Below are positions 1 through 64,000 of a stretch of 64,000 nt of DNA, in pieces (positions within the stretch are counted from its first letter, which is position 1; each line of letters opens with the position of its first letter). The DNA is from Klebsiella pneumoniae (GTDB lineage Bacteria > Pseudomonadota > Gammaproteobacteria > Enterobacterales > Enterobacteriaceae), in NCBI RefSeq assembly GCF_000742135.1, contig NZ_KN046818.1, forward strand, positions 4,848,295 to 4,912,294, in the 5' to 3' direction. Made by a program: the position numbers and the translations under genes. Below the pieces are notes generated by a model that was not told the origin of the DNA, searched no databases, and worked only from the letters and a program-made list of their open reading frames with translations.

Positions 1-953
1 CGGCTTTCTTTATCTATTACGCCCTCAGTAATGTGTGGGGCCATACGCCGCAGCATATTGACTCGCCGATCACCCACGGCGTGTATCTGACCGGGTATCT
101 GTTGCTGATGACGATGCTGCTCAGGGACGGACGAACCCGCCGACTGGCGATGCTGGCGGTGGTCGGCGGGATCACCGTGCTCTCCCTGTGGACGCTGATT
201 ATCGACCATACGCTGGTTCTCACCGAACGAGCGGTCTCCCCCGAGAACCCCGGACCAACGAACGTTATCGACCTTGCCGGTTACTGCGGCATCGGCATTT
301 TAATCTGCGGCATGCTACTGAAAGAAAAAGCCAGCCACTGGCTCTATCTGCCGGTGGTCATCATGCTGGTGATGCTGCTGCTCACCCAAAGCCGCGGGCC
401 GATCATCGCCCTGGTGCTGGCGGTCGGCTGTACGCTGCACCTGCACGTCTTCACCCGCCGCAACCTGCTGATCGCCGCGGCGCTGGCCGTGCTGGTAGCG
501 CTGCTTTTGGTCATGACGCCGGTGGGCGACATGCTGCTCGCCCGTTTCGAGGAGCTGGGCACCCAAAGCGGGCTGCGCCTGAGCATCTGGCACCATACGC
601 TGTCGGAGATGGCCAGCCAGCCGTGGCTGGGGCGCGGTTTCAGCTATGAACTGGATTTCATCAACTACAGCGGCGAGCACATCACCACCACCCACAGTGT
701 GTATATGGGCGCCCTGCTGAAAGGCGGCATCGTGGGGTTACTGCTGCTGTTGGCGATCATTGCCTGCGGGCTATGGCAGGCGTGGCGCAAGCGCCATACC
801 GACAGCCGCTACAGTCTGGCGATCCTGTTTTACGCGCTGGTGTTTATGGCCTCGCAGGGGATGTTTATCATCAGCAATCCCCGGGAAACCTGGGTGCTGT
901 TCTGGCTGCCGCTGGGCATTGCGCTCAGCAAAGGGTTGGCGGAAAAACGCTAA
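1..953 (+). CDS. waaL: O-antigen ligase WaaL, 3' part (gene starts before the window)
   Basis: Integral inner-membrane ligase that transfers undecaprenyl-linked O-antigen onto lipid A-core on the periplasmic face. The reading frame is already open at base 3 with hydrophobic residues, so the start lies outside the window; the first ATG at 33 is probably internal. Several strongly hydrophobic segments alternate with arginine-rich loops, and a long periplasmic loop precedes a THSVY motif near the C-terminus, which matches the conserved histidine region of WaaL ligases. It is the last plus-strand gene before two oppositely oriented core genes, and the LPS core cluster that follows supports the name. 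WaaL sequences diverge strongly between strains, so identity rests on topology, the histidine motif and position. Confidence 0.85.
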   Translation, partial: AFFIYYALSNVWGHTPQHIDSPITHGVYLTGYLLLMTMLLRDGRTRRLAMLAVVGGITVLSLWTLIIDHTLVLTERAVSPENPGPTNVIDLAGYCGIGILICGMLLKEKASHWLYLPVVIMLVMLLLTQSRGPIIALVLAVGCTLHLHVFTRRNLLIAAALAVLVALLLVMTPVGDMLLARFEELGTQSGLRLSIWHHTLSEMASQPWLGRGFSYELDFINYSGEHITTTHSVYMGALLKGGIVGLLLLLAIIACGLWQAWRKRHTDSRYSLAILFYALVFMASQGMFIISNPRETWVLFWLPLGIALSKGLAEKR

Positions 954-954
954 C

Positions 955-980
955 AAAAAGGGCCGTCAGCGGCCCTTTTT
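955..980. terminator. Bidirectional terminator between waaL and the convergent glycosyltransferase
   Basis: A GGGCCG/CGGCCC stem with a TCAG loop is flanked by A5 on the left and T5 on the right, so it can end transcription from either side. It begins one base after the waaL stop codon and lies between two convergent genes. Confidence 0.85.
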
Positions 981-996
981 ATATTAACTTTTTAAA

Positions 997-2076
997 TCAA
1001 CTGCGGGCGGCGACCAGCCGGTCGGCCTGCTCTTTAATCACGGGCCACACCGACTCAATCGCCACATCGGCGACATTCGCTTCTTCACAGACTATCTGCT
1101 TCGCCTTGTCATAGCCCGGCGCCCAGATGTGATAGCCGGGCAGCCCAGTATTCTTGAGTTTGCGTTTGTTATAGACCGCCACCATCGGCTTATCGAAAGC
1201 CCGGGCAATATGCACGATCGAGGTGTCCGGCGTAATGACTAAATCACAGCTGCGGATCACTTCTACGGCGGAGTTGATGGTGCTGTCGGCGATGTACAGC
1301 GCCATATCCAGCCCCAGCTGGCGGATTTTTTCACTGCGCCCCACCATCACGATACAGACCCGGTAAGGCAGAGCATGTAGCCGCTCGACCAGGGTCGCCA
1401 CCTGGTGACGACAGAAGTCTTTATCCTCGGAGGCGGTAAAAGGGTTAATGGCGATACGCAGTTCGACCTCTCCGGCCTGAGAAAGCAAGCGGGCCACTTT
1501 CTCCCGCTCATGGCGGCAGCCGGGGAGATGATAGTGATACGGGCGGTCGTCAACGATGCCAAACAGCTTCACCACCTGCTTATAGCGCAGGGAAATATGG
1601 CTGTTGCCGTCAAAAAAAGCGATTGAGTGATCGTAAAGTTTATAGGGCTCTTTATTAAAACCAATCACGCTGGTCGCCCGTAAATCGGCGAGTAATTTAA
1701 AGCGTTCATAGCTGGTCACGTCATCAAAATCGATAACCGCATCAAAACCCGCCGCCCGCAACGTATTTAAGGACATGCGGGGCCGATATAAATATACTTG
1801 CTGAATGAATTCTGAGCCTGCTAATATTTCGCTGCATATTGGTCCGGTTAACACCGAAACCTGATATCCCCGTTCGGCCAGTATTCTGGCGCAACCGGTC
1901 GTGACCACCATATCACCGACTTTATCATCCAGACGCAATAGCAGTACGCGGCGCACAGCCGCTGGGTCGAAGGCTTTACGCGCCGGCTTATTTCTGTATC
2001 GATAGTTAATTAAATTAAATTTAATGCCGCGGAAAAAGGCATTCTTTTTCCGCGTTAATTGTTTAAGGATACGCAT
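997..2076 (-). CDS. Glycosyltransferase family 9 (heptosyltransferase-like) of the LPS core cluster
   Basis: Predicted cytoplasmic or membrane-associated transferase of 359 residues that adds a sugar, probably a heptose, to the growing core. The N-terminal half contains LLLRLDDKVGDMVVTT, the usual GT9 acceptor-side start. The C-terminal half contains ITPDTSIVHIARAFDKP, the GT9 donor-site signature. The first 30 residues are basic and the 5' end is visibly more AT-rich than the neighbouring genes, which suggests separate acquisition. It runs opposite to waaL and waaQ and lies 18 bases downstream of wabN, so the two are probably co-transcribed. Klebsiella outer core contains heptose added by a dedicated transferase, but I cannot assign this ORF to a named wab gene. 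Confidence 0.8.
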   Translation of the reverse strand: MRILKQLTRKKNAFFRGIKFNLINYRYRNKPARKAFDPAAVRRVLLLRLDDKVGDMVVTTGCARILAERGYQVSVLTGPICSEILAGSEFIQQVYLYRPRMSLNTLRAAGFDAVIDFDDVTSYERFKLLADLRATSVIGFNKEPYKLYDHSIAFFDGNSHISLRYKQVVKLFGIVDDRPYHYHLPGCRHEREKVARLLSQAGEVELRIAINPFTASEDKDFCRHQVATLVERLHALPYRVCIVMVGRSEKIRQLGLDMALYIADSTINSAVEVIRSCDLVITPDTSIVHIARAFDKPMVAVYNKRKLKNTGLPGYHIWAPGYDKAKQIVCEEANVADVAIESVWPVIKEQADRLVAARS

Positions 2077-2094
2077 ACGGTACCTTGAGCTGTG

Positions 2095-3090
2095 TTAGCG
2101 CTGTGTAATTTTCCGCTGGTAATATTCTGCCAACGTCATGCCCTTCACCTGCGGCGCCAGCCAGCTAAAAAAGGCTTCGAGGTCAGCGTATAAACGCTCA
2201 ATATCCCGTTCATTCTGGAACGTGGGGCTGCCGCCGGGCATATACTCTGAAGAGTGGAGCATATATTCCACGTAGTCATTGCCCTGCGTCAACGTTTGTT
2301 CGACGACTTTTTTCATCGTTTCCACATTGCCGCCCATCGGTCGCAGCCAGTGTACGGAGGGGGATCGCACTTTGCCGCGCAGGCGGTCGTAGCCCTGCTT
2401 CACGCTGTTCATCCACGCTGAGTGCTTGTACTGGATGCTCATCGGCACTTCCAGCAGCGGCGAGTGGCCCTCGCGGCTGATGTCATTTTCATCGAGGAAA
2501 TAGGCATGCTGCGGAAAGCGGCGATAATCGGTCCCGCCATCGCCCTGCGGCGCCCCCTTGGCGGTCTTCCAGTTCACCCGCGGGGTCACCGAGCAATCCA
2601 CCTGATACCCGTACTCCACCAGCAGACGCGCATAGCGCTCGTCAAAAGCCCAGCGCCCGGCGCGATGGCTAACCATTTTGGTCTGGAAGGTATCCTCCAG
2701 CAGACGCGTCATATAGTCGACCTTCTCACGCATCATAGCGTCGCTGTATTCAATAAGATAAGGCTTATGGCGCCAGTCATCTGCGGTCAGCGGCTCGGTC
2801 GGCGGGCTGTTCCACGCATGCAGATGCATGCCGACTTCCGCGGTGCCGCGGGCAATCACGTCTCTGGCGAATTCGATATAAAAGGGGTCGATGGCCATTT
2901 CATAGTTGGTCAAATAGACCGGTTTAAAGCCATACTTTTCACAAAGCTGCTGAAAACGCGGAAGATAACGCGCATTCTCGGTGGTGATGCTGTCATGTTT
3001 TTGCCAGAGGTTATCGCCCTCTGTATCAATCGTGATGAGAAATGCGGGATTGTGCACGAAAACGTCCTCAGGCCATACGTATCGGGTCAT
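2095..3090 (-). CDS. wabN: LPS core N-acetylglucosamine deacetylase (polysaccharide deacetylase family)
   Basis: In Klebsiella, WabN removes the N-acetyl group of the core GlcNAc so that glucosamine can receive the outer core. The 331-residue product carries NodB-fold motifs: FLITIDTEGD near residue 20 (metal-binding Asp motif), VGMHLHAW (metal His motif) and SHRAGRW (catalytic Arg motif). The open frame continues upstream of 3090, but the ATG at 3090 (MTRYVWPEDVF) starts the conserved region, and the upstream extension is proline- and arginine-rich antisense of waaQ. It is divergent from waaQ, with a 78-base gap that must hold both promoters. The function agrees with WabH nearby, which adds the GlcNAc that this enzyme deacetylates. 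Confidence 0.8.
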   Translation of the reverse strand: MTRYVWPEDVFVHNPAFLITIDTEGDNLWQKHDSITTENARYLPRFQQLCEKYGFKPVYLTNYEMAIDPFYIEFARDVIARGTAEVGMHLHAWNSPPTEPLTADDWRHKPYLIEYSDAMMREKVDYMTRLLEDTFQTKMVSHRAGRWAFDERYARLLVEYGYQVDCSVTPRVNWKTAKGAPQGDGGTDYRRFPQHAYFLDENDISREGHSPLLEVPMSIQYKHSAWMNSVKQGYDRLRGKVRSPSVHWLRPMGGNVETMKKVVEQTLTQGNDYVEYMLHSSEYMPGGSPTFQNERDIERLYADLEAFFSWLAPQVKGMTLAEYYQRKITQR

Positions 3091-3168
3091 GGTAGAGCAA
3101 TACAACGCTTCTCTCAATCTGTCTGATCCCCTAGAATCGGAACCCTTATCCTGGATGAAGAACAGAGT

Positions 3169-4245
3169 ATGACGCCTGAAACCCTCTCCCGCGGCCCGTT
3201 GAACCCGGCGCGGATCCTGGTCATTAAGCTGCGCCATCATGGCGACATGCTGCTGATCACCCCGCTTATTCACGCGCTGAAACAGCAGTACCCCGCCGCC
3301 AGCGTGGATGTCCTGTTGTATGAAGAGACCCGGGATATGCTCGCAGCCAACCCCGATATCCACCATATTTATGGTCTCGATCGCCGCTGGAAAAAGCAGG
3401 GAAAAAGGTATCAGCTGAAGATGCAATGGCAGCTCATTCAGACGCTGCGCCAGCAGCGGTACGATATGGTGCTTAACCTGGCCGACCAGTGGCCGAGCGC
3501 GGTTATCAGCAAACTGACCGGCGCCGCGACGCGGATTGGTTTTGATTTTCCGAAGCGCCGCCACCCGGTCTGGCGCTATTGCCACACCGCGCTGGCCTCC
3601 ACCCAACAGCACAACCAGCTGCATACGGTACAGCAGAATCTCTCTATTCTCGCTCCGCTCGGTCTCCAGTTGAACGATGCGCCGGCGCGGATGGGCTACA
3701 GCGAAGCAGACTGGGCCGCCAGCCGCGCCCTGCTGCCAGAGGAGTTCCGGGAAAACTACATCGTCATCCAGCCGACATCGCGCTGGTTCTTTAAATGCTG
3801 GCGCGAAGATCGGATGAGCGCCCTGATCAACGCGCTGTCCGCCGAAGGATACGCGGTGGTGCTCACCTCCGGCCCCGATGCTAGAGAGAAGAAGATGGTG
3901 GATACCATCATCGCCGGCTGCCCGCAGGCGCGACTACACTCTTTAGCCGGCCAGTTAACGCTGCGCCAGCTGGCGGCGGTGATCGATCATGCCCGGTTGT
4001 TTATCGGCGTCGACTCGGTGCCGATGCATATGGCTGCGGCTCTTGGCACTCCGCTGGTCGCCCTGTTCGGCCCCTCGAAGCTGACCTTCTGGCGTCCGTG
4101 GCAGGCGAAAGGCGAGGTGATCTGGGCCGGCGACTTCGGTCCGCTGCCCGATCCGGACGCTATCAACACCAACACCGACGAACGTTATCTTGATTTAATT
4201 CCTACCGACGCCGTGATCGCGGCGGCGAAAAAGGTACTGGCATGA
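3169..4245 (+). CDS. waaQ: LPS core heptosyltransferase III WaaQ (GT9)
   Basis: Adds the branch heptose (HepIII) to HepII of the inner core, using ADP-heptose, at the cytoplasmic side of the inner membrane. The 358-residue protein has the GT9 N-terminal pattern ILVIKLRHHGDMLLITPL at about residues 14-31 and the C-terminal signature FIGVDSVPMHMAAALGTP followed by ALFGPS. It is the first gene of the plus-strand core operon and overlaps wabG by four bases (ATGA), which indicates translational coupling. No ops/JUMPStart element, as known before E. coli waaQ, was seen in the short upstream gap. The ATG at 3169 begins the conserved part. Confidence 0.88.
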   Translation: MTPETLSRGPLNPARILVIKLRHHGDMLLITPLIHALKQQYPAASVDVLLYEETRDMLAANPDIHHIYGLDRRWKKQGKRYQLKMQWQLIQTLRQQRYDMVLNLADQWPSAVISKLTGAATRIGFDFPKRRHPVWRYCHTALASTQQHNQLHTVQQNLSILAPLGLQLNDAPARMGYSEADWAASRALLPEEFRENYIVIQPTSRWFFKCWREDRMSALINALSAEGYAVVLTSGPDAREKKMVDTIIAGCPQARLHSLAGQLTLRQLAAVIDHARLFIGVDSVPMHMAAALGTPLVALFGPSKLTFWRPWQAKGEVIWAGDFGPLPDPDAINTNTDERYLDLIPTDAVIAAAKKVLA

Positions 4246-5369
4246 GTAAATTCAGGCTGGCTCTGGTGCGGCAGAAGTACCGCCCGGACGGCGGCGCAGA
4301 ACGGTTTGTCTCCCGCGCGCTGGAAGCCCTCGACAGCAGTCATCTGCAGCTGAACGTCATCACCCGCGAATGGCAGGGGCCGGTGAAACCGGACTGGCAG
4401 ATCCATATCTGTAACCCCCGCAAATGGGGGCGCATCAGCCGCGAGCGCGGCTTTGCCAACGCCGCGCGCGCGCTCTGGCAGCGCGAGTCCTTCGACCTGG
4501 TGCAGAGCCATGAACGTATTCCCGGCTGCGATCTCTACCGCGCTGGCGATGGCGTTCATCGCCGCTGGCTGCAGCAGCGCTCGCGCATTTTACCGGCCTG
4601 GAAAAGCCGCCTGCTGTTCGCCGACCGTTACCACCGCTACGTCATGCAGGCGGAGCGCGAGATGTATGAAGACTCACACCTGCGCGGGGTGATCTGCAAC
4701 GCCGAGATGATCAAGCGCGAGATTATCGAAGACTTTGGCCTGCCGGCGGAGAAGATCCACGTTATTTACAACGCCATTGACAACCAGCGCTTCCTGCCGC
4801 CAGACGAAGAGACCTTTGCCGCCTTACGCGCCAAATGGCAGCTGCCGCTGCAGGCGACCTGCCTGATCTACGTCGGCTCCGGCTTTGAACGTAAAGGGCT
4901 GGCGGCGGCGATCCGCGCCATCGCCCCTACCGCTCGCTACCTGCTGGTGGTCGGCAAAGATAAGGATCAGCCTCGCTATCAGGCGCTGGCGAAGAGCCTG
5001 AACTGTGAAGCGCGGGTGCGCTTCTTCGGCATGCAGTCGGAGACATTGCCCTTCTATCAAATGGCCGATGGTCTGCTGCTGCCGACCCTCTACGATCCGT
5101 TCCCCAACGTCATCCTCGAGGCAATGGCCTGCGGTCTGCCGGTGATCACCACTACCGGCTGCGGCGGGGCGGAGTTTATCGTCGACGGCCACAATGGTTA
5201 CGTCTGCGACGCTCTGGATATCCCGGCGCTACAGCAGGCGGTAATGGCCCTGCCCGCGCGCGCGCTGGGCTCCGCGGAAGGCGGTCACGCCCGCGAGCGC
5301 ATTATGGCCTGCACCAGCGAGCGACTCTCAACCCAGCTGCTTTCTCTTTATCAGGATCTGGTGAAATAA
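4242..5369 (+). CDS. wabG: LPS core galacturonic acid transferase WabG (GT4)
   Basis: In K. pneumoniae, WabG links galacturonic acid to HepII of the inner core; the negative charge helps hold the capsule on the surface. The 375-residue sequence has an N-terminal Rossmann half with RQKYRPDGGAERFVSRAL and a C-terminal GT-B half with LIYVGSGFERKG and the EX7E-type stretch LYDPFPNVILEAMACGLP near residue 285, typical of retaining GT4 enzymes such as WaaG. Its start overlaps the waaQ stop (ATGA), and wabH begins two bases after its stop, so waaQ-wabG-wabH form one tightly packed operon. Confidence 0.88.
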   Translation: MSKFRLALVRQKYRPDGGAERFVSRALEALDSSHLQLNVITREWQGPVKPDWQIHICNPRKWGRISRERGFANAARALWQRESFDLVQSHERIPGCDLYRAGDGVHRRWLQQRSRILPAWKSRLLFADRYHRYVMQAEREMYEDSHLRGVICNAEMIKREIIEDFGLPAEKIHVIYNAIDNQRFLPPDEETFAALRAKWQLPLQATCLIYVGSGFERKGLAAAIRAIAPTARYLLVVGKDKDQPRYQALAKSLNCEARVRFFGMQSETLPFYQMADGLLLPTLYDPFPNVILEAMACGLPVITTTGCGGAEFIVDGHNGYVCDALDIPALQQAVMALPARALGSAEGGHARERIMACTSERLSTQLLSLYQDLVK

Positions 5370-5371
5370 CG

Positions 5372-6466
5372 ATGCGCATCTTATTTGTGATTGACGGTTT
5401 ACCCGGCGGCGGCGCGGAAAAAGTGGTCCTGACCCTGGCGGCACAGTTCCTGCGCGACGGCGATCGGGTGTCGCTCATTTCGCTGCGCGATGTCTGCGAG
5501 TACCCATTGCCCGAGGGGCTCGACTACCAGGTAGTTGCCGATCGCTGCCGTAAACCGTGGCGCAAGCTGACCGAGCTGTCCCGCCGCGCCCGCCAGCTGG
5601 ATGCCGCAGTCGTGCGGGCCGAACAGCAGGGGCAATTTGACCTTGTGCTCTCCAACCTGCACAAAACCGACCGCATCGTCGCCCGCAGCCGGGCGCTGCG
5701 CGAGCGTAACGTCTGGTTCTGTCTGCACGGCGTATTCTCTGCCTCCTATCTCGGGCACCGCACCGGCTTTGACCGCTGGATGAAGCAGCAGAAAATTAAG
5801 CGAATTTATCAGGGTCGCAACGTGGTGACGGTTTCCGACGCGGTGGGGCGAGATCTGGTGGAAGAGTTTGCCCTGCGCCCGGCACAGCTGAAAACCATCT
5901 ACAATCCCTTCGATATCACTGCCCTGCGCGCCGAGGCGGAAGCCGATAGCGAGCGCCCGGACGGTGACTACCTGATTCACGTCGGTCGCTTCCATCCGGG
6001 CAAACGCCATGACCGCCTGCTTGAAGCCTATGCGCAGAGCGGCATCGACGCACCGCTGGTGCTGCTAGGCCAGGGAAAACCGGAGCAAGAGCAGCGCCTG
6101 CGCCAGCTGGCAAAAACGCTGCACATTGACGATCGGGTGTGGTTCAAAGGTTTTCAGAAAAATCCCTTACCGTGGATCAAAGGCGCACGGATGCTGGTTT
6201 TGAGCTCCGATAGCGAAGGATTCGGCAATGTGGTGGTGGAGGCGCTGCTGTTACATACCCCTGTCGCCAGCACCCGCTGCCCCGGCGGCGTCACCGAGAT
6301 CCTCACCGGCGAACTTGCCCGCGGTCTGGCGGATCTGACCAGTCCGGCGCTGGCTCAGACGATGCAAAGCATTTACCATAACCCGCCGGCCATCGACGAT
6401 GCCGCGCTGGAAAAATTCAGCGTCATATCCATTTGTCAGCAGTACCGTCAGCTGCAGCGCACCTGA
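5372..6466 (+). CDS. wabH: LPS core N-acetylglucosamine transferase WabH (GT4)
   Basis: Known in Klebsiella as the enzyme that transfers GlcNAc onto the galacturonic acid placed by WabG; WabN then deacetylates it. The 364-residue product starts MRILFVIDGLPGGGAEKVV, the GT4 glycine-rich acceptor loop. It carries YLIHVGRFHPGKRHDRLLEA near residue 195 and SSDSEGFGNVVVEALLL near residue 280, the EX7E donor-binding region. It starts two bases after wabG. The order WabG, WabH, WabN matches the biochemical order of steps, which supports the assignment. Confidence 0.85.
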   Translation: MRILFVIDGLPGGGAEKVVLTLAAQFLRDGDRVSLISLRDVCEYPLPEGLDYQVVADRCRKPWRKLTELSRRARQLDAAVVRAEQQGQFDLVLSNLHKTDRIVARSRALRERNVWFCLHGVFSASYLGHRTGFDRWMKQQKIKRIYQGRNVVTVSDAVGRDLVEEFALRPAQLKTIYNPFDITALRAEAEADSERPDGDYLIHVGRFHPGKRHDRLLEAYAQSGIDAPLVLLGQGKPEQEQRLRQLAKTLHIDDRVWFKGFQKNPLPWIKGARMLVLSSDSEGFGNVVVEALLLHTPVASTRCPGGVTEILTGELARGLADLTSPALAQTMQSIYHNPPAIDDAALEKFSVISICQQYRQLQRT

Positions 6467-6495
6467 CGCCGTTAGTTAACCAGGATCGAAGATTT

Positions 6496-7485
6496 ATGAG
6501 TCAAACGCCTTTATTGAGCATCGTGGCTGCCGTCTACAACGGTGAGAAATTTCTAGCGCAATTCTTTGAGTGCATTGAACAGCAGCAGCTGGACAGCTAT
6601 GAACTGATCCTGGTGAACGATGGTTCGACAGACAACAGCCTGGCGGTGATCGCCGAATGGCAGGAGCGGCTGCAGAACGTCCAGGTGCTGGAGCAGGAAA
6701 ACCAGGGCGTCTCGGTCGCGCGCAATACCGGCCTCGCCGCCGCCAGCGGCAAATATCTCGCGTTTCCGGATATCGACGACAAACTCTATCCGGGCATGTA
6801 TCGCACGCTGCTGGAGATGGCCGAGAAAGAACATCTCGATATCGCTACCTGCAACGGCACCTATGTGTACGAAAAGCGCCGCGAGAGCCACCCGATCTTC
6901 CCACTGGATCGCCTGCCCTCGACGGATGTGCTGCCGGGCCATGTCTGGCTTAAGCAGGCCCTGGACTCGCGGAAGTTTCTGCACGTCACCTGGCTTAATA
7001 TTTATCGTCACGACTTTATCCGCCAGCATCACTTCCATTTCGAGCCTGGCCTGCGCCATCAGGATATCCCATGGACCACAGAAGCCCTGCTGGCCGCGGA
7101 GCGCGTGCAGTACACCAGTCAGCAGTTCTATGATTACTACATTCACTCTGAGTCGGTGTCGCATAAGCCGGACAACGACGACACGCTGATGCGTTCGGCG
7201 CGCCACTATATGAAGATTCTGGAGATGCTGGAGGCGATTAACCAGCGCTACCCGGATAAAGTACGCCATATCGCCGCCTGTCGCTGGCAGATCGCCAAAG
7301 AAGGCCTGGGGATCATCCATACCTTCGATAGCATGAAAGATGAGTCCAAAAAGCATGTTATTATTAACGAATTCTTCGACCGCGGTATCTGGCGGTTAAT
7401 CTGGAAAAACGCCTGTACTTTCCGTTTACGCTGGCGCCTGGGACGCCGTTATCTGCGTATTAAGCGTTATCGCCACGCGGGATAG
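6496..7485 (+). CDS. Glycosyltransferase family 2 of the LPS core cluster
   Basis: Predicted inverting GT-A transferase of 329 residues. The N-terminus has LSIVAAVYNGEKF, then ILVNDGSTDNS and the metal-binding FPDIDDKLYPG (DXD-like), all standard for GT2. The C-terminal part is basic and ends with several Arg/Lys clusters, suggesting contact with the membrane. The frame opens 63 bases earlier inside wabH, but the ATG at 6496 begins the GT2 core and follows an AGGA element. It lies 29 bases after wabH in the same operon. It could be one of the Klebsiella-specific transferases that decorate the inner core, for example a second galacturonic acid transferase, but the sequence alone does not show the substrate. 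Confidence 0.82.
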   Translation: MSQTPLLSIVAAVYNGEKFLAQFFECIEQQQLDSYELILVNDGSTDNSLAVIAEWQERLQNVQVLEQENQGVSVARNTGLAAASGKYLAFPDIDDKLYPGMYRTLLEMAEKEHLDIATCNGTYVYEKRRESHPIFPLDRLPSTDVLPGHVWLKQALDSRKFLHVTWLNIYRHDFIRQHHFHFEPGLRHQDIPWTTEALLAAERVQYTSQQFYDYYIHSESVSHKPDNDDTLMRSARHYMKILEMLEAINQRYPDKVRHIAACRWQIAKEGLGIIHTFDSMKDESKKHVIINEFFDRGIWRLIWKNACTFRLRWRLGRRYLRIKRYRHAG

Positions 7486-7576
7486 ACCAAAAACCCGCTG
7501 TTTCCGCCAAAGAGATAGCTTTACGCGGGCTAAATGCTTAGAATTTGCCCGCCAAAACAGAGAACGGATAAATAGT

Positions 7577-8850
7577 TTGGAATTGCTTTATACCACCCTA
7601 CTTTACCTTATTCAGCCGCTGGTGTGGCTGCGGCTGCTGCTGCGCAGTCGTAAGGCTCCTGCCTATCGCAAACGCTGGGCGGAACGCTATGGCTTCTGTC
7701 AGAACAAGGTAGAGCCGGATGGCATTCTGCTGCACTCCGTTTCCGTCGGCGAGACCTTAGCCGCCATTCCGCTGGTCCGCGCCCTGCGCCACCGCTACCC
7801 TTCTCTGCCGATCACTGTCACCACCATGACGCCGACCGGCTCCGAGCGCGCCATGTCGGCGTTTGGCAAAGATGTTCATCACGTCTATCTGCCCTACGAT
7901 CTGCCCGGCGCCATGAACCGCTTCCTGAACACCGTTCAGCCGAAGCTGGTGATCGTTATGGAGACCGAGCTGTGGCCGAATATGGTGGCCGCGCTGCATA
8001 AGCGTAAGATCCCGCTGGTGATCGCCAACGCGCGCCTGTCCGAACGTTCCGCCAAAGGCTATGCCAAACTGGGCGGCTTTATGCGCCGCCTGTTGAGCCG
8101 CATTACGCTTATCGCCGCGCAGAATGAAGAAGATGGTAACCGCTTCCTCTCTCTGGGGCTGAAGCGCAACCAGCTGGCGGTCACCGGCAGCCTGAAATTC
8201 GATATCTCCGTAACGCCAGAGCTGGCGGCCCGGGCGGTGACGCTGCGTCGGCAATGGGCACCGCACCGCAAGGTCTGGATTGCCACCAGCACCCACGACG
8301 GTGAAGAACAAATCATCCTCCAGGCGCATAAAAAACTGCTGGAGACTTTCCCGAACCTGCTGCTGATCCTTGTTCCCCGCCATCCGGAGCGCTTCCCTGA
8401 CGCCCGTGAGATGGTACAAAAGGCTGGGATGAGCTTTACTCTGCGCAGCACCGGCGAGATCCCCTCCTCCAGTACCCAGGTAGTCATTGGCGATACCATG
8501 GGCGAGCTGATGCTGCTCTACGGCATTGCCGACCTCGCCTTCGTCGGCGGCAGCCTGGTGGAGCGCGGCGGCCATAACCCGCTAGAGCCGGCGGCGCACG
8601 CCATTCCGGTGCTGATGGGTCCGCATACCTTCAACTTCAAAGATATCTGCGCCAAGCTGCAGCAGGACGATGGCCTGATCACCGTTACCGATGCCGATTC
8701 GCTGGTCAGGGAGGTGTCCACGCTCCTGACCGATGAAGATTACCGTCTGTGGTATGGCCGTCACGCGGTGGAAGTGCTGCATCAGAACCAGGGCGCGCTG
8801 TCGCGTCTGCTACAGTTACTGCAACCTTACCTGCCGCAGCGGAGTCATTA

Positions 8851-8851
<1 letters not shown>
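7577..8851 (+). CDS. waaA: 3-deoxy-D-manno-octulosonic acid (Kdo) transferase WaaA, TTG start
   Basis: Essential bifunctional GT30 enzyme that adds two Kdo residues to lipid IVA at the inner membrane. The 424-residue product is nearly collinear with E. coli WaaA: membrane-anchoring [15 protein letters not shown], then [12 protein letters not shown] with the catalytic glutamate near residue 60, and the C-terminal donor region [19 protein letters not shown]. Translation begins at TTG, as in E. coli; no in-frame ATG gives the full membrane anchor. The stop overlaps the waaE start as TAATG. A 91-base gap after the GT2 gene may hold an internal promoter. Confidence 0.95.
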
Positions 8852-10103
<1,252 letters not shown>

Positions 10104-10291
10104 CGCATCTGCCGGGACATGAGCCATATTGGCTGGCGCAGCACTGCGCCGCTGGGTCATTCACACCGGCTCTGTCCCGGTCTTTGTGCCAGATGGCGCT
10201 ACGCTGACCTAGACTACAAACGCCCCCGGCCCACCAGATGCGCACCCGCAGGCCCGCTGACCTGGCCGACAAACATTCCTGTTCCTGAGAA

Positions 10292-11101
10292 CTACTTCTG
10301 GCACTGACGGCAATAAAAGGTCGCCCGCTGGGCATGTTTGGTCCCGACGACCGGCATGCCGCAGATCCGGCAGGGTTCGCCCTTGCGGCCATAGACCTGT
10401 AGCTCCTGGGCGAAGTAGCCCGGCTTGCCATCGCTTTGCAGGAAATCCTTTAACGTGGTGCCGCCCTGCTCTATCGAACGCAGCAGGGCCAGCTTAATCA
10501 CCTTCACCAGCTGCTCACACTCTTCCCGCGACAGCGAGGACGCCAGCCGGTCAGGATGGATCCCGGCGGAGAACAGCGATTCACTGGCGTAGATATTCCC
10601 CACGCCCACCACCAGCTTGTTATCCATCAGCCAGGGTTTGATCGCGGTTTTCTTCTTCGCGCATTTTTGCTGGAGATAGTCGGCGTTGAACGCGTCGCTG
10701 AGCGGCTCCGGGCCAAGATGCGCCAGTACCGGATGGCCTTCCAGCGTTCTGGTCCACAACCAGGCGCCAAAGCGGCGTGGATCGGTGTAGCGCAACACCT
10801 TGCCGTTACTCATGACCAGGTCAACGTGATCGTGTTTTTCAGCAGGCAGCTCTTCGCTCAGGATGCGCAGGCTCCCCGACATCCCAAGATGGACGATGAT
10901 CCAGCCGTCCGGCAGCTCCAGAAGCAGGTATTTGGCGCGGCGACGCACGCTGAGAACCGGAACGTCGCTCAGGCGATAGATCTCTTCGGAAACCGGCCAG
11001 CGCAGCCGTCCGTTGCGCACGACGGCGTGCAGAATGGTTGCGCCAACCAGGTGCGGCTCGATGCCGCGACGGCTGGTTTCAACCTCTGGTAATTCAGGCA
11101 T
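10292..11101 (-). CDS. mutM: Formamidopyrimidine-DNA glycosylase MutM (Fpg)
   Basis: Removes 8-oxoguanine and formamidopyrimidines and cleaves the abasic site. The 269-residue product begins MPELPEVET, whose proline after the removed Met is the catalytic nucleophile. It ends with a four-cysteine zinc finger (CRICG ... CRQCQK) that binds DNA. The open frame extends 31 codons upstream, but those codons cross a terminator and lack family similarity; the ATG at 11101 follows a GGAGG-like element. It lies downstream of rpmB-rpmG, as in E. coli, and converges on coaD across 188 bases in which I saw no gene. Confidence 0.97.
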
Positions 11102-11192
11102 GATTTTCCTCCGTTTACCCGACGTATTGTGCTTCACGGACAGGTGACTGAAAAGGGAGTATGTGAAAGCAATATGGGGGAGTTTTAAAAAC

Positions 11193-11219
11193 AAAAAACC
11201 CCGCCGAAGCGGGGTTTTT
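11193..11219 (-). terminator. Rho-independent terminator after rpmG
   Basis: A CCCCGC/GCGGGG stem with a short loop, flanked by A-runs and T-runs on the two sides, lies 18 bases after the rpmG stop. It should separate most ribosomal-protein transcription from mutM; the sequence could also work in the other direction. Confidence 0.8.
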
Positions 11220-11236
11220 ATACAAGGAGGCTAAAA

Positions 11237-11407
<171 letters not shown>

Positions 11408-11424
11408 TTATTTCCTCTAAGTAC

Positions 11425-11682
<258 letters not shown>

Positions 11683-11806
11683 TTAGCTCGAGCTTCGTAT
11701 GGGGTATTGGCGCCTCGTCAGGCTTTACAGCCTGGTCATCGCAGTTCAATGTGAACTCTCGACTGCCAGGCCCAAATGCCAAACCCGAGATTCTCAAAGG
11801 TGGCGT

Positions 11807-11835
11807 AGTATACGCTGACTCGGCGATGTGCTCAA
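11807..11835 (-). promoter_or_regulatory. Predicted sigma70 promoter of rpmB-rpmG
   Basis: On the minus strand TTGAGC (11835-11830) and TATACT (11812-11807) are separated by exactly 17 bases. This leaves an untranslated leader of about 140 bases before rpmB, which contains a short GCCTGACGAGGC-type inverted repeat. Confidence 0.65.
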
Positions 11836-11877
11836 GTCCCGAACAGACAAAGATCCCGAAGGATCGCCAGTTCGGGG

Positions 11878-12543
11878 CTAAATCCAGCCACGTTCGGCAA
11901 AAGATACATACGCACCGCGGCCGATAACCAGATGATCAAGCACGCGTATCTCCATGAATCTACAACATTTTATCACCCTTTCGGTAATCAGTCTGTCGGC
12001 CTGACTTGGCTCCGGGCTACCGGAGGGATGATTATGCGCAAGGATCACGGCGGCGGCGTTCACTTTGATGGCTTCGCGTACAATTTCTCGCGGATGCACC
12101 TCAACGTGGCTAAGAGTACCAGAAAAAAGACGACTATGTTTCAACACCCGGTTCTGATTATCTAAAAAGATCACCATAAAGATCTCGCGCTCCTCTTCCG
12201 TCAGCTGGCTTTGTAAAAACTCGCGCGTCATCGAGGGGGTGACCAGCGCGGCCTCCTCGACCAGCTGCGAGCTAAAATAGCGTCGCGCCAGCTCGGCAAT
12301 GCCCTTCAGTTGCGCATATTTCGCCAGCCCCAGTCCGTCCACAGCAATCAGTTGCGCTTTATCAGCGGAAAGCAGAGCGTAGAGTGAGCCAAAACGCTGT
12401 AGTAACGCCTGGGCATAGCTGAGCACATCCTGACGACGCGTGCCGACGCGCAGAAAAAGCGCCAGCAGCTCAACATCCGTTAGCGTTTCGATGCCGTATT
12501 GCAGCATCTTCTCCCGTGGCATCAGATTTTCCATTCCGTCCAT
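11878..12543 (-). CDS. radC: RadC family JAB1/MPN-domain protein
   Basis: The 221-residue protein has an N-terminal helix-hairpin-helix-like region and a C-terminal JAB/MPN metalloprotease-like domain. The metal-site residues are all visible: HVEVHPREI (Glu), ILAHNHPSG (His-x-His) and the following Ser and Asp in PSQAD. The true cellular role of RadC remains uncertain despite its name, which came from a strain in which recG was the mutated gene. The ATG at 12543 follows AGGAGGGCGC, a strong ribosome binding site, and gives the E. coli length. The frame continues upstream but without family similarity. It is divergent from coaBC. Confidence 0.93.
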
Positions 12544-12712
12544 GCGCCCTCCTGGGTGAATCAGCCTATCCTGGCACAGCCTGACGGCGCTGCCGACCCG
12601 TCGATTTTCACCCTGCGTAGCCGCTCGCAAAGTGAATGCCCGGCAGAGACACGACGGCGGCAGGATTGTGATAAGATGCGCGGATTCTGGTCTACGGCAA
12701 CAGGAAGACATC

Positions 12713-13930
12713 ATGATGACTCTGGCGGGTAAAAAAATCGTCCTGGGCGTCAGCGGCGGCATCGCGGCGTATAAAACCCCGGAACTGGTGCGCCGGCTGC
12801 GTGAACGCGGCGCGGAAGTGCGTGTCGCGATGACGGAGGCGGCAAAAGCGTTTATCACCCCACTCAGCCTGCAGGCGGTATCCGGCTATCCGGTTTCCGA
12901 CAGCCTGCTCGATCCGGCGGCGGAAGCGGCAATGGGCCATATTGAGCTCGGTAAATGGGCCGACCTGGTGATCCTCGCCCCAGCGACCGCCGATTTAATC
13001 GCTCGCGTGGCGGCCGGCATGGCCAACGATCTGGTGTCGACGATCTGTCTTGCCACCCCATCCCCGGTTGCCGTGGTGCCCGCCATGAACCAGCAGATGT
13101 ATCGCGCGCAGGCCACCCAGCATAATCTGCAGACGCTCGCTACCCGCGGGCTGCTGCTATGGGGACCAGACAGCGGTAGCCAGGCCTGCGGCGACGTCGG
13201 CCCGGGGAGAATGCTCGATCCGTTAACTATCGTAGACATGGCCGCGCAGCATTTCGCCTCCCCTGTCAAAGATTTGCAACATCTCAACCTCATGATTACC
13301 GCGGGCCCGACCCGTGAGCCATTGGATCCGGTGCGTTATATCACCAACCACAGCTCTGGCAAGATGGGCTTCGCGATTGCCGCCGCCGCAGCGCAGCGGG
13401 GCGCGAACGTGACCTTGATCAGCGGGCCGGTATCGCTACCGACCCCGCCGTTTGTGCAGCGCATTGATGTCACTACCGCGCTGGAGATGGAAGCGGCCGT
13501 CCAGGCTGGCGCCCAGCAGCAGCACATTTTTATTGGCTGCGCCGCAGTAGCGGATTACCGCGCCGCCGTCATCGCCGAAGATAAAATAAAAAAACAAGGT
13601 GATGAATTAACAATAAAAATGGTTAAAAACCCGGATATCGTGGCCGGGGTCGCGGCGCTAAAATCACATCGCCCCTACGTCGTTGGGTTTGCCGCCGAAA
13701 CGAATAATGTGGAAGAATATGCGCGGCAAAAACGTGCCCGCAAGAACCTCGACCTGATTTGCGCCAACGATGTTTCCCAGCCTAATCAGGGCTTTAACAG
13801 CGACAGCAACGCACTACACCTTTTCTGGCAGGATGGGGAAAAGCGCTTACCACTTGAGCGCAAGGAACTCCTGGGCCAATTATTACTCGACGAGATCGTG
13901 ACCCGTTATGATGAAAAAAATCGACGTTAA
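12713..13930 (+). CDS. coaBC: Bifunctional phosphopantothenoylcysteine decarboxylase/synthetase CoaBC
   Basis: Makes 4'-phosphopantetheine from 4'-phosphopantothenate, cysteine and CTP. The N-terminal FMN-dependent decarboxylase (about residues 1-190) begins with [20 protein letters not shown] and contains [10 protein letters not shown] with the active-site Cys. The C-terminal synthetase domain has [16 protein letters not shown] and the CTP-site region [12 protein letters not shown]. Two adjacent ATGs (12713 and 12716) follow CAGGAAG; either is possible. The gene overlaps dut by 23 bases. With coaD at 9624, two coenzyme A genes lie in this window. Confidence 0.96.
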
Positions 13931-14366
13931 GATTCTGGACCCGCGTGTCGGCCAGCAATTTCCGCTGCCGACCTATGCCACCTCCGGCTCCGCCGGACTT
14001 GACCTGCGAGCCTGTCTCGACGACGCCGTAGAGCTGGCGCCGGGCGCAACCACGCTGTTGCCGACCGGCCTTGCGATTCATATCGCCGATCCCTCTCTGG
14101 CGGCGGTGATCCTGCCGCGCTCCGGCCTGGGTCATAAGCATGGCGTAGTCCTGGGCAACCTGGTGGGCCTTATCGACTCCGATTACCAGGGGCAGCTGAT
14201 GGTGTCCGTCTGGAACCGCGGTCAGCAGAGCTTTATTATCGAGCCGGGCGAACGTATCGCACAGATGGTCTTTGTGCCGGTCGTTCAGGCGGAATTTAAC
14301 CTGGTGGAATCCTTCGATGCCACCGACCGCGGCGAAGGCGGCTTCGGTCACTCAGGGCGTAAATAA
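13908..14366 (+). CDS. dut: Deoxyuridine 5'-triphosphate nucleotidohydrolase (dUTPase)
   Basis: Hydrolyses dUTP to dUMP and pyrophosphate, preventing uracil incorporation into DNA and supplying the thymidylate precursor. The 152-residue trimeric-family protein shows the conserved motifs in order: [34 protein letters not shown] and the C-terminal glycine-rich [11 protein letters not shown] arm that closes over the active site. It starts inside the end of coaBC, as in E. coli, so the two are translationally coupled. Confidence 0.97.
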
Positions 14367-14490
14367 GCCCAGCAACACGGAATCTGCATCCCAACGCGCA
14401 TAACGCAATAACATTACCGCAAGCCCTGGTTTGCGGTCGCGTTGTGGATGTCTGCCTGACAAGTGCTTATTTTCAGGGGTATTTTAAAAC

Positions 14491-15087
14491 ATGGCAGAAA
14501 AGCAAACTGCGAAACGGAATCGTCGCGAAGAAATACTTCAATCTCTGGCGCTGATGCTGGAATCCAGCGATGGTAGTCAGCGTATTACCACCGCGAAACT
14601 GGCGGCTTCCGTCGGCGTCTCTGAAGCCGCGCTGTATCGCCATTTTCCCAGCAAAACCCGCATGTTTGACAGCCTGATCGAGTTCATTGAAGACAGTCTG
14701 ATTACGCGCATCAATTTGATTTTGAAAGATGAAAAGGACACCACCGCGCGCCTGCGCCTGATCGTTCTGTTGATTCTTGGCTTTGGCGAGCGTAATCCTG
14801 GGCTGACGCGTATCCTCACCGGGCACGCGCTGATGTTCGAACAGGACCGGCTTCAGGGTCGCATCAACCAGCTTTTTGAGCGCATCGAAGCGCAGCTACG
14901 CCAGGTGATGCGCGAGAAAAAAATGCGCGAAGGCGAAGGCTACACCCTCGACGAAACCCTGCTGGCCAGCCAGCTGCTGGCTTTCTGCGAGGGCATGCTG
15001 TCGCGCTTTGTGCGCAGCGAGTTCAAATATCGTCCGACGGATGATTTCGACGCCCGCTGGCCGCTGGTCGCCGCACAGCTGCAGTAA
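14491..15087 (+). CDS. slmA: Nucleoid occlusion factor SlmA (TetR fold)
   Basis: DNA-bound inhibitor of FtsZ ring assembly over the nucleoid. The 198-residue length equals that of E. coli SlmA. The N-terminal TetR-type helix-turn-helix is clear at about residues 28-50 ([20 protein letters not shown]). The remaining all-helical part is the FtsZ-binding dimer domain. It follows dut after 124 bases that contain an ACCGCAA/TTGCGGT inverted repeat (14416-14437), which may slow transcription between the two genes. Confidence 0.96.
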
Positions 15088-15094
15088 ATCCTCA

Positions 15095-15116
15095 CATGCA
15101 GCCGCCAGGCTGCATG
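15095..15116 (+). terminator. Hairpin after slmA, probable terminator
   Basis: A 9-bp perfect stem (CATGCAGCC/GGCTGCATG) with a GCCA loop lies 7 bases after the slmA stop. The following bases are only moderately T-rich, so termination may be partial. Confidence 0.55.
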
Positions 15117-15262
15117 ATTCTCCTCGCAATCTGCGTGAGTTTGTCGCAAATCCCAGGGCCATTGGTTGAATTGCCCAATGCGCGTTTCCGCTTTCCTTTC
15201 CTACTATCCAGCTTGCTGAACATTTCACCCTCCCCCAACACCACCCGACAAGGAGAGATTTG

Positions 15263-16279
15263 ATGGCGACGTCACGGCGGGATTTACTGAAGATAGGCGG
15301 GTTGGCAACCGCATCGCTACTGGTCAGTCAAAAAAGCTTCGCAGCATGGGCCCCCTCTGAACGCTATCCAGACCCACGCATCGTGGCCGTCGATGATAGC
15401 TTTCGTCGCTATATGCTTGCCAGCGCAAAGGTCGAACGCATCGCCAGCGGCTTCCGCTGGGCGGAAGGCCCGGTCTGGTTCGGCGACATGCGAATGCTGC
15501 TGTGGAGCGACATTCCGAATAACGCCATCATGCGCTGGGATGAAGTCAGCGGAGAAACCAGCGTCTTTCGCTACCCGGCCAATTATAGCAATGGTCACGC
15601 CCGCGACAGACAGGGGCGCTTAATCAGTTGCGAGCACGACACCCGCCGCATTACGCGTACCGAATACGATGGGTCTGTTACCGTACTGGCCGATAGCTAC
15701 CAGGGTCATCGCCTCAATTCTCCAAACGATATCGTTGTGAAGTCAGACGGCACCATCTGGTTTACCGATCCGCCATTTGGCATCAGTGGTTTTTACGAAG
15801 GCCACAAAGCAACATCAGAATTGCCGCAAAACGTCTATTGTCTGGAGCCGGAAAGCCGCAAACTGAGCGTGGTACTGGGCGACGTAAAAGGGCCAAATGG
15901 TTTGTGTTTCTCGCCGGACGAAAAGACCTTATACGTGGTGGAAAGCCGGGCGACACCGAACCGCTTAATTCTGGCGTGGGATGTGGAAGGCAATACGCTG
16001 AAAAATAAACGGGTATATCTCGACTGTGGGAACGGTACCGCCGATGGGATCGCCTGCGACGCAGACGGCAATCTGTGGTGCGGATGGGGAAGCGGAAACG
16101 AAGAACTCGACGGCGTGCGGATCTTCAACCCACAGGGTAAGCATATCGGCACCATTAAACTGCCAGAGCGCTGCGCGAACTTGTGCTTTGGCGGCGAACA
16201 GCGCAATCGTCTGTTTATGGCGTCCAGCACGTCAATCTATTCGCTGTACGTCAATGCGCAGGGCGCTAAGCTGATATAG
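15263..16279 (+). CDS. Tat-exported SMP-30/gluconolactonase-like beta-propeller protein
   Basis: Predicted periplasmic lactonase-type hydrolase of 338 residues; the substrate is unknown. The N-terminus MATSRRDLLKIGG followed by a hydrophobic stretch and a QKSFAAWA cleavage region is a twin-arginine signal. The mature part has SMP-30 family features: FRWAEGPVWF with the metal-ligand Glu, LNSPNDIVVKSDGTIWFTDP with the catalytic Asn/Asp region, and a third ligand Asp in CGNGTADGIACD. Translation could begin at TTG 15260, but ATG 15263 sits properly after AGGAGAG. It lies between slmA and pyrE, a gap without this gene in E. coli K-12, and has its own upstream region of about 145 bases. Confidence 0.8.
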   Translation: MATSRRDLLKIGGLATASLLVSQKSFAAWAPSERYPDPRIVAVDDSFRRYMLASAKVERIASGFRWAEGPVWFGDMRMLLWSDIPNNAIMRWDEVSGETSVFRYPANYSNGHARDRQGRLISCEHDTRRITRTEYDGSVTVLADSYQGHRLNSPNDIVVKSDGTIWFTDPPFGISGFYEGHKATSELPQNVYCLEPESRKLSVVLGDVKGPNGLCFSPDEKTLYVVESRATPNRLILAWDVEGNTLKNKRVYLDCGNGTADGIACDADGNLWCGWGSGNEELDGVRIFNPQGKHIGTIKLPERCANLCFGGEQRNRLFMASSTSIYSLYVNAQGAKLI

Positions 16280-16314
16280 CGGAAATCCGGCAGCCGAGGC
16301 TGCCGGGCGCATCA

Positions 16315-16956
16315 TCAGACGCCGTAGGCTTCACGATAGGCGCGAACTGACGCCAGGTGTTCCGCCATCTCCGGCTTTTCTTCCAGGTAAGCGATCAGCT
16401 CTTTCAGAGTGATGATTGAGATAACCTGGCAGCCGTAATCCCGCTCCACTTCCTGAATGGCGGAGATCTCGCCGCGGCCGCGTTCCTGACGATCCAGGGA
16501 GATCAGAACGCCCGCCAGCTGCGCGCCCTGGGCCTGGATAATCTCCATGGATTCGCGAATCGCCGTACCGGCGGTGATCACGTCATCCACCAGCATTACC
16601 CGGCCCTGCAGCGGGCTACCGACCAGATTGCCGCCTTCGCCATGGGTTTTTGCCTCTTTGCGGTTAAAGCAGTAAGGCAGATCGCGGTCATGATGCTCGG
16701 CTAACGCCACCGCGGTGGTGGTGGCGATTGGGATTCCTTTGTAGGCCGGGCCAAACAGCAGGTCAAACTCAATTCCGGAATCCACCAGCGCCTCGGCATA
16801 AAAACGGCCTAGCAGAGCCAGATCGCGCCCGGTGTTAAACAGGCCGGCGTTGAAGAAATAGGGGCTCTTGCGCCCGGATTTCAGCGTGAATTCGCCAAAC
16901 TTAAGAACCTGCTTGCTAAGCGCAAACTCAATAAACTGGCGCTGATACGGCTTCAT
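16315..16956 (-). CDS. pyrE: Orotate phosphoribosyltransferase
   Basis: Converts orotate and PRPP to orotidine 5'-monophosphate in pyrimidine synthesis. The 213-residue product matches the E. coli length. The PRPP-binding motif [13 protein letters not shown] lies at about residue 120. The frame is open for 37 codons upstream, through the attenuator, but the ATG at 16956 begins the conserved [13 protein letters not shown]. Expression should depend on read-through of the attenuator after rph. Confidence 0.97.
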
Positions 16957-17033
16957 GGATTCGCTCCTTTGGTACTTTTCATCATTGTCAGACTGCGCGC
17001 TCCCCTTCGCAGGTGTGATGAAGGATAAAGCGC

Positions 17034-17061
17034 AAAAAAAAGGCGACTTCTCAGTCGCCTT
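17034..17061 (-). terminator. pyrE attenuator (intrinsic terminator in the rph-pyrE spacer)
   Basis: On the minus strand an AGGCGACT/AGTCGCCT stem with a GAGA loop is followed by seven or more T residues and begins 7 bases after the rph stop codon. In E. coli pyrE, coupling of translation of the upstream frame to transcription, set by UTP supply, decides whether this terminator works. All elements for that mechanism are present: an upstream reading frame that ends next to the stem, and a T-rich run. Confidence 0.9.
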
Positions 17062-17066
17062 AATCA

Positions 17067-17783
17067 TTAATTTTCTAACGCCGCCTTCTGCGTCGTGATA
17101 ATGGACTCGATCCCCCCTCGGGCTAACGCCAGGAGAGTGAGGAGTTCTTCATGGGTAAACGGCTCACCTTCCGCAGTGCCCTGCACCTCAATAATACGGC
17201 CATCTTCGGTCATCACCACGTTCATGTCGGTCTCCGCGGCGGAGTCTTCGATGTACTCCAGATCGCAGATGGCTTCGCCATTTACGATACCGACGGAGAC
17301 CGCGGCCACCATCCCTTTCATCGGATTGGTTTTCAGCTTGCCGGCGGCGACCAGCTTATTCAGCGCATCGGCCAGCGCCACGCAGGCACCGGTAATGGAG
17401 GCAGTGCGGGTGCCGCCGTCGGCCTGCAGTACATCGCAGTCGAGAGTAATCGTGAATTCGCCCAGCGCTTTCAGGTCAACCGCTGCGCGCAGCGCACGGG
17501 CAATCAGGCGCTGAATTTCCATCGTCCGGCCGCCCTGCTTGCCTTTTGCCGCTTCACGCGCGTTACGCGTGTGCGTAGAACGCGGCAGCATGCCGTATTC
17601 AGCGGTGATCCAGCCCTGGCCCTGGCCTTTCAGGAAACGCGGAACGCCTTCGTCAATAGAGGCAGTGCACAGCACTTTGGTATCACCGAATTCGACCAGC
17701 ACGGAGCCTTCAGCGTGTTTTGTGTAATTACGGGTCAGGGTGACGGGACGCACCTGATTAGCGCTACGGCCTGCTGGACGCAT
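17067..17783 (-). CDS. rph: Ribonuclease PH, intact
   Basis: Phosphorolytic 3'-5' exoribonuclease that trims tRNA 3' ends. The 238-residue protein begins [20 protein letters not shown] and contains the phosphate-binding region [14 protein letters not shown] and the C-terminal [18 protein letters not shown] typical of RNase PH. It is full length, unlike the frameshifted rph of E. coli K-12 MG1655, so the coupling with the pyrE attenuator should be normal. The frame is open a further 13 codons upstream, but the -10 region lies just beyond, which supports the 17783 start. Confidence 0.96.
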
Positions 17784-17820
17784 GATAGAAATCTCCGGCT
17801 TGAAACGAATGTGAGGGCGC

Positions 17821-17826
17821 ATTATA
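17821..17826 (-). promoter_or_regulatory. Predicted -10 element of the rph-pyrE promoter
   Basis: A perfect TATAAT on the minus strand, 37 bases before the rph start codon. No good -35 hexamer was seen at the correct distance. Confidence 0.5.
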
Positions 17827-17879
17827 CGAATTTCATGGCAAAAAGCCTATGCCCACTCCAGCCGGACGCGCCGATAATG

Positions 17880-19019
17880 TCAGTCCAGCGTTTTACGATA
17901 AGATTTCAACCCCACGCCAATGACAATCACCGCCAGGCCTATCAGCGGCAAGAGGTCAGGCAACAATGCCGTTGCTGAATAGCCTTTCAGCATAATGCCC
18001 TTAACCAGGCGGATGAAGTAGGTCAGCGGTAAACAGGAGCCAATGGCTTTCGCCCAGTCAGGCATACTAATAAAGGGGCTAATAAAGCCGGACAGCATAA
18101 TGGAAGGGATAAAGTAAAAAGAGGACATTTGCAGCGCCTGCAGCTGGTTTTGTGCTAAGCCAGAAATACCGATACCAATTGACAGACAAAGAAAGACATA
18201 AATTAACAGCACAAAAAATAGTAGGAAGACGCTACCGTGAAGGGGGATATCGAACAACAAAACGGCGGCAATCAGGATTAACGTCGCCTGAAACAGACCA
18301 ATGATAACAAAAGGCGTTATTTTCCCAATAATGACCTCAAGCCCGGACAACGGAGAGACCAGTAAATTTTCTAACGCCCCGTTTTCTCGCTCGCGGGTAA
18401 TTGACAGGGCGGTCATCAGGATTAACGTTGTACTGAGTATAGACCCCATAATACCGGGAATAGTATTAAACTGGGTTATCCCCTCAGGGTTAAACATGCG
18501 ATGAATGATAAGCTCGAAATCATCCTCTTTTTGCACCACACGCATGTCGCCCGGCAAATCGTGCTGAAACATCGACTTCGCCACCTGCACAAGGGCGCTG
18601 AGCGCATTCCCCGTGGTGATCGGATCGATGGCATCCCCCTGAATTAATAGTTGTGGCTTTTCTCCACGCAGTAACTTGCGCGTAAACCCTTCAGGGATCG
18701 TCACGATAAAAGTGACATCCCCCCGCACAAAGGCTTTCTGCGCCGCCTCTTCTGAATCGACAGGAATCATCGAAAAATACCCGGTATTTTGCGCTTCCGT
18801 CACAAAGATTTGACTCATGCGTTCGGTATCATAATTTAGTAAGGCGGTCGGAAGATTATGCGGATCCATATTGATGGCATAGCCAAGAATGATCAGCTGA
18901 AAAAGAGGTGTCAGGAGCACCATACTGATGCTGACTTTATCACGGCGTAGCTCGTGAATTTCCTTAATAACCACGCCAATCCACCGCGTAACGGAGAAGC
19001 TAAAATTAATTTTTTTCAC
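17880..19019 (-). CDS. ABC-2 type permease of a putative lipid or amphiphile exporter
   Basis: Inner-membrane permease of 379 residues of the YhhJ/YbhR type. One membrane segment near residues 33-50 is followed by a large periplasmic domain (about residues 55-190), then five hydrophobic segments. Before the second membrane segment, SITRERENGALENLLVSPL is the typical ABC-2 coupling region. The start overlaps the end of the ATPase gene by 14 bases, so translation is coupled. It is the last gene of a four-gene minus-strand operon (acyltransferase, HlyD-like protein, ATPase, permease). Codon use and base composition are AT-richer than in rph next to it, which indicates acquisition as a unit. The exported substrate is not shown by the sequence. 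Confidence 0.85.
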   Translation of the reverse strand: MKKINFSFSVTRWIGVVIKEIHELRRDKVSISMVLLTPLFQLIILGYAINMDPHNLPTALLNYDTERMSQIFVTEAQNTGYFSMIPVDSEEAAQKAFVRGDVTFIVTIPEGFTRKLLRGEKPQLLIQGDAIDPITTGNALSALVQVAKSMFQHDLPGDMRVVQKEDDFELIIHRMFNPEGITQFNTIPGIMGSILSTTLILMTALSITRERENGALENLLVSPLSGLEVIIGKITPFVIIGLFQATLILIAAVLLFDIPLHGSVFLLFFVLLIYVFLCLSIGIGISGLAQNQLQALQMSSFYFIPSIMLSGFISPFISMPDWAKAIGSCLPLTYFIRLVKGIMLKGYSATALLPDLLPLIGLAVIVIGVGLKSYRKTLD

Positions 19020-19923
19020 AATTATTTTTCATCAAGTAGGTAAATGCATCTTCCAGATTGGTATCCACCTTACAGAACTCATAACCCTGTTGCGTAAAGG
19101 CAAAAAGCGCGGATTTTAACTTCGCTTCATCTCTGGATGTAATATAAAGCTGATTGCCAAAAATGACCGTTTGCTCAATATCCGGCAAGCGCTGTAGCTG
19201 GCTTTCAAGCAGCGTCAGACCGGCGCCGCTGGTTCGCATGGTAATCAAATTCTGGGAGGCGATAATCGACGCAATAGTGCCATTCGCCAGCAGCCGACCA
19301 TAAGAGAGATAGGCAACCTTATGGCAGCGCTCAGCCTCATCCATATAATGCGTGCTCACCAGTATCGAGATCCCCCGGTCAGAAAGCTGGTGCAGCATTT
19401 GCCAGAACTCTCGCCGCGCCTTGGGATCCACGCCAGCAGTCGGCTCATCCAGAAATAGCAAAACAGGTTCATGCAACATACAGGCGGCGAGGGCCATTCT
19501 TTGCTTCCAGCCCCCAGAAAGCTCCTTAGCCAGCTGGTGCTGTCGGGCAGTGAGGCCTAACTCAGAAAGCGCACGTTCAACCCGATCTCTACGCTGATCG
19601 AGGCTATATAACCGCGCAATAAAAAGTAAGTTTTCCCGAATAGTTAAATTTCCCCACATTGAGAAATACTGGGTCATGTAGCCTATCTTTTTTTTTATTT
19701 TTTCCCGCTTCGTAAAGATATCCATACCCAGACAAGTACCTTCACCGGAATCCGGCGTAATCAAACCACACATCATTCGAATCGATGTCGTTTTTCCGCT
19801 ACCGTTCGGACCGAGAAAACCATAGATCTCGCCTTTTGCTACCTGTAAAGAGAAATCCTTTACGACGTGATGCTCGCCAAAATGTTTATTGAGATTTTTT
19901 ACATCAATACAAAGATTATTCAT
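19006..19923 (-). CDS. ABC transporter ATP-binding protein of the same exporter
   Basis: Cytoplasmic ATPase subunit of 305 residues. Walker A is GPNGSGKTT near residue 37, the signature motif is LSGGWKQR, Walker B is LLFLDEPTAGVD, and the switch histidine is in STHYMDEAERC. The C-terminal 70 residues form a small accessory domain of the DrrA/YbhF type. I chose ATG 19923 (MNNLCIDVKNLNKHFG) over the frame's earlier start; it lies 8 bases inside the end of the HlyD-like gene, again showing coupling. It has a single nucleotide-binding domain, so two copies should join with the permease. Confidence 0.9.
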   Translation of the reverse strand: MNNLCIDVKNLNKHFGEHHVVKDFSLQVAKGEIYGFLGPNGSGKTTSIRMMCGLITPDSGEGTCLGMDIFTKREKIKKKIGYMTQYFSMWGNLTIRENLLFIARLYSLDQRRDRVERALSELGLTARQHQLAKELSGGWKQRMALAACMLHEPVLLFLDEPTAGVDPKARREFWQMLHQLSDRGISILVSTHYMDEAERCHKVAYLSYGRLLANGTIASIIASQNLITMRTSGAGLTLLESQLQRLPDIEQTVIFGNQLYITSRDEAKLKSALFAFTQQGYEFCKVDTNLEDAFTYLMKNNCEKN

Positions 19924-20881
19924 CGCCAATAATCTCCACATCAAACGGTTGGCCGATTTTCATCCGCCCTGCCTGCTGCAGCGCAGGGATAGCCTCCGCC
20001 ATAAAAATGAGCTTCTCACGACGTTTCGTACTATAAATAACTGGAGGCGTAAACTCGGCCTCAGGGCTGATATAGTTAATAACGCCAGCAATGGGCTCAG
20101 CGCAACCATCGCATATAAGTTTTACCTTAGATCCGATTTTAAATTTACCGAGCTTCGCTTCGGGTATAAAGAAGCGTACTTTTATATTCTCAGGAGGTAA
20201 CAGACTGATTATTGGTTTACCAGCAGAAGGGCGCTCCCCGGCACGATAAATAATATCGAAGACTTTAGCATTGACCGGAGAAACAATCGTCGTTTGCTGG
20301 ACATCCCACAGCGCCTTATCCCGTTCGAGTTTTGCCGCGGCCACCATTGAGCGCTGCTTGCTAATCTCATCCTGCCGGGCAGGGAGTTGCCGTGCTTTGA
20401 GTTGATTAATTAACTCTTCAACCTGTGCGCCTTTTTGAGTTAATTCATCCCGGATATCCTCCCATTCCGCAAGCGATATGGCATGATTGGCGTAAAGATT
20501 ACGATATCGCCCAAGCTGCCGCTTTACCTGGGATTCTGCCGATTGTGCTTTTTTAATCTGCGAACGTATAATATCCAGCTCTTCAGGCCGTTCGCCAGAT
20601 TCCAGATTTCGTAATAGAGCGCTCTCTGCTGATAGCTTTTCCTCAGCGCGCAGGAAAATATTTTGCGCATCGAAGGACTCAATCTTCACTAACTCCTGTC
20701 CTGCGGCGACGTTATCTCCTTTACTGATCAAGATCCGTTCTATTTTTTCATTACCAGAATATGAAAGGTATACAAATTCTCCATGTGAATAACCGGATAA
20801 CATGTTATCTGGTTTGTTATCACACCCGGTGTGTATCAGCACCGATATCAATATAATAAATACATTTATTGGCTTTCGCAT
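19916..20881 (-). CDS. HlyD-family periplasmic adaptor with a possible lipoprotein signal
   Basis: Membrane-fusion/adaptor protein of 321 residues that would link an inner-membrane exporter to the periplasm. The N-terminal hydrophobic segment ends in IHTGC-D; if Cys20 is lipidated, the following Asp is the classic signal that keeps a lipoprotein in the inner membrane. However, His at -3 is not a usual lipobox residue. Then come a first half-lipoyl motif (ISKGDNVAAGQELVKIES), a long helical hairpin rich in Glu, Lys and Arg (about residues 75-185), a second half-lipoyl motif (TIVSPVNAKVFDIIYRAGE) and a beta-barrel domain. It resembles YbhG/YhiI of E. coli in architecture. It lies 89 bases after the acyltransferase gene and overlaps the ATPase gene. 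Confidence 0.82.
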   Translation of the reverse strand: MRKPINVFIILISVLIHTGCDNKPDNMLSGYSHGEFVYLSYSGNEKIERILISKGDNVAAGQELVKIESFDAQNIFLRAEEKLSAESALLRNLESGERPEELDIIRSQIKKAQSAESQVKRQLGRYRNLYANHAISLAEWEDIRDELTQKGAQVEELINQLKARQLPARQDEISKQRSMVAAAKLERDKALWDVQQTTIVSPVNAKVFDIIYRAGERPSAGKPIISLLPPENIKVRFFIPEAKLGKFKIGSKVKLICDGCAEPIAGVINYISPEAEFTPPVIYSTKRREKLIFMAEAIPALQQAGRMKIGQPFDVEIIGDE

Positions 20882-20970
20882 TAAAACGCATCCATACGCA
20901 TATCATTTCCCTTATCACTACGGTCTGGATTGAGGCACGCTCGCTCCAGGACCGGACAATCATCGTCAGT

Positions 20971-22671
20971 TTAATCTCTTAAATAATGCTTAACGTAGCT
21001 TTCATTCAATTTATCTATAGAGCTCAGATTTAACCCAGCTATCGAATTAAAAGAATCATCTTTTGTGAATGCAAGAATCGACGATCCGCCCGGGGAGAAC
21101 CATTTAGCACTCTGTTTAAAAGGCCAGGGAAGTTCATAACCTTCTTCTCTCAGCAGGTGATTAAGCATGCTCCAGTCTGCTCTAAAATCTTCGCCACAAA
21201 ATGGAGTATCATCCTGTACATTTTCGGCAGTGAACAATGCTATCGGCGTACAAAAATCAGCTGTCGAGGGAAAATATATATTATAGAAACTGATGATGAG
21301 TTTCTGTACTTTTTCAGGAAAAGCTCCAGGAATGGTCAGCACACCCAGCAAGTATTTATAGTCCGGATATCTTTTTATAAAGTCAAATATCCCTTGCCAT
21401 AAATAATCAAGCACCTTACTTTTTTGATAAGGTTTCTGAATAAAACCGCGGCCAATTTCCACACACTTCTCTAAACAGGAATAGGCATTATCATGGTATT
21501 TAAACAAGCTGTTGCTATAGAGGCCTGTTACACCATGTTGGGCCAGCTGCTCGCCAACGGGCATAACACGATATGCTCCCAGGATTTCCACATCAGAAGG
21601 ATCCCACAAAATGATATGATAATAACTTTCATCAAAAACATCGTTATCTCGGTCGTTACCAGTTCCGGCACCAATATCGCGATAACAGCGTTCGCGTAAG
21701 CGCCCTAACTCATCAATAATGGGTGAGGTTCGGTTAGTATTACAGCGATATATCACTAGTTTTCTACCGTCTTCAAACTGCCTTAATATTTCGCACTCCT
21801 CTATTGCGCTAATTAGCTCCTCTTTACCTGGTTCTAATTCTTGCGGCGCAATCGTATCTAACAGAGCCGGGCCATTCTTCGCTATACTCTGGAGGTGCGT
21901 CAAACATACATTTGCCGCGGCAGAAAGATCTTTATTGTATTCTTTAAACGAGGATAAGGCTATTTGCTGTCCTATATTGATTTTCATGGTCTTGCCATGA
22001 TGGCGGAGAGCTTCACGAATAACCATCATGTTCGACAGTTGCCGCCAGAATGTTGCAGTAAGATAATAAATCTTACTGTTTGCTCCCGTAATATGAATTG
22101 GTACCAATGCTGCATTATTTCTCATAGCAAGCTGTAAAAAACCGGGGTTCCACTTATGCTCCTGTAACCCGGAAAGAGACCAGTTAGCTAGCTTACCCGC
22201 AGGACATATAATCAATACGCCTCCTTTTCGCAGGTGATCGTTCATCTCGCGGAATTTTTTATGGCTCATCTTACCGGCCATATTCTCAATTCCAATGGTA
22301 AGTTCCGATACCTGGGGGAATATAATTGGCAAAACGTGATTAGCTATTATTTTTATATCACTCCTGACTCGGGAGACCGTATGTATTAAGCTAAGTCCAT
22401 CGATAACCGTCGGATGATTTGAAATAACAACCGTAGCCCCATGCTCAGGTATGTTGTTAAATTGGTGGCGTTCGCTTTCACATTTCAACTCAAGGAGTTC
22501 AACAACTGCATTAACCCACTCGACCCCATTTTTATTAACGAGTCGCTCGTTATATATTAAGCGAGAAAATACCTTATTGCCAAATGCCGTCCTGAACAGC
22601 CATTTTTTCCAAAAAGGTATGGTTGTATTTGGAAAAAATTCCCTTACGACTCTGTCAAAGATAGCGTCCAT
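20971..22671 (-). CDS. OlsF-like bifunctional acyltransferase (predicted ornithine/aminolipid synthase)
   Basis: A 566-residue fusion of two acyltransferase domains. Residues about 1-280 form a PlsC/lysophospholipid-acyltransferase domain with the catalytic HX4D motif at 86-91 (HPTVID) and a variant of the substrate-binding motif at 155-160 (ICPAGK). Residues about 303-510 resemble the OlsB/hemolysin-like GNAT family: RLRERCYRDIG, DVFDESYYHIILWD, VEIGRGF at 404-410 and the following KVLDYLW. This order, O-acyltransferase then N-acyltransferase, is that of OlsF of Serratia proteamaculans, which forms ornithine lipids alone. The gene heads the operon and has a good promoter. The start is ATG 22671 after AAGGA. 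The amino acid acceptor (ornithine, glycine or other) cannot be read from the sequence. Confidence 0.72.
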   Translation of the reverse strand: MDAIFDRVVREFFPNTTIPFWKKWLFRTAFGNKVFSRLIYNERLVNKNGVEWVNAVVELLELKCESERHQFNNIPEHGATVVISNHPTVIDGLSLIHTVSRVRSDIKIIANHVLPIIFPQVSELTIGIENMAGKMSHKKFREMNDHLRKGGVLIICPAGKLANWSLSGLQEHKWNPGFLQLAMRNNAALVPIHITGANSKIYYLTATFWRQLSNMMVIREALRHHGKTMKINIGQQIALSSFKEYNKDLSAAANVCLTHLQSIAKNGPALLDTIAPQELEPGKEELISAIEECEILRQFEDGRKLVIYRCNTNRTSPIIDELGRLRERCYRDIGAGTGNDRDNDVFDESYYHIILWDPSDVEILGAYRVMPVGEQLAQHGVTGLYSNSLFKYHDNAYSCLEKCVEIGRGFIQKPYQKSKVLDYLWQGIFDFIKRYPDYKYLLGVLTIPGAFPEKVQKLIISFYNIYFPSTADFCTPIALFTAENVQDDTPFCGEDFRADWSMLNHLLREEGYELPWPFKQSAKWFSPGGSSILAFTKDDSFNSIAGLNLSSIDKLNESYVKHYLRD

Positions 22672-22705
22672 ATTAAAATCCTTTTTATAGAACTCATCTT
22701 AAACG

Positions 22706-22734
22706 ACTATACTAGCGTTCTTTCAGTCGGACAA
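22706..22734 (-). promoter_or_regulatory. Predicted sigma70 promoter of the acyltransferase-exporter operon
   Basis: On the minus strand TTGTCC (22734-22729) and TATAGT (22711-22706) are separated by 17 bases and lie 35 bases before the OlsF-like start codon. No 18-bp Pho box with two CTGTCAT repeats was seen near it, although ornithine lipid genes are often phosphate-regulated. Confidence 0.6.
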
Positions 22735-23130
22735 TACCGCATAAAACTTAAAAAGGCCAAAACAAAACAATTAGATATAATTAATACAACAGTATTCTCA
22801 CCATAAATACAATCACCAAAGTTTTAATAAATTTATAGTAATCAATGCAAAAAAAACATACATAATGCTTAAAGGTAATACCCTATCTCATTTCTGGTGG
22901 TTATACTTCCTAAAACTCACAGAATAGCTTGTCTGGTGGTATATGCATTTGTACAAAGGCATCCGAATTCCATGCCCGTATCTAATATCAGAAAATATTA
23001 ACTACGGATTCCCATAATATATAACCCCACCTACAGCCCCTGGTGAAAATAACTTTGCGGCGATATCCCTTAAAACAATCGTCCTTGAAGTATTTCATCA
23101 CTATTCCTGTTAAGTCACCGCCCGCACGGC
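22735..23130. other. AT-rich gene-free stretch between the exporter operon and yicC
   Basis: About 400 bases with long A/T runs, many stops in all frames and no ORF of note apart from antisense overlap with yicC. Composition matches the operon to the left, not yicC, so the right edge of the acquired segment is probably near 23100. I saw no integrase remnant, tRNA or convincing terminal repeat. Confidence 0.6.
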
Positions 23131-23136
23131 TATAAT
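23131..23136 (+). promoter_or_regulatory. Predicted -10 element of yicC
   Basis: Perfect TATAAT 34 bases before the yicC start codon, with a TGTTAA hexamer at a 17-base distance as a weak -35. Confidence 0.5.
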
Positions 23137-23170
23137 CCTTGCATTCATTATTACGAAAACAGGAACGCCT

Positions 23171-24034
23171 ATGATCCGCAGTATGACCGCCTATGCCCGC
23201 CGTGAAATCAAGGGTGACTGGGGTAGCGCCGCATGGGAGCTGCGCTCGGTAAACCAGCGCTATCTGGAAACGTACTTCCGCCTGCCGGAGCAGTTCCGTA
23301 GTCTGGAGCCCGTGGTACGCGAGCGCATTCGCGCCCGCCTGACTCGCGGTAAAGTCGAATGCACCTTGCGTTTTGAACAAGATCCCAGCGCTCAGGGTGA
23401 ACTCATCCTCAACGAAAAGCTGGCTAAACAGCTGGTAAACGCTGCCAACTGGGTGAAAATGCAGAGCGATGAAGGGGAAATCAACCCGGTTGATATCCTG
23501 CGCTGGCCGGGCGTGATGGCCGCCAAAGAGCAGGATCTCGACGCCATCGCCGCCGACATTCTGGCCGCTCTTGACGGCGCGCTGGACGACTTCATCGTCG
23601 CCCGCGAAACGGAAGGCCAGGCCCTGAAAGCGCTTATCGAGCAGCGGCTTGAAGGCGTGAGCGGCGAAGTGGCGAAAGTTCGCGCTCATATGCCGGAAAT
23701 TCTCCAGTGGCAGCGCGAGCGTCTGGTCGCCAAGCTGGAAGATGCGGAAGTGCAGCTGGAAAATAACCGCCTTGAGCAAGAGCTGGTGCTGATGGCGCAG
23801 CGTATCGACGTTGCCGAAGAACTGGACCGTCTCGAAGCGCACGTTAAAGAGACCTATAACATTCTGAAGAAGAAAGAAGCTGTGGGTCGCCGTCTCGACT
23901 TTATGATGCAGGAGTTCAACCGTGAATCGAACACCCTGGCGTCAAAATCGATTAACGCCGAGGTGACCAACTCCGCGATTGAGCTGAAGGTACTCATCGA
24001 GCAAATGCGCGAGCAAATCCAGAATATCGAGTAA
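23171..24034 (+). CDS. yicC: YicC family endoribonuclease-like protein
   Basis: Full-length YicC of 287 residues, nearly identical to the E. coli protein. E. coli YicC has been reported to act as an endoribonuclease that affects the small RNA RyhB. The N-terminal YicC domain begins MIRSMTAYARREIKG. The C-terminal DUF1732 part contains the highly conserved MMQEFNRESNTLASKS. The middle part is helical and rich in Glu, Arg and Leu. In E. coli it is directly divergent from rph; here 5.3 kb separates them. Confidence 0.95.
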   Translation: MIRSMTAYARREIKGDWGSAAWELRSVNQRYLETYFRLPEQFRSLEPVVRERIRARLTRGKVECTLRFEQDPSAQGELILNEKLAKQLVNAANWVKMQSDEGEINPVDILRWPGVMAAKEQDLDAIAADILAALDGALDDFIVARETEGQALKALIEQRLEGVSGEVAKVRAHMPEILQWQRERLVAKLEDAEVQLENNRLEQELVLMAQRIDVAEELDRLEAHVKETYNILKKKEAVGRRLDFMMQEFNRESNTLASKSINAEVTNSAIELKVLIEQMREQIQNIE

Positions 24035-24069
24035 CGCTTTCTCGTTTGTTAATGTATTTCGGTATCCAG

Positions 24070-24096
24070 GGCCATGATAAATCATGGCCTTTTTAT
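24070..24096 (+). terminator. Terminator after yicC
   Basis: A 9-bp perfect stem (GGCCATGAT/ATCATGGCC) with an AA loop is followed by TTTTTATTTAT. It lies 35 bases after the yicC stop. Confidence 0.85.
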
Positions 24097-24216
24097 TTAT
24101 CTCTCTCACGGGCGAATGATAAGAATCTACTTATAAAAAATAGTCGTCCAGTTTTCGGTTGTGGCAAATAAGCACAACGCGGCACAGTCAGGAAAACACT
24201 ACCGCGAGAGAAAAGA

Positions 24217-24963
24217 ATGGACTTTAATGCGCTTCACCAGCAACACCAACCTTTGTTGCTTGCCAATGTCTGGGATGCCAGCAGCGCTCAGGCTGCTCAG
24301 CAGGCTGGTTATCAGGCGCTGGGATCCTCCAGCGCTGCTATCGCCGCAATGTTAGGGTATGAAGATGGCGAAGAGATGAGTTTTGACGAGCTGTTTTATG
24401 TCGCCTCACGCATCAAAACCGTTAGCGAACTGCCGTTAAGCGTCGATTTAGAGGCGGGCTACGGCGCGACAACCAGCCACATCATTGATAATATCCGGCG
24501 TCTGGCGCATCTCGGCGTGAGTGGAATAAATCTCGAGGATAGCCATGTGGTGGATGGTACGCGTCGTCTTGACGATGCGGAGCGCTTTGCCGTCAAACTG
24601 CAGGAAATCACCCGCGCCTGTCCCGGTCTGTTTGTTAATGTCCGCACCGATACCTTTCTTCTCAACGTACAAGATGCGCTGGTTCAGACGCTCTATCGCG
24701 GTCAACTCTACGCCAAACACGGCGCATGCGGTTTTTTTGTGCCTTGCGTCACCCGCGCGGAGGATATTACCGCCATCGTTCACCACGTGCCTTTACCCTT
24801 AAACGTAATGTGTATGCCTGAGCTGGCTGACTTCAGCACCTTATCGACACTGGGCGTAAAACGAATTTCGATGGGCAATTTTATTTATGCTGCGACGCAG
24901 GCCAGACTGAAAGACTTATTATGTCAGGTGCAAACCCAACACTCTTTCTCAGGTGTTTTTTGA
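24217..24963 (+). CDS. Isocitrate lyase/phosphoenolpyruvate mutase family protein
   Basis: Predicted cytoplasmic C-C or P-C bond enzyme of 248 residues with the PEP mutase/ICL TIM-barrel. Family landmarks are LLLANVWDASSAQAA at the start, then LPLSVDLEAGYG with Mg ligands, and GINLEDS. It lacks the KKCGH-type active-site motif of true isocitrate lyases, so it belongs to the diverse PEP mutase-like subgroup, whose substrates (2-methylisocitrate, oxaloacetate, phosphonates) cannot be told apart by eye. ada begins two bases after its stop, so both are on one transcript. The ATG at 24217 follows GCGAGAG. Confidence 0.8.
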   Translation: MDFNALHQQHQPLLLANVWDASSAQAAQQAGYQALGSSSAAIAAMLGYEDGEEMSFDELFYVASRIKTVSELPLSVDLEAGYGATTSHIIDNIRRLAHLGVSGINLEDSHVVDGTRRLDDAERFAVKLQEITRACPGLFVNVRTDTFLLNVQDALVQTLYRGQLYAKHGACGFFVPCVTRAEDITAIVHHVPLPLNVMCMPELADFSTLSTLGVKRISMGNFIYAATQARLKDLLCQVQTQHSFSGVF

Positions 24964-24965
24964 CC

Positions 24966-26024
24966 ATGAAAATTACCGACAGCATGCAGTGCGATATCTG
25001 GTATCAGGCGCTGCTTGAACACGCGGTGGAATTCACCGGCGTTTTTTTCGTCGGCGTGAAAACCACCGGCGTATTTTGTATCTCGGTCTGTCGGGCGCGA
25101 AAACCCCGGCGGGAAAACGTCGAATTTTATAATGACTTTAAATCCGCGCTGGATGCCGGCTTCCGGCCATGCAAAGTCTGTCGCCCGACGGAGAATGCCC
25201 GGACGGCCCCCGCCTTTGTTGAACAAGCGCTCCGCCTGCTGCGAGAAGCTCCAAAGGTCCGCCTCAGCGATAGCGAGCTACGTCAGCACGATATTAGCCC
25301 GGAACGCGTTCGCCGCTGGTTCCTGCAAAACCACGGGATCACCTTTCAGGCTTTTCAACGGATGCAGCGTTTGAATATGGCGCTTCAGGAATTAAAAGCA
25401 GGCCGCTCAACTACCGATGTCGCTTTCGATAGCGGTTACGAGTCCTTAAGCGGCTTCGGCTATACCTGCAAAAAATTGACCGGTTTCGCACCCAGCGCGC
25501 AACGCCAGGTTGTTTTAATTCATCGTTTTACCACCCCGTTAGGGCCAATGTTTGTTTGTGCAACGCAACGGGGAATTTGTCTGCTGGAGTTTGTCGACAG
25601 ACGAGCGCTGGAGTCAGAATTCAGCGACCTGCAGCGGCGGTTCAACGCCAGCATCATCGCAGGTGAAAATGCCCACACCAGGCAGGCGCAACAGGAAATA
25701 ACGGAGTATTTCGCCGGACAGCGTCAATCGTTCGAGGTGGCGCTTGATACCCCAGGCAGCGAATTCCAGCGAGCGGTCTGGCGCCGTTTACAGCACGTTA
25801 GCTTCGGTGAGACGACGCATTATCAATCGATTGCGATGGAGATAGGTAAACCAACGGCCACGCGCGCGGTGGCTGCTGCAAACGGCGCTAACCGCGTCGC
25901 GATTATCATCCCGTGCCATCGAATTATCGGCAAAGATGGTTCGATGACCGGTTACGGCGGCGGCATTGCACGAAAAATATGGCTTATTAACCATGAGGCA
26001 ACCATCAGGGAAAAACGCGGCTGA
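24966..26024 (+). CDS. ada: Ada: methyl-DNA repair protein and transcriptional activator
   Basis: Repairs methylphosphotriesters and O6-methylguanine by transfer to its own cysteines and activates the adaptive response. The 352-residue protein keeps all domains. The N-terminal zinc/methyltransferase domain has Cys38, Cys42, Cys69 and Cys72, the same positions as E. coli Ada. Next comes an AraC-type helix-turn-helix (about residues 90-180). The C-terminal methyltransferase has the PCHR motif at Cys317. The frame is open upstream, but ATG 24966 starts the family-like N-terminus just after the previous gene. Unlike E. coli, no alkB follows; a ClC channel gene converges on it. Confidence 0.9.
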   Translation: MKITDSMQCDIWYQALLEHAVEFTGVFFVGVKTTGVFCISVCRARKPRRENVEFYNDFKSALDAGFRPCKVCRPTENARTAPAFVEQALRLLREAPKVRLSDSELRQHDISPERVRRWFLQNHGITFQAFQRMQRLNMALQELKAGRSTTDVAFDSGYESLSGFGYTCKKLTGFAPSAQRQVVLIHRFTTPLGPMFVCATQRGICLLEFVDRRALESEFSDLQRRFNASIIAGENAHTRQAQQEITEYFAGQRQSFEVALDTPGSEFQRAVWRRLQHVSFGETTHYQSIAMEIGKPTATRAVAAANGANRVAIIIPCHRIIGKDGSMTGYGGGIARKIWLINHEATIREKRG

Positions 26025-26079
26025 TTTTACTTTCAGGATCAACGGCCCCCTCCCTGACTTTCACCGCGGCTCGGTAAGC

Positions 26080-27330
26080 CTATTTTTTATCCAGCACCCG
26101 GCAGGTTAAAAACGCCCCTGCCGCGCACAGCAGCGCTGGAGCCAGATAGCTGTGATCCATGTGGGTAAACTCCATCACCAGCGCCACTGCGGTCAGCGGC
26201 ATCTGCATGGAGGCGGCGAGAAACGCGGCCGCCCCCACCACAGCGAAGCTGCTTTTATCACCGCCAGGGAAGCCGAGCTGCCAGAGCGCGCAGAGCAGCA
26301 GGCTGACCAATCCGCCCACCGCCAGCCCTGGGGTTAACAATCCACCCTCCGCGCCGCCGCGCAGCACCGCCAGAATCACCACCATCTTCAATACTAACAG
26401 GACAGCGACCATGGAAAGAGGCAGCCCGTCGCTGAGCGCCAGCTGCATTGGACCCTTGCCATTGCCCGGAAGCTCGGGGAAATAAAGACTCAGGATGGCA
26501 AGAAGAGAAAACCCCAGCAGACAGAACACCGGCATCTGCCAGTTACTTCGCGCGCGTGAACGCGCCGCGCTGGTCGCTTTGCGAAAGAGCCAGGCGCCGG
26601 TGCCAAGAATCGGGCCCGCCAGAATCGCCCACCAGAGAAAGGTGTGCGGAAGTGCGCTGGAAACAAAATGGTATTGCGATTCATCCCCTAACCCCAGGGT
26701 GGCCGTCCAGGCGGCAATCGCCGAGGTCATTATCGCCGCCAGTGTTTTTTCCCAGCTAAACGACAGCAGCATGACCTCAAGGCTGAACAACGCCCCGGCC
26801 AGCGGGACGTTATAGACCGCCGCCAGACCTGCGCCCGCCCCACAGGCAATCAGCGTGCGGGTTTCATCTTCCAGCAGGCGCAGCTTACGCGCCACCATCC
26901 CCGCCCCCAGCGCGCCCATTTCCCGGGGCGCCACCTCGCGGCCAAGCGGGGAGCCCAGCGCTACGGTGACGATCTGCAGCAGCGCGTGGATCGTCGTGGT
27001 GCCCGCGGGCATGGGTACGCAGGGGTTGGCCACCGCCGCCGCAATGGAAACCCGCCTCTGCCCATAGCGACCAAGCAGCCACCAGCCAAATCCGGCGACG
27101 GCGCCGCCGGCCACGATTGCCACGATGCGGCGTGGCCAGGACGACTCCGTGACGCCCTGTAAAAATGACACCGAACCGACGATCTGCCCGTAACTGTAAC
27201 CAAAAGCCAGGTGCTGAATCGCGTGTAAAATTAGTGCCAAAACCATGCCGGACAGACCGGCCAGAATCCCGGTTAATACCACGGCTATCAGGCGGATCAG
27301 ATGATTTTTATTCCCGGCGGCGACGCTCAT
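26080..27330 (-). CDS. ClC family chloride channel/transporter
   Basis: Integral membrane ClC protein of 416 residues with about ten or more hydrophobic segments. The first ClC selectivity motif appears as GSPLGREVAP, so the gating glutamate of GREGP is kept but the next residue is Val. LPGNGKG and the GGLLTPGLAVGG motif (third anion site) follow in order. The frame opens 18 codons earlier, but M at 27330 starts a normal membrane protein N-terminus. It is not ClcA, judging by the altered motif and short C-terminus without CBS domains. The role could be chloride or fluoride flux; the variant motif leaves this open. Confidence 0.8.
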   Translation of the reverse strand: MSVAAGNKNHLIRLIAVVLTGILAGLSGMVLALILHAIQHLAFGYSYGQIVGSVSFLQGVTESSWPRRIVAIVAGGAVAGFGWWLLGRYGQRRVSIAAAVANPCVPMPAGTTTIHALLQIVTVALGSPLGREVAPREMGALGAGMVARKLRLLEDETRTLIACGAGAGLAAVYNVPLAGALFSLEVMLLSFSWEKTLAAIMTSAIAAWTATLGLGDESQYHFVSSALPHTFLWWAILAGPILGTGAWLFRKATSAARSRARSNWQMPVFCLLGFSLLAILSLYFPELPGNGKGPMQLALSDGLPLSMVAVLLVLKMVVILAVLRGGAEGGLLTPGLAVGGLVSLLLCALWQLGFPGGDKSSFAVVGAAAFLAASMQMPLTAVALVMEFTHMDHSYLAPALLCAAGAFLTCRVLDKK

Positions 27331-27605
27331 TTTCTCAGGCCTTGAAAAGGAAAAATAAAAGAATAAAGGACGAGACTTAAACATTGCGTAATCAAAGTGT
27401 TTTCGATAGTGATACCCATCGCTTCACTTAGCATTACTTTTTCTAATCAATAAAAATCCCTAAAAAACCAATAAACCTTTAAATCAAGCCATCACAGATA
27501 CTATTTCCATTAATTTTTCCTGGCGTAAATGATTCGCTTTAGAAAATCTCAATCGTGATCCTGCGCACAAATCGTTAACCTGCCCGCCATTACCTGGGGG
27601 GATCT

Positions 27606-28223
27606 ATGCTGCTTCATGTTCTGTATTTAATCGGTATCACCGCGGAAGCCATGACCGGCGCACTGGCTGCCGGGCGCCGGCGGATGGATACGTTTGGCGT
27701 CATTATTATCGCCACAGCGACCGCGCTGGGCGGGGGTTCCGTTCGCGATATCCTGCTGGGGCACTATCCTCTTGGTTGGGTGAAGCATCCCGAATATGTC
27801 ATCATTGTCGCCGTCGCCGCCGTTCTCACGACCATTGCCGCTCCGGTGATGCCGCACCTTCGTCGGCTGTTTCTGGTGCTGGACGCGCTGGGGCTGATCG
27901 TGTTTTCCATCATCGGCGCGCAGATCGCCCTGGACATGGGCGAAGGCCCGGTTATCGCCTCTATTGCCGCCGTGATCACCGGTGTCTTCGGCGGCGTACT
28001 GCGCGATATGTTCTGCAAACGCATTCCGCTGGTCTTCCAGAAAGAGCTGTATGCCGGGATCTCCTTTGCCGCAGCCGTACTCTATATTGCTCTGCAACAT
28101 TACGTCAGCAGCCACGATGTGGTGGTGCTGGCTACACTGCTGTTCGGCTTTACCGCCCGCATGCTGGCGCTGCGCTGGAAACTGGGGCTACCGGTCTTCC
28201 ACTACACCCATGACGCCCACTAA
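27606..28223 (+). CDS. yicG: TRIC-like cation channel family protein YicG
   Basis: Small inner-membrane protein of 205 residues, nearly identical to E. coli YicG, with two UPF0126 repeats of three membrane segments each. Both repeats carry the glycine-rich motif: [11 protein letters not shown] near residue 39 and [10 protein letters not shown] near residue 125. Members are related to trimeric intracellular cation channels. The start follows GGGGGGATCT. It converges on ligB, with stops 5 bases apart. The 275-base upstream gap to the ClC gene is AT-rich and should hold both promoters. Confidence 0.9.
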
Positions 28224-28228
28224 CCGCC

Positions 28229-30787
<2,559 letters not shown>

Positions 30788-30841
30788 ACCCACATTCAGT
30801 ATCATGCCCAGTCATTTCTTCACCTGTGGAGCATTTTAAGT

Positions 30842-31117
30842 ATGGCACGCGTAACTGTTCAGGACGCTGTAGAGAAAATTGGTAACCGTTTTGACCTGGT
30901 ACTGGTCGCCGCGCGTCGCGCTCGTCAGATGCAGGTTGGCGGAAAGGATCCGCTGGTACCGGAAGAAAACGATAAAACCACCGTTATCGCACTGCGCGAA
31001 ATCGAAGAAGGTCTGATCAACAACCAGATCCTCGACGTACGTGAGCGCCAGGAACAGCAAGAGCAGGAAGCCGCTGAATTACAAGCCGTTACCGCGATTG
31101 CTGAAGGTCGTCGTTAA
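30842..31117 (+). CDS. rpoZ: RNA polymerase omega subunit
   Basis: The 91-residue protein [20 protein letters not shown]...EGRR is full-length omega, which helps assemble beta-prime and forms part of ppGpp site 1. It lies 54 bases after gmk and 18 bases before spoT, in the conserved order. Confidence 0.98.
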
Positions 31118-31135
31118 TCACACAGCGGGTCGCCC

Positions 31136-33256
31136 TTGTATCTGTTTGAAAGCCTGAATCAGCTGATTCAAAACTACCTGCCGGAAGACCAGATTAAGCG
31201 TCTGCGGCAGGCGTATCTCGTTGCACGTGACGCTCACGAGGGTCAGACACGTTCAAGCGGTGAACCCTATATCACGCACCCGGTCGCGGTAGCCTGCATT
31301 CTGGCCGAGATGAAGCTCGACTATGAAACGCTGATGGCCGCGCTGCTGCATGATGTGATTGAAGATACCCCCGCCACCTACCAGGACATGGAACAGCTTT
31401 TTGGTAAAAGCGTCGCCGAGCTGGTAGAGGGGGTGTCGAAACTTGATAAGCTCAAGTTCCGCGATAAGAAAGAGGCGCAGGCCGAAAACTTTCGCAAAAT
31501 GATCATGGCGATGGTGCAGGACATCCGCGTCATCCTCATCAAGCTTGCCGACCGCACCCACAACATGCGTACTCTGGGCTCGCTGCGCCCGGATAAACGC
31601 CGACGCATCGCCCGCGAAACCCTGGAAATTTACAGCCCGCTGGCGCACCGTTTAGGCATCCATCACATCAAAACCGAGCTCGAAGAGCTGGGCTTTGAAG
31701 CGCTGTACCCTAATCGCTACCGCGTCATTAAAGAGGTGGTCAAAGCGGCGCGCGGCAACCGTAAGGAGATGATTCAAAAGATCCTCTCCGAAATCGAAGG
31801 GCGTTTGCAGGAAGCGGGGATCCCCTGCCGCGTCAGCGGTCGCGAGAAGCATCTATACTCCATCTACTGTAAAATGGTGCTCAAAGAGCAACGTTTTCAC
31901 TCGATCATGGATATCTACGCCTTCCGCGTTATCGTCCATGATGCCGATATCTGCTATCGCGTGCTCGGCCAGATGCACAGCCTCTACAAACCGCGTCCGG
32001 GTCGTTTTAAAGACTACATCGCCATTCCGAAAGCTAACGGCTATCAGTCTTTGCACACCTCGATGATCGGCCCCCACGGCGTCCCGGTCGAGGTACAAAT
32101 TCGTACCGAAGACATGGACCAGATGGCGGAGATGGGGGTAGCGGCGCACTGGGCTTATAAAGAGCACGGCGGCGAAAGCAGCACCACCGCGCAAATCCGC
32201 GCTCAGCGCTGGATGCAAAGCCTGCTGGAGCTGCAGCAGAGCGCCGGTAGCTCGTTTGAATTTATCGAGAGCGTAAAATCCGATCTGTTCCCCGATGAGA
32301 TTTACGTTTTCACCCCGGAAGGGCGCATTGTCGAACTGCCTGCCGGCGCCACGCCGGTGGACTTCGCCTACGCGGTGCATACCGATATCGGTCATGCCTG
32401 CGTCGGCGCGCGCGTCGACCGTCAGCCCTATCCGCTGTCGCAGCCGCTCTCCAGCGGTCAGACTGTCGAAATTATCACCGCGCCGGGCGCTCGCCCGAAC
32501 GCCGCCTGGCTGAACTTTGTCGTCAGCTCGAAAGCGCGCGCCAAGATCCGTCAGCTGCTGAAAAACCTTAAGCGCGACGATTCGGTCAGCCTTGGCCGTC
32601 GTCTGCTCAATCACGCGCTGGGCGGAAGCCGCAAACTCGCCGAGATCCCACCGGAGAATATCCAGCGCGAACTCGATCGCATGAAGCTGGCCTCGCTTGA
32701 CGATCTGCTGGCGGAAATCGGTCTGGGCAACGCCATGAGCGTCGTGGTGGCAAAAAACCTGCAGCAGGGCGAAGCCGCTGCGGCGCCGGTGCCGGCCAAC
32801 GCGTCGAACCACGGTCATCTGCCAATCAAAGGCGCCGATGGCGTGTTGATCACCTTCGCCAAGTGCTGTCGTCCAATTCCAGGTGACCCGATTATCGCCC
32901 ACGTCAGCCCGGGTAAAGGGTTGGTTATCCACCATGAATCCTGTCGTAACATTCGCGGCTACCAGAAAGAGCCGGAGAAATTTATGGCGGTTGAGTGGGA
33001 TAAAGAGACCGCTCAGGAGTTCATCACCGAAATCAAGGTGGACATGTTTAACCACCAGGGCGCGCTGGCTAACCTGACGGCGGCGATCAACACCGCGTCT
33101 TCCAATATCCAGAGCCTGAATACGGAAGAGAAAGATGGCCGCGTATACAGCGCCTTTATCCGCCTGACCGCGCGCGACCGCGTGCATCTGGCGAATATCA
33201 TGCGCAAAATCCGCGTCATGCCGGACGTGATTAAAGTCACCCGTAACCGAAACTAG
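31136..33256 (+). CDS. spoT: (p)ppGpp synthetase/hydrolase SpoT, TTG start
   Basis: Bifunctional enzyme that degrades and, weakly, makes (p)ppGpp. The 706-residue protein is collinear with E. coli SpoT. The HD hydrolase domain (about residues 30-190) has HPVAVA and LLHDVIEDT. The synthetase domain (about 220-370) has GRVKDY-like GRFKDYIAIPKANGYQSLH, and the TGS domain has EIYVFTPEGRI. A zinc-finger-like CCRPIPGD and a C-terminal ACT domain close the protein. Translation starts at TTG 31136; no ATG precedes the conserved YLFESLNQL. It ends 4 bases before trmH. Confidence 0.97.
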   Translation: MYLFESLNQLIQNYLPEDQIKRLRQAYLVARDAHEGQTRSSGEPYITHPVAVACILAEMKLDYETLMAALLHDVIEDTPATYQDMEQLFGKSVAELVEGVSKLDKLKFRDKKEAQAENFRKMIMAMVQDIRVILIKLADRTHNMRTLGSLRPDKRRRIARETLEIYSPLAHRLGIHHIKTELEELGFEALYPNRYRVIKEVVKAARGNRKEMIQKILSEIEGRLQEAGIPCRVSGREKHLYSIYCKMVLKEQRFHSIMDIYAFRVIVHDADICYRVLGQMHSLYKPRPGRFKDYIAIPKANGYQSLHTSMIGPHGVPVEVQIRTEDMDQMAEMGVAAHWAYKEHGGESSTTAQIRAQRWMQSLLELQQSAGSSFEFIESVKSDLFPDEIYVFTPEGRIVELPAGATPVDFAYAVHTDIGHACVGARVDRQPYPLSQPLSSGQTVEIITAPGARPNAAWLNFVVSSKARAKIRQLLKNLKRDDSVSLGRRLLNHALGGSRKLAEIPPENIQRELDRMKLASLDDLLAEIGLGNAMSVVVAKNLQQGEAAAAPVPANASNHGHLPIKGADGVLITFAKCCRPIPGDPIIAHVSPGKGLVIHHESCRNIRGYQKEPEKFMAVEWDKETAQEFITEIKVDMFNHQGALANLTAAINTASSNIQSLNTEEKDGRVYSAFIRLTARDRVHLANIMRKIRVMPDVIKVTRNRN

Positions 33257-33260
33257 CTTT

Positions 33261-33950
33261 ATGAACTCAAAGCGCTACGAGCGTATCTGCGAGATGCTCG
33301 CCAGGCGTCAGCCTGACCTGACGGTCTGCATGGAGCAGGTCCATAAGCCTCATAACGTCTCTGCGGTCATCCGGACCGCAGATGCCGTTGGCGTACACGA
33401 AGTGCATGCCGTCTGGCCGAGCAGCCGGATGCGTACCATGGCCTCCGCCGCCGCGGGCAGCAACAGCTGGGTGCAGGTTAAAACCCACCGCACTATCGCA
33501 GATGCCGTCGGCCACCTGAAAGGCCAGGGCATGCAAATTCTCGCCACTCACCTTTCCGACAAAGCCATCGATTTTCGTGAAATCGACTATACGCGTCCAA
33601 CCTGCATCCTGATGGGTCAGGAAAAAACCGGCATCACCCAGGAAGCGCTGGCGCTGGCCGATCAGGACATCATTATCCCGATGATCGGCATGGTGCAGTC
33701 GCTGAACGTCTCCGTCGCCTCGGCGCTGATCCTCTACGAGGCGCAGCGCCAGCGGCAGAATGCCGGGATGTACCAACGCGCCAACAGCATGCTGCCGCCG
33801 CAAGAGCAGCAGCGCCTGCTGTTCGAAGGCGGCTATCCGGTGCTGGCCCGCGTCGCCCGACAAAAAGGTCTGCCTTACCCCCACGTTAACGAGCAGGGCG
33901 AAGTGGAAGCCGATGCCGCGTGGTGGGCTACCATGCAGGCTGCGAGGTAA
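33261..33950 (+). CDS. trmH: tRNA (guanosine(18)-2'-O)-methyltransferase TrmH
   Basis: SPOUT methyltransferase that modifies G18 in the tRNA D-loop. The 229-residue protein has the three SPOUT motifs: HKPHNVSAVIRTADAVG, CILMGQEKTGIT and IPMIGMVQSLNVSVASALIL, which form the knotted cofactor site. It lies between spoT (4 bases) and recG (5 bases). Confidence 0.97.
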   Translation: MNSKRYERICEMLARRQPDLTVCMEQVHKPHNVSAVIRTADAVGVHEVHAVWPSSRMRTMASAAAGSNSWVQVKTHRTIADAVGHLKGQGMQILATHLSDKAIDFREIDYTRPTCILMGQEKTGITQEALALADQDIIIPMIGMVQSLNVSVASALILYEAQRQRQNAGMYQRANSMLPPQEQQRLLFEGGYPVLARVARQKGLPYPHVNEQGEVEADAAWWATMQAAR

Positions 33951-33955
33951 ACCCA

Positions 33956-36037
33956 ATGTCAGGCCGCCTGTTAGATGCCGTTCCGCTCAGTTCACTCACC
34001 GGTGTGGGCGCTGCGCAGAGCAGCAAACTGGCGAAGATTGGCCTGCATACGGTACAGGATCTGCTGCTGCACCTGCCTTTACGCTACGAAGATCGCACCC
34101 ATCTTTACCCGATAGCCGAGCTACTTCCCGGAGTTTATGCCACCGTGGAAGGTGAAGTGCTCAACAGCAATATCACCTTCGGCGGCCGGCGGATGATGAC
34201 CTGCCAGATCAGCGATGGCACCGGCATCCTCACCATGCGCTTTTTCAACTTCAACGCGGCGATGAAAAACAGCCTCGCGACCGGTCGTCGGGTGCTGGCC
34301 TACGGTGAAGCCAAACGCGGTAAGTACGGCGCCGAGATGATCCACCCGGAATATCGCGTCCAGGGCGATATGAGTACTCCGGAGCTGCAGGAAACGTTAA
34401 CCCCAGTCTATCCGACCACCGAAGGCATCAAGCAGGCGACCCTGCGCAAGCTCACCGATCAGGCGCTTGAGCTCCTGGAAACCTGCGCGATTAGCGAACT
34501 CCTGCCGCCGGAGCTGGCGCAGGGGATGATGAGCCTGCCGGAGGCGCTGCGTACGCTGCACCGCCCGCCTCCCTCCTTGCAACTTAGCGAGCTGGAAAGC
34601 GGCAAGCACCCGGCGCAGCAGCGTCTGATTCTGGAAGAGCTGCTGGCGCATAACCTCAGCATGCTGGCGCTACGGGCAGGCGCCCAGCGCTATCACGCCC
34701 TGCCGCTCGGCGCCAACGATACCCTGAAAAACCAACTGCTGGCCTCCCTGCCCTTTAAGCCCACCGGCGCGCAGGCGCGGGTTACCGCCGAGATTGAACA
34801 CGATATGGCGCTGGACGTGCCGATGATGCGCCTGGTGCAGGGCGACGTTGGCTCCGGTAAAACGCTGGTCGCTGCCCTGGCCGCCTTGCGCGCTATCGTC
34901 CACGGCAAACAGGTGGCGCTGATGGCGCCCACCGAACTGCTTGCCGAGCAGCATGCCAATAACTTCCGCAGCTGGTTCGAACCGCTGGGTATTGAAGTCG
35001 GCTGGCTGGCGGGCAAACAGAAAGGCAAAGCCCGTCAGGCGCAGCAGGAGGCTATCGCCAGCGGCGAAGTGCAGATGATTGTCGGCACCCACGCCATCTT
35101 CCAGGAGCAGGTGCAGTTTAACGGCCTGGCGCTGGTGATTATTGACGAACAGCACCGCTTCGGCGTGCATCAGCGGCTGGCGCTGTGGGAGAAAGGTCAG
35201 CAGCAGGGATTCCACCCGCATCAGCTGATCATGACCGCCACCCCGATCCCCCGCACCCTGGCGATGACCGCCTACGCCGATCTGGACACCTCGATTATCG
35301 ACGAGCTGCCGCCAGGCCGAACTCCGGTGACCACTGTCGCCATCCCCGACACCCGGCGCAGCGATATTATCGACCGCGTGCGCAACGCCTGTACCCATGA
35401 AGGTCGCCAGGCCTATTGGGTCTGTACGCTGATTGAAGAGTCCGATCTGCTGGAAGCCCAGGCGGCGGAAGCCACCTGGGAAGAGCTCAAACTGGCGCTG
35501 CCGGAGCTCAATATCGGCCTCGTCCACGGGCGGATGAAACCGGCGGAGAAGCAGGCGGTGATGCAGGCCTTCAAGCAGGGCGAGATGCATCTGCTGGTAG
35601 CCACCACGGTGATTGAAGTCGGCGTCGACGTGCCTAACTCAAGCCTGATGATTATCGAAAACCCGGAACGTCTGGGTCTGGCGCAGCTGCACCAGCTCAG
35701 AGGGCGCGTTGGTCGCGGCGCGGTCGCTTCCCACTGCGTGCTACTCTATAAATCGCCGCTCTCCAAAACGGCGCAGAAACGTCTGCAGGTCCTGCGCGAC
35801 AGCAACGATGGTTTCGTCATTGCCCAGAAAGACCTCGAAATTCGCGGTCCCGGCGAGCTGCTCGGCACCCGCCAGACCGGCAACGCCGAATTTAAAGTGG
35901 CGGACTTACTGCGCGATCAGGCGATGATCCCCGATGTTCAACGCATTGCTCGCCACATTCATGAACGCTATCCGCTGCAGGCCCAGGCGCTTATCGAGCG
36001 CTGGATGCCGGAAACCGAACGCTATTCCAACGCGTAG
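33956..36037 (+). CDS. recG: ATP-dependent DNA helicase RecG
   Basis: Reverses stalled replication forks and processes Holliday junctions. The 693 residues equal the E. coli length. A wedge domain with an OB fold (about residues 60-150) is followed by helicase motifs: GDVGSGKT (Walker A), APTELLAEQH, IIDEQHRFG (DEQH box), MTATPIPRTLA and HQLRGRVGRG. The ATG at 33956 starts the conserved MSGRLLDAVPLSSLTGVG. It is the last gene of the gmk operon. In E. coli it converges on gltS; here it is followed by glpX. Confidence 0.97.
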   Translation: MSGRLLDAVPLSSLTGVGAAQSSKLAKIGLHTVQDLLLHLPLRYEDRTHLYPIAELLPGVYATVEGEVLNSNITFGGRRMMTCQISDGTGILTMRFFNFNAAMKNSLATGRRVLAYGEAKRGKYGAEMIHPEYRVQGDMSTPELQETLTPVYPTTEGIKQATLRKLTDQALELLETCAISELLPPELAQGMMSLPEALRTLHRPPPSLQLSELESGKHPAQQRLILEELLAHNLSMLALRAGAQRYHALPLGANDTLKNQLLASLPFKPTGAQARVTAEIEHDMALDVPMMRLVQGDVGSGKTLVAALAALRAIVHGKQVALMAPTELLAEQHANNFRSWFEPLGIEVGWLAGKQKGKARQAQQEAIASGEVQMIVGTHAIFQEQVQFNGLALVIIDEQHRFGVHQRLALWEKGQQQGFHPHQLIMTATPIPRTLAMTAYADLDTSIIDELPPGRTPVTTVAIPDTRRSDIIDRVRNACTHEGRQAYWVCTLIEESDLLEAQAAEATWEELKLALPELNIGLVHGRMKPAEKQAVMQAFKQGEMHLLVATTVIEVGVDVPNSSLMIIENPERLGLAQLHQLRGRVGRGAVASHCVLLYKSPLSKTAQKRLQVLRDSNDGFVIAQKDLEIRGPGELLGTRQTGNAEFKVADLLRDQAMIPDVQRIARHIHERYPLQAQALIERWMPETERYSNA

Positions 36038-36044
36038 CGCGCTT

Positions 36045-36067
36045 TTGCCGCGCTGCGGGCAATTTTT
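36045..36067 (+). terminator. Hairpin with T-run between recG and glpX
   Basis: A TTGCC/GGCAA stem with a GC-rich loop is followed by five T residues, 8 bases after recG and about 20 bases before the glpX start. It would limit read-through from the gmk-recG operon into glpX. It marks the left junction of the displaced block. Confidence 0.6.
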
Positions 36068-36085
36068 CTACACAACGAGTGGATT

Positions 36086-37096
36086 ATGAAACGAGAACTG
36101 GCCATCGAATTTTCGCGTGTCACCGAAGCCGCCGCGCTGGCGGGCTATAAATGGCTGGGCCGCGGCGATAAGAATACCGCCGACGGCGCAGCGGTTAACG
36201 CCATGCGCATTATGCTTAACCTCGTCAATATCGACGGCACCATCGTCATCGGCGAGGGCGAAATCGATGAAGCGCCGATGCTCTATATCGGCGAAAAAGT
36301 GGGTACCGGCAAGGGCGATGCGGTAGATATCGCCGTCGATCCCATCGAAGGCACCCGCATGACGGCGATGGGCCAGGCCAACGCCCTGGCGGTGATGGCG
36401 GTCGGCGATAAGGGCTGCTTCCTCAACGCGCCGGATATGTATATGGAAAAGCTGATCGTCGGCCCGGGCGCTAAAGGCGCTATCGACCTTAATCTGCCGC
36501 TGGAAGAGAACCTGCACAATATCGCCCGCGCCCTGAACAAGCCGCTGGGCGAGCTGACCGTCACCGTGCTGGCGAAACCGCGCCACGACGCGGTCATTGC
36601 CCAGCTGCAGCAGCTGGGCGTGCGCGTGTTCGCTATTCCCGATGGCGACGTCGCGGCCTCTATTCTCACCTGCATGCCGGATAGCGAAGTCGACGTACTG
36701 TACGGCATCGGCGGCGCGCCGGAAGGGGTGGTTTCCGCCGCGGTGATCCGCGCCCTCGACGGGGATATGCAGGGGCGCCTGCTGGCTCGCCACCACGTGA
36801 AGGGCGATAACGAAGAGAACCGCCGCATCGGTGAAAATGAGCTGGCGCGCTGCAAAACCATGGGCATTGAAGCGGGCAAAGTGCTGCGTCTGGATGAAAT
36901 GGCGCGCAGCGATAACGTCGTCTTCTCCGCCACCGGGATCACCAAAGGCGATCTGCTGGACGGCATCACCCGCAAGGGCAATATGGCCACCACCGAGACG
37001 CTGCTGATCCGCGGCAAGTCGCGCACTATCCGTCGTATCCAGTCGATTCATTACCTCGACCGTAAAGATCCGGACATTCAGCAGCACATCCTGTAA
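36086..37096 (+). CDS. glpX: Fructose-1,6-bisphosphatase class II GlpX
   Basis: Mn-dependent gluconeogenic phosphatase of 336 residues. The N-terminus MKRELAIEFSRVTEAAALAG, the metal site region GTIVIGEGEIDEAPM and the DPIEGTRMTA motif are those of GlpX. In E. coli it is the third gene of glpFKX under GlpR and CRP control. Here glpF and glpK lie 8-10 kb downstream and recG is immediately upstream, so glycerol control of glpX through the glp promoter should be lost. No good promoter fits in the 48-base gap; expression may depend on partial read-through. Confidence 0.95.
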   Translation: MKRELAIEFSRVTEAAALAGYKWLGRGDKNTADGAAVNAMRIMLNLVNIDGTIVIGEGEIDEAPMLYIGEKVGTGKGDAVDIAVDPIEGTRMTAMGQANALAVMAVGDKGCFLNAPDMYMEKLIVGPGAKGAIDLNLPLEENLHNIARALNKPLGELTVTVLAKPRHDAVIAQLQQLGVRVFAIPDGDVAASILTCMPDSEVDVLYGIGGAPEGVVSAAVIRALDGDMQGRLLARHHVKGDNEENRRIGENELARCKTMGIEAGKVLRLDEMARSDNVVFSATGITKGDLLDGITRKGNMATTETLLIRGKSRTIRRIQSIHYLDRKDPDIQQHIL

Positions 37097-37115
37097 TACC
37101 GCTTTTTCTCTCCCA

Positions 37116-37139
37116 GGCAACCGTCCGCAGGCGGTTGCC
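37116..37139 (+). terminator. Probable terminator after glpX
   Basis: An 8-bp perfect stem (GGCAACCG/CGGTTGCC) with an 8-base loop, followed by CTGTTCTTCGTTTAT. It lies 19 bases after the glpX stop. Confidence 0.65.
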
Positions 37140-37246
37140 CTGTTCTTCGTTTATATTTGATCAATAGAGCTTTCTTGCGCCTTCGGGGTGGAAATCTGGC
37201 TCGTCTGGACCGAAGATAAGGCATCGCTTGGCAACAGGAGAAGACG

Positions 37247-37993
37247 ATGGCGGACTGGGTTAGCGGCAAAGTGACAAAAGTGGAGTACTGGACGGACGCC
37301 TTGTTCAGTTTATACGTGCGGGCGCCTGTTCATCCGTTTACCGCCGGGCAATTTACCAAGCTCGGGCTGGAAATCGACGGCGAACGCGTGCAGCGCGCCT
37401 ACTCCTACGTCAACGCCCCCGGCAATCCCGACCTCGAGTTCTATTTGGTCACCGTCCCGGAAGGCAAGCTGAGCCCGCGTCTGGCGGCGCTGAAGCCGGG
37501 CGATGAAGTCCTGGTGGTGAGTGAAGCGGCAGGTTTCTTCGTCCTCGAGGAAGTACCGGATTGCGATACCCTGTGGATGCTGGCGACCGGCACTGCGCTG
37601 GGGCCGTACCTGTCAATTTTGCAGGAAGGCAAGGACCTTGAGCGCTTTAATAACCTGGTGCTGGTCCACGCCGTCCGCTACGCCGCGGACCTGAGCTATC
37701 TGCCGCTAATGCGCGAACTGGAGCAGCGCTACGCCGGTAAATTACGCATCCAGACGGTGGTCAGCCGCGAAACCGTGGAAGGCTCGCTGACCGGCCGGGT
37801 GCCGTTTCTGATTGAAACCGGCGCGCTGGAAGAGGCCGTCGGCCTGCCGATGACCACTGACACCAGCCATGTGATGCTGTGCGGCAACCCGCAAATGGTG
37901 CGCGATACCCAACAGCTGTTAAAAGAGACCCGGCAGATGACCAAACATCTGCGTCGCCGGCCAGGCCACATGACGGCTGAGCACTACTGGTAA
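37247..37993 (+). CDS. fpr: Ferredoxin/flavodoxin-NADP+ reductase Fpr
   Basis: FAD enzyme of 248 residues that passes electrons from NADPH to flavodoxin or ferredoxin; in E. coli it is induced by SoxS. FAD binding is shown by QRAYSYVNAP (RxYS motif), NADP binding by MLATGTALGPYLS and the CGNPQM segment, and the C-terminus ends in an aromatic residue (HYW), as typical. The start follows GGAGAAGACG. It keeps the E. coli glpX-fpr order. Its stop is directly next to the stop of the convergent yiiR. Confidence 0.96.
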   Translation: MADWVSGKVTKVEYWTDALFSLYVRAPVHPFTAGQFTKLGLEIDGERVQRAYSYVNAPGNPDLEFYLVTVPEGKLSPRLAALKPGDEVLVVSEAAGFFVLEEVPDCDTLWMLATGTALGPYLSILQEGKDLERFNNLVLVHAVRYAADLSYLPLMRELEQRYAGKLRIQTVVSRETVEGSLTGRVPFLIETGALEEAVGLPMTTDTSHVMLCGNPQMVRDTQQLLKETRQMTKHLRRRPGHMTAEHYW

Positions 37994-38422
37994 TCAGGCG
38001 TCCGCTTTCCAGCGCACGTCCTGGGTCTCCTTGCCGAACTTATTCTCGCCCTGGGTGCCGACAAACGCCCCCAGGTCGATCAACATCATGACGATAATCA
38101 ACGTCGGCACAAAGCGCCCGACGCCCCACTGCCAGACCTGCGGCAACATCGCCCAGTTCCCCGCCAGCAGCATCCACGCCAGAATCATCAGCAGCGCCCA
38201 AAGTCCGGATTTGCCGCGATCGTGCAGCCGCTTGACCACCACCGCCGCCGTCGGCCACAGCAGGCAGACGATAATAAACGCCGCCGTCTGCAGGTTGAGC
38301 AGATTGCTGCCTGCCAGGGTAAACAGGGCGCTCATGGTCACCAGCCAGATGGCAATCCAGATCCAGAAATCGCGGCGGCCAATGCGCCCTTTAATTGAGA
38401 ATAACCACTGCTGTAGGGTCAT
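37994..38422 (-). CDS. yiiR: DUF805 inner-membrane protein YiiR
   Basis: Small membrane protein of 142 residues with three or four hydrophobic segments and the DUF805 signature GRIGRRDFWIW at the N-terminus and KRLHDRGKSGLWAL in the middle. Function unknown. I chose M at 38422 (MTLQQWLFSIKGR) because it matches the E. coli start; the frame extends 20 residues upstream with an acidic, unlike sequence. Confidence 0.85.
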   Translation of the reverse strand: MTLQQWLFSIKGRIGRRDFWIWIAIWLVTMSALFTLAGSNLLNLQTAAFIIVCLLWPTAAVVVKRLHDRGKSGLWALLMILAWMLLAGNWAMLPQVWQWGVGRFVPTLIIVMMLIDLGAFVGTQGENKFGKETQDVRWKADA

Positions 38423-38534
38423 GCGTTTTTCCTTATCATCATCGTCTGCGTAGTTTACCCTGGCGTCGTGACTTTTTGACAAGCGCCGCGCTTCCCGATT
38501 TAATCGTCAGCAGGCAAAAAAAGGAACGACGGGC

Positions 38535-39137
38535 ATGAAGAAGTGGACAATTTTGTGGTTAAGTGGGCTGATGGGCCTTGCCGTCGGCCCGCACGCGTTG
38601 TCCGCAGAGAGCGAATCGACGACCGCGGCAGCGCCCTACCTGCTCGCCGGCGCGCCGAGCTTTGACCAGTCGATCAGTCAGTTCCGCGAGAAATTCAACG
38701 CCGATAACCCAAAGCTGCCTCTGAACGAATTCCGTTCCATCGCCACCAGTCGCGATCGGGCTAACCTGACCCGCGCCGCCAGCAAAATTAACGAAAATCT
38801 CTATGCCTCCACCGCGCTGGAGCGCGGCACGCTGAAGATCAAATCCATGCAGATCACCTGGCTGCCGATCCAGGGGCCGGAGCAAAAGGCGGCCAGGACC
38901 AAAGCGCTGGAGTATATGAGCGCCATGATCCGCGCCTTCGTGCCGACTTTTAGCCAGGCGCAAAGCCAGCAAAAACTGCAGAAACTGCTGGCCGCCGGCA
39001 AGGGCAAGCGCTACTTCGCCGATACCGAAGGCGCCGTGCGCTATGTGGTGGCAGATCATGGGGAAAAGGGCCTGACCTTCGCCATTGAACCGATTAAGCT
39101 GGCGCTATCTGAAACGCTGGAAGGTAACAATAAATGA
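38535..39137 (+). CDS. yiiQ: DUF1454 periplasmic protein YiiQ
   Basis: A 200-residue protein with a clear signal peptide (MKKWTILWLSGLMGLAVG ... ALSA). The mature part starts with PYLLAGAPSFDQSISQFREKF and corresponds to E. coli YiiQ. No enzyme motif is recognised. It is upstream of tpiA by about 110 bases on the same strand and, with yiiR, forms the conserved fpr-yiiR-yiiQ-tpiA neighbourhood. Confidence 0.88.
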   Translation: MKKWTILWLSGLMGLAVGPHALSAESESTTAAAPYLLAGAPSFDQSISQFREKFNADNPKLPLNEFRSIATSRDRANLTRAASKINENLYASTALERGTLKIKSMQITWLPIQGPEQKAARTKALEYMSAMIRAFVPTFSQAQSQQKLQKLLAAGKGKRYFADTEGAVRYVVADHGEKGLTFAIEPIKLALSETLEGNNK

Positions 39138-39246
39138 CAAAAAGCAAAGCCTTTCCAGTGACGAGTCTCTATACTGTTTCACAGACCATGCTGCCCTCTG
39201 GGGCGGCTATATTCCTTAATTCGCTTAAGTAGCGTGGAGAATTAAA

Positions 39247-40014
39247 ATGCGACATCCTTTAGTGATGGGTAACTGGAAACTGAACGGCAGCCGCCACATG
39301 GTAAACGAACTGGTTGCGAACCTGCGTACCGAGCTGGCTGGCGTAAGCGGCTGTGCAGTTGCCATCGCCCCGCCGGAAATGTATCTGGACCTGGCTAAGC
39401 GCGCGGCAGAAGGCAGCCACATTCACCTGGGCGCGCAGAACGTTGACGTGAACCTGTCCGGCGCATTCACCGGTGAAACCTCCGCCGAAATGCTGAAAGA
39501 TATCGGCGCGCAGTACATCATCATCGGCCACTCCGAGCGTCGTACCTACCACAAAGAATCCGACGAGCTGATCGCGAAGAAATTCGCGGTGCTGAAAGAG
39601 CAGGGTCTGACCCCGGTTCTGTGCATCGGTGAAACCGAAGCCGAAAACGAAGCGGGCAAAACGGAAGAAGTTTGCGCGCGTCAGATCGACGCAGTGCTGA
39701 AAACCCAGGGCGCTGCCGCTTTCGAAGGCGTGGTTATCGCTTACGAACCAGTATGGGCTATCGGTACCGGCAAATCAGCGACCCCGGCTCAGGCGCAGGC
39801 GGTGCACAAATTCATCCGTGACCACATTGCTAAAGCTGACGCCAAAATCGCTGAGCAAGTGATCATCCAGTACGGCGGTTCCGTTAACGCTGGCAACGCC
39901 GCAGAGCTGTTCACCCAGCCGGACATCGACGGCGCGCTGGTTGGCGGCGCCTCCCTGAAAGCTGACGCTTTCGCGGAGATCGTTAAAGCAGCAGAAGCAG
40001 CGAAAAAAGCGTAA
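39247..40014 (+). CDS. tpiA: Triosephosphate isomerase
   Basis: Interconverts dihydroxyacetone phosphate and glyceraldehyde 3-phosphate. The 255-residue barrel has all catalytic residues: NWKLNG (Asn/Lys at residues 9-13), IIGHSERR (His near residue 95), [16 protein letters not shown] (catalytic Glu and the mobile loop) and the phosphate-binding YGGSV and LVGGASL. Codon use is biased towards highly expressed codons. The start follows GTGGAGAATTAAA. Confidence 0.98.
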
Positions 40015-40065
40015 TTCGCTTTTCCCGGTGGCGACACGCGACCGGGTTGACTGACAAAACGTGGG

Positions 40066-40099
40066 AGCCCGGCCTAGCACAGCGCAAGCCGGGCTTTCT
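40066..40099 (+). terminator. Terminator after tpiA
   Basis: An AGCCCGGC/GCCGGGCT stem followed by TTTCTTTT, 51 bases after the tpiA stop. It lies between tpiA and the convergent transporter gene and could serve both. Confidence 0.8.
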
Positions 40100-40106
40100 T
40101 TTGCCG

Positions 40107-41411
40107 TTACAGTTTCCCCAACAGCTGATACCAGGCGTAGTCCAGCGGCAGTAAAACCAGATAACTCACCGCCGCCAGCGCCAGACACAGTTGCATCCCC
40201 GCCCTCGCCGGGACCTTGCCTAACCCCATCGCCACCACGATCGGCGACGCCTGATAGGGCAGCAGCGGCGTGGAATAGCCCAGCACCTGAATCATAATCA
40301 CGCTTAGCAGCGGGAAGCCGGTGGCGTCGGCAAAGCTCTGGGCAAAGGTGGTGTAGAGCGCCGGCACGCCGTTGGCGGTCATAATAAAGTTCAGCGCGCT
40401 GGTTATCCCGGTCAGGGCGAGAAAGCTGGTGAAAGGATTGTCTTTATCCAGGGGCATCACCTGCAGCAGCGCATTGCCCACCGCGCCGCCAATCCCGGTT
40501 TGGGTGACGGCGATCGCTAGCCCCAGAATCCCGGCGACGTAAATGCAGGTGCGCATATTCACCCCGCTGGCAAACTCCTCGCCGTTGATAAAGCCCACCC
40601 GCGGCAGCAGCGTGATCACAGCCGCCGCCAGGCCGGTCCACGCCGGGCCGACGCCGTGCCAGCTCTCGGTCACCCATAGCGAGAGGACCACCGCCAGCAG
40701 CCACGCCAGACGTTTCTCGTCGCGGCTCATCGGCGGCAGCGGCGTCAGGTCGCGCGGTGGATGCGGCTTGCCGGGAAACAGCCAGCAAATCAGCGCCACC
40801 AGCACCGCCCCTTTCAGCCAGCCAAGCACCGGCGTATGCAGCAGTAAATAGGGAACATAATTCAGATGGATACCGTACGAGCCTTCCGCCGCGCCACTCA
40901 TCACCAGATTCGGCACGTTGGCGGGCAAAATCGTCGCCGACAGCTGAAAGGTGCCGAACCCCACCGCCAGCGCCAGGCCGAACCAGCCGCGGCTACCGTC
41001 GGCAATGCCCGCGCGGCGGGCCATCGCCGCCACGATCGGCATCAGCAGCGCGATGCGCCCCATGTTGGAGGGCATCACGAACGCCAGGGCGTAGCTCAGG
41101 AGTACCACGCTGGCGACCATCCGCGGCCAGGAGTCGGTGAGCCTGGCCGACAGCGCCTGCGCCGCCCGGTCCGCCAGTCCGGTTTTACGGATGGCGATGC
41201 CGAGCACAAAGCCGCTGAACACCAGCCAGAACGCCGAAGAGGCAAAGCCGCCGAAGATCACCTCCGGCGGAGCGATTTTCGCCATCATTGCCGCTGCGAA
41301 GAACAGCAGCGCGGTGATAAATTCCGGCAGCAGCGACGTCGCCCAGAGCACGATGGTGACGCCGACAATCAATGAAGGAAGGAACAGCGGGTGGGTAAGC
41401 CAGAGCGACAT
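40107..41411 (-). CDS. SLC13/DASS family anion permease
   Basis: Polytopic inner-membrane transporter of 434 residues with about eleven hydrophobic segments, of the sodium/sulfate or sodium/dicarboxylate symporter family. Family-like elements are FVMPSNMGRIALLMPI in the first half and TSALNFIMTANGVPALYTT in the second, equivalent to the two anion-binding SNT-type motifs. The usual SNT triplets are not exact, so substrate and coupling ion are uncertain. The start follows AGGAGACAGGC. It sits between tpiA and cdh, which are neighbours in E. coli K-12, so it is an addition of the Klebsiella lineage. sbp close by suggests sulfate as one possible substrate. Confidence 0.8.
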   Translation of the reverse strand: MSLWLTHPLFLPSLIVGVTIVLWATSLLPEFITALLFFAAAMMAKIAPPEVIFGGFASSAFWLVFSGFVLGIAIRKTGLADRAAQALSARLTDSWPRMVASVVLLSYALAFVMPSNMGRIALLMPIVAAMARRAGIADGSRGWFGLALAVGFGTFQLSATILPANVPNLVMSGAAEGSYGIHLNYVPYLLLHTPVLGWLKGAVLVALICWLFPGKPHPPRDLTPLPPMSRDEKRLAWLLAVVLSLWVTESWHGVGPAWTGLAAAVITLLPRVGFINGEEFASGVNMRTCIYVAGILGLAIAVTQTGIGGAVGNALLQVMPLDKDNPFTSFLALTGITSALNFIMTANGVPALYTTFAQSFADATGFPLLSVIMIQVLGYSTPLLPYQASPIVVAMGLGKVPARAGMQLCLALAAVSYLVLLPLDYAWYQLLGKL

Positions 41412-41475
41412 GCCTGTCTCCTGTCGTTTTTTTCAGCAAGAATACGACGACAGGTAAGACAGGTAAACGCCAGAA

Positions 41476-42240
41476 CTAGTGGTTTGCGTTAAGGATGGCG
41501 CAGCGATGATCCTGAATTTCTTCCGCTGAAGCCCGGTTCAGGGTCAGCAGGTTACGCTCCGTCGCCAGCAGCACCAGCGAGCCGTCGCTCTGTTGCGCCA
41601 TTGCCAGCGCGAAGCGTCCCATATGTTCACGCGCCTCCGGCACCTCTTCCGCCAGCATCAGGAACGGGCTACGCTGGGCCAGCTCCGCCTCCGTCACCCG
41701 GCGCGCCAGGTATTCGTGGCCCTGAAGCCCGCCCGGTAGCGGCAGCCAGCGGCTGCTGATCGCTGCGGCATCCTTATCTAACTGCGCGCGCACATCGGGG
41801 CGCAGGCAGGAGATATGAATATGGAAATGGTTTTGCGTACGTCCACTGCGCGAGTTGATCGCCAGCGATACCGCGTTATCAGGAACCGGCGCGCCGTGGC
41901 GCTGGCTCATGATTTCACGCCCCTGCCAGGCCTGCCAGAAAAAGTTCGGCGTCAACGGATCCAGCAGCAGCGGGCTTTCGGTGCCGTTGATGCGGTAGGT
42001 CGGCATCAGCAAATATTGCAGCGGGCCGTTACGGTCTTTAAACAGCACATAGCCGCCCTTGAGGTTCACTTCCGCGCACGGCGACGGGTTTTGCTGCTGT
42101 TGCTGATGGGGTACGCACTGCTGCAGGACAATCTTGCGTAATGCGTCCGGGTTGCCAGAGTGCAGCCAGTAGTAGCCGCCCGCCAGCGCCGCGAGGATCG
42201 CCACCAGCAGCGCCAGCAAAAAGTATCTTACTCTTCTCAT
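41476..42240 (-). CDS. cdh: CDP-diacylglycerol pyrophosphatase
   Basis: Hydrolyses CDP-diacylglycerol to CMP and phosphatidate at the inner membrane. The 254-residue protein has an N-terminal membrane anchor ([20 protein letters not shown]) and an HIT-like active site QNHFHIHIS with the conserved His residues. An alternative start two codons earlier (42246) leaves too little room after AGGGA; 42240 gives a 7-base spacing. It is downstream of sbp on the same strand, with two inverted repeats between them. Confidence 0.93.
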
Positions 42241-42321
42241 TTTCATTCCCTGTTAAGCCTGAAGCGGAAGAGTAGCGTAATTTGATGACTAAATGAAAAC
42301 AGATGGTGGACGGGGCGTTAT

Positions 42322-42399
42322 CCCGGGTAGCGGCTGACGCCTTACCCGGGCTACGCACCGCGCAAAACTGTAGCCCTGCTAAGCGTAGCGCAAGCAGGG
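42322..42399. repeat. Two REP-like inverted repeats between sbp and cdh
   Basis: CCCGGGTA (42322-42329) pairs with TACCCGGG (42343-42350), and CCCTGCT (42374-42380) pairs with AGCAGGG (42393-42399). Both have the GTAGCCC-type edges common in extragenic palindromes of Klebsiella. They may protect the sbp mRNA 3' end or act as an attenuator before cdh. Confidence 0.65.
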
Positions 42400-42408
42400 A
42401 CAAGAGAA

Positions 42409-43398
42409 TTAACGCTGGCTAATCTGGTCGAAGGTGCCGCCGTTGGAGAAGTGCTCTTTCTGCGCTTTCGTCCAGCCGCCGAACTCCTGATCGATGGTAA
42501 ACAGCTTCAGTTTCGGGAATTCGTTAGCATATTTCTTCGCCACATTCGGATCGCGCGGGCGGTAGAAGTTCTTCGCCGCAATCTCCTGGCCTTCCGGCGA
42601 GTAGAGATACTTCAGGTACGCTTCCGCCACCTGACGCGTGCCTTTCTTATCCACCACTTTGTCGACCACCGAGACGGTCGGCTCAGCCAGAATCGACTCA
42701 CTCGGGGTCACGATTTCAAACTTGTCTTTGCCCAGTTCGTTGGTCGCCAGCAGCGCTTCATTTTCCCAGGCGATCAGCACATCGCCGATGCCGCGTTCTA
42801 CGAAGGTATTGGTCGAACCGCGCGCGCCGGAGTCCAGCACTTCCACGTTTTTATACAGCGCCTTGACGAATTCCTGGGCTTTCGCCTGGTCGCCGTGATT
42901 CTGATGCAGAGCATAGCCCCAGGCCGCCAGGTAGTTCCAGCGGGCGCCGCCGGAGCTTTTCGGGTTCGGGGTAATGACCGACACACCCGGTTTGATCAGA
43001 TCGTTCCAGTCATGGATCTGTTTCGGATTGCCCTTGCGGACGAGGAACACGATGGTGGAGGTATACGGCGCGGAGTTATCCGGCAGGCGTTTCAGCCAGT
43101 TTTTATCGATGCGGCCGCGTTCGGCAATAGCGTCGACATCGTAGGCCAGCGCCAGCGTGACCACATCCGCTTCAATACCGTTAATCACCGAGGTCGCCTG
43201 TTTGCCAGAGCCACCATGCGACTGGCGGATCACCACGTTGTCGCTGGTCTCCTGCTTCCAGTGTGCGCTAAACGCTTTGTTGTACTGTTCGTACAGCTCG
43301 CGCGTTGGATCATAAGATACGTTTAATAGCTGAATGTCTTTTGCCAGAACGCTGGCGGATGCCAGCAACAGAGTTAACCCTACGCCCCACTTATTCAT
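42409..43398 (-). CDS. sbp: Periplasmic sulfate-binding protein Sbp
   Basis: Sulfate and thiosulfate binding component for the CysTWA ABC importer. The 329-residue precursor equals the E. coli length, with the signal peptide [20 protein letters not shown]. The mature protein starts with [20 protein letters not shown], and the sulfate-site region [10 protein letters not shown] follows. The frame extends 19 residues upstream, but M at 43398 starts the signal peptide. Its upstream region (43399-43510) is AT-rich, as expected for a CysB-activated promoter. It is next to zapB here, instead of pfkA as in E. coli. Confidence 0.95.
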
Positions 43399-43517
43399 CG
43401 CACCGCTCTCTTTATGTGTGTTGTGATGGGTTAAGCGTGCCAGAAAGCGATTCAATGATTAAAGAATAAAAAAAGATTGGCTATAACTTGCGGATATAAA
43501 GACGCGAGTAAGGATGA

Positions 43518-43539
43518 CCCCCTCCCGGGCGGGAGAGGG
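43518..43539. repeat. Palindrome at the sbp-zapB junction
   Basis: A CTCCC/GGGAG stem in a GC-rich context (CCCCCTCCCGGGCGGGAGAG) lies 11 bases after the zapB stop. It resembles the CCCTCTCC/GGAGAGGG palindrome after yicH at 51484. It can terminate zapB, and it marks the inner junction of the rearranged block. Confidence 0.55.
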
Positions 43540-43549
43540 CGCGAAGCGA

Positions 43550-44237
<688 letters not shown>

Positions 44238-45089
44238 ATGAGCCAAACATCAACCTTAAAAGGCCAGTGCATCGCAGAGTTCCTCGGTACCGGGTTGTTG
44301 ATCTTTTTCGGCGTTGGGTGCGTGGCTGCGCTCAAGGTCGCGGGAGCCAGCTTCGGACAATGGGAAATCAGCATCATCTGGGGTCTGGGCGTCGCCATGG
44401 CGATCTACCTGACCGCCGGGGTCTCCGGTGCGCACCTTAACCCAGCGGTGACTATCGCGCTGTGGCTGTTCGCCTGCTTCGAAGGCCGCAAAGTGGTTCC
44501 TTTTATTATTTCGCAATTCGCTGGCGCCTTTTGCGCTGCGGCATTAGTTTACGGGCTTTACTACAATCTTTTCCTCGATTATGAAACCACCCACCATATG
44601 ATTCGCGGCAGCGTGGAAAGCCTCGATCTGGCCGGCATTTTCTCCACTTACCCGAACCCGCACATCAATTTTGTGCAGGCCTTCGCGGTAGAGATGGTGA
44701 TTACCGCTATCCTGATGGGCGTCATCCTGGCGCTGACCGACGATGGCAACGGCATACCGCGCGGCCCGCTGGCCCCTCTGCTGATTGGCCTGCTGATTGC
44801 GGTGATTGGCGCCTCCATGGGACCGCTGACCGGCTTCGCCATGAACCCGGCGCGTGACATCGGCCCGAAAGCCTTCGCCTGGCTGGCGGGGTGGGGTGAC
44901 GTCGCCTTCACCGGCGGCAAAGATATTCCTTATTTCCTGGTGCCGCTGTGCGCACCGGTGGTCGGCGCGGCGCTGGGCGCATTCAGCTATCGTAAGCTGA
45001 TTGGCCGTCACCTGCCTTGCGACACCTGCGTGGAGGAAGAGCAACAGAGCCCCTCCTCTTCCACCGCTCAACATAAAGCTTCGCTGTAA
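44238..45089 (+). CDS. glpF: Glycerol facilitator GlpF
   Basis: Aquaglyceroporin of 283 residues in the inner membrane. Both NPA boxes are present: SGAHLNPAVTIAL near residue 68 and GFAMNPARDIGP near residue 203, the latter with the Arg of the selectivity filter. Six membrane segments are visible. The frame is open upstream, but ATG 44238 gives the conserved MSQTSTLKGQCIAEFLG. It is 21 bases upstream of glpK. Confidence 0.97.
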   Translation: MSQTSTLKGQCIAEFLGTGLLIFFGVGCVAALKVAGASFGQWEISIIWGLGVAMAIYLTAGVSGAHLNPAVTIALWLFACFEGRKVVPFIISQFAGAFCAAALVYGLYYNLFLDYETTHHMIRGSVESLDLAGIFSTYPNPHINFVQAFAVEMVITAILMGVILALTDDGNGIPRGPLAPLLIGLLIAVIGASMGPLTGFAMNPARDIGPKAFAWLAGWGDVAFTGGKDIPYFLVPLCAPVVGAALGAFSYRKLIGRHLPCDTCVEEEQQSPSSSTAQHKASL

Positions 45090-46622
<1,533 letters not shown>

Positions 46623-46637
46623 GATTGTGAAGTTATT

Positions 46638-46735
46638 CCCGGCTTGCGGCGTAAACGCCTTAGCCGGGCTACAAAACCCCAAACAGCACGATCTTGTAGC
46701 CCGGACAGGTGCGCAGCACCGCCTCCGGGTTTTTT
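46638..46735. repeat. Pair of REP-like hairpins, the second with a T-run, between glpK and gltS
   Basis: The first is CCCGGCT/AGCCGGG (46638-46668) with an inner GGCG TAAA CGCC. The second is CCCGGA/TCCGGG (46700-46729) with an inner GGTGC/GCACC, followed by TTTTTT. The second can terminate glpK. The pair lies exactly at the right junction of the displaced block. Confidence 0.75.
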
Positions 46736-46736
46736 A

Positions 46737-47940
46737 TCAGCCAAATATCGGCAGCAGCAGGTACAGCTTAATCACCAGCGCGTTGACGATATCGATAAAG
46801 AACGCCCCCACCATCGGCACGACCAGGAAGGCCATATGCGATGGCCCGAAACGGTCGGTAATCGCCTGCATATTGGCGATCGCCGTCGGCGTTGCCCCCA
46901 GGCCAAACCCGCAATGCCCGGCTGCCAGCACCGCGGCATCGTAGTTTTTGCCCATCATCCGATAGGTGACGAACACCGCATACAGCGCCATCGCCAGCGC
47001 CTGCACCGCCAGGATAATAATCATCGGCAGCGCCAGCGAGGCCAACTCCCACAGCTTGAGGCTCATCAGCGCCATGGCGAGGAACAGCGACAGGCTGACG
47101 TTGCCCAACACCGATACCGCGCGATCGAACACCCGATACAACCCCGCCAGCGCCAGGCTGTTGCTGAGGATCACGCCGATAAACAGCACGCAGACGAAGA
47201 TCGGCAGCTCGAAGACGCTCCCCGCCAGCAGTTGCGCAACCACCTTGCCCAGCGTCAGACAGATGGCGATCAGGGCGATACTTTCGATCAGCACCAGCGA
47301 GGTGATCACCCGCCCCACGTCTGGCTTTTCAAAGGCGGTTGGCGCCACCTGATCGTCCGGTGTCCCGTCCGGTGAGGAAGAGTGCTTCACCAGATAACGC
47401 GCCACCGGGCCGCCGATCAGGCCGCCCAGCACCAGGCCGAAAGTCGCGCAGGCCATCGCCACCTCGGTGGCGTTGGCAAAACCGTAGCGCTCAACGAACA
47501 GCTTACTCCACGCCGCCCCGGTGCCGTGGCCGCCGGATAAGGTAATCGACCCGGCCAGCAGACCCATTAGCGGATCCAGCCCCAGCAGCGTCGCCATGCC
47601 GATACCGAGGGCGTTCTGCAGCAGCAGCAGGCCAACCACCACGATCAGGAAAGTGCCCAAGCACCTTGCCGCCGGCCCGCAGGCTGGCGAGGTTGGCGTT
47701 AAGACCGATGGTGGCGAAGAACGCCAGCATCAGCGGATCTTTCAGACTCATATCGAAATCAATTTCGATATCCATGCTTTTTTTCAGCGCCAGCAGCGCC
47801 AGCGCCACCAGCAGACCGCCGGCAACGGGTTCAGGAATAGTGTATTTCTTAAGGAAGGGAACGGTTTGTACGAGTTTTCTGCCGAGTAACAGCACGAGCG
47901 TTGCGGCAACGAGCGTCGATAAGGTATCGAGATGAAACAT
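46737..47940 (-). pseudogene. gltS: Sodium/glutamate symporter GltS, frameshifted
   Basis: The N-terminal 97 codons (MFHLDTLSTLVAATLVLLLG ... SLRAGGKVLG) and the C-terminal 303 codons (TFLIVVVGLLLLQNALGIG ... KLYLLLPIFG) are both typical GltS, but they lie in different frames. The minus strand reads AAG GTG CTT GGG CAC, where AAG GTG CTG GGC ACT is expected, so one extra base (plus-strand A at 47659-47660) breaks the gene. The total of 1204 bases is a 400-codon gene plus stop plus one base, which fits a single insertion. The protein would be cut after about 100 residues. All else is intact, so the change is recent or a sequencing error. Confidence 0.88.
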
Positions 47941-48156
47941 AAAAAGCTCCTTATGGGCGCATGATCCATTCACACGCGACGATATTCCTGGTGTCTTTAG
48001 CTTCTCATCATGAGGAGTCAGAGGGGGATTTTACGCAGAACGGCGGAAAAATTGACAGAAAAAGATATTTTGTATCCTTAATGATGCGATTTAGCATACA
48101 AAATGTTAATTACCTCGTTGCGCATATTCACGGTATAAATTTTTATGAGCAAACGC

Positions 48157-48172
48157 TGGCAAACGTTTGCTT
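48157..48172 (+). promoter_or_regulatory. Predicted PurR operator upstream of xanP
   Basis: The core GCAAACGTTTGC (48159-48170) is a perfect palindrome in the form recognised by the purine repressor, with T-rich flank TTTT. It lies about 20 bases before a TAAAAT (48189-48194) that can be the xanP -10, so bound PurR would cover the -35 region. From memory, E. coli xanP has been listed as a PurR target. Confidence 0.7.
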
Positions 48173-48224
48173 TTGGTCTACAGTCCGATAAAATTCCCGC
48201 TTTGCCACCTTGGGATTGCTTGTG

Positions 48225-49616
48225 ATGTCCGTTAACACCGCAGAGTCAGAAAATGCGCAACCGGTTGCGCATAAACCAGCCAGCGAATTAATCTACCGCC
48301 TCGAAGATCGCCCGCCGCTACCGCAAACCCTGTTCGCCGCCTTCCAGCACCTGCTGGCGATGTTTGTCGCGGTGATCACCCCGGCGCTGTTAATCTGCCA
48401 GGCTCTCGGTCTCCCGGCGCAAGATACCCAACATATCATCAGCATGTCGCTGTTCGCCTCCGGCGTCGCCTCTATTATTCAGATCAAAGCCTGGGGCCCG
48501 GTCGGCTCCGGACTGCTCTCCATCCAGGGCACCAGCTTCAACTTTGTCGCCCCGCTGATCATGGGCGGTACCGCCTTGAAAACCGGCGGCGCCGACGTCC
48601 CCACCATGATGGCCGCCCTCTTCGGCACCCTGATGCTGGCCAGCTGCACCGAAATGGTCCTCTCCCGGGTCCTGCACCTGGCGCGCCGTATCATTACCCC
48701 GCTGGTTTCCGGCGTGGTGGTGATGATTATCGGCCTGTCGCTGATTCAGGTCGGACTGACTTCCATCGGCGGCGGCTACGCGGCGATGGCCGACCACACC
48801 TTTGGTGCGCCGAAAAATCTGCTGCTGGCGGGTATCGTGCTGGCGCTGATTATTATCCTCAACCGCCAGCGCAACCCGTACCTGCGCATCGCCTCGCTAG
48901 TGATTGCCATGGCTGCCGGTTATCTGGCGGCGTGGTTCCTCGATATGCTGCCAGCCAACACCGCCCCGACCAACAGCAGCCTCATCACCGTCCCGACGCC
49001 GCTCTATTATGGCCTCGGCATCGACTGGAGTCTGCTGCTGCCCCTGATGCTGGTGTTTATGATCACCTCCCTGGAAACCATCGGCGATATCACCGCCACC
49101 TCCGACGTCTCCGAACAGCCGGTCTCGGGTCCGCTGTATATGAAGCGCCTGAAAGGCGGCGTGCTGGCTAACGGCCTGAACTCCTTCGTTTCCGCGGTCT
49201 TCAACACCTTCCCGAACTCCTGCTTCGGCCAGAACAACGGCGTGATCCAGCTGACCGGGGTCGCCAGCCGCTACGTCGGCTTTGTGGTTGCCCTGATGCT
49301 GATCGTCCTCGGCCTGTTCCCGGCGGTGAGCGGCTTTGTCCAGCATATCCCTGAGCCAGTGCTCGGCGGCGCCACGCTGGTGATGTTCGGCACCATCGCC
49401 GCGTCCGGCGTGCGCATCGTCTCCCGTGAACCGCTGAACCGTCGGGCGATCCTGATTATCGCTCTGTCGCTGGCGGTAGGCCTCGGCGTGTCGCAGCAGC
49501 CGCTGATCCTGCAGTTCGCCCCGGACTGGCTGAAAAACCTGCTTTCCTCCGGGATTGCCGCCGGCGGTATCACGGCGATTGTTCTGAATTTAATTTTCCC
49601 GCCAGAAAAGGCGTGA
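48225..49616 (+). CDS. xanP: Xanthine:H+ symporter XanP
   Basis: NCS2/NAT family permease of 463 residues, the E. coli XanP length. The conserved QH motif appears in [17 protein letters not shown]. The family signature [17 protein letters not shown] (substrate specificity motif) and the conserved Glu in [15 protein letters not shown] follow in order. The upstream in-frame Met residues are ignored because M at 48225 gives the conserved [15 protein letters not shown]. Divergent from gltS. Confidence 0.95.
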
Positions 49617-49756
49617 TCTCATGCGTTCCCGGTCGCGCATCGGCCGGGACGTCCTCCAACCACCTGCCCCATCACGGAAATAAACCACGCCTGCCTTGAG
49701 AAGTGCGCCTAAATCGGGCATAACACGGTGATGTGCATCTCACAGAATGGAAGACC

Positions 49757-51472
49757 ATGAAATTTCTTGGAAAGCTGATTCTCTGGCTGCTAGTCGCTCT
49801 GCTGCTCGTCATTATTGGCGCGTGGTTCCTGCTGCAAACCCACTGGGGCGCCCGCCAGGCCAGCGCCTGGCTCAGCAATGGCACCGGCTGGCAGGTCTCC
49901 TTCGATGAGATGGAGCACGATTTCTCCTCCCCCCTTCATGTGCAGTTGCGAAACGTCACCTTTGGTCGGGAAGGCAAGCCTGCCACTTTGGTGGCAAAAA
50001 CGGTCGATATTGGCTTCAGCACCCGCCAGTTTAGCGATCCGCTGCATGCGGATGAGATAGTCCTTAACGACGGCACTCTGAATCTGTCACCCCACTCTGC
50101 AGACCTGCCGTTCGCTGCCGACCGGCTGATGTTGCGCAATATGGCTTTCAACAGCCCGGAAACCGGCTGGGCGCTCAGCGCGCAGCGCGTCACCGGCGGC
50201 GTCAGCCCATGGACGCCGGAGGCGGGCAATGTGCTGGGGAAAACGGCGCAGATCCAGATGAGCGCGGGCTCGATGACGCTCAATGGCGTCGAAGCCAGCA
50301 ACGTTCTGATTCAGGGTAAGATTGATCAGGGCGAGGTCACCCTCTCCACCCTCGGCGCCGATGTCGCCCGCGGCACCTTAACCGGCAATGCCAAACGCAG
50401 CGCCGATGGCAGCTGGCGGGTGGATAACCTCCAGCTCAACGAGATTCGACTGCAGAGCCCCGCCTCGCTGGCCGAGTTTTTCGCGCCGTTAACCACGGTC
50501 CCCTCTCTGCAGATTGGCCGCCTGGACATCACCGACGCCCGCCTGCAGGGACCGGACTGGGCGGTAACCGACCTCGACCTGAGCCTGCGCAACCTGACCC
50601 TTAGCCACGGCGGCTGGCAGAGCGAGGACGGCACGCTGTCGATGAACGCCAGCGAATTTATCTACGGTTCGCTGCACTTCTTCGACCCGATCCTCAATGC
50701 TGAATTCTCTCCCCAGGGCATTGCGCTGCGCCAGTTCACTTCGCGCTGGGAGGGCGGCATGGTGCGCACCTCCGGCAACTGGCTGCGCGCCGGGAACGCC
50801 CTGGTGCTCGACGACACCGCTTTCGCCGGACTGGAGTACACGCTGCCGGCGAACTGGAAACAGCTGTGGATGACGCCGCTGCCAGCCTGGCTGCAAAGCC
50901 TGACGCTGAAAAAATTCAGCGCCAGCCGCAATCTGATCATCGATGTGGACCCTGCTTTCCCGTGGCAAATTACCGCCCTCGATGGCTATGGCGGCGAGCT
51001 ACAGCTGGTGAAAAACGGCAGCTGGGGAGTATGGAACGGCAGCGCGACGCTGAACGCCGCGGCGGCGACTTTCAACCGGATCGACGTGCGCCGCCCATCA
51101 CTCAAACTGAACGCCACAGCCTCGACGGTCAATATCACTGAGCTTAGCGCCTTCACCGAGCGCGGCATTTTGCAGGCCACCGCCGCGGTATCCCAGCTGC
51201 CGCAGCGCCAGGTCAATCTGAGCTTCAGCGGCCGCGGCGTGCCGCTGAATATTCTGCAGGCCTGGGGCTGGCCGTCGCTACCTATAAGCGGGGATGGCAA
51301 TCTCCAGCTGACCGCCAGCGGCAGCGTGCAGGCCGATGCCCCGCTCAAACCGACGGTCAACGGGCAGCTCAGCGCCGTGAATATGGAGAAACAGCAGGTG
51401 GCGCAAATCATGCGCAACGGCGAGGTCAGCCCCGCCCCCGCCGCGCCAGCGCCCACTCCCGTCACCCCATAG
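49757..51472 (+). CDS. yicH: AsmA family protein YicH
   Basis: Inner-membrane anchored periplasmic protein of 571 residues. One N-terminal membrane segment (LILWLLVALLLVIIGAWFLL) is followed by long beta-rich repeats with the AsmA-type N-terminal motif GWQVSFDEMEHDFSSPLHV and an AsmA_2-like C-terminal part (NGQLSAVNMEKQQV). AsmA-like proteins are thought to move phospholipid between membranes; the role of YicH is not settled. It ends with a proline/alanine tail. Start ATG 49757 follows GGAAGACC. The gap after xanP is 140 bases. Confidence 0.9.
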   Translation: MKFLGKLILWLLVALLLVIIGAWFLLQTHWGARQASAWLSNGTGWQVSFDEMEHDFSSPLHVQLRNVTFGREGKPATLVAKTVDIGFSTRQFSDPLHADEIVLNDGTLNLSPHSADLPFAADRLMLRNMAFNSPETGWALSAQRVTGGVSPWTPEAGNVLGKTAQIQMSAGSMTLNGVEASNVLIQGKIDQGEVTLSTLGADVARGTLTGNAKRSADGSWRVDNLQLNEIRLQSPASLAEFFAPLTTVPSLQIGRLDITDARLQGPDWAVTDLDLSLRNLTLSHGGWQSEDGTLSMNASEFIYGSLHFFDPILNAEFSPQGIALRQFTSRWEGGMVRTSGNWLRAGNALVLDDTAFAGLEYTLPANWKQLWMTPLPAWLQSLTLKKFSASRNLIIDVDPAFPWQITALDGYGGELQLVKNGSWGVWNGSATLNAAAATFNRIDVRRPSLKLNATASTVNITELSAFTERGILQATAAVSQLPQRQVNLSFSGRGVPLNILQAWGWPSLPISGDGNLQLTASGSVQADAPLKPTVNGQLSAVNMEKQQVAQIMRNGEVSPAPAAPAPTPVTP

Positions 51473-51483
51473 CGATGCCCATT

Positions 51484-51562
51484 CCCTCTCCTCTATGGGG
51501 AGAGGGATTGCTTCCCGGCAAAACTCCACTCTGACAACTCTCTCCCTTTCAGGGAGAGAGTT
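51484..51562. repeat. Two palindromes after yicH
   Basis: CCCTCTCC/GGAGAGGG (51484-51506) and a 12-bp perfect stem AACTCTCTCCCT/AGGGAGAGAGTT with a TTC loop (51536-51562). The two share CTCTCC cores and could also pair with each other. They probably end yicH transcription and are of the extragenic-repeat type also seen at 43518. Confidence 0.7.
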
Positions 51563-51717
51563 GGGGTGCGAGTCCTGAAACCTGTGTGCAATACGCGGCT
51601 ATCTGTACCTATTTAGCGCAACAGGTTCCTTTCAAATATCAGAGTTGCTATAACCAAATCACTGGAAGTCGATAAAAAACCGCTCCCTGTACCTACAAAA
51701 ATATAAAAGGATCAATC

Positions 51718-53277
51718 ATGCCTGAAATACGTCAGCGTATTCTGGAGAATATGCAAAAATTCTCCCGGGCCATGATCGGCGCCGTATTGTTCTTGCCGGT
51801 CATTGGCTTAATTCTGGCCCTCAGTTCAGTATTAACTAATCCGACATTAATTGCTGAAACCAGTTTCTTACATCAGCTTGGGCAAATGCTCGGCGACACC
51901 TTTTGGCCTTTATTTGGCAACCTCGGCTTATTATTTTGCGTCGGCATCAGCTATGGCCTGGCAAAGGATAAAAAAACCGAAGTCGCACTGGTTTCAGTGA
52001 TGTGCTTTATTATGTTTCTTGGCGCCAACCACTCCTGGCTGGAACACACCCATGGACTCGCCGAAAAAATTAACGGTGAATATTATGGCACCGGGCAAAC
52101 CCAGCTGCTGGGCTTTGTGGTGGTGGATATGGGCGTTTTCCTGGGCATTATTCTCGGCTGCACGATTGCGTGGGTGCACAATAAAGTCTCTGCCATTGAG
52201 CTGCCTGGCGCGCTGTCGATGTACGGCGGCGCCAAGCTGACGCTGGTGGCGATGACGCCGGTGGTTATCTTCTACGCCATCGCCTTTACCTGGATTTGGC
52301 CCTTTATGACCCACGGCATCTCCGCCCTCACCGGTTTTATGAAAAATGCCGGGGTCGCCGGGGTCTTCGTCTATGGTTTCTTTGAAAAATTCCTTATCCC
52401 CACCGGCCTGCACCATTTCGTCTGGTCCCCCTTCCAGCTCACCCAGATTGGCGGCACGCTGAACGTGGATGGTCAGGTGGTCTCCGGCACCCAGGCCATT
52501 TTCCTCGCCTATATGCGCCATCCCGACCTGACGCCGGTCATGAACGACGCATTACGTTTTTCGCAGCAAGGGATGACCACTATCTTTGGCCTGGCGGGCG
52601 CCTCGCTGGCGTTCTACCACACCGCGAAACCGGAGAAGAAAGCGATGGCGAAGGCGATTCTGCTGCCGGCGATTATCACCTCGATGCTGACCGGCATCAC
52701 CGAGCCGATTGAGTTCACCTTCTTATTTGTCTCACCGCTGCTGTGGGTGATCCACGCGACGTTAACCGCCGCCTCGCAGGCCATTTGCGACATCTTCACC
52801 GTACGTCCCTGGGGAGCATCGGGCCTGATCGAGTTTCTGATCTATAACCTGCCGCTGCCGGTCTCCTTAACGCGCTGGCCGGGCTATGTCCTTATCGGTA
52901 TCGGCCAGTTCGCCGTCTACTACGTGATTTTCCGCACCCTGGTGGTGAAGCTGAACCTGAAAACGCCGGGCCGGGAAGATGACGAGAACGTGAAGCTTTA
53001 CAGCAAAGCAGAGTACCGCCAGAAAGTCGCGCAACCGCAGTCGGTCACCGATGACATTATCCGCGGCCTCGGGGGCAAGGAGAATATTCTCTCCGTCGAT
53101 AATTGTTTTACTCGCCTGCGCGTGGCCGTGCGCGATATGGCGCGGGTTGATGACACGCAATTAAAAAATACCGGCGCCAACGGCGTCGTACGCAATCGAA
53201 ATGAAGTTCAGGTTATTTATGGCGTCAAAGTGGGACAGGTACGTTCCCGGGTTGATAACTGGTTAGCAGAAAATTAA
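51718..53277 (+). CDS. PTS alpha-glucoside-type EIICB component
   Basis: Sugar phosphotransferase permease of 519 residues. The EIIC domain (about 1-410) has around ten membrane segments and PTGLHHFVWSPFQL plus the ITEPIEFTFLFVSPLLW motif of the glucose superfamily. The linker LNLKTPGREDDENVKLYSKA is like that of GlvC/MalX/AglA-type proteins. The EIIB domain (about 435-519) has the phospho-cysteine Cys463 in DNCFTRLRV. No EIIA is encoded nearby, so EIIA-Glc (Crr) must donate phosphate. It is followed after 12 bases by a GH4 hydrolase. The upstream 245 bases contain palindromes and then an A-rich leader with AAAAGGATCAATC. Confidence 0.88.
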   Translation: MPEIRQRILENMQKFSRAMIGAVLFLPVIGLILALSSVLTNPTLIAETSFLHQLGQMLGDTFWPLFGNLGLLFCVGISYGLAKDKKTEVALVSVMCFIMFLGANHSWLEHTHGLAEKINGEYYGTGQTQLLGFVVVDMGVFLGIILGCTIAWVHNKVSAIELPGALSMYGGAKLTLVAMTPVVIFYAIAFTWIWPFMTHGISALTGFMKNAGVAGVFVYGFFEKFLIPTGLHHFVWSPFQLTQIGGTLNVDGQVVSGTQAIFLAYMRHPDLTPVMNDALRFSQQGMTTIFGLAGASLAFYHTAKPEKKAMAKAILLPAIITSMLTGITEPIEFTFLFVSPLLWVIHATLTAASQAICDIFTVRPWGASGLIEFLIYNLPLPVSLTRWPGYVLIGIGQFAVYYVIFRTLVVKLNLKTPGREDDENVKLYSKAEYRQKVAQPQSVTDDIIRGLGGKENILSVDNCFTRLRVAVRDMARVDDTQLKNTGANGVVRNRNEVQVIYGVKVGQVRSRVDNWLAEN

Positions 53278-53289
53278 TGAGGAGTATTT

Positions 53290-54669
53290 ATGAAATTAAC
53301 CGTATTAGGCGGGGGCGGCGTTCGCTCTGCATTTTTAGCGAAATCTCTGGCCTATAACGCTCACCGCATTGGTTTAACAGAAGTCGTTTTTCTCGATAAC
53401 TCTGCTGATAATCTGGCGATATTTGGCGAAATTGCCCGCTATGTATTTAATACCATTCGCCCGGATATTCAGTTTAGTACCACCACCGACCCGGTCGCAG
53501 CGCTGCAGGACGCCAACTATATCATTACCACCCTGCGGGTTGGCGGCGATGAAAGCCGCATTCGCGACGAACGTATTGCGCTTGAGCATAACACTCTCGG
53601 CCAGGAGACCACCGGCGCCGGCGGTTTCGCGATGGCCATGCGCTCGATCCCGGCGATCCTTCGCTATTGCCGGCTGATCGAAGAACATGCCGCCGAAGAC
53701 GCCATTCTGTTTAACTTTACCAACCCGTCAGGTCTGGTGACGGAAGCGATTATTAAGTCCGGCTTTAAGCGCCGGGTCTATGGGATCTGCGATGCCCCCT
53801 CCGAGCTGATTCGTGAACTGCCGGCGATCCTTGGCTGTGAGGAGCGCGACCTCAGCGTGGAATGCTATGGGCTGAACCATTTCTCCTGGTTTACCCACTT
53901 CACCGTCCGTGGGGAAGAGGTGACCGAACGGCTGATCGCCAGCCCGGAACTGTACCAGAAGACGGCGATGCAGTACTTCTCCCCGGAGCTGGTACGGCTT
54001 TGTGATAATCAGCTCCTCAATGAATATCTCTATTATTACTACTATCGCGACGAGGCGCTGAAGGCGATTCAGGGGGCCGGCGAGACGCGCGGAGAGCAGA
54101 TCGCCCGCATCAATCAGGAGATGCGCGAGGCACTGCGCACCGTGGATGCCAGAACGCAACCGGAGGCCGCCTTCACCATCTGGATGCAGCATTACCTACG
54201 CCGGGAAAACAGCTATATGCAGAACGAATCCCGGCAGGAGAAATTCCACACCCGCGAACCGCTGACGCTGCGCCAGTTTATCGAAGAGCCGGACACCGGC
54301 GGCTATGCCGGAGTGGCGCTGGATATCCTGGAAGCGGTGAACAGCACCACCACCAAGCGGATCGTGGTGTCGATCCAGAATAATGGCACGCTCGATTTTT
54401 TACGCCCGGACGACGTGATCGAGATCAGCTGCGACCTGAGCCGGGATGGCCTCAAGCCGGTGACGCCGGTGAAGGTGCCGACAGCGCAGAAGAATATGAT
54501 TGCCTGCGTGAAGGAGTATGAGCGGCTGGCGGTGGCGGCGATCCTGCAGCAGGATAAATCGCTGGCGGTGCGGGCGCTGATGGCGCACCCGCTGATCGGT
54601 TCCTATTCGCTGGCGAAAACCCTGGTCGAAGCCTACCTCGACGATGAGCAGTTCGCCGCCTGGCGGTAA
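53290..54669 (+). CDS. Glycoside hydrolase family 4, predicted 6-phospho-glucosidase
   Basis: NAD- and metal-dependent hydrolase of 459 residues that should cleave the phosphorylated disaccharide imported by the upstream EIICB. Landmarks: dinucleotide-binding LTVLGGGGVRS (residues 3-13), NFTNPSG (142-148), the metal motif ICDAP (166-170) and LNHFSW (195-200) with the metal His197. Known GH4 enzymes use CDMP in 6-phospho-alpha-glucosidases and CN(I/V)P in 6-phospho-beta-glucosidases. CDAP here fits neither exactly but is closer to the alpha type, in line with the alpha-glucoside-like EIICB. A run of tyrosines (YLYYYYYRDEAL) lies near residue 250. Confidence 0.87.
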   Translation: MKLTVLGGGGVRSAFLAKSLAYNAHRIGLTEVVFLDNSADNLAIFGEIARYVFNTIRPDIQFSTTTDPVAALQDANYIITTLRVGGDESRIRDERIALEHNTLGQETTGAGGFAMAMRSIPAILRYCRLIEEHAAEDAILFNFTNPSGLVTEAIIKSGFKRRVYGICDAPSELIRELPAILGCEERDLSVECYGLNHFSWFTHFTVRGEEVTERLIASPELYQKTAMQYFSPELVRLCDNQLLNEYLYYYYYRDEALKAIQGAGETRGEQIARINQEMREALRTVDARTQPEAAFTIWMQHYLRRENSYMQNESRQEKFHTREPLTLRQFIEEPDTGGYAGVALDILEAVNSTTTKRIVVSIQNNGTLDFLRPDDVIEISCDLSRDGLKPVTPVKVPTAQKNMIACVKEYERLAVAAILQQDKSLAVRALMAHPLIGSYSLAKTLVEAYLDDEQFAAWR

Positions 54670-54715
54670 TCCGCTGCCGATGGGATTCCCCCGCTCGCAC
54701 CGCGCTTAGCGGGGG

Positions 54716-55438
54716 CTAACTATTGCTACGTAGACTGGTAAACCACATCTTCAATAGTCGCTCAAAGCCTAAGATGCAGTAGCCGAAAAACGGGTTGCTC
54801 CAGTAAATATCATCATCGAACTTCTGCGGGTCGTGAATAATAAACGCCGTATCCGCGGCCTGCGCCAGCGGGCTTTGGTAGTCGCCGGTAAAGCAGACCA
54901 GATTAATCTCCTTCCCCTCCAGGGCCTTAACCCAGTTGAGCGCCGAGCTGCTGCGCCCGGATTTAGAAATGATCCAGATGGAGTCGAAGCAGGCGGCGTT
55001 TTTCTGTTCGAGGATTTCGTAATCGGGCCACAGCGCCAGGCTGGCATTCACGCCGGTGACGAGAAACTTGTTGTAAATATACTGGGCGATCAGCTGTGAA
55101 AAGCCGCTGCCGTGGATCAGGATGCGCTGCTGTTTAAGGCTTGCCAGCAGCGGCGTCAGCGCTTCTTCCGGCTGAACGCTCATGTAGTCGATATCGTTGG
55201 TGACATCGAGCTTCGGCATGGTGATATTGAACTTGATGAAATAGACCAGCTCCAGCCAGCCGCTGAACTTCAGTTTCTTTGCCAGCCGGACCAGGGAAGA
55301 GGGGTTGCTGTAGCACTGTTCGGCCACAGCGCGAACTCCCTGGCGGATACACTGCTCCGGGTCGTTCTGAATAAAGCGCAGCACGGTCATTTCCGTTTTG
55401 CTTAGCTTCACGTCACGAAAGATATTTTCTACGTCCAT
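54716..55438 (-). CDS. MurR/RpiR family transcriptional regulator
   Basis: A 240-residue regulator with an N-terminal HTH_6 domain (LSKTEMTVLRFIQ ... VRAVAEQCYSNPSSLVRLAKKL) and a C-terminal SIS sugar-phosphate domain (ILIHGSGFSQLIAQYIYN, IISKSGRSSSALNW). It converges on the PTS/GH4 pair with 46 bases between the stops and is the likely sensor of the phosphorylated sugar. It could also act on the yicIJ operon, which follows downstream on the same strand. Confidence 0.9.
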   Translation of the reverse strand: MDVENIFRDVKLSKTEMTVLRFIQNDPEQCIRQGVRAVAEQCYSNPSSLVRLAKKLKFSGWLELVYFIKFNITMPKLDVTNDIDYMSVQPEEALTPLLASLKQQRILIHGSGFSQLIAQYIYNKFLVTGVNASLALWPDYEILEQKNAACFDSIWIISKSGRSSSALNWVKALEGKEINLVCFTGDYQSPLAQAADTAFIIHDPQKFDDDIYWSNPFFGYCILGFERLLKMWFTSLRSNS

Positions 55439-55545
55439 GGCGGGCTCCTCTCAGCGGCAGAATACGCTAACACCGTTCGACAACCGCGTCTGCGGCCTGA
55501 GTCACCACTATGAAATGAACGTTACTTTTTGTACAAAAATGGAAT

Positions 55546-55575
55546 AAAAAAACCCTCTCCGCCTGGCGAAGAGGG
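55546..55575 (-). terminator. Terminator between yicI and the RpiR gene
   Basis: On the minus strand a CCCTCT/AGAGGG stem with an internal TCGCC/GG part is followed by T7. It lies 19 bases after the yicI stop. Confidence 0.8.
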
Positions 55576-55593
55576 CTGCTGCTGTTAACCTAT

Positions 55594-57912
55594 TTACAAC
55601 GTAATCGTCAGCGTATTGCCCTCGGCGCTCACCACCACCCCCCATTCGCTACCGGTCTGCGTACCGCCCTGCACGCCCGCGACCTGCGGGATATTGCGCA
55701 GGCACAGCGTCCAGCCGCGGGCCTCGCCTTCGCCGCTCACAGCGATGGCGTTGCCCTGGCGCCTGGCCTTCAGGGTGAAGATCGTCGAGCCGTCTGCCGC
55801 CGGAACGTCACAGCGTGCCTCGCGTCCATCCTCAAGGTGGAACAGCTGGAAGGCGGTGCCCTCATGCCAGGCGTAATCCGGCTTCTGGTCATTGTTGCCC
55901 AGCGCCAGCAGGGTGTTGTCGCGAACGTAGACCGGCAGGCTCAGCGCATCGTGATGCTGCTTATGCCAGCGGCTACCCGGCAATTCATCGTTATGCCACA
56001 GATGCGTCCAGTGCCCTTCCGGCAGATAAAACTGCACTTCGCCGGCCTCGGAGAACACCGGCGCCACCAGGACCGAATCGCCCAGCATATACTGGCGGTC
56101 GAGATAGTCGCAGGCCGGATCGTCCGGAAACTCGAGCATCATCGCGCGCAGCATTGGCGTGCCGCACTCGTTGGCCAGCGCCGCCTGACGATAGAGATAC
56201 GGCATCATGCGGCATTTCAGCTGCGTGAAGTGGCGCACCACGTCGCAGGACTCGTCATCGTAGGCCCATGGCACCCGATAGGATTTGCTGCCGTGCAGCC
56301 GGCTGTGGCTGGAGAGCAGGCCGAAGGCGCACCAGCGCTTGTAGACGTGGGCCGGTGCGGTGTTTTCGAAACCGCCGATATCGTGACTCCAGAAACCAAA
56401 GCCGGACATGCCGATCGACAGCCCGCCGCGCAGGCTTTCCGCCATCGATTCGTAGTTGGCGTAGCAGTCGCCGCCCCAGTGCACCGGGAACTGCTGCGCG
56501 CCCACCGAGGCGGAGCGGGCGAACAGCACCGCCTCCTGCTCGCCGACGGTCTCTTTCAGCACCTTCCACACCAGCTCGTTATAGATGAAGGCGTAGTGGT
56601 TGTGCATTTTCTGCGGATCGGAACCATCAAACCACTGGACGTCGGTCGGGATACGCTCGCCAAAGTCGGTCTTGAAGCAATCGACCCCCATCGCCACCAG
56701 GCCTTTTAGTTTGTCAGCGTACCACTGGCGGGCTTCCGGATTGGTGAAGTCATAAATCGCCAGCCCCGGCTGCCACTTATCCCACTGCCACAGCGAACCG
56801 TCCGGACGCTTCAGCAGATAACCCTTCTCTTTCAGCTCTTTGAACACCGGCGAGCGCTGACCGATGTACGGGTTGATCCACACGCAGACCTTCAGCCCTT
56901 TCGCCTTCAGGCGCTTGATCATCCCTTCCGGGTCCGGGAAAGTTAGCGGATCCCATTCAAAATCGCACCACTGGAAGGCCTTCATCCAGAAGCAGTCGAA
57001 GTGGAAGACGTGCAGCGGCAGATGGCGCTCAGCCATGCCGTCGATAAAGCTATTCACCGTCGCTTCGTCATAGTTAGTGGTGAACGAGGTCGTCAGCCAC
57101 AGACCAAACGACCATGCCGGCGGCAGCGCCGGGCGGCCGGTGAACTGCGTATAGCGGTTAAGCACCGCTTTCGGCGTCGGGCCGTCGATGACGAAGTACT
57201 CGAGGTATTCGCCTTCAACGCTGAACTGGACTTTAGAGACTTTCTCCGAGCCCACCTCGAAGGAGACGCGCTGCGGATGGTTGACCAGCACGCCGTAGCC
57301 GCGGTTGGTCAGATAGAACGGGATATTTTTGTAGGATTGCTCGGTGCTGGTGCCGCCGTCCTCGTTCCAGGTTTCTACCGTCTGGCCGTTGCGCACCAGG
57401 GCGGTAAAGCGCTCGCCGAGGCCGTAGACGGTTTCGCCGACGCCGAGGTCGAGGCGCTCAAACATGTAGTTGCGCTGGGTCTTACTATCCTGCACGTAGC
57501 CGTTGTTTTTTAGCTGGCTACCGGTGATACGCAGGCCGTCGCGCAGAAAATCCAGCCCCCAGAATTCGCCTTTAGTCACCCGCACGCTGAGGCTGCCGCT
57601 TTTCAGCTCGGCGAACCCGGCCGTATTTTCTATTTCGACATGGACGTCTTTCTGCACGTTCAGCGGATAGTGCGGGCCGTTATCCAGCGCGCCCTGGAAG
57701 TGCTCCATACGCACGCCGATTATCCCTTCCTGCGGCGAGAAAAAGCGCAGGGTGAACAATGGCGTATCCAGCTGCCAGGCGCGTTCGCGGACATCGCGCG
57801 GCGCGGCATAGACCACCATTTCACTCCCCTGCTGCTCCACCTCGTAAACCTGTACGGGTTGGATCAGGTTGAGCCCTGGTTGAATGAGCCAGTTTCCATC
57901 ACTGATTTTCAT
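55594..57912 (-). CDS. yicI: Alpha-xylosidase YicI (GH31)
   Basis: Releases alpha-xylose from isoprimeverose-type xylosides, acting as a cytoplasmic hexamer. The 772-residue protein is collinear with E. coli Yic[16 protein letters not shown] at the start, nucleophile Asp in [12 protein letters not shown] (about residue 416), acid/base Asp in [10 protein letters not shown] (about residue 482) and the substrate-site [15 protein letters not shown]. It lies 12 bases after yicJ; the pair forms the conserved xyloside uptake and cleavage operon. Confidence 0.97.
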
Positions 57913-57924
57913 TAAAACGTCCTC

Positions 57925-59319
57925 TTAGTTTTGCCATTCTTTGTCGATCGGGGCGGCGGTGAAATCTTGTTCGTTGCGACGCGCGCCCTCGGCCAGCTCG
58001 GCCATCATTTTTTTCAGGAACGGCGTTTTCAGCGTGTAGTAGCGTTTGGCGATCACCGCGCTCAGCAGGTAGCACACCGCCGGAACGAGGGTGAACAAGG
58101 CGATAATGATGGTGAGGGTGGCGCTGTTCTGGGTTTTAGCGGCGGCGTCATAGCCGCCGCCGGCCAGCATCCAGCCGATCAGCGCGCCGCCCAGCGCCAG
58201 CCCTAACTTGAGCACAAACAGGGTACCGGCGAAGCTGATGCCGGTCAGGCGTTTGCCGTTACACCATTCGCCGTAGTCGACGGTGTCGGACATCATTACC
58301 CACTGGATTGGCGTCACCAGCTGGTGCAGTACGCCAATGATGAAGATAAAGACAAACATGGTGATTTCGGCGTCCATCGGTACGAAGAACATCGCCACGC
58401 TGAGCACCGCCAGGAGGGCGTTGGTCCACCAGAAGACGCTGACTTTGCATTTCCAGTCGGTCAGCGGTTTCGCCAGCGCCGAGCCAATCAGGTTGCCGAC
58501 GCAGTAGGTCGTGAGGAAGGCGGTGAACAGCGCCGCCGAGCCCATGATCCAGGTGGTGTAATACATCATCGCGCCGCCGCGAACGCAGACCGCGAGGATA
58601 TTGAGGATGGTGAGCACGCCGACCACCCGCCACTGGTCATTGCGCCAGATATCGCGCAGGTCTTCACGCATCGAGGTACTGCTCGGCGGCGCTTCAACAC
58701 GCTCTTTGGTGGTAAAGAAGCAGAAGGCCAGCATCAGGAAGGCGATCACCGACAGCACCGCGATGCCCCCCTGGAAGCCGAGCGCTTTGTCTTCGCCGCC
58801 GATAAAGTTGACCAGCGGCATCATCAGCACGGTGGAGAGCATGCCCCCCGCCGTCGCCAGCACGAAGCGCCAGGACTGCAGCGAAATGCGCTGCGTCGGG
58901 TTGTCGGTGATCACGCCGCCCAGCGCGCAGTAAGGGATATTCACCACGGTGTAGAGCAGGGTCAGCAGCGTGTAGGTCACGGCGGCGTAGATCAGCTTGC
59001 CGTTGTGGCTTAAATCCGGCGAGCTGTAGGCCAGCACGCAGACGAGGCCGAACGGGATAGCGCCGAAGAGGATCCATGGGCGGAACTTACCCCAGCGGCT
59101 GCGGGTACGGTCGGCAAGCAGACCCATACACGGGTCGGAAATCGCGTCCAGCGCGCGCGCCAGCAGGAACATGGTGCCGACAAAGCCGGCGGGGATACCA
59201 AAAATATCGGTGTAAAAAAACATCATGTACAACATGACGTTATCAAAAATAATGTGGCTGGCGGCATCACCCATGCCATAACCAATTTTCTCTTTGACGG
59301 ACAAAATGTGATCTTTCAT
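57925..59319 (-). CDS. yicJ: GPH-family xyloside symporter YicJ
   Basis: Cation-coupled glycoside symporter of 464 residues, relative of MelB. The N-terminal GYGMGDAASHIIFDNVMLYMMFF contains the cation-site Asp pattern of the family, and about twelve hydrophobic segments are visible, with MGLLADRTRSRWGKFRPW as the conserved loop. First gene of the yicJI operon; its upstream 290 bases separate it from the divergent selC gene. Confidence 0.94.
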   Translation of the reverse strand: MKDHILSVKEKIGYGMGDAASHIIFDNVMLYMMFFYTDIFGIPAGFVGTMFLLARALDAISDPCMGLLADRTRSRWGKFRPWILFGAIPFGLVCVLAYSSPDLSHNGKLIYAAVTYTLLTLLYTVVNIPYCALGGVITDNPTQRISLQSWRFVLATAGGMLSTVLMMPLVNFIGGEDKALGFQGGIAVLSVIAFLMLAFCFFTTKERVEAPPSSTSMREDLRDIWRNDQWRVVGVLTILNILAVCVRGGAMMYYTTWIMGSAALFTAFLTTYCVGNLIGSALAKPLTDWKCKVSVFWWTNALLAVLSVAMFFVPMDAEITMFVFIFIIGVLHQLVTPIQWVMMSDTVDYGEWCNGKRLTGISFAGTLFVLKLGLALGGALIGWMLAGGGYDAAAKTQNSATLTIIIALFTLVPAVCYLLSAVIAKRYYTLKTPFLKKMMAELAEGARRNEQDFTAAPIDKEWQN

Positions 59320-59574
59320 ATGCGCACTATTCCCTTAGCGGCACCGAGGGTTGGTACCGGTTACGGTTTTTGTAAACCTTTGCCGCACTAAGATGAATTG
59401 CGATATCTCGTTATCAGATTACGTTTCTTGTTTTCTGTGATCGTGGTAGGGAATCAGGGAGTGAAAAAGTGTAACTCACGGATTTTGTGAGGATTTGTCC
59501 AGGACTGTTCTGTAAAGTCCAGTTTTAACAGTAAAAAAGTGCGTTTAGGTATGTGGTAAACGGCTGAAAGTAGC

Positions 59575-59580
59575 TATAAT
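59575..59580 (+). promoter_or_regulatory. Predicted -10 element of selC
   Basis: TATAAT followed directly by GCGCCCCGCC, the GC-rich discriminator typical of stable RNA promoters under stringent control, 31 bases before the mature tRNA. No strong -35 hexamer was seen. Confidence 0.6.
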
Positions 59581-59611
59581 GCGCCCCGCCTCCATGTAGC
59601 AATCGAGGCGC

Positions 59612-59706
59612 GGAAGATCGTCATCTCCGGTGAGGTGGCTGGACTTCAAATCCAGTTGGGGCCGCCAGCGGTCCCGGGCAGGTTCAACTCCTGTGATCTT
59701 CCGCCA
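59612..59706 (+). tRNA. selC: tRNA-Sec (anticodon UCA)
   Basis: A 95-base gene starting GGAAGATCGTCATCTCCGG and ending GATCTTCCGCCA. The 8-bp acceptor stem pairs GGAAGATC with GATCTTCC. The anticodon loop is ACTTCAAAT with TCA, the variable arm is long, and the CCA end is encoded. It differs from E. coli selC at only a few positions. selC is a frequent integration site for islands in enterobacteria, but no integrase follows it here. Confidence 0.98.
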
Positions 59707-59872
59707 GTTTGCCCCTGCTCCCCCACAGCCACTCCCTACCAACCTGAGCCCCCCAAACTCATCATCCCAGCCAATCATTTTCATCCAAACCCTGCGTTAT
59801 TTTGTCTCTCGCAAACCCGTTACACTGGCGCGGTGGCCGCGTGCCGTTACCAACCGAAACAGGAGAGCCATA

Positions 59873-60340
59873 ATGACCCCCGAACTCAGACACTGTTTTT
59901 CCATTACCATCCAGGTTGATAAACCGATAATCGTCTCCCGCAGCCCGCAGACCGGTAAGCGCCAGCTGATCCCGATTGTCGGCGGCAGCGTCTCGGGTCA
60001 ACTTCGCGGTCACGTATTACCCGGCGGCGTCGACAGCCAGATAATCGAACCCGACGGCACCTGCAGGCTGTCCGCCCGCTATGCCCTGCAGGTGGCGGAA
60101 GGCACGGTCTATGTGGAAAACAATGGCATCCGCCGGGTGCCGGCCCAGTATCATGACCAGCTTTTCGCCGACGATATGCGCTTTTTTAGCGATATTCCGC
60201 CTGAAGCCATCTATTTTCGCACCGTGCCCACCTTTGAGGTGGATGCTCCCGCGCTCAGCTGGCTAACCACCTCGCTGTTTATCTGCGCCGGTGGCCGGAC
60301 CCAGGATGGGGTGATGCTCGACTTCTATCAGGTGGGCTGA
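59873..60340 (+). CDS. DUF3237 domain-containing protein
   Basis: A 155-residue, beta-rich, probably cytoplasmic protein. The family pattern is seen in PIVGGSVSGQLRGHVLPGGVDSQ, LSARYALQVAEGTVYVENNGIRR and the C-terminal LFICAGGR. DUF3237 proteins are small lipocalin-like barrels of unknown function, often next to oxidoreductases. The frame runs back through selC, but ATG 59873 follows AGGAGAGC. It is transcribed away from selC; the next gene on the same strand begins 112 bases later. Confidence 0.82.
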   Translation: MTPELRHCFSITIQVDKPIIVSRSPQTGKRQLIPIVGGSVSGQLRGHVLPGGVDSQIIEPDGTCRLSARYALQVAEGTVYVENNGIRRVPAQYHDQLFADDMRFFSDIPPEAIYFRTVPTFEVDAPALSWLTTSLFICAGGRTQDGVMLDFYQVG

Positions 60341-60452
60341 TTTTCACTTTCTGCATATAACTGTTATTGCCGTTAGCCCGTTTTTCCCCTCCCGGCAGCG
60401 GTCTACGATGGCTCCATCTTTTCATTCACCCGAATCACAGACCGGAGCAGTT

Positions 60453-61460
60453 ATGAAAGCTATCGCCATTACTCAAGCCGCCGCTGACGGCAACAACATC
60501 CCTTCTTTAACCGAGATCGACCTGCCGATCCCCACCGCCCACGGGCGTGATCTGCTGGTCGCTGTGAAGGCTATCTCGGTCAATCCGGTAGACACCAAAG
60601 TGCGCGCCGGCTTTCAGGGCGACACGCCGCGGGTGCTGGGCTGGGACGCCGTTGGCGTGGTGCAGTCCGTCGGTGAGGAAGTGACGCTGTTCGCGCCCGG
60701 GGACGAGGTCTGGTACGCCGGCGCGCTGGGCCGGGCCGGCAGCAACAGTGAATATCAGCTGGTGGATGAGCGCCTGGTGGCGCACAAACCGCGCACCCTC
60801 GATAATGCCTCCGCCGCCGCGCTGCCGCTGACGGCGATCACCGCCTGGGAGCTGCTGTTTCACCGTCTCGGCGTTGAGGAAGGCGGCAATGCGGGCGACA
60901 CGCTGCTAATCGTCGGCGCGGCGGGCGGCGTGGGGTCTATCCTGACCCAGCTGGCCAGTAAACTGACCGCCATGACGGTGATCGGCACCGCCTCGCGTCC
61001 CGAGAGCCAGCAGTGGGTCCGCGAGGCGGGCGCGCACCATGTGATCGATCACAGCAAGCCGCTCGCCGACGAGCTGGCGCGCATTGGTATCACGTCGGTA
61101 ACCCATGTCGCCAGCCTGACCAATACCGAGCAGCACTTCAACGCGCTGATCGACGCCCTCGCCCCGCAGGGCAAGCTGGCGCTGATTGATGACCCGGAGA
61201 CCCTGGACGTGGTGCCGCTGAAGGCCAAAAGCCTGTCCCTGCACTGGGAATTTATGTTCACCCGTTCAATGTTTGAGACGGATGATATGATCGCCCAGCA
61301 TCAGCTGCTCACCCGCGTGGCGGCGCTGATCGACAACCACACTATCAAAACCACCCTTGGCGAACACTACGGCGCCATCACCGCCGCCAATCTGCAGAAA
61401 GCGCATCGCCAGCTGGAAACCGGACGCGCCGTCGGCAAGATCGTGCTGGAGGGGTTTTAA
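60453..61460 (+). CDS. Zinc-type alcohol dehydrogenase-like/NADPH:quinone oxidoreductase family protein
   Basis: Medium-chain dehydrogenase/reductase of 335 residues. The N-terminal GroES-like domain has VKAISVNPVDTKVRAGF and LGWDAVGVVQSVG. The Rossmann domain has LLIVGAAGGVGSILTQLA (residues about 150-167). It lacks the catalytic zinc cysteines, so it is of the zinc-independent quinone oxidoreductase/enoyl reductase type. ATG 60453 follows GGAGCAG. The next small gene starts one base after its stop, so they are coupled. Confidence 0.87.
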   Translation: MKAIAITQAAADGNNIPSLTEIDLPIPTAHGRDLLVAVKAISVNPVDTKVRAGFQGDTPRVLGWDAVGVVQSVGEEVTLFAPGDEVWYAGALGRAGSNSEYQLVDERLVAHKPRTLDNASAAALPLTAITAWELLFHRLGVEEGGNAGDTLLIVGAAGGVGSILTQLASKLTAMTVIGTASRPESQQWVREAGAHHVIDHSKPLADELARIGITSVTHVASLTNTEQHFNALIDALAPQGKLALIDDPETLDVVPLKAKSLSLHWEFMFTRSMFETDDMIAQHQLLTRVAALIDNHTIKTTLGEHYGAITAANLQKAHRQLETGRAVGKIVLEGF

Positions 61461-61461
61461 G

Positions 61462-61752
61462 ATGATATCGCTTATCGCCGTGCTCAAGGCGAAACCGGGC
61501 CAAACGGACGCCCTGCGTCAGGCCCTGCAGGCGCTGCTCCTGCCGACGAGACAGGAGCCGGGCAACCTCGACTATGCCCTGTTTCAGCTGCGCGACGCGC
61601 CGGACACCTTCTATATGCGCGAGGCGTGGCAGGGACAGGACGCCCTCGATGCCCATGTCGCGATGCCCTATTTTCAGGCGTTTATGACGCAGATGGAGTC
61701 TCTGCTGGCTGAGCCGCTGCGGCTGGACTTTCTGACGCCGGTTGAGCCTTAG
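61462..61752 (+). CDS. Antibiotic biosynthesis monooxygenase (ABM) fold protein
   Basis: A 96-residue dimeric alpha/beta-barrel protein (ferredoxin-like): MISLIAVLKAKPGQTDALRQ, QEPGNLDYALFQLRDAPDTFYMREAW, HVAMPYFQAFM. YgiN-like members act as quinol monooxygenases. Here it follows the quinone-oxidoreductase-like gene directly, so the two could act in sequence on a quinone or an electrophilic carbonyl. This pairing is inference. Confidence 0.85.
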   Translation: MISLIAVLKAKPGQTDALRQALQALLLPTRQEPGNLDYALFQLRDAPDTFYMREAWQGQDALDAHVAMPYFQAFMTQMESLLAEPLRLDFLTPVEP

Positions 61753-61802
61753 CCCACCGGCTGACGAGGGGTGGGAAAATCACGCCCCTCCGCCGCGCGG
61801 GT

Positions 61803-62511
61803 TTAAAAGTGGGCGGGAAGCGTGCGGGTTATCTTTTCCAGCACCCCGCGATGGACCGTAATGTAACCACCTTTGCGCAGCTCTGCCAGAATCGACATAA
61901 CACGGCTGCGCGACAGGTTGGTGCGGCGCTGTATGGCGCTGTATAAAGCTTAACGCATTAATTTGGCGACGATACTCCTCCGGGTAGTCCGCCAGCTCTG
62001 TTAGCAGGGTTCGCACCATCAGATAAGAATCCACCCCCATCATCTCCTGCGAACGCATGCTCAACACCATCAGCCGCTGCGCCAGAACATGGGCCATCTC
62101 CTGCCACAGGTTTTGCGCATTGAGGATCTCGACCGCGGCCTGGTGTCCTATCCAGCGTCCGCGCAAATCTGTCTCAGCAAACAGAGAGCAGTGGTGTTTT
62201 TCCGGAATACCGTTAAAGACGCCGTAACCATCGATTAATCCCAATAGCGAAGGGGCAAATATCGTTGATATCACCATGTTGTTTTCCGCATGGCATAGCG
62301 AGGCAATCCCCTCTTCGAGCAGAATTAATCCGGATTCAGCCTGGGTCGGCGGAAAACGATAATAGGTCGATCGCGGCAGCGCAAAGGGTGAGCTGGCGGG
62401 CAGGAACGCAGATAACAGGGATTCCACCGCGAATAACGGCTTTGTCTGTCTTCCGTAGTAAAAAGACGGTAACGCCTGGTCAGTAGAGAGGCTGGCTGCA
62501 GGGATCGACAT
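61803..62511 (-). pseudogene. IprA-like Crp-fold regulator disrupted by a 10-bp duplication
   Basis: The first 177 or so codons (MSIPAASLSTDQALPSFYYG ... YRRQINALSFI) resemble IprA (YaiV) of E. coli, with a Crp-like sensor fold. After ALSFIQR the frame becomes nonsense (HTAPHQPVAQP) and ends at 61780. In another frame the DNA encodes QRRTNLSRSRVMSILAEL and GGYITVHRGVLEKITR, ending at 61803, which is the expected winged helix-turn-helix. Removing one copy of a tandem 10-base repeat (61925-61944) joins both parts cleanly. The truncated product would keep the sensor fold but lose DNA binding. Divergent from the downstream alcohol dehydrogenase gene. Confidence 0.85.
61925..61944. repeat. Tandem duplication GGCGCTGTAT x2
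   Basis: Two perfect adjacent copies of GGCGCTGTAT. They lie at the point where the IprA-like reading frame shifts. Ten bases is not a multiple of three, so gain of one copy explains the frameshift. Confidence 0.9.
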
Positions 62512-62883
62512 GGTTTTTATGCCATCAGGTCAGGTTGAAAAAGTGATTCGTTGAGAATAATAGTATCAACAGGTGAAATAACGAATAAAAGACAAGACGT
62601 TACGGGGATAAAAAGAGTGTAAGCATCATTATCTGCAATAACTATTTATCTCTATTCTACAGGAATAAATAATACTATATGCCGTAAATACCTATAAGGC
62701 TTAGCGGCGATAAAGATAAGGCCATCTTATTATTTACTGCGCTGGTTAAGGCCGCGCCTGAGGGTTTCTCTACCGCTTTCCCCCTCGCATCTCGGCCAGT
62801 CCAGGCTACGCTTATCGATGCCACTGACCACCCGCATTCCCCTCCCGTTCTATTGAGTCCATTCATCAAGAAGAGGTTTCGCT
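62512..62883. promoter_or_regulatory. AT-rich divergent regulatory region
   Basis: A 372-base gap between the broken regulator and the alcohol dehydrogenase gene. The left half is AT-rich with several possible -10 hexamers; the right half is GC-rich and ends with AAGAAGAGGTTTCGCT, the ribosome binding site. One weak minus-strand ORF (62675-62869) has no recognisable feature. No clear operator was identified. Confidence 0.5.
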
Positions 62884-63933
62884 ATGCTGATCAACGCTAT
62901 TGGTACCTACTCCGCCAGCCAGCCGCTGGAATCAATGGCCATCACCCGCCGCGACCCGGGGCCGCAGGATGTACAGATCGCCATCGCTTACTGCGGCGTC
63001 TGCCACTCCGATCTCCACCAGGCGCGATCGGAATGGGCGGGAACGCTGTATCCCTGCGTGCCGGGGCATGAAATTGTGGGTCGGGTGACCGCGGTCGGCA
63101 ACGCCGTCTCGCGCTACGCCGTCGGCGATCTGGTGGGCGTCGGCTGTATGGTCGATAGCTGTCAACAGTGCGAAGAGTGCGCTGAGGGACTGGAGAACTA
63201 CTGCGACCATATGGTGCTGACCTATAACGGCCCGACCCAGGACGCGCCGGGACACACGCTTGGCGGTTATTCACAGCAGATCGTGGTCAATGAACGCTAC
63301 GTGCTGCGGATAACCCATCCCGAAGAGCAGCTGGCCGCCGTCGCGCCGCTGCTGTGCGCCGGGATCACGACATACTCGCCGCTGCGCCACTGGCACGTCG
63401 GGCCGGGTAAAAAAGTCGGCGTGGTCGGCATCGGCGGCCTCGGGCATATGGGGATCAAGTTGGCCCACGCCATGGGGGCCCACGTGGTGGCCTTTACCAC
63501 CTCCGAATCCAAGCGTAATGCGGCCAGAGCGCTGGGCGCCGATGACGTAGTGGTGTCGCGCAATGAAGACGAAATGGCGGCCCACGTCAAAAGCTTCGAT
63601 TTCATCCTCAACACCGTGGCGGCGCCGCACAATCTCGATGCCTTCACCACGCTGCTGAAACGTGATGGCACCATGACGCTGGTTGGCGCCCCGGCCACGC
63701 CGCATCCGTCGCCGGAAGTGTTCAATCTGATCTTCCGCCGCCGGTCGATTGCCGGCTCGATGATCGGCGGTATTCCGGAAACTCAGGAGATGCTCGACTT
63801 CTGCGCCGAACACGGCATCGTCGCCGATATCGAACTGATCCGCGGCGATGAGATCAACGAAGCCTGGGAAAGAATGGTCAAGGGTGACGTGAAATACCGC
63901 TTCGTGATCGACAGTGCGACCCTCGCCGGCTAA
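62884..63933 (+). CDS. Zinc-dependent alcohol/aldehyde reductase, YahK-like
   Basis: NADP-dependent medium-chain dehydrogenase of 349 residues that reduces a wide range of aldehydes. It is collinear with E. coli YahK: catalytic zinc ligands CGVCHSD and GHEIVG, structural zinc cysteines in CMVDSCQQCEECAEGLENYC, and Rossmann motif GVVGIGGLGHMGIKLA. Resemblance to YahK is high, but the chromosomal place differs from E. coli yahK, so I leave the symbol empty. Neighbours (quinone oxidoreductase-like, ABM) suggest a role in detoxifying reactive carbonyls. Confidence 0.9.
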   Translation: MLINAIGTYSASQPLESMAITRRDPGPQDVQIAIAYCGVCHSDLHQARSEWAGTLYPCVPGHEIVGRVTAVGNAVSRYAVGDLVGVGCMVDSCQQCEECAEGLENYCDHMVLTYNGPTQDAPGHTLGGYSQQIVVNERYVLRITHPEEQLAAVAPLLCAGITTYSPLRHWHVGPGKKVGVVGIGGLGHMGIKLAHAMGAHVVAFTTSESKRNAARALGADDVVVSRNEDEMAAHVKSFDFILNTVAAPHNLDAFTTLLKRDGTMTLVGAPATPHPSPEVFNLIFRRRSIAGSMIGGIPETQEMLDFCAEHGIVADIELIRGDEINEAWERMVKGDVKYRFVIDSATLAG

Positions 63934-64000
63934 GCGCCGCGACGAAAGGTACGCCGCCATTCCGTCGGGCTGACGCCAAAGCGCGCTTTAAACTGCTGGC
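63930..64000 (-). CDS. AraC-family regulator, C-terminal end (gene continues past the window)
   Basis: The minus strand encodes QQFKARFGVSPTEWRRTF followed by RRGA and a TAG stop at 63930-63932. This is the end of the second helix-turn-helix and the tail typical of AraC/XylS proteins (FKxxFGxSPxxYR). The rest lies outside the window. Its stop overlaps the alcohol dehydrogenase stop by three bases (convergent). Confidence 0.75.
   Translation of the reverse strand, partial: QQFKARFGVSPTEWRRTFRRGA

Follow-up and report, generated by a model that had tools for sequence, protein, structure and literature searches.

The 64,000-nucleotide stretch of Klebsiella pneumoniae DNA analysed here, hereafter the window, carries an AT-rich island of four genes, and the question it raises is whether the island makes an aminolipid and exports it. 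A sequence-only reading had predicted this from an acquired operon in which an OlsF-like synthase is coupled to a dedicated efflux complex. We tentatively favour a modified version, to which we give slightly less than an even chance: the island would comprise a second, divergent aminolipid synthase and a TolC-type exporter that moves its product and has another role as well.

The island between rph and yicC

The unit occupies the minus strand between rph and yicC, and its genes encode an OlsF-like synthase, an HlyD adaptor, an ABC ATPase and an ABC-2 permease. Its features, in window coordinates, are as follows.

17880..19019, minus strand: ABC-2 permease, 379 aa, GTG start; ABC2_membrane_3
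19006..19923 (from ATG), minus strand: ABC ATPase, 305 aa; ABC_tran, with Walker A, LSGG and Walker B
19916..20881, minus strand: HlyD/membrane-fusion adaptor, predicted lipoprotein, 321 aa; HlyD_3, RxxxLxxxxxxS
20882..20970, minus strand: intergenic gap between synthase and adaptor, 89 nt; identical in two further K. pneumoniae records compared
20971..22671, minus strand: divergent OlsF-type bifunctional acyltransferase, 566 aa; from the open reading frame, Pfam, NCBIfam and a structure model
22672..23170, no strand: AT-rich region from the synthase gene to yicC, defined by composition
22706..22734, minus strand: promoter-like site TTGTCC-17-TATAGT upstream of the synthase gene; consensus match only

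Open reading frames and Pfam matches agreed with the four minus-strand gene types proposed earlier. The proposed coupling of all four held for the last three genes, which overlap by 8 nt (HlyD/ABC) and 14 nt (ABC/permease), but not for the synthase gene, which stands 89 nt from the adaptor gene. The open reading frame list gives a TTG start at 19944 as an alternative for the ATPase. Over 20 kb, the genome of the window matched K. pneumoniae records at 99.5%. All four genes aligned full length and without gaps in CP052389 (98.9–99.7%). In CP125156, small indels were found in the synthase, ATPase and permease genes and in rph; as rph carries indels too, these are apparent sequencing errors.

The GC content of the operon was 44.7% compared with 58.2% for the window minus 17823–23170, and the five 4.8-kb segments with the lowest GC in the window begin at 18001–18801, in agreement with the AT-richness noted before. 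In 17/17 operon-less genomes of the same genus, rph lies directly beside yicC, starting within ~90–220 bp of it. The low GC content and the patchy presence of the island-type synthase, found in three of 20 genomes of the Klebsiella genus sample (the genus search adding G401, at 77%, as the tenth member of the subfamily), fit an acquired operon; a copy at 32–34% identity was found in 20/20. The island was not matched in E. coli ('ecoli_genomes'; near mode for 17822–23170, distant mode for 17880–21800), and an alignment-based scan of viral contigs gave no relative. Recent plasmid or phage cargo was rejected: 29 'plasmid' records had any match and two were near-identical, and these two carry chromosomal flanks (pyrE, coaBC), one of them being 5.4 Mb. 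A role in anti-phage defence was likewise rejected, the matches being to generic ATPases only.

The synthase and the canonical OlsF copy

The N-terminal half of the synthase matched PF01553 (30.5 bits, cut-off 23) and PF19576 (28.1 bits, cut-off 27), and the C-terminal half matched PF13444 (67.8 bits, cut-off 22.4; 72.1 bits in the genome search), giving a PlsC/LPLAT-fold domain at residues ~26–267 and a GNAT-fold N-acyltransferase domain at ~300–560. In a structure model of modest quality (pTM 0.46), the solved structures nearest to the GNAT half were the N-acyl amino acid synthase FeeM and acyl-homoserine lactone synthases. The PF13444 match and the proximity to FeeM place the C-terminal domain inside the OlsB/N-acyltransferase family, as had been supposed.

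The fused PlsC-like and PF13444 domains agree with the OlsF-like assignment. The label of canonical OlsF was rejected, as the protein missed the curated cut-off and belongs to a separate clade. Against NF052615, the OlsF equivalog, it scored 464.7 bits, under the cut-off of 620; seven further subfamily members scored 463–508 bits and three canonical copies 791–797 bits. A tree made by a quick method, with long-branch warnings, put the 10 exporter-linked synthases on one side of a branch with SH-aLRT 100, opposite 68 canonical rows. The identity between the island synthase and the canonical OlsF of the same genome was 34%.

The HX4D motif reported earlier in the PlsC-type domain is present (H86–D91), and both residues are kept in 10/10 subfamily members; canonical OlsF here has HX5D instead, and the island enzyme has a derived deletion in this acyltransferase motif. 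In 10/10 members, the PAGEVSR block typical of canonical OlsF is altered (PAGKLA in the island), and E335 and S409 of canonical OlsF are replaced in the island synthase; that is, sites invariant in canonical OlsF have changed. The GNAT residues R324, E327, D342, D344, D347 and E405 are retained. Such fixed differences are weak evidence of specificity, as two long-branch clades always show some. E335 was rejected as an ornithine-side-chain residue: it is Glu in 68/68 canonical OlsF but in only 6/20 OlsB-type proteins, of which five exceed the curated OlsB cut-off, and the stretch aligns poorly. Judged by sequence, the synthase represents a second, divergent subfamily of the OlsF family that is distinct from canonical OlsF. 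The known OlsF product cannot be transferred to the island enzyme because its clade is separate, its score is under the cut-off and a canonical OlsF is also present in the genome.

The structural neighbours of the GNAT half and the altered PAGEVSR block are consistent with another kind of product, namely a soluble N-acyl amino acid or other acylated small molecule, acting as a signal or surfactant and secreted by the exporter, with the PlsC-like domain inactive or repurposed. TolC routes suit soluble amphiphiles. The retention of H86 and D91 throughout the subfamily argues against this account, which we consider very improbable.

The canonical OlsF lies at G000:C1:866118-867779 and scored 791 bits as OlsF. 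Its flanks read as hemB and tauD. An Enterobacter hormaechei record that also holds a canonical OlsF is annotated with this gene order. This K. pneumoniae genome has two PF13444 matches, both to OlsF-type proteins; therefore, two genes are candidates for the ornithine lipids reported in K. pneumoniae, the canonical copy and the island. PF13444 alone does not imply an ornithine lipid, as the E. coli control genome also had a match above the cut-off. According to the accessible text of PMC11828411, K. pneumoniae KPNIH1 produces ornithine lipids when phosphate is at 50 uM, Klebsiella is stated to be without olsB and olsA orthologues, and E. cloacae made the same lipids as K. pneumoniae. Since E. 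cloacae makes the same lipids and the Enterobacter record has a canonical OlsF, the canonical copy is the likelier source of the K. pneumoniae lipids.

The low-phosphate lipids of K. pneumoniae also bear on a simpler account, in which the island enzyme is a plain second ornithine lipid synthase under different regulation, with the exporter genes carried along as passengers on a single transcript. A precedent is V. cholerae, which, in the accessible part of PMC12186959, has two functional OlsF, VC0489 and VCA0646, with low phosphate inducing one of them and low salt the other. The retained HX4D pair and GNAT core residues would fit as well. However, the two V. cholerae copies are 54% identical according to the same text, compared with 34% for the island and canonical pair, and the island enzyme falls below the OlsF cut-off and is altered at sites invariant in canonical OlsF. 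In addition, its linkage to the exporter is kept at several insertion sites, which is unexpected for passengers. We regard this account as unlikely.

The upstream regions were searched for regulatory sites. The promoter-like scan found 12 sites where 12.2 were expected by chance; the second hexamer of the site upstream of the synthase gene is the same in two other Klebsiella, and the first differs in G401. Upstream of the K. pneumoniae synthase gene, neither the best PhoB-like match (8/13 positions; shuffled mean 8.7, maximum 11) nor the best PhoP-like match (8/10 positions; shuffled mean 7.9, maximum 10) stood out from shuffled sequence. Across the 10 upstream regions of the subfamily, the top PhoB-like site reached 10/13, in G130, as a raw score to which shuffles were not applied. 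The value upstream of the canonical copy was 9/13 compared with a shuffled mean of 8.5.

The exporter with and without the synthase

In the family sample, 132/392 genomes matched the synthase query at E 0.001, and the full-length matches formed two groups: nine genomes, including that of the window, with at least 47% identity, and the remainder at 31–37%. Some family genomes gave fragmentary matches only. Among the matches listed and the gene itself aside, none exceeded 37% identity in the order sample (219 of 394 genomes matched) or in the class sample (36 of 369 genomes at E 1e-50). The genome_contigs scan gave two relatives, the G050 locus and a canonical-type OlsF.

We compared the neighbours of these genes. 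The adaptor, ATPase and permease genes follow the synthase gene in that order and strand in 10/10 subfamily members, whereas an adaptor relative adjoins canonical OlsF in 0/68 loci, most of which were seen with ~1.5 kb per side and all of which were picked by search tools, not at random. This bears out the idea that the link between synthase and exporter is conserved. A weak ATPase match was seen at two of the 68 canonical loci, in one case to a gene cluster annotated for taurine transport. In G162, the adaptor match is split in two, and a stop lies close to where the synthase match ends. The unit is inserted at rph–yicC in the three Klebsiella, G130 and G298; it follows phoU (by Pfam) in a pst-phoU-like layout in G249, with the same layout by gene order in G050, and lies at other sites in G016, G162 and G381. 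Among the open-licence papers listed on OlsF, ornithine lipids and aminolipid export, none was seen to report a link between OlsF and an exporter.

The pump itself is predicted from its sequence to be of the TolC type and probably spans the cell envelope. The adaptor contains an exact RxxxLxxxxxxS tip motif (RYRNLYANHAIS, residues 125–136), which the accessible text of PMC3391258 describes as the TolC-binding motif of MacA, AcrA and, as RLT, HlyD. The motif is present in 15/15 adaptors of the exporter clade described below; among seven more distant adaptors, it is at the tip in one and elsewhere in another. The adaptor has Cys20 with Asp at +2, and an N-terminal Cys is aligned in 22/22 adaptors compared, although the K. 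pneumoniae box, HTGC, is without the usual Leu. A Cys followed by Asp near the N-terminus marks an inner-membrane lipoprotein; therefore, we predict that the adaptor is one. The solved chain nearest to the permease was 'ABC transporter G family member 23-like' (E 2.7e-13), which is probably the transporter for ceramide and insecticides described in PMC12578276. Lipid specificity cannot be read from this hit, as two paralogues match the same chain.

The permease query matched 23/392 family genomes at E 1e-60. In 14 of them, the identity was at least 67%; nine of these have the synthase, and five (G293, G098, G209, G283 and G345) are without an intact one. The exporters of all five lie at the yicC–pyrE site. 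Synthase remnants were clear in G293 and G345 and weak in G283 (111 columns, 26%), and none was found in G098 and G209. Genome-wide, four of the five gave no PF13444 match, and G345 has a canonical OlsF. The exporter genes of G098 and G209 showed a dN/dS of 0.05–0.10, indicating purifying selection. Nine further exporters, at 36–47% permease identity, have no OlsF adjoining. A tree of 24 permeases grouped 15 of them, 10 with the synthase and five without, in one clade (100/99) and placed the nine OlsF-less exporters outside it; branching within the clade was mostly poorly supported. The simplest history suggested by these sequences is a single recruitment of the synthase by the exporter, followed by at least two losses.

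Retention of the exporter in five genomes where OlsF is decayed or missing argues against the strictly dedicated efflux complex proposed earlier. What the enzyme makes, and whether the exporter is dedicated to it, are less certain than that reading had it because the subfamily is distinct, a canonical OlsF is present and the pump outlives the enzyme.

The same genomes point to a further account, in which the exporter has its own cargo, such as a toxic lipophilic compound or a different envelope lipid, and the enzyme is a membrane-protective helper against the same stress. In line with it, the more distant exporters also have no OlsF adjoining, the exporter genes are far more conserved than the synthase gene (among Klebsiella, 97–98% identity for the permease compared with 77–80% for the synthase), and the solved chains nearest to the adaptor are EmrA drug-pump adaptors. 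Permease dN/dS among Klebsiella was 0.02–0.035. However, the exporter genes follow the synthase in the same order and strand in every subfamily member, and the synthase is itself under purifying selection (dN/dS 0.11–0.15 among three Klebsiella, for the whole gene, not per domain). We consider an exporter with wholly separate cargo possible, but less probable than a pump that moves the synthase product in addition to another substrate.

Proposed mechanism and comparison with known systems

For a synthase and exporter that act on the same lipid, we infer catalysis, product, cargo and TolC docking as follows. The C-terminal GNAT domain would link an amino group to an acyl or hydroxyacyl chain, and the PlsC-like domain at the N-terminus would attach the second acyl chain. 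The expected product is an acyloxyacyl aminolipid, with a headgroup that might be something other than ornithine. At the inner membrane, this lipid or its lyso form would be picked up by the lipoprotein adaptor together with the ATPase and the ABC-2 permease, and it would pass via TolC either towards the outer membrane or to the outside of the cell. Of the two parts, the exporter would be the older, having recruited the enzyme once, and at least one of its substrates would not come from the enzyme.

To our knowledge, no route delivering an aminolipid to the cell surface has been described. A bolder idea, which we consider rather unlikely, is that Enterobacteria including K. pneumoniae have a dedicated secretion of a non-ornithine aminolipid, in which a synthase derived from OlsF, its active site altered, would make the lipid and an ABC-2/HlyD/TolC pump would place it on the outer leaflet or shed it.

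Among known systems, OlsF (NF052615; Serratia proteamaculans, V. cholerae VC0489/VCA0646) shares domain order, length and the invariant GNAT residues with the island synthase, which differs in its score under the cut-off, HX4D, PAGKLA, the replaced E335/S409 and the exporter adjoining in 10/10. GlsA and GlsB (NF053697 and NF053696) have the same two domain types and matched at 99.6 and 126.5 bits; however, they are separate proteins, and the island enzyme is far under their cut-offs of 260 and 300. The GlsA-like protein examined retains NHPxG (HX5D), whereas the island has HX4D. The RbbA-type exporter (NF033858), which we take to be YhiI-RbbA-YhhJ, was the best NCBIfam match of the ATPase (244.4 bits) and permease (208.9 bits; the cut-off of 1050 is for a fused protein). 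The island proteins are instead separate and shorter, and the permease is 26–27% identical to a paralogous pair of the same genome, presumably RbbA/YhhJ. Finally, the DevBCA-HgdD exporter of heterocyst glycolipids combines an adaptor and an ABC transporter with a TolC homologue and has a lipid cargo, as described in the accessible text of PMC8277102. The island resembles it in having an adaptor plus an ABC transporter, with a TolC-type route predicted from the motif, but its permease is of the ABC-2 type, whereas that of DevBCA-HgdD is of the MacB type.

Divergence and possible disruption of the island genes

Across three Klebsiella, the island synthase (window 20971-22671) was compared with the loci L032 and L106, and its dS of 0.79-1.14 was higher than that of both the adjoining exporter genes (0.44-0.66) and the flanks of the island (0.13-0.35). 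This excess suggests that synthase alleles were exchanged separately.

In genus g98, the expected position of the synthase, between yicC and the exporter genes, is occupied by a nucleoside transporter-like gene:
L092:4246-5556, nucleoside transporter-like gene (PF07662, tested in this locus only)
L094:4126-5313, nucleoside transporter-like gene

In genome G162 (L035 and L006), the adaptor match is split in two pieces and a stop lies close to the end of the synthase match.

Location beside phoU

The island follows phoU on the same strand in genome G249, and its arrangement in G050 is the same:
L037:5154-8424, island locus in the phoU layout
L040:8691-11701, island locus in the phoU layout

This shared layout hints at a phosphate link; a box scan upstream of the island synthase genes returned no outstanding Pho box.

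Related genes in the K. pneumoniae genome

The genome of the window (G000) contains two more ABC-2 permease pairs that belong broadly to the type of the island's, with 26-30% identity to the island permease, and a canonical OlsF:
G000:C1:1413762-1416065, ABC-2 permease pair
G000:C1:376556-378765, ABC-2 permease pair
G000:C1:866118-867779 (L002:1453-3171), canonical OlsF, 791 bits

The canonical OlsF lies between hemB-like and tauD-like genes, one on either side. It is a candidate source of the ornithine lipids already reported in K. pneumoniae (PMC11828411).
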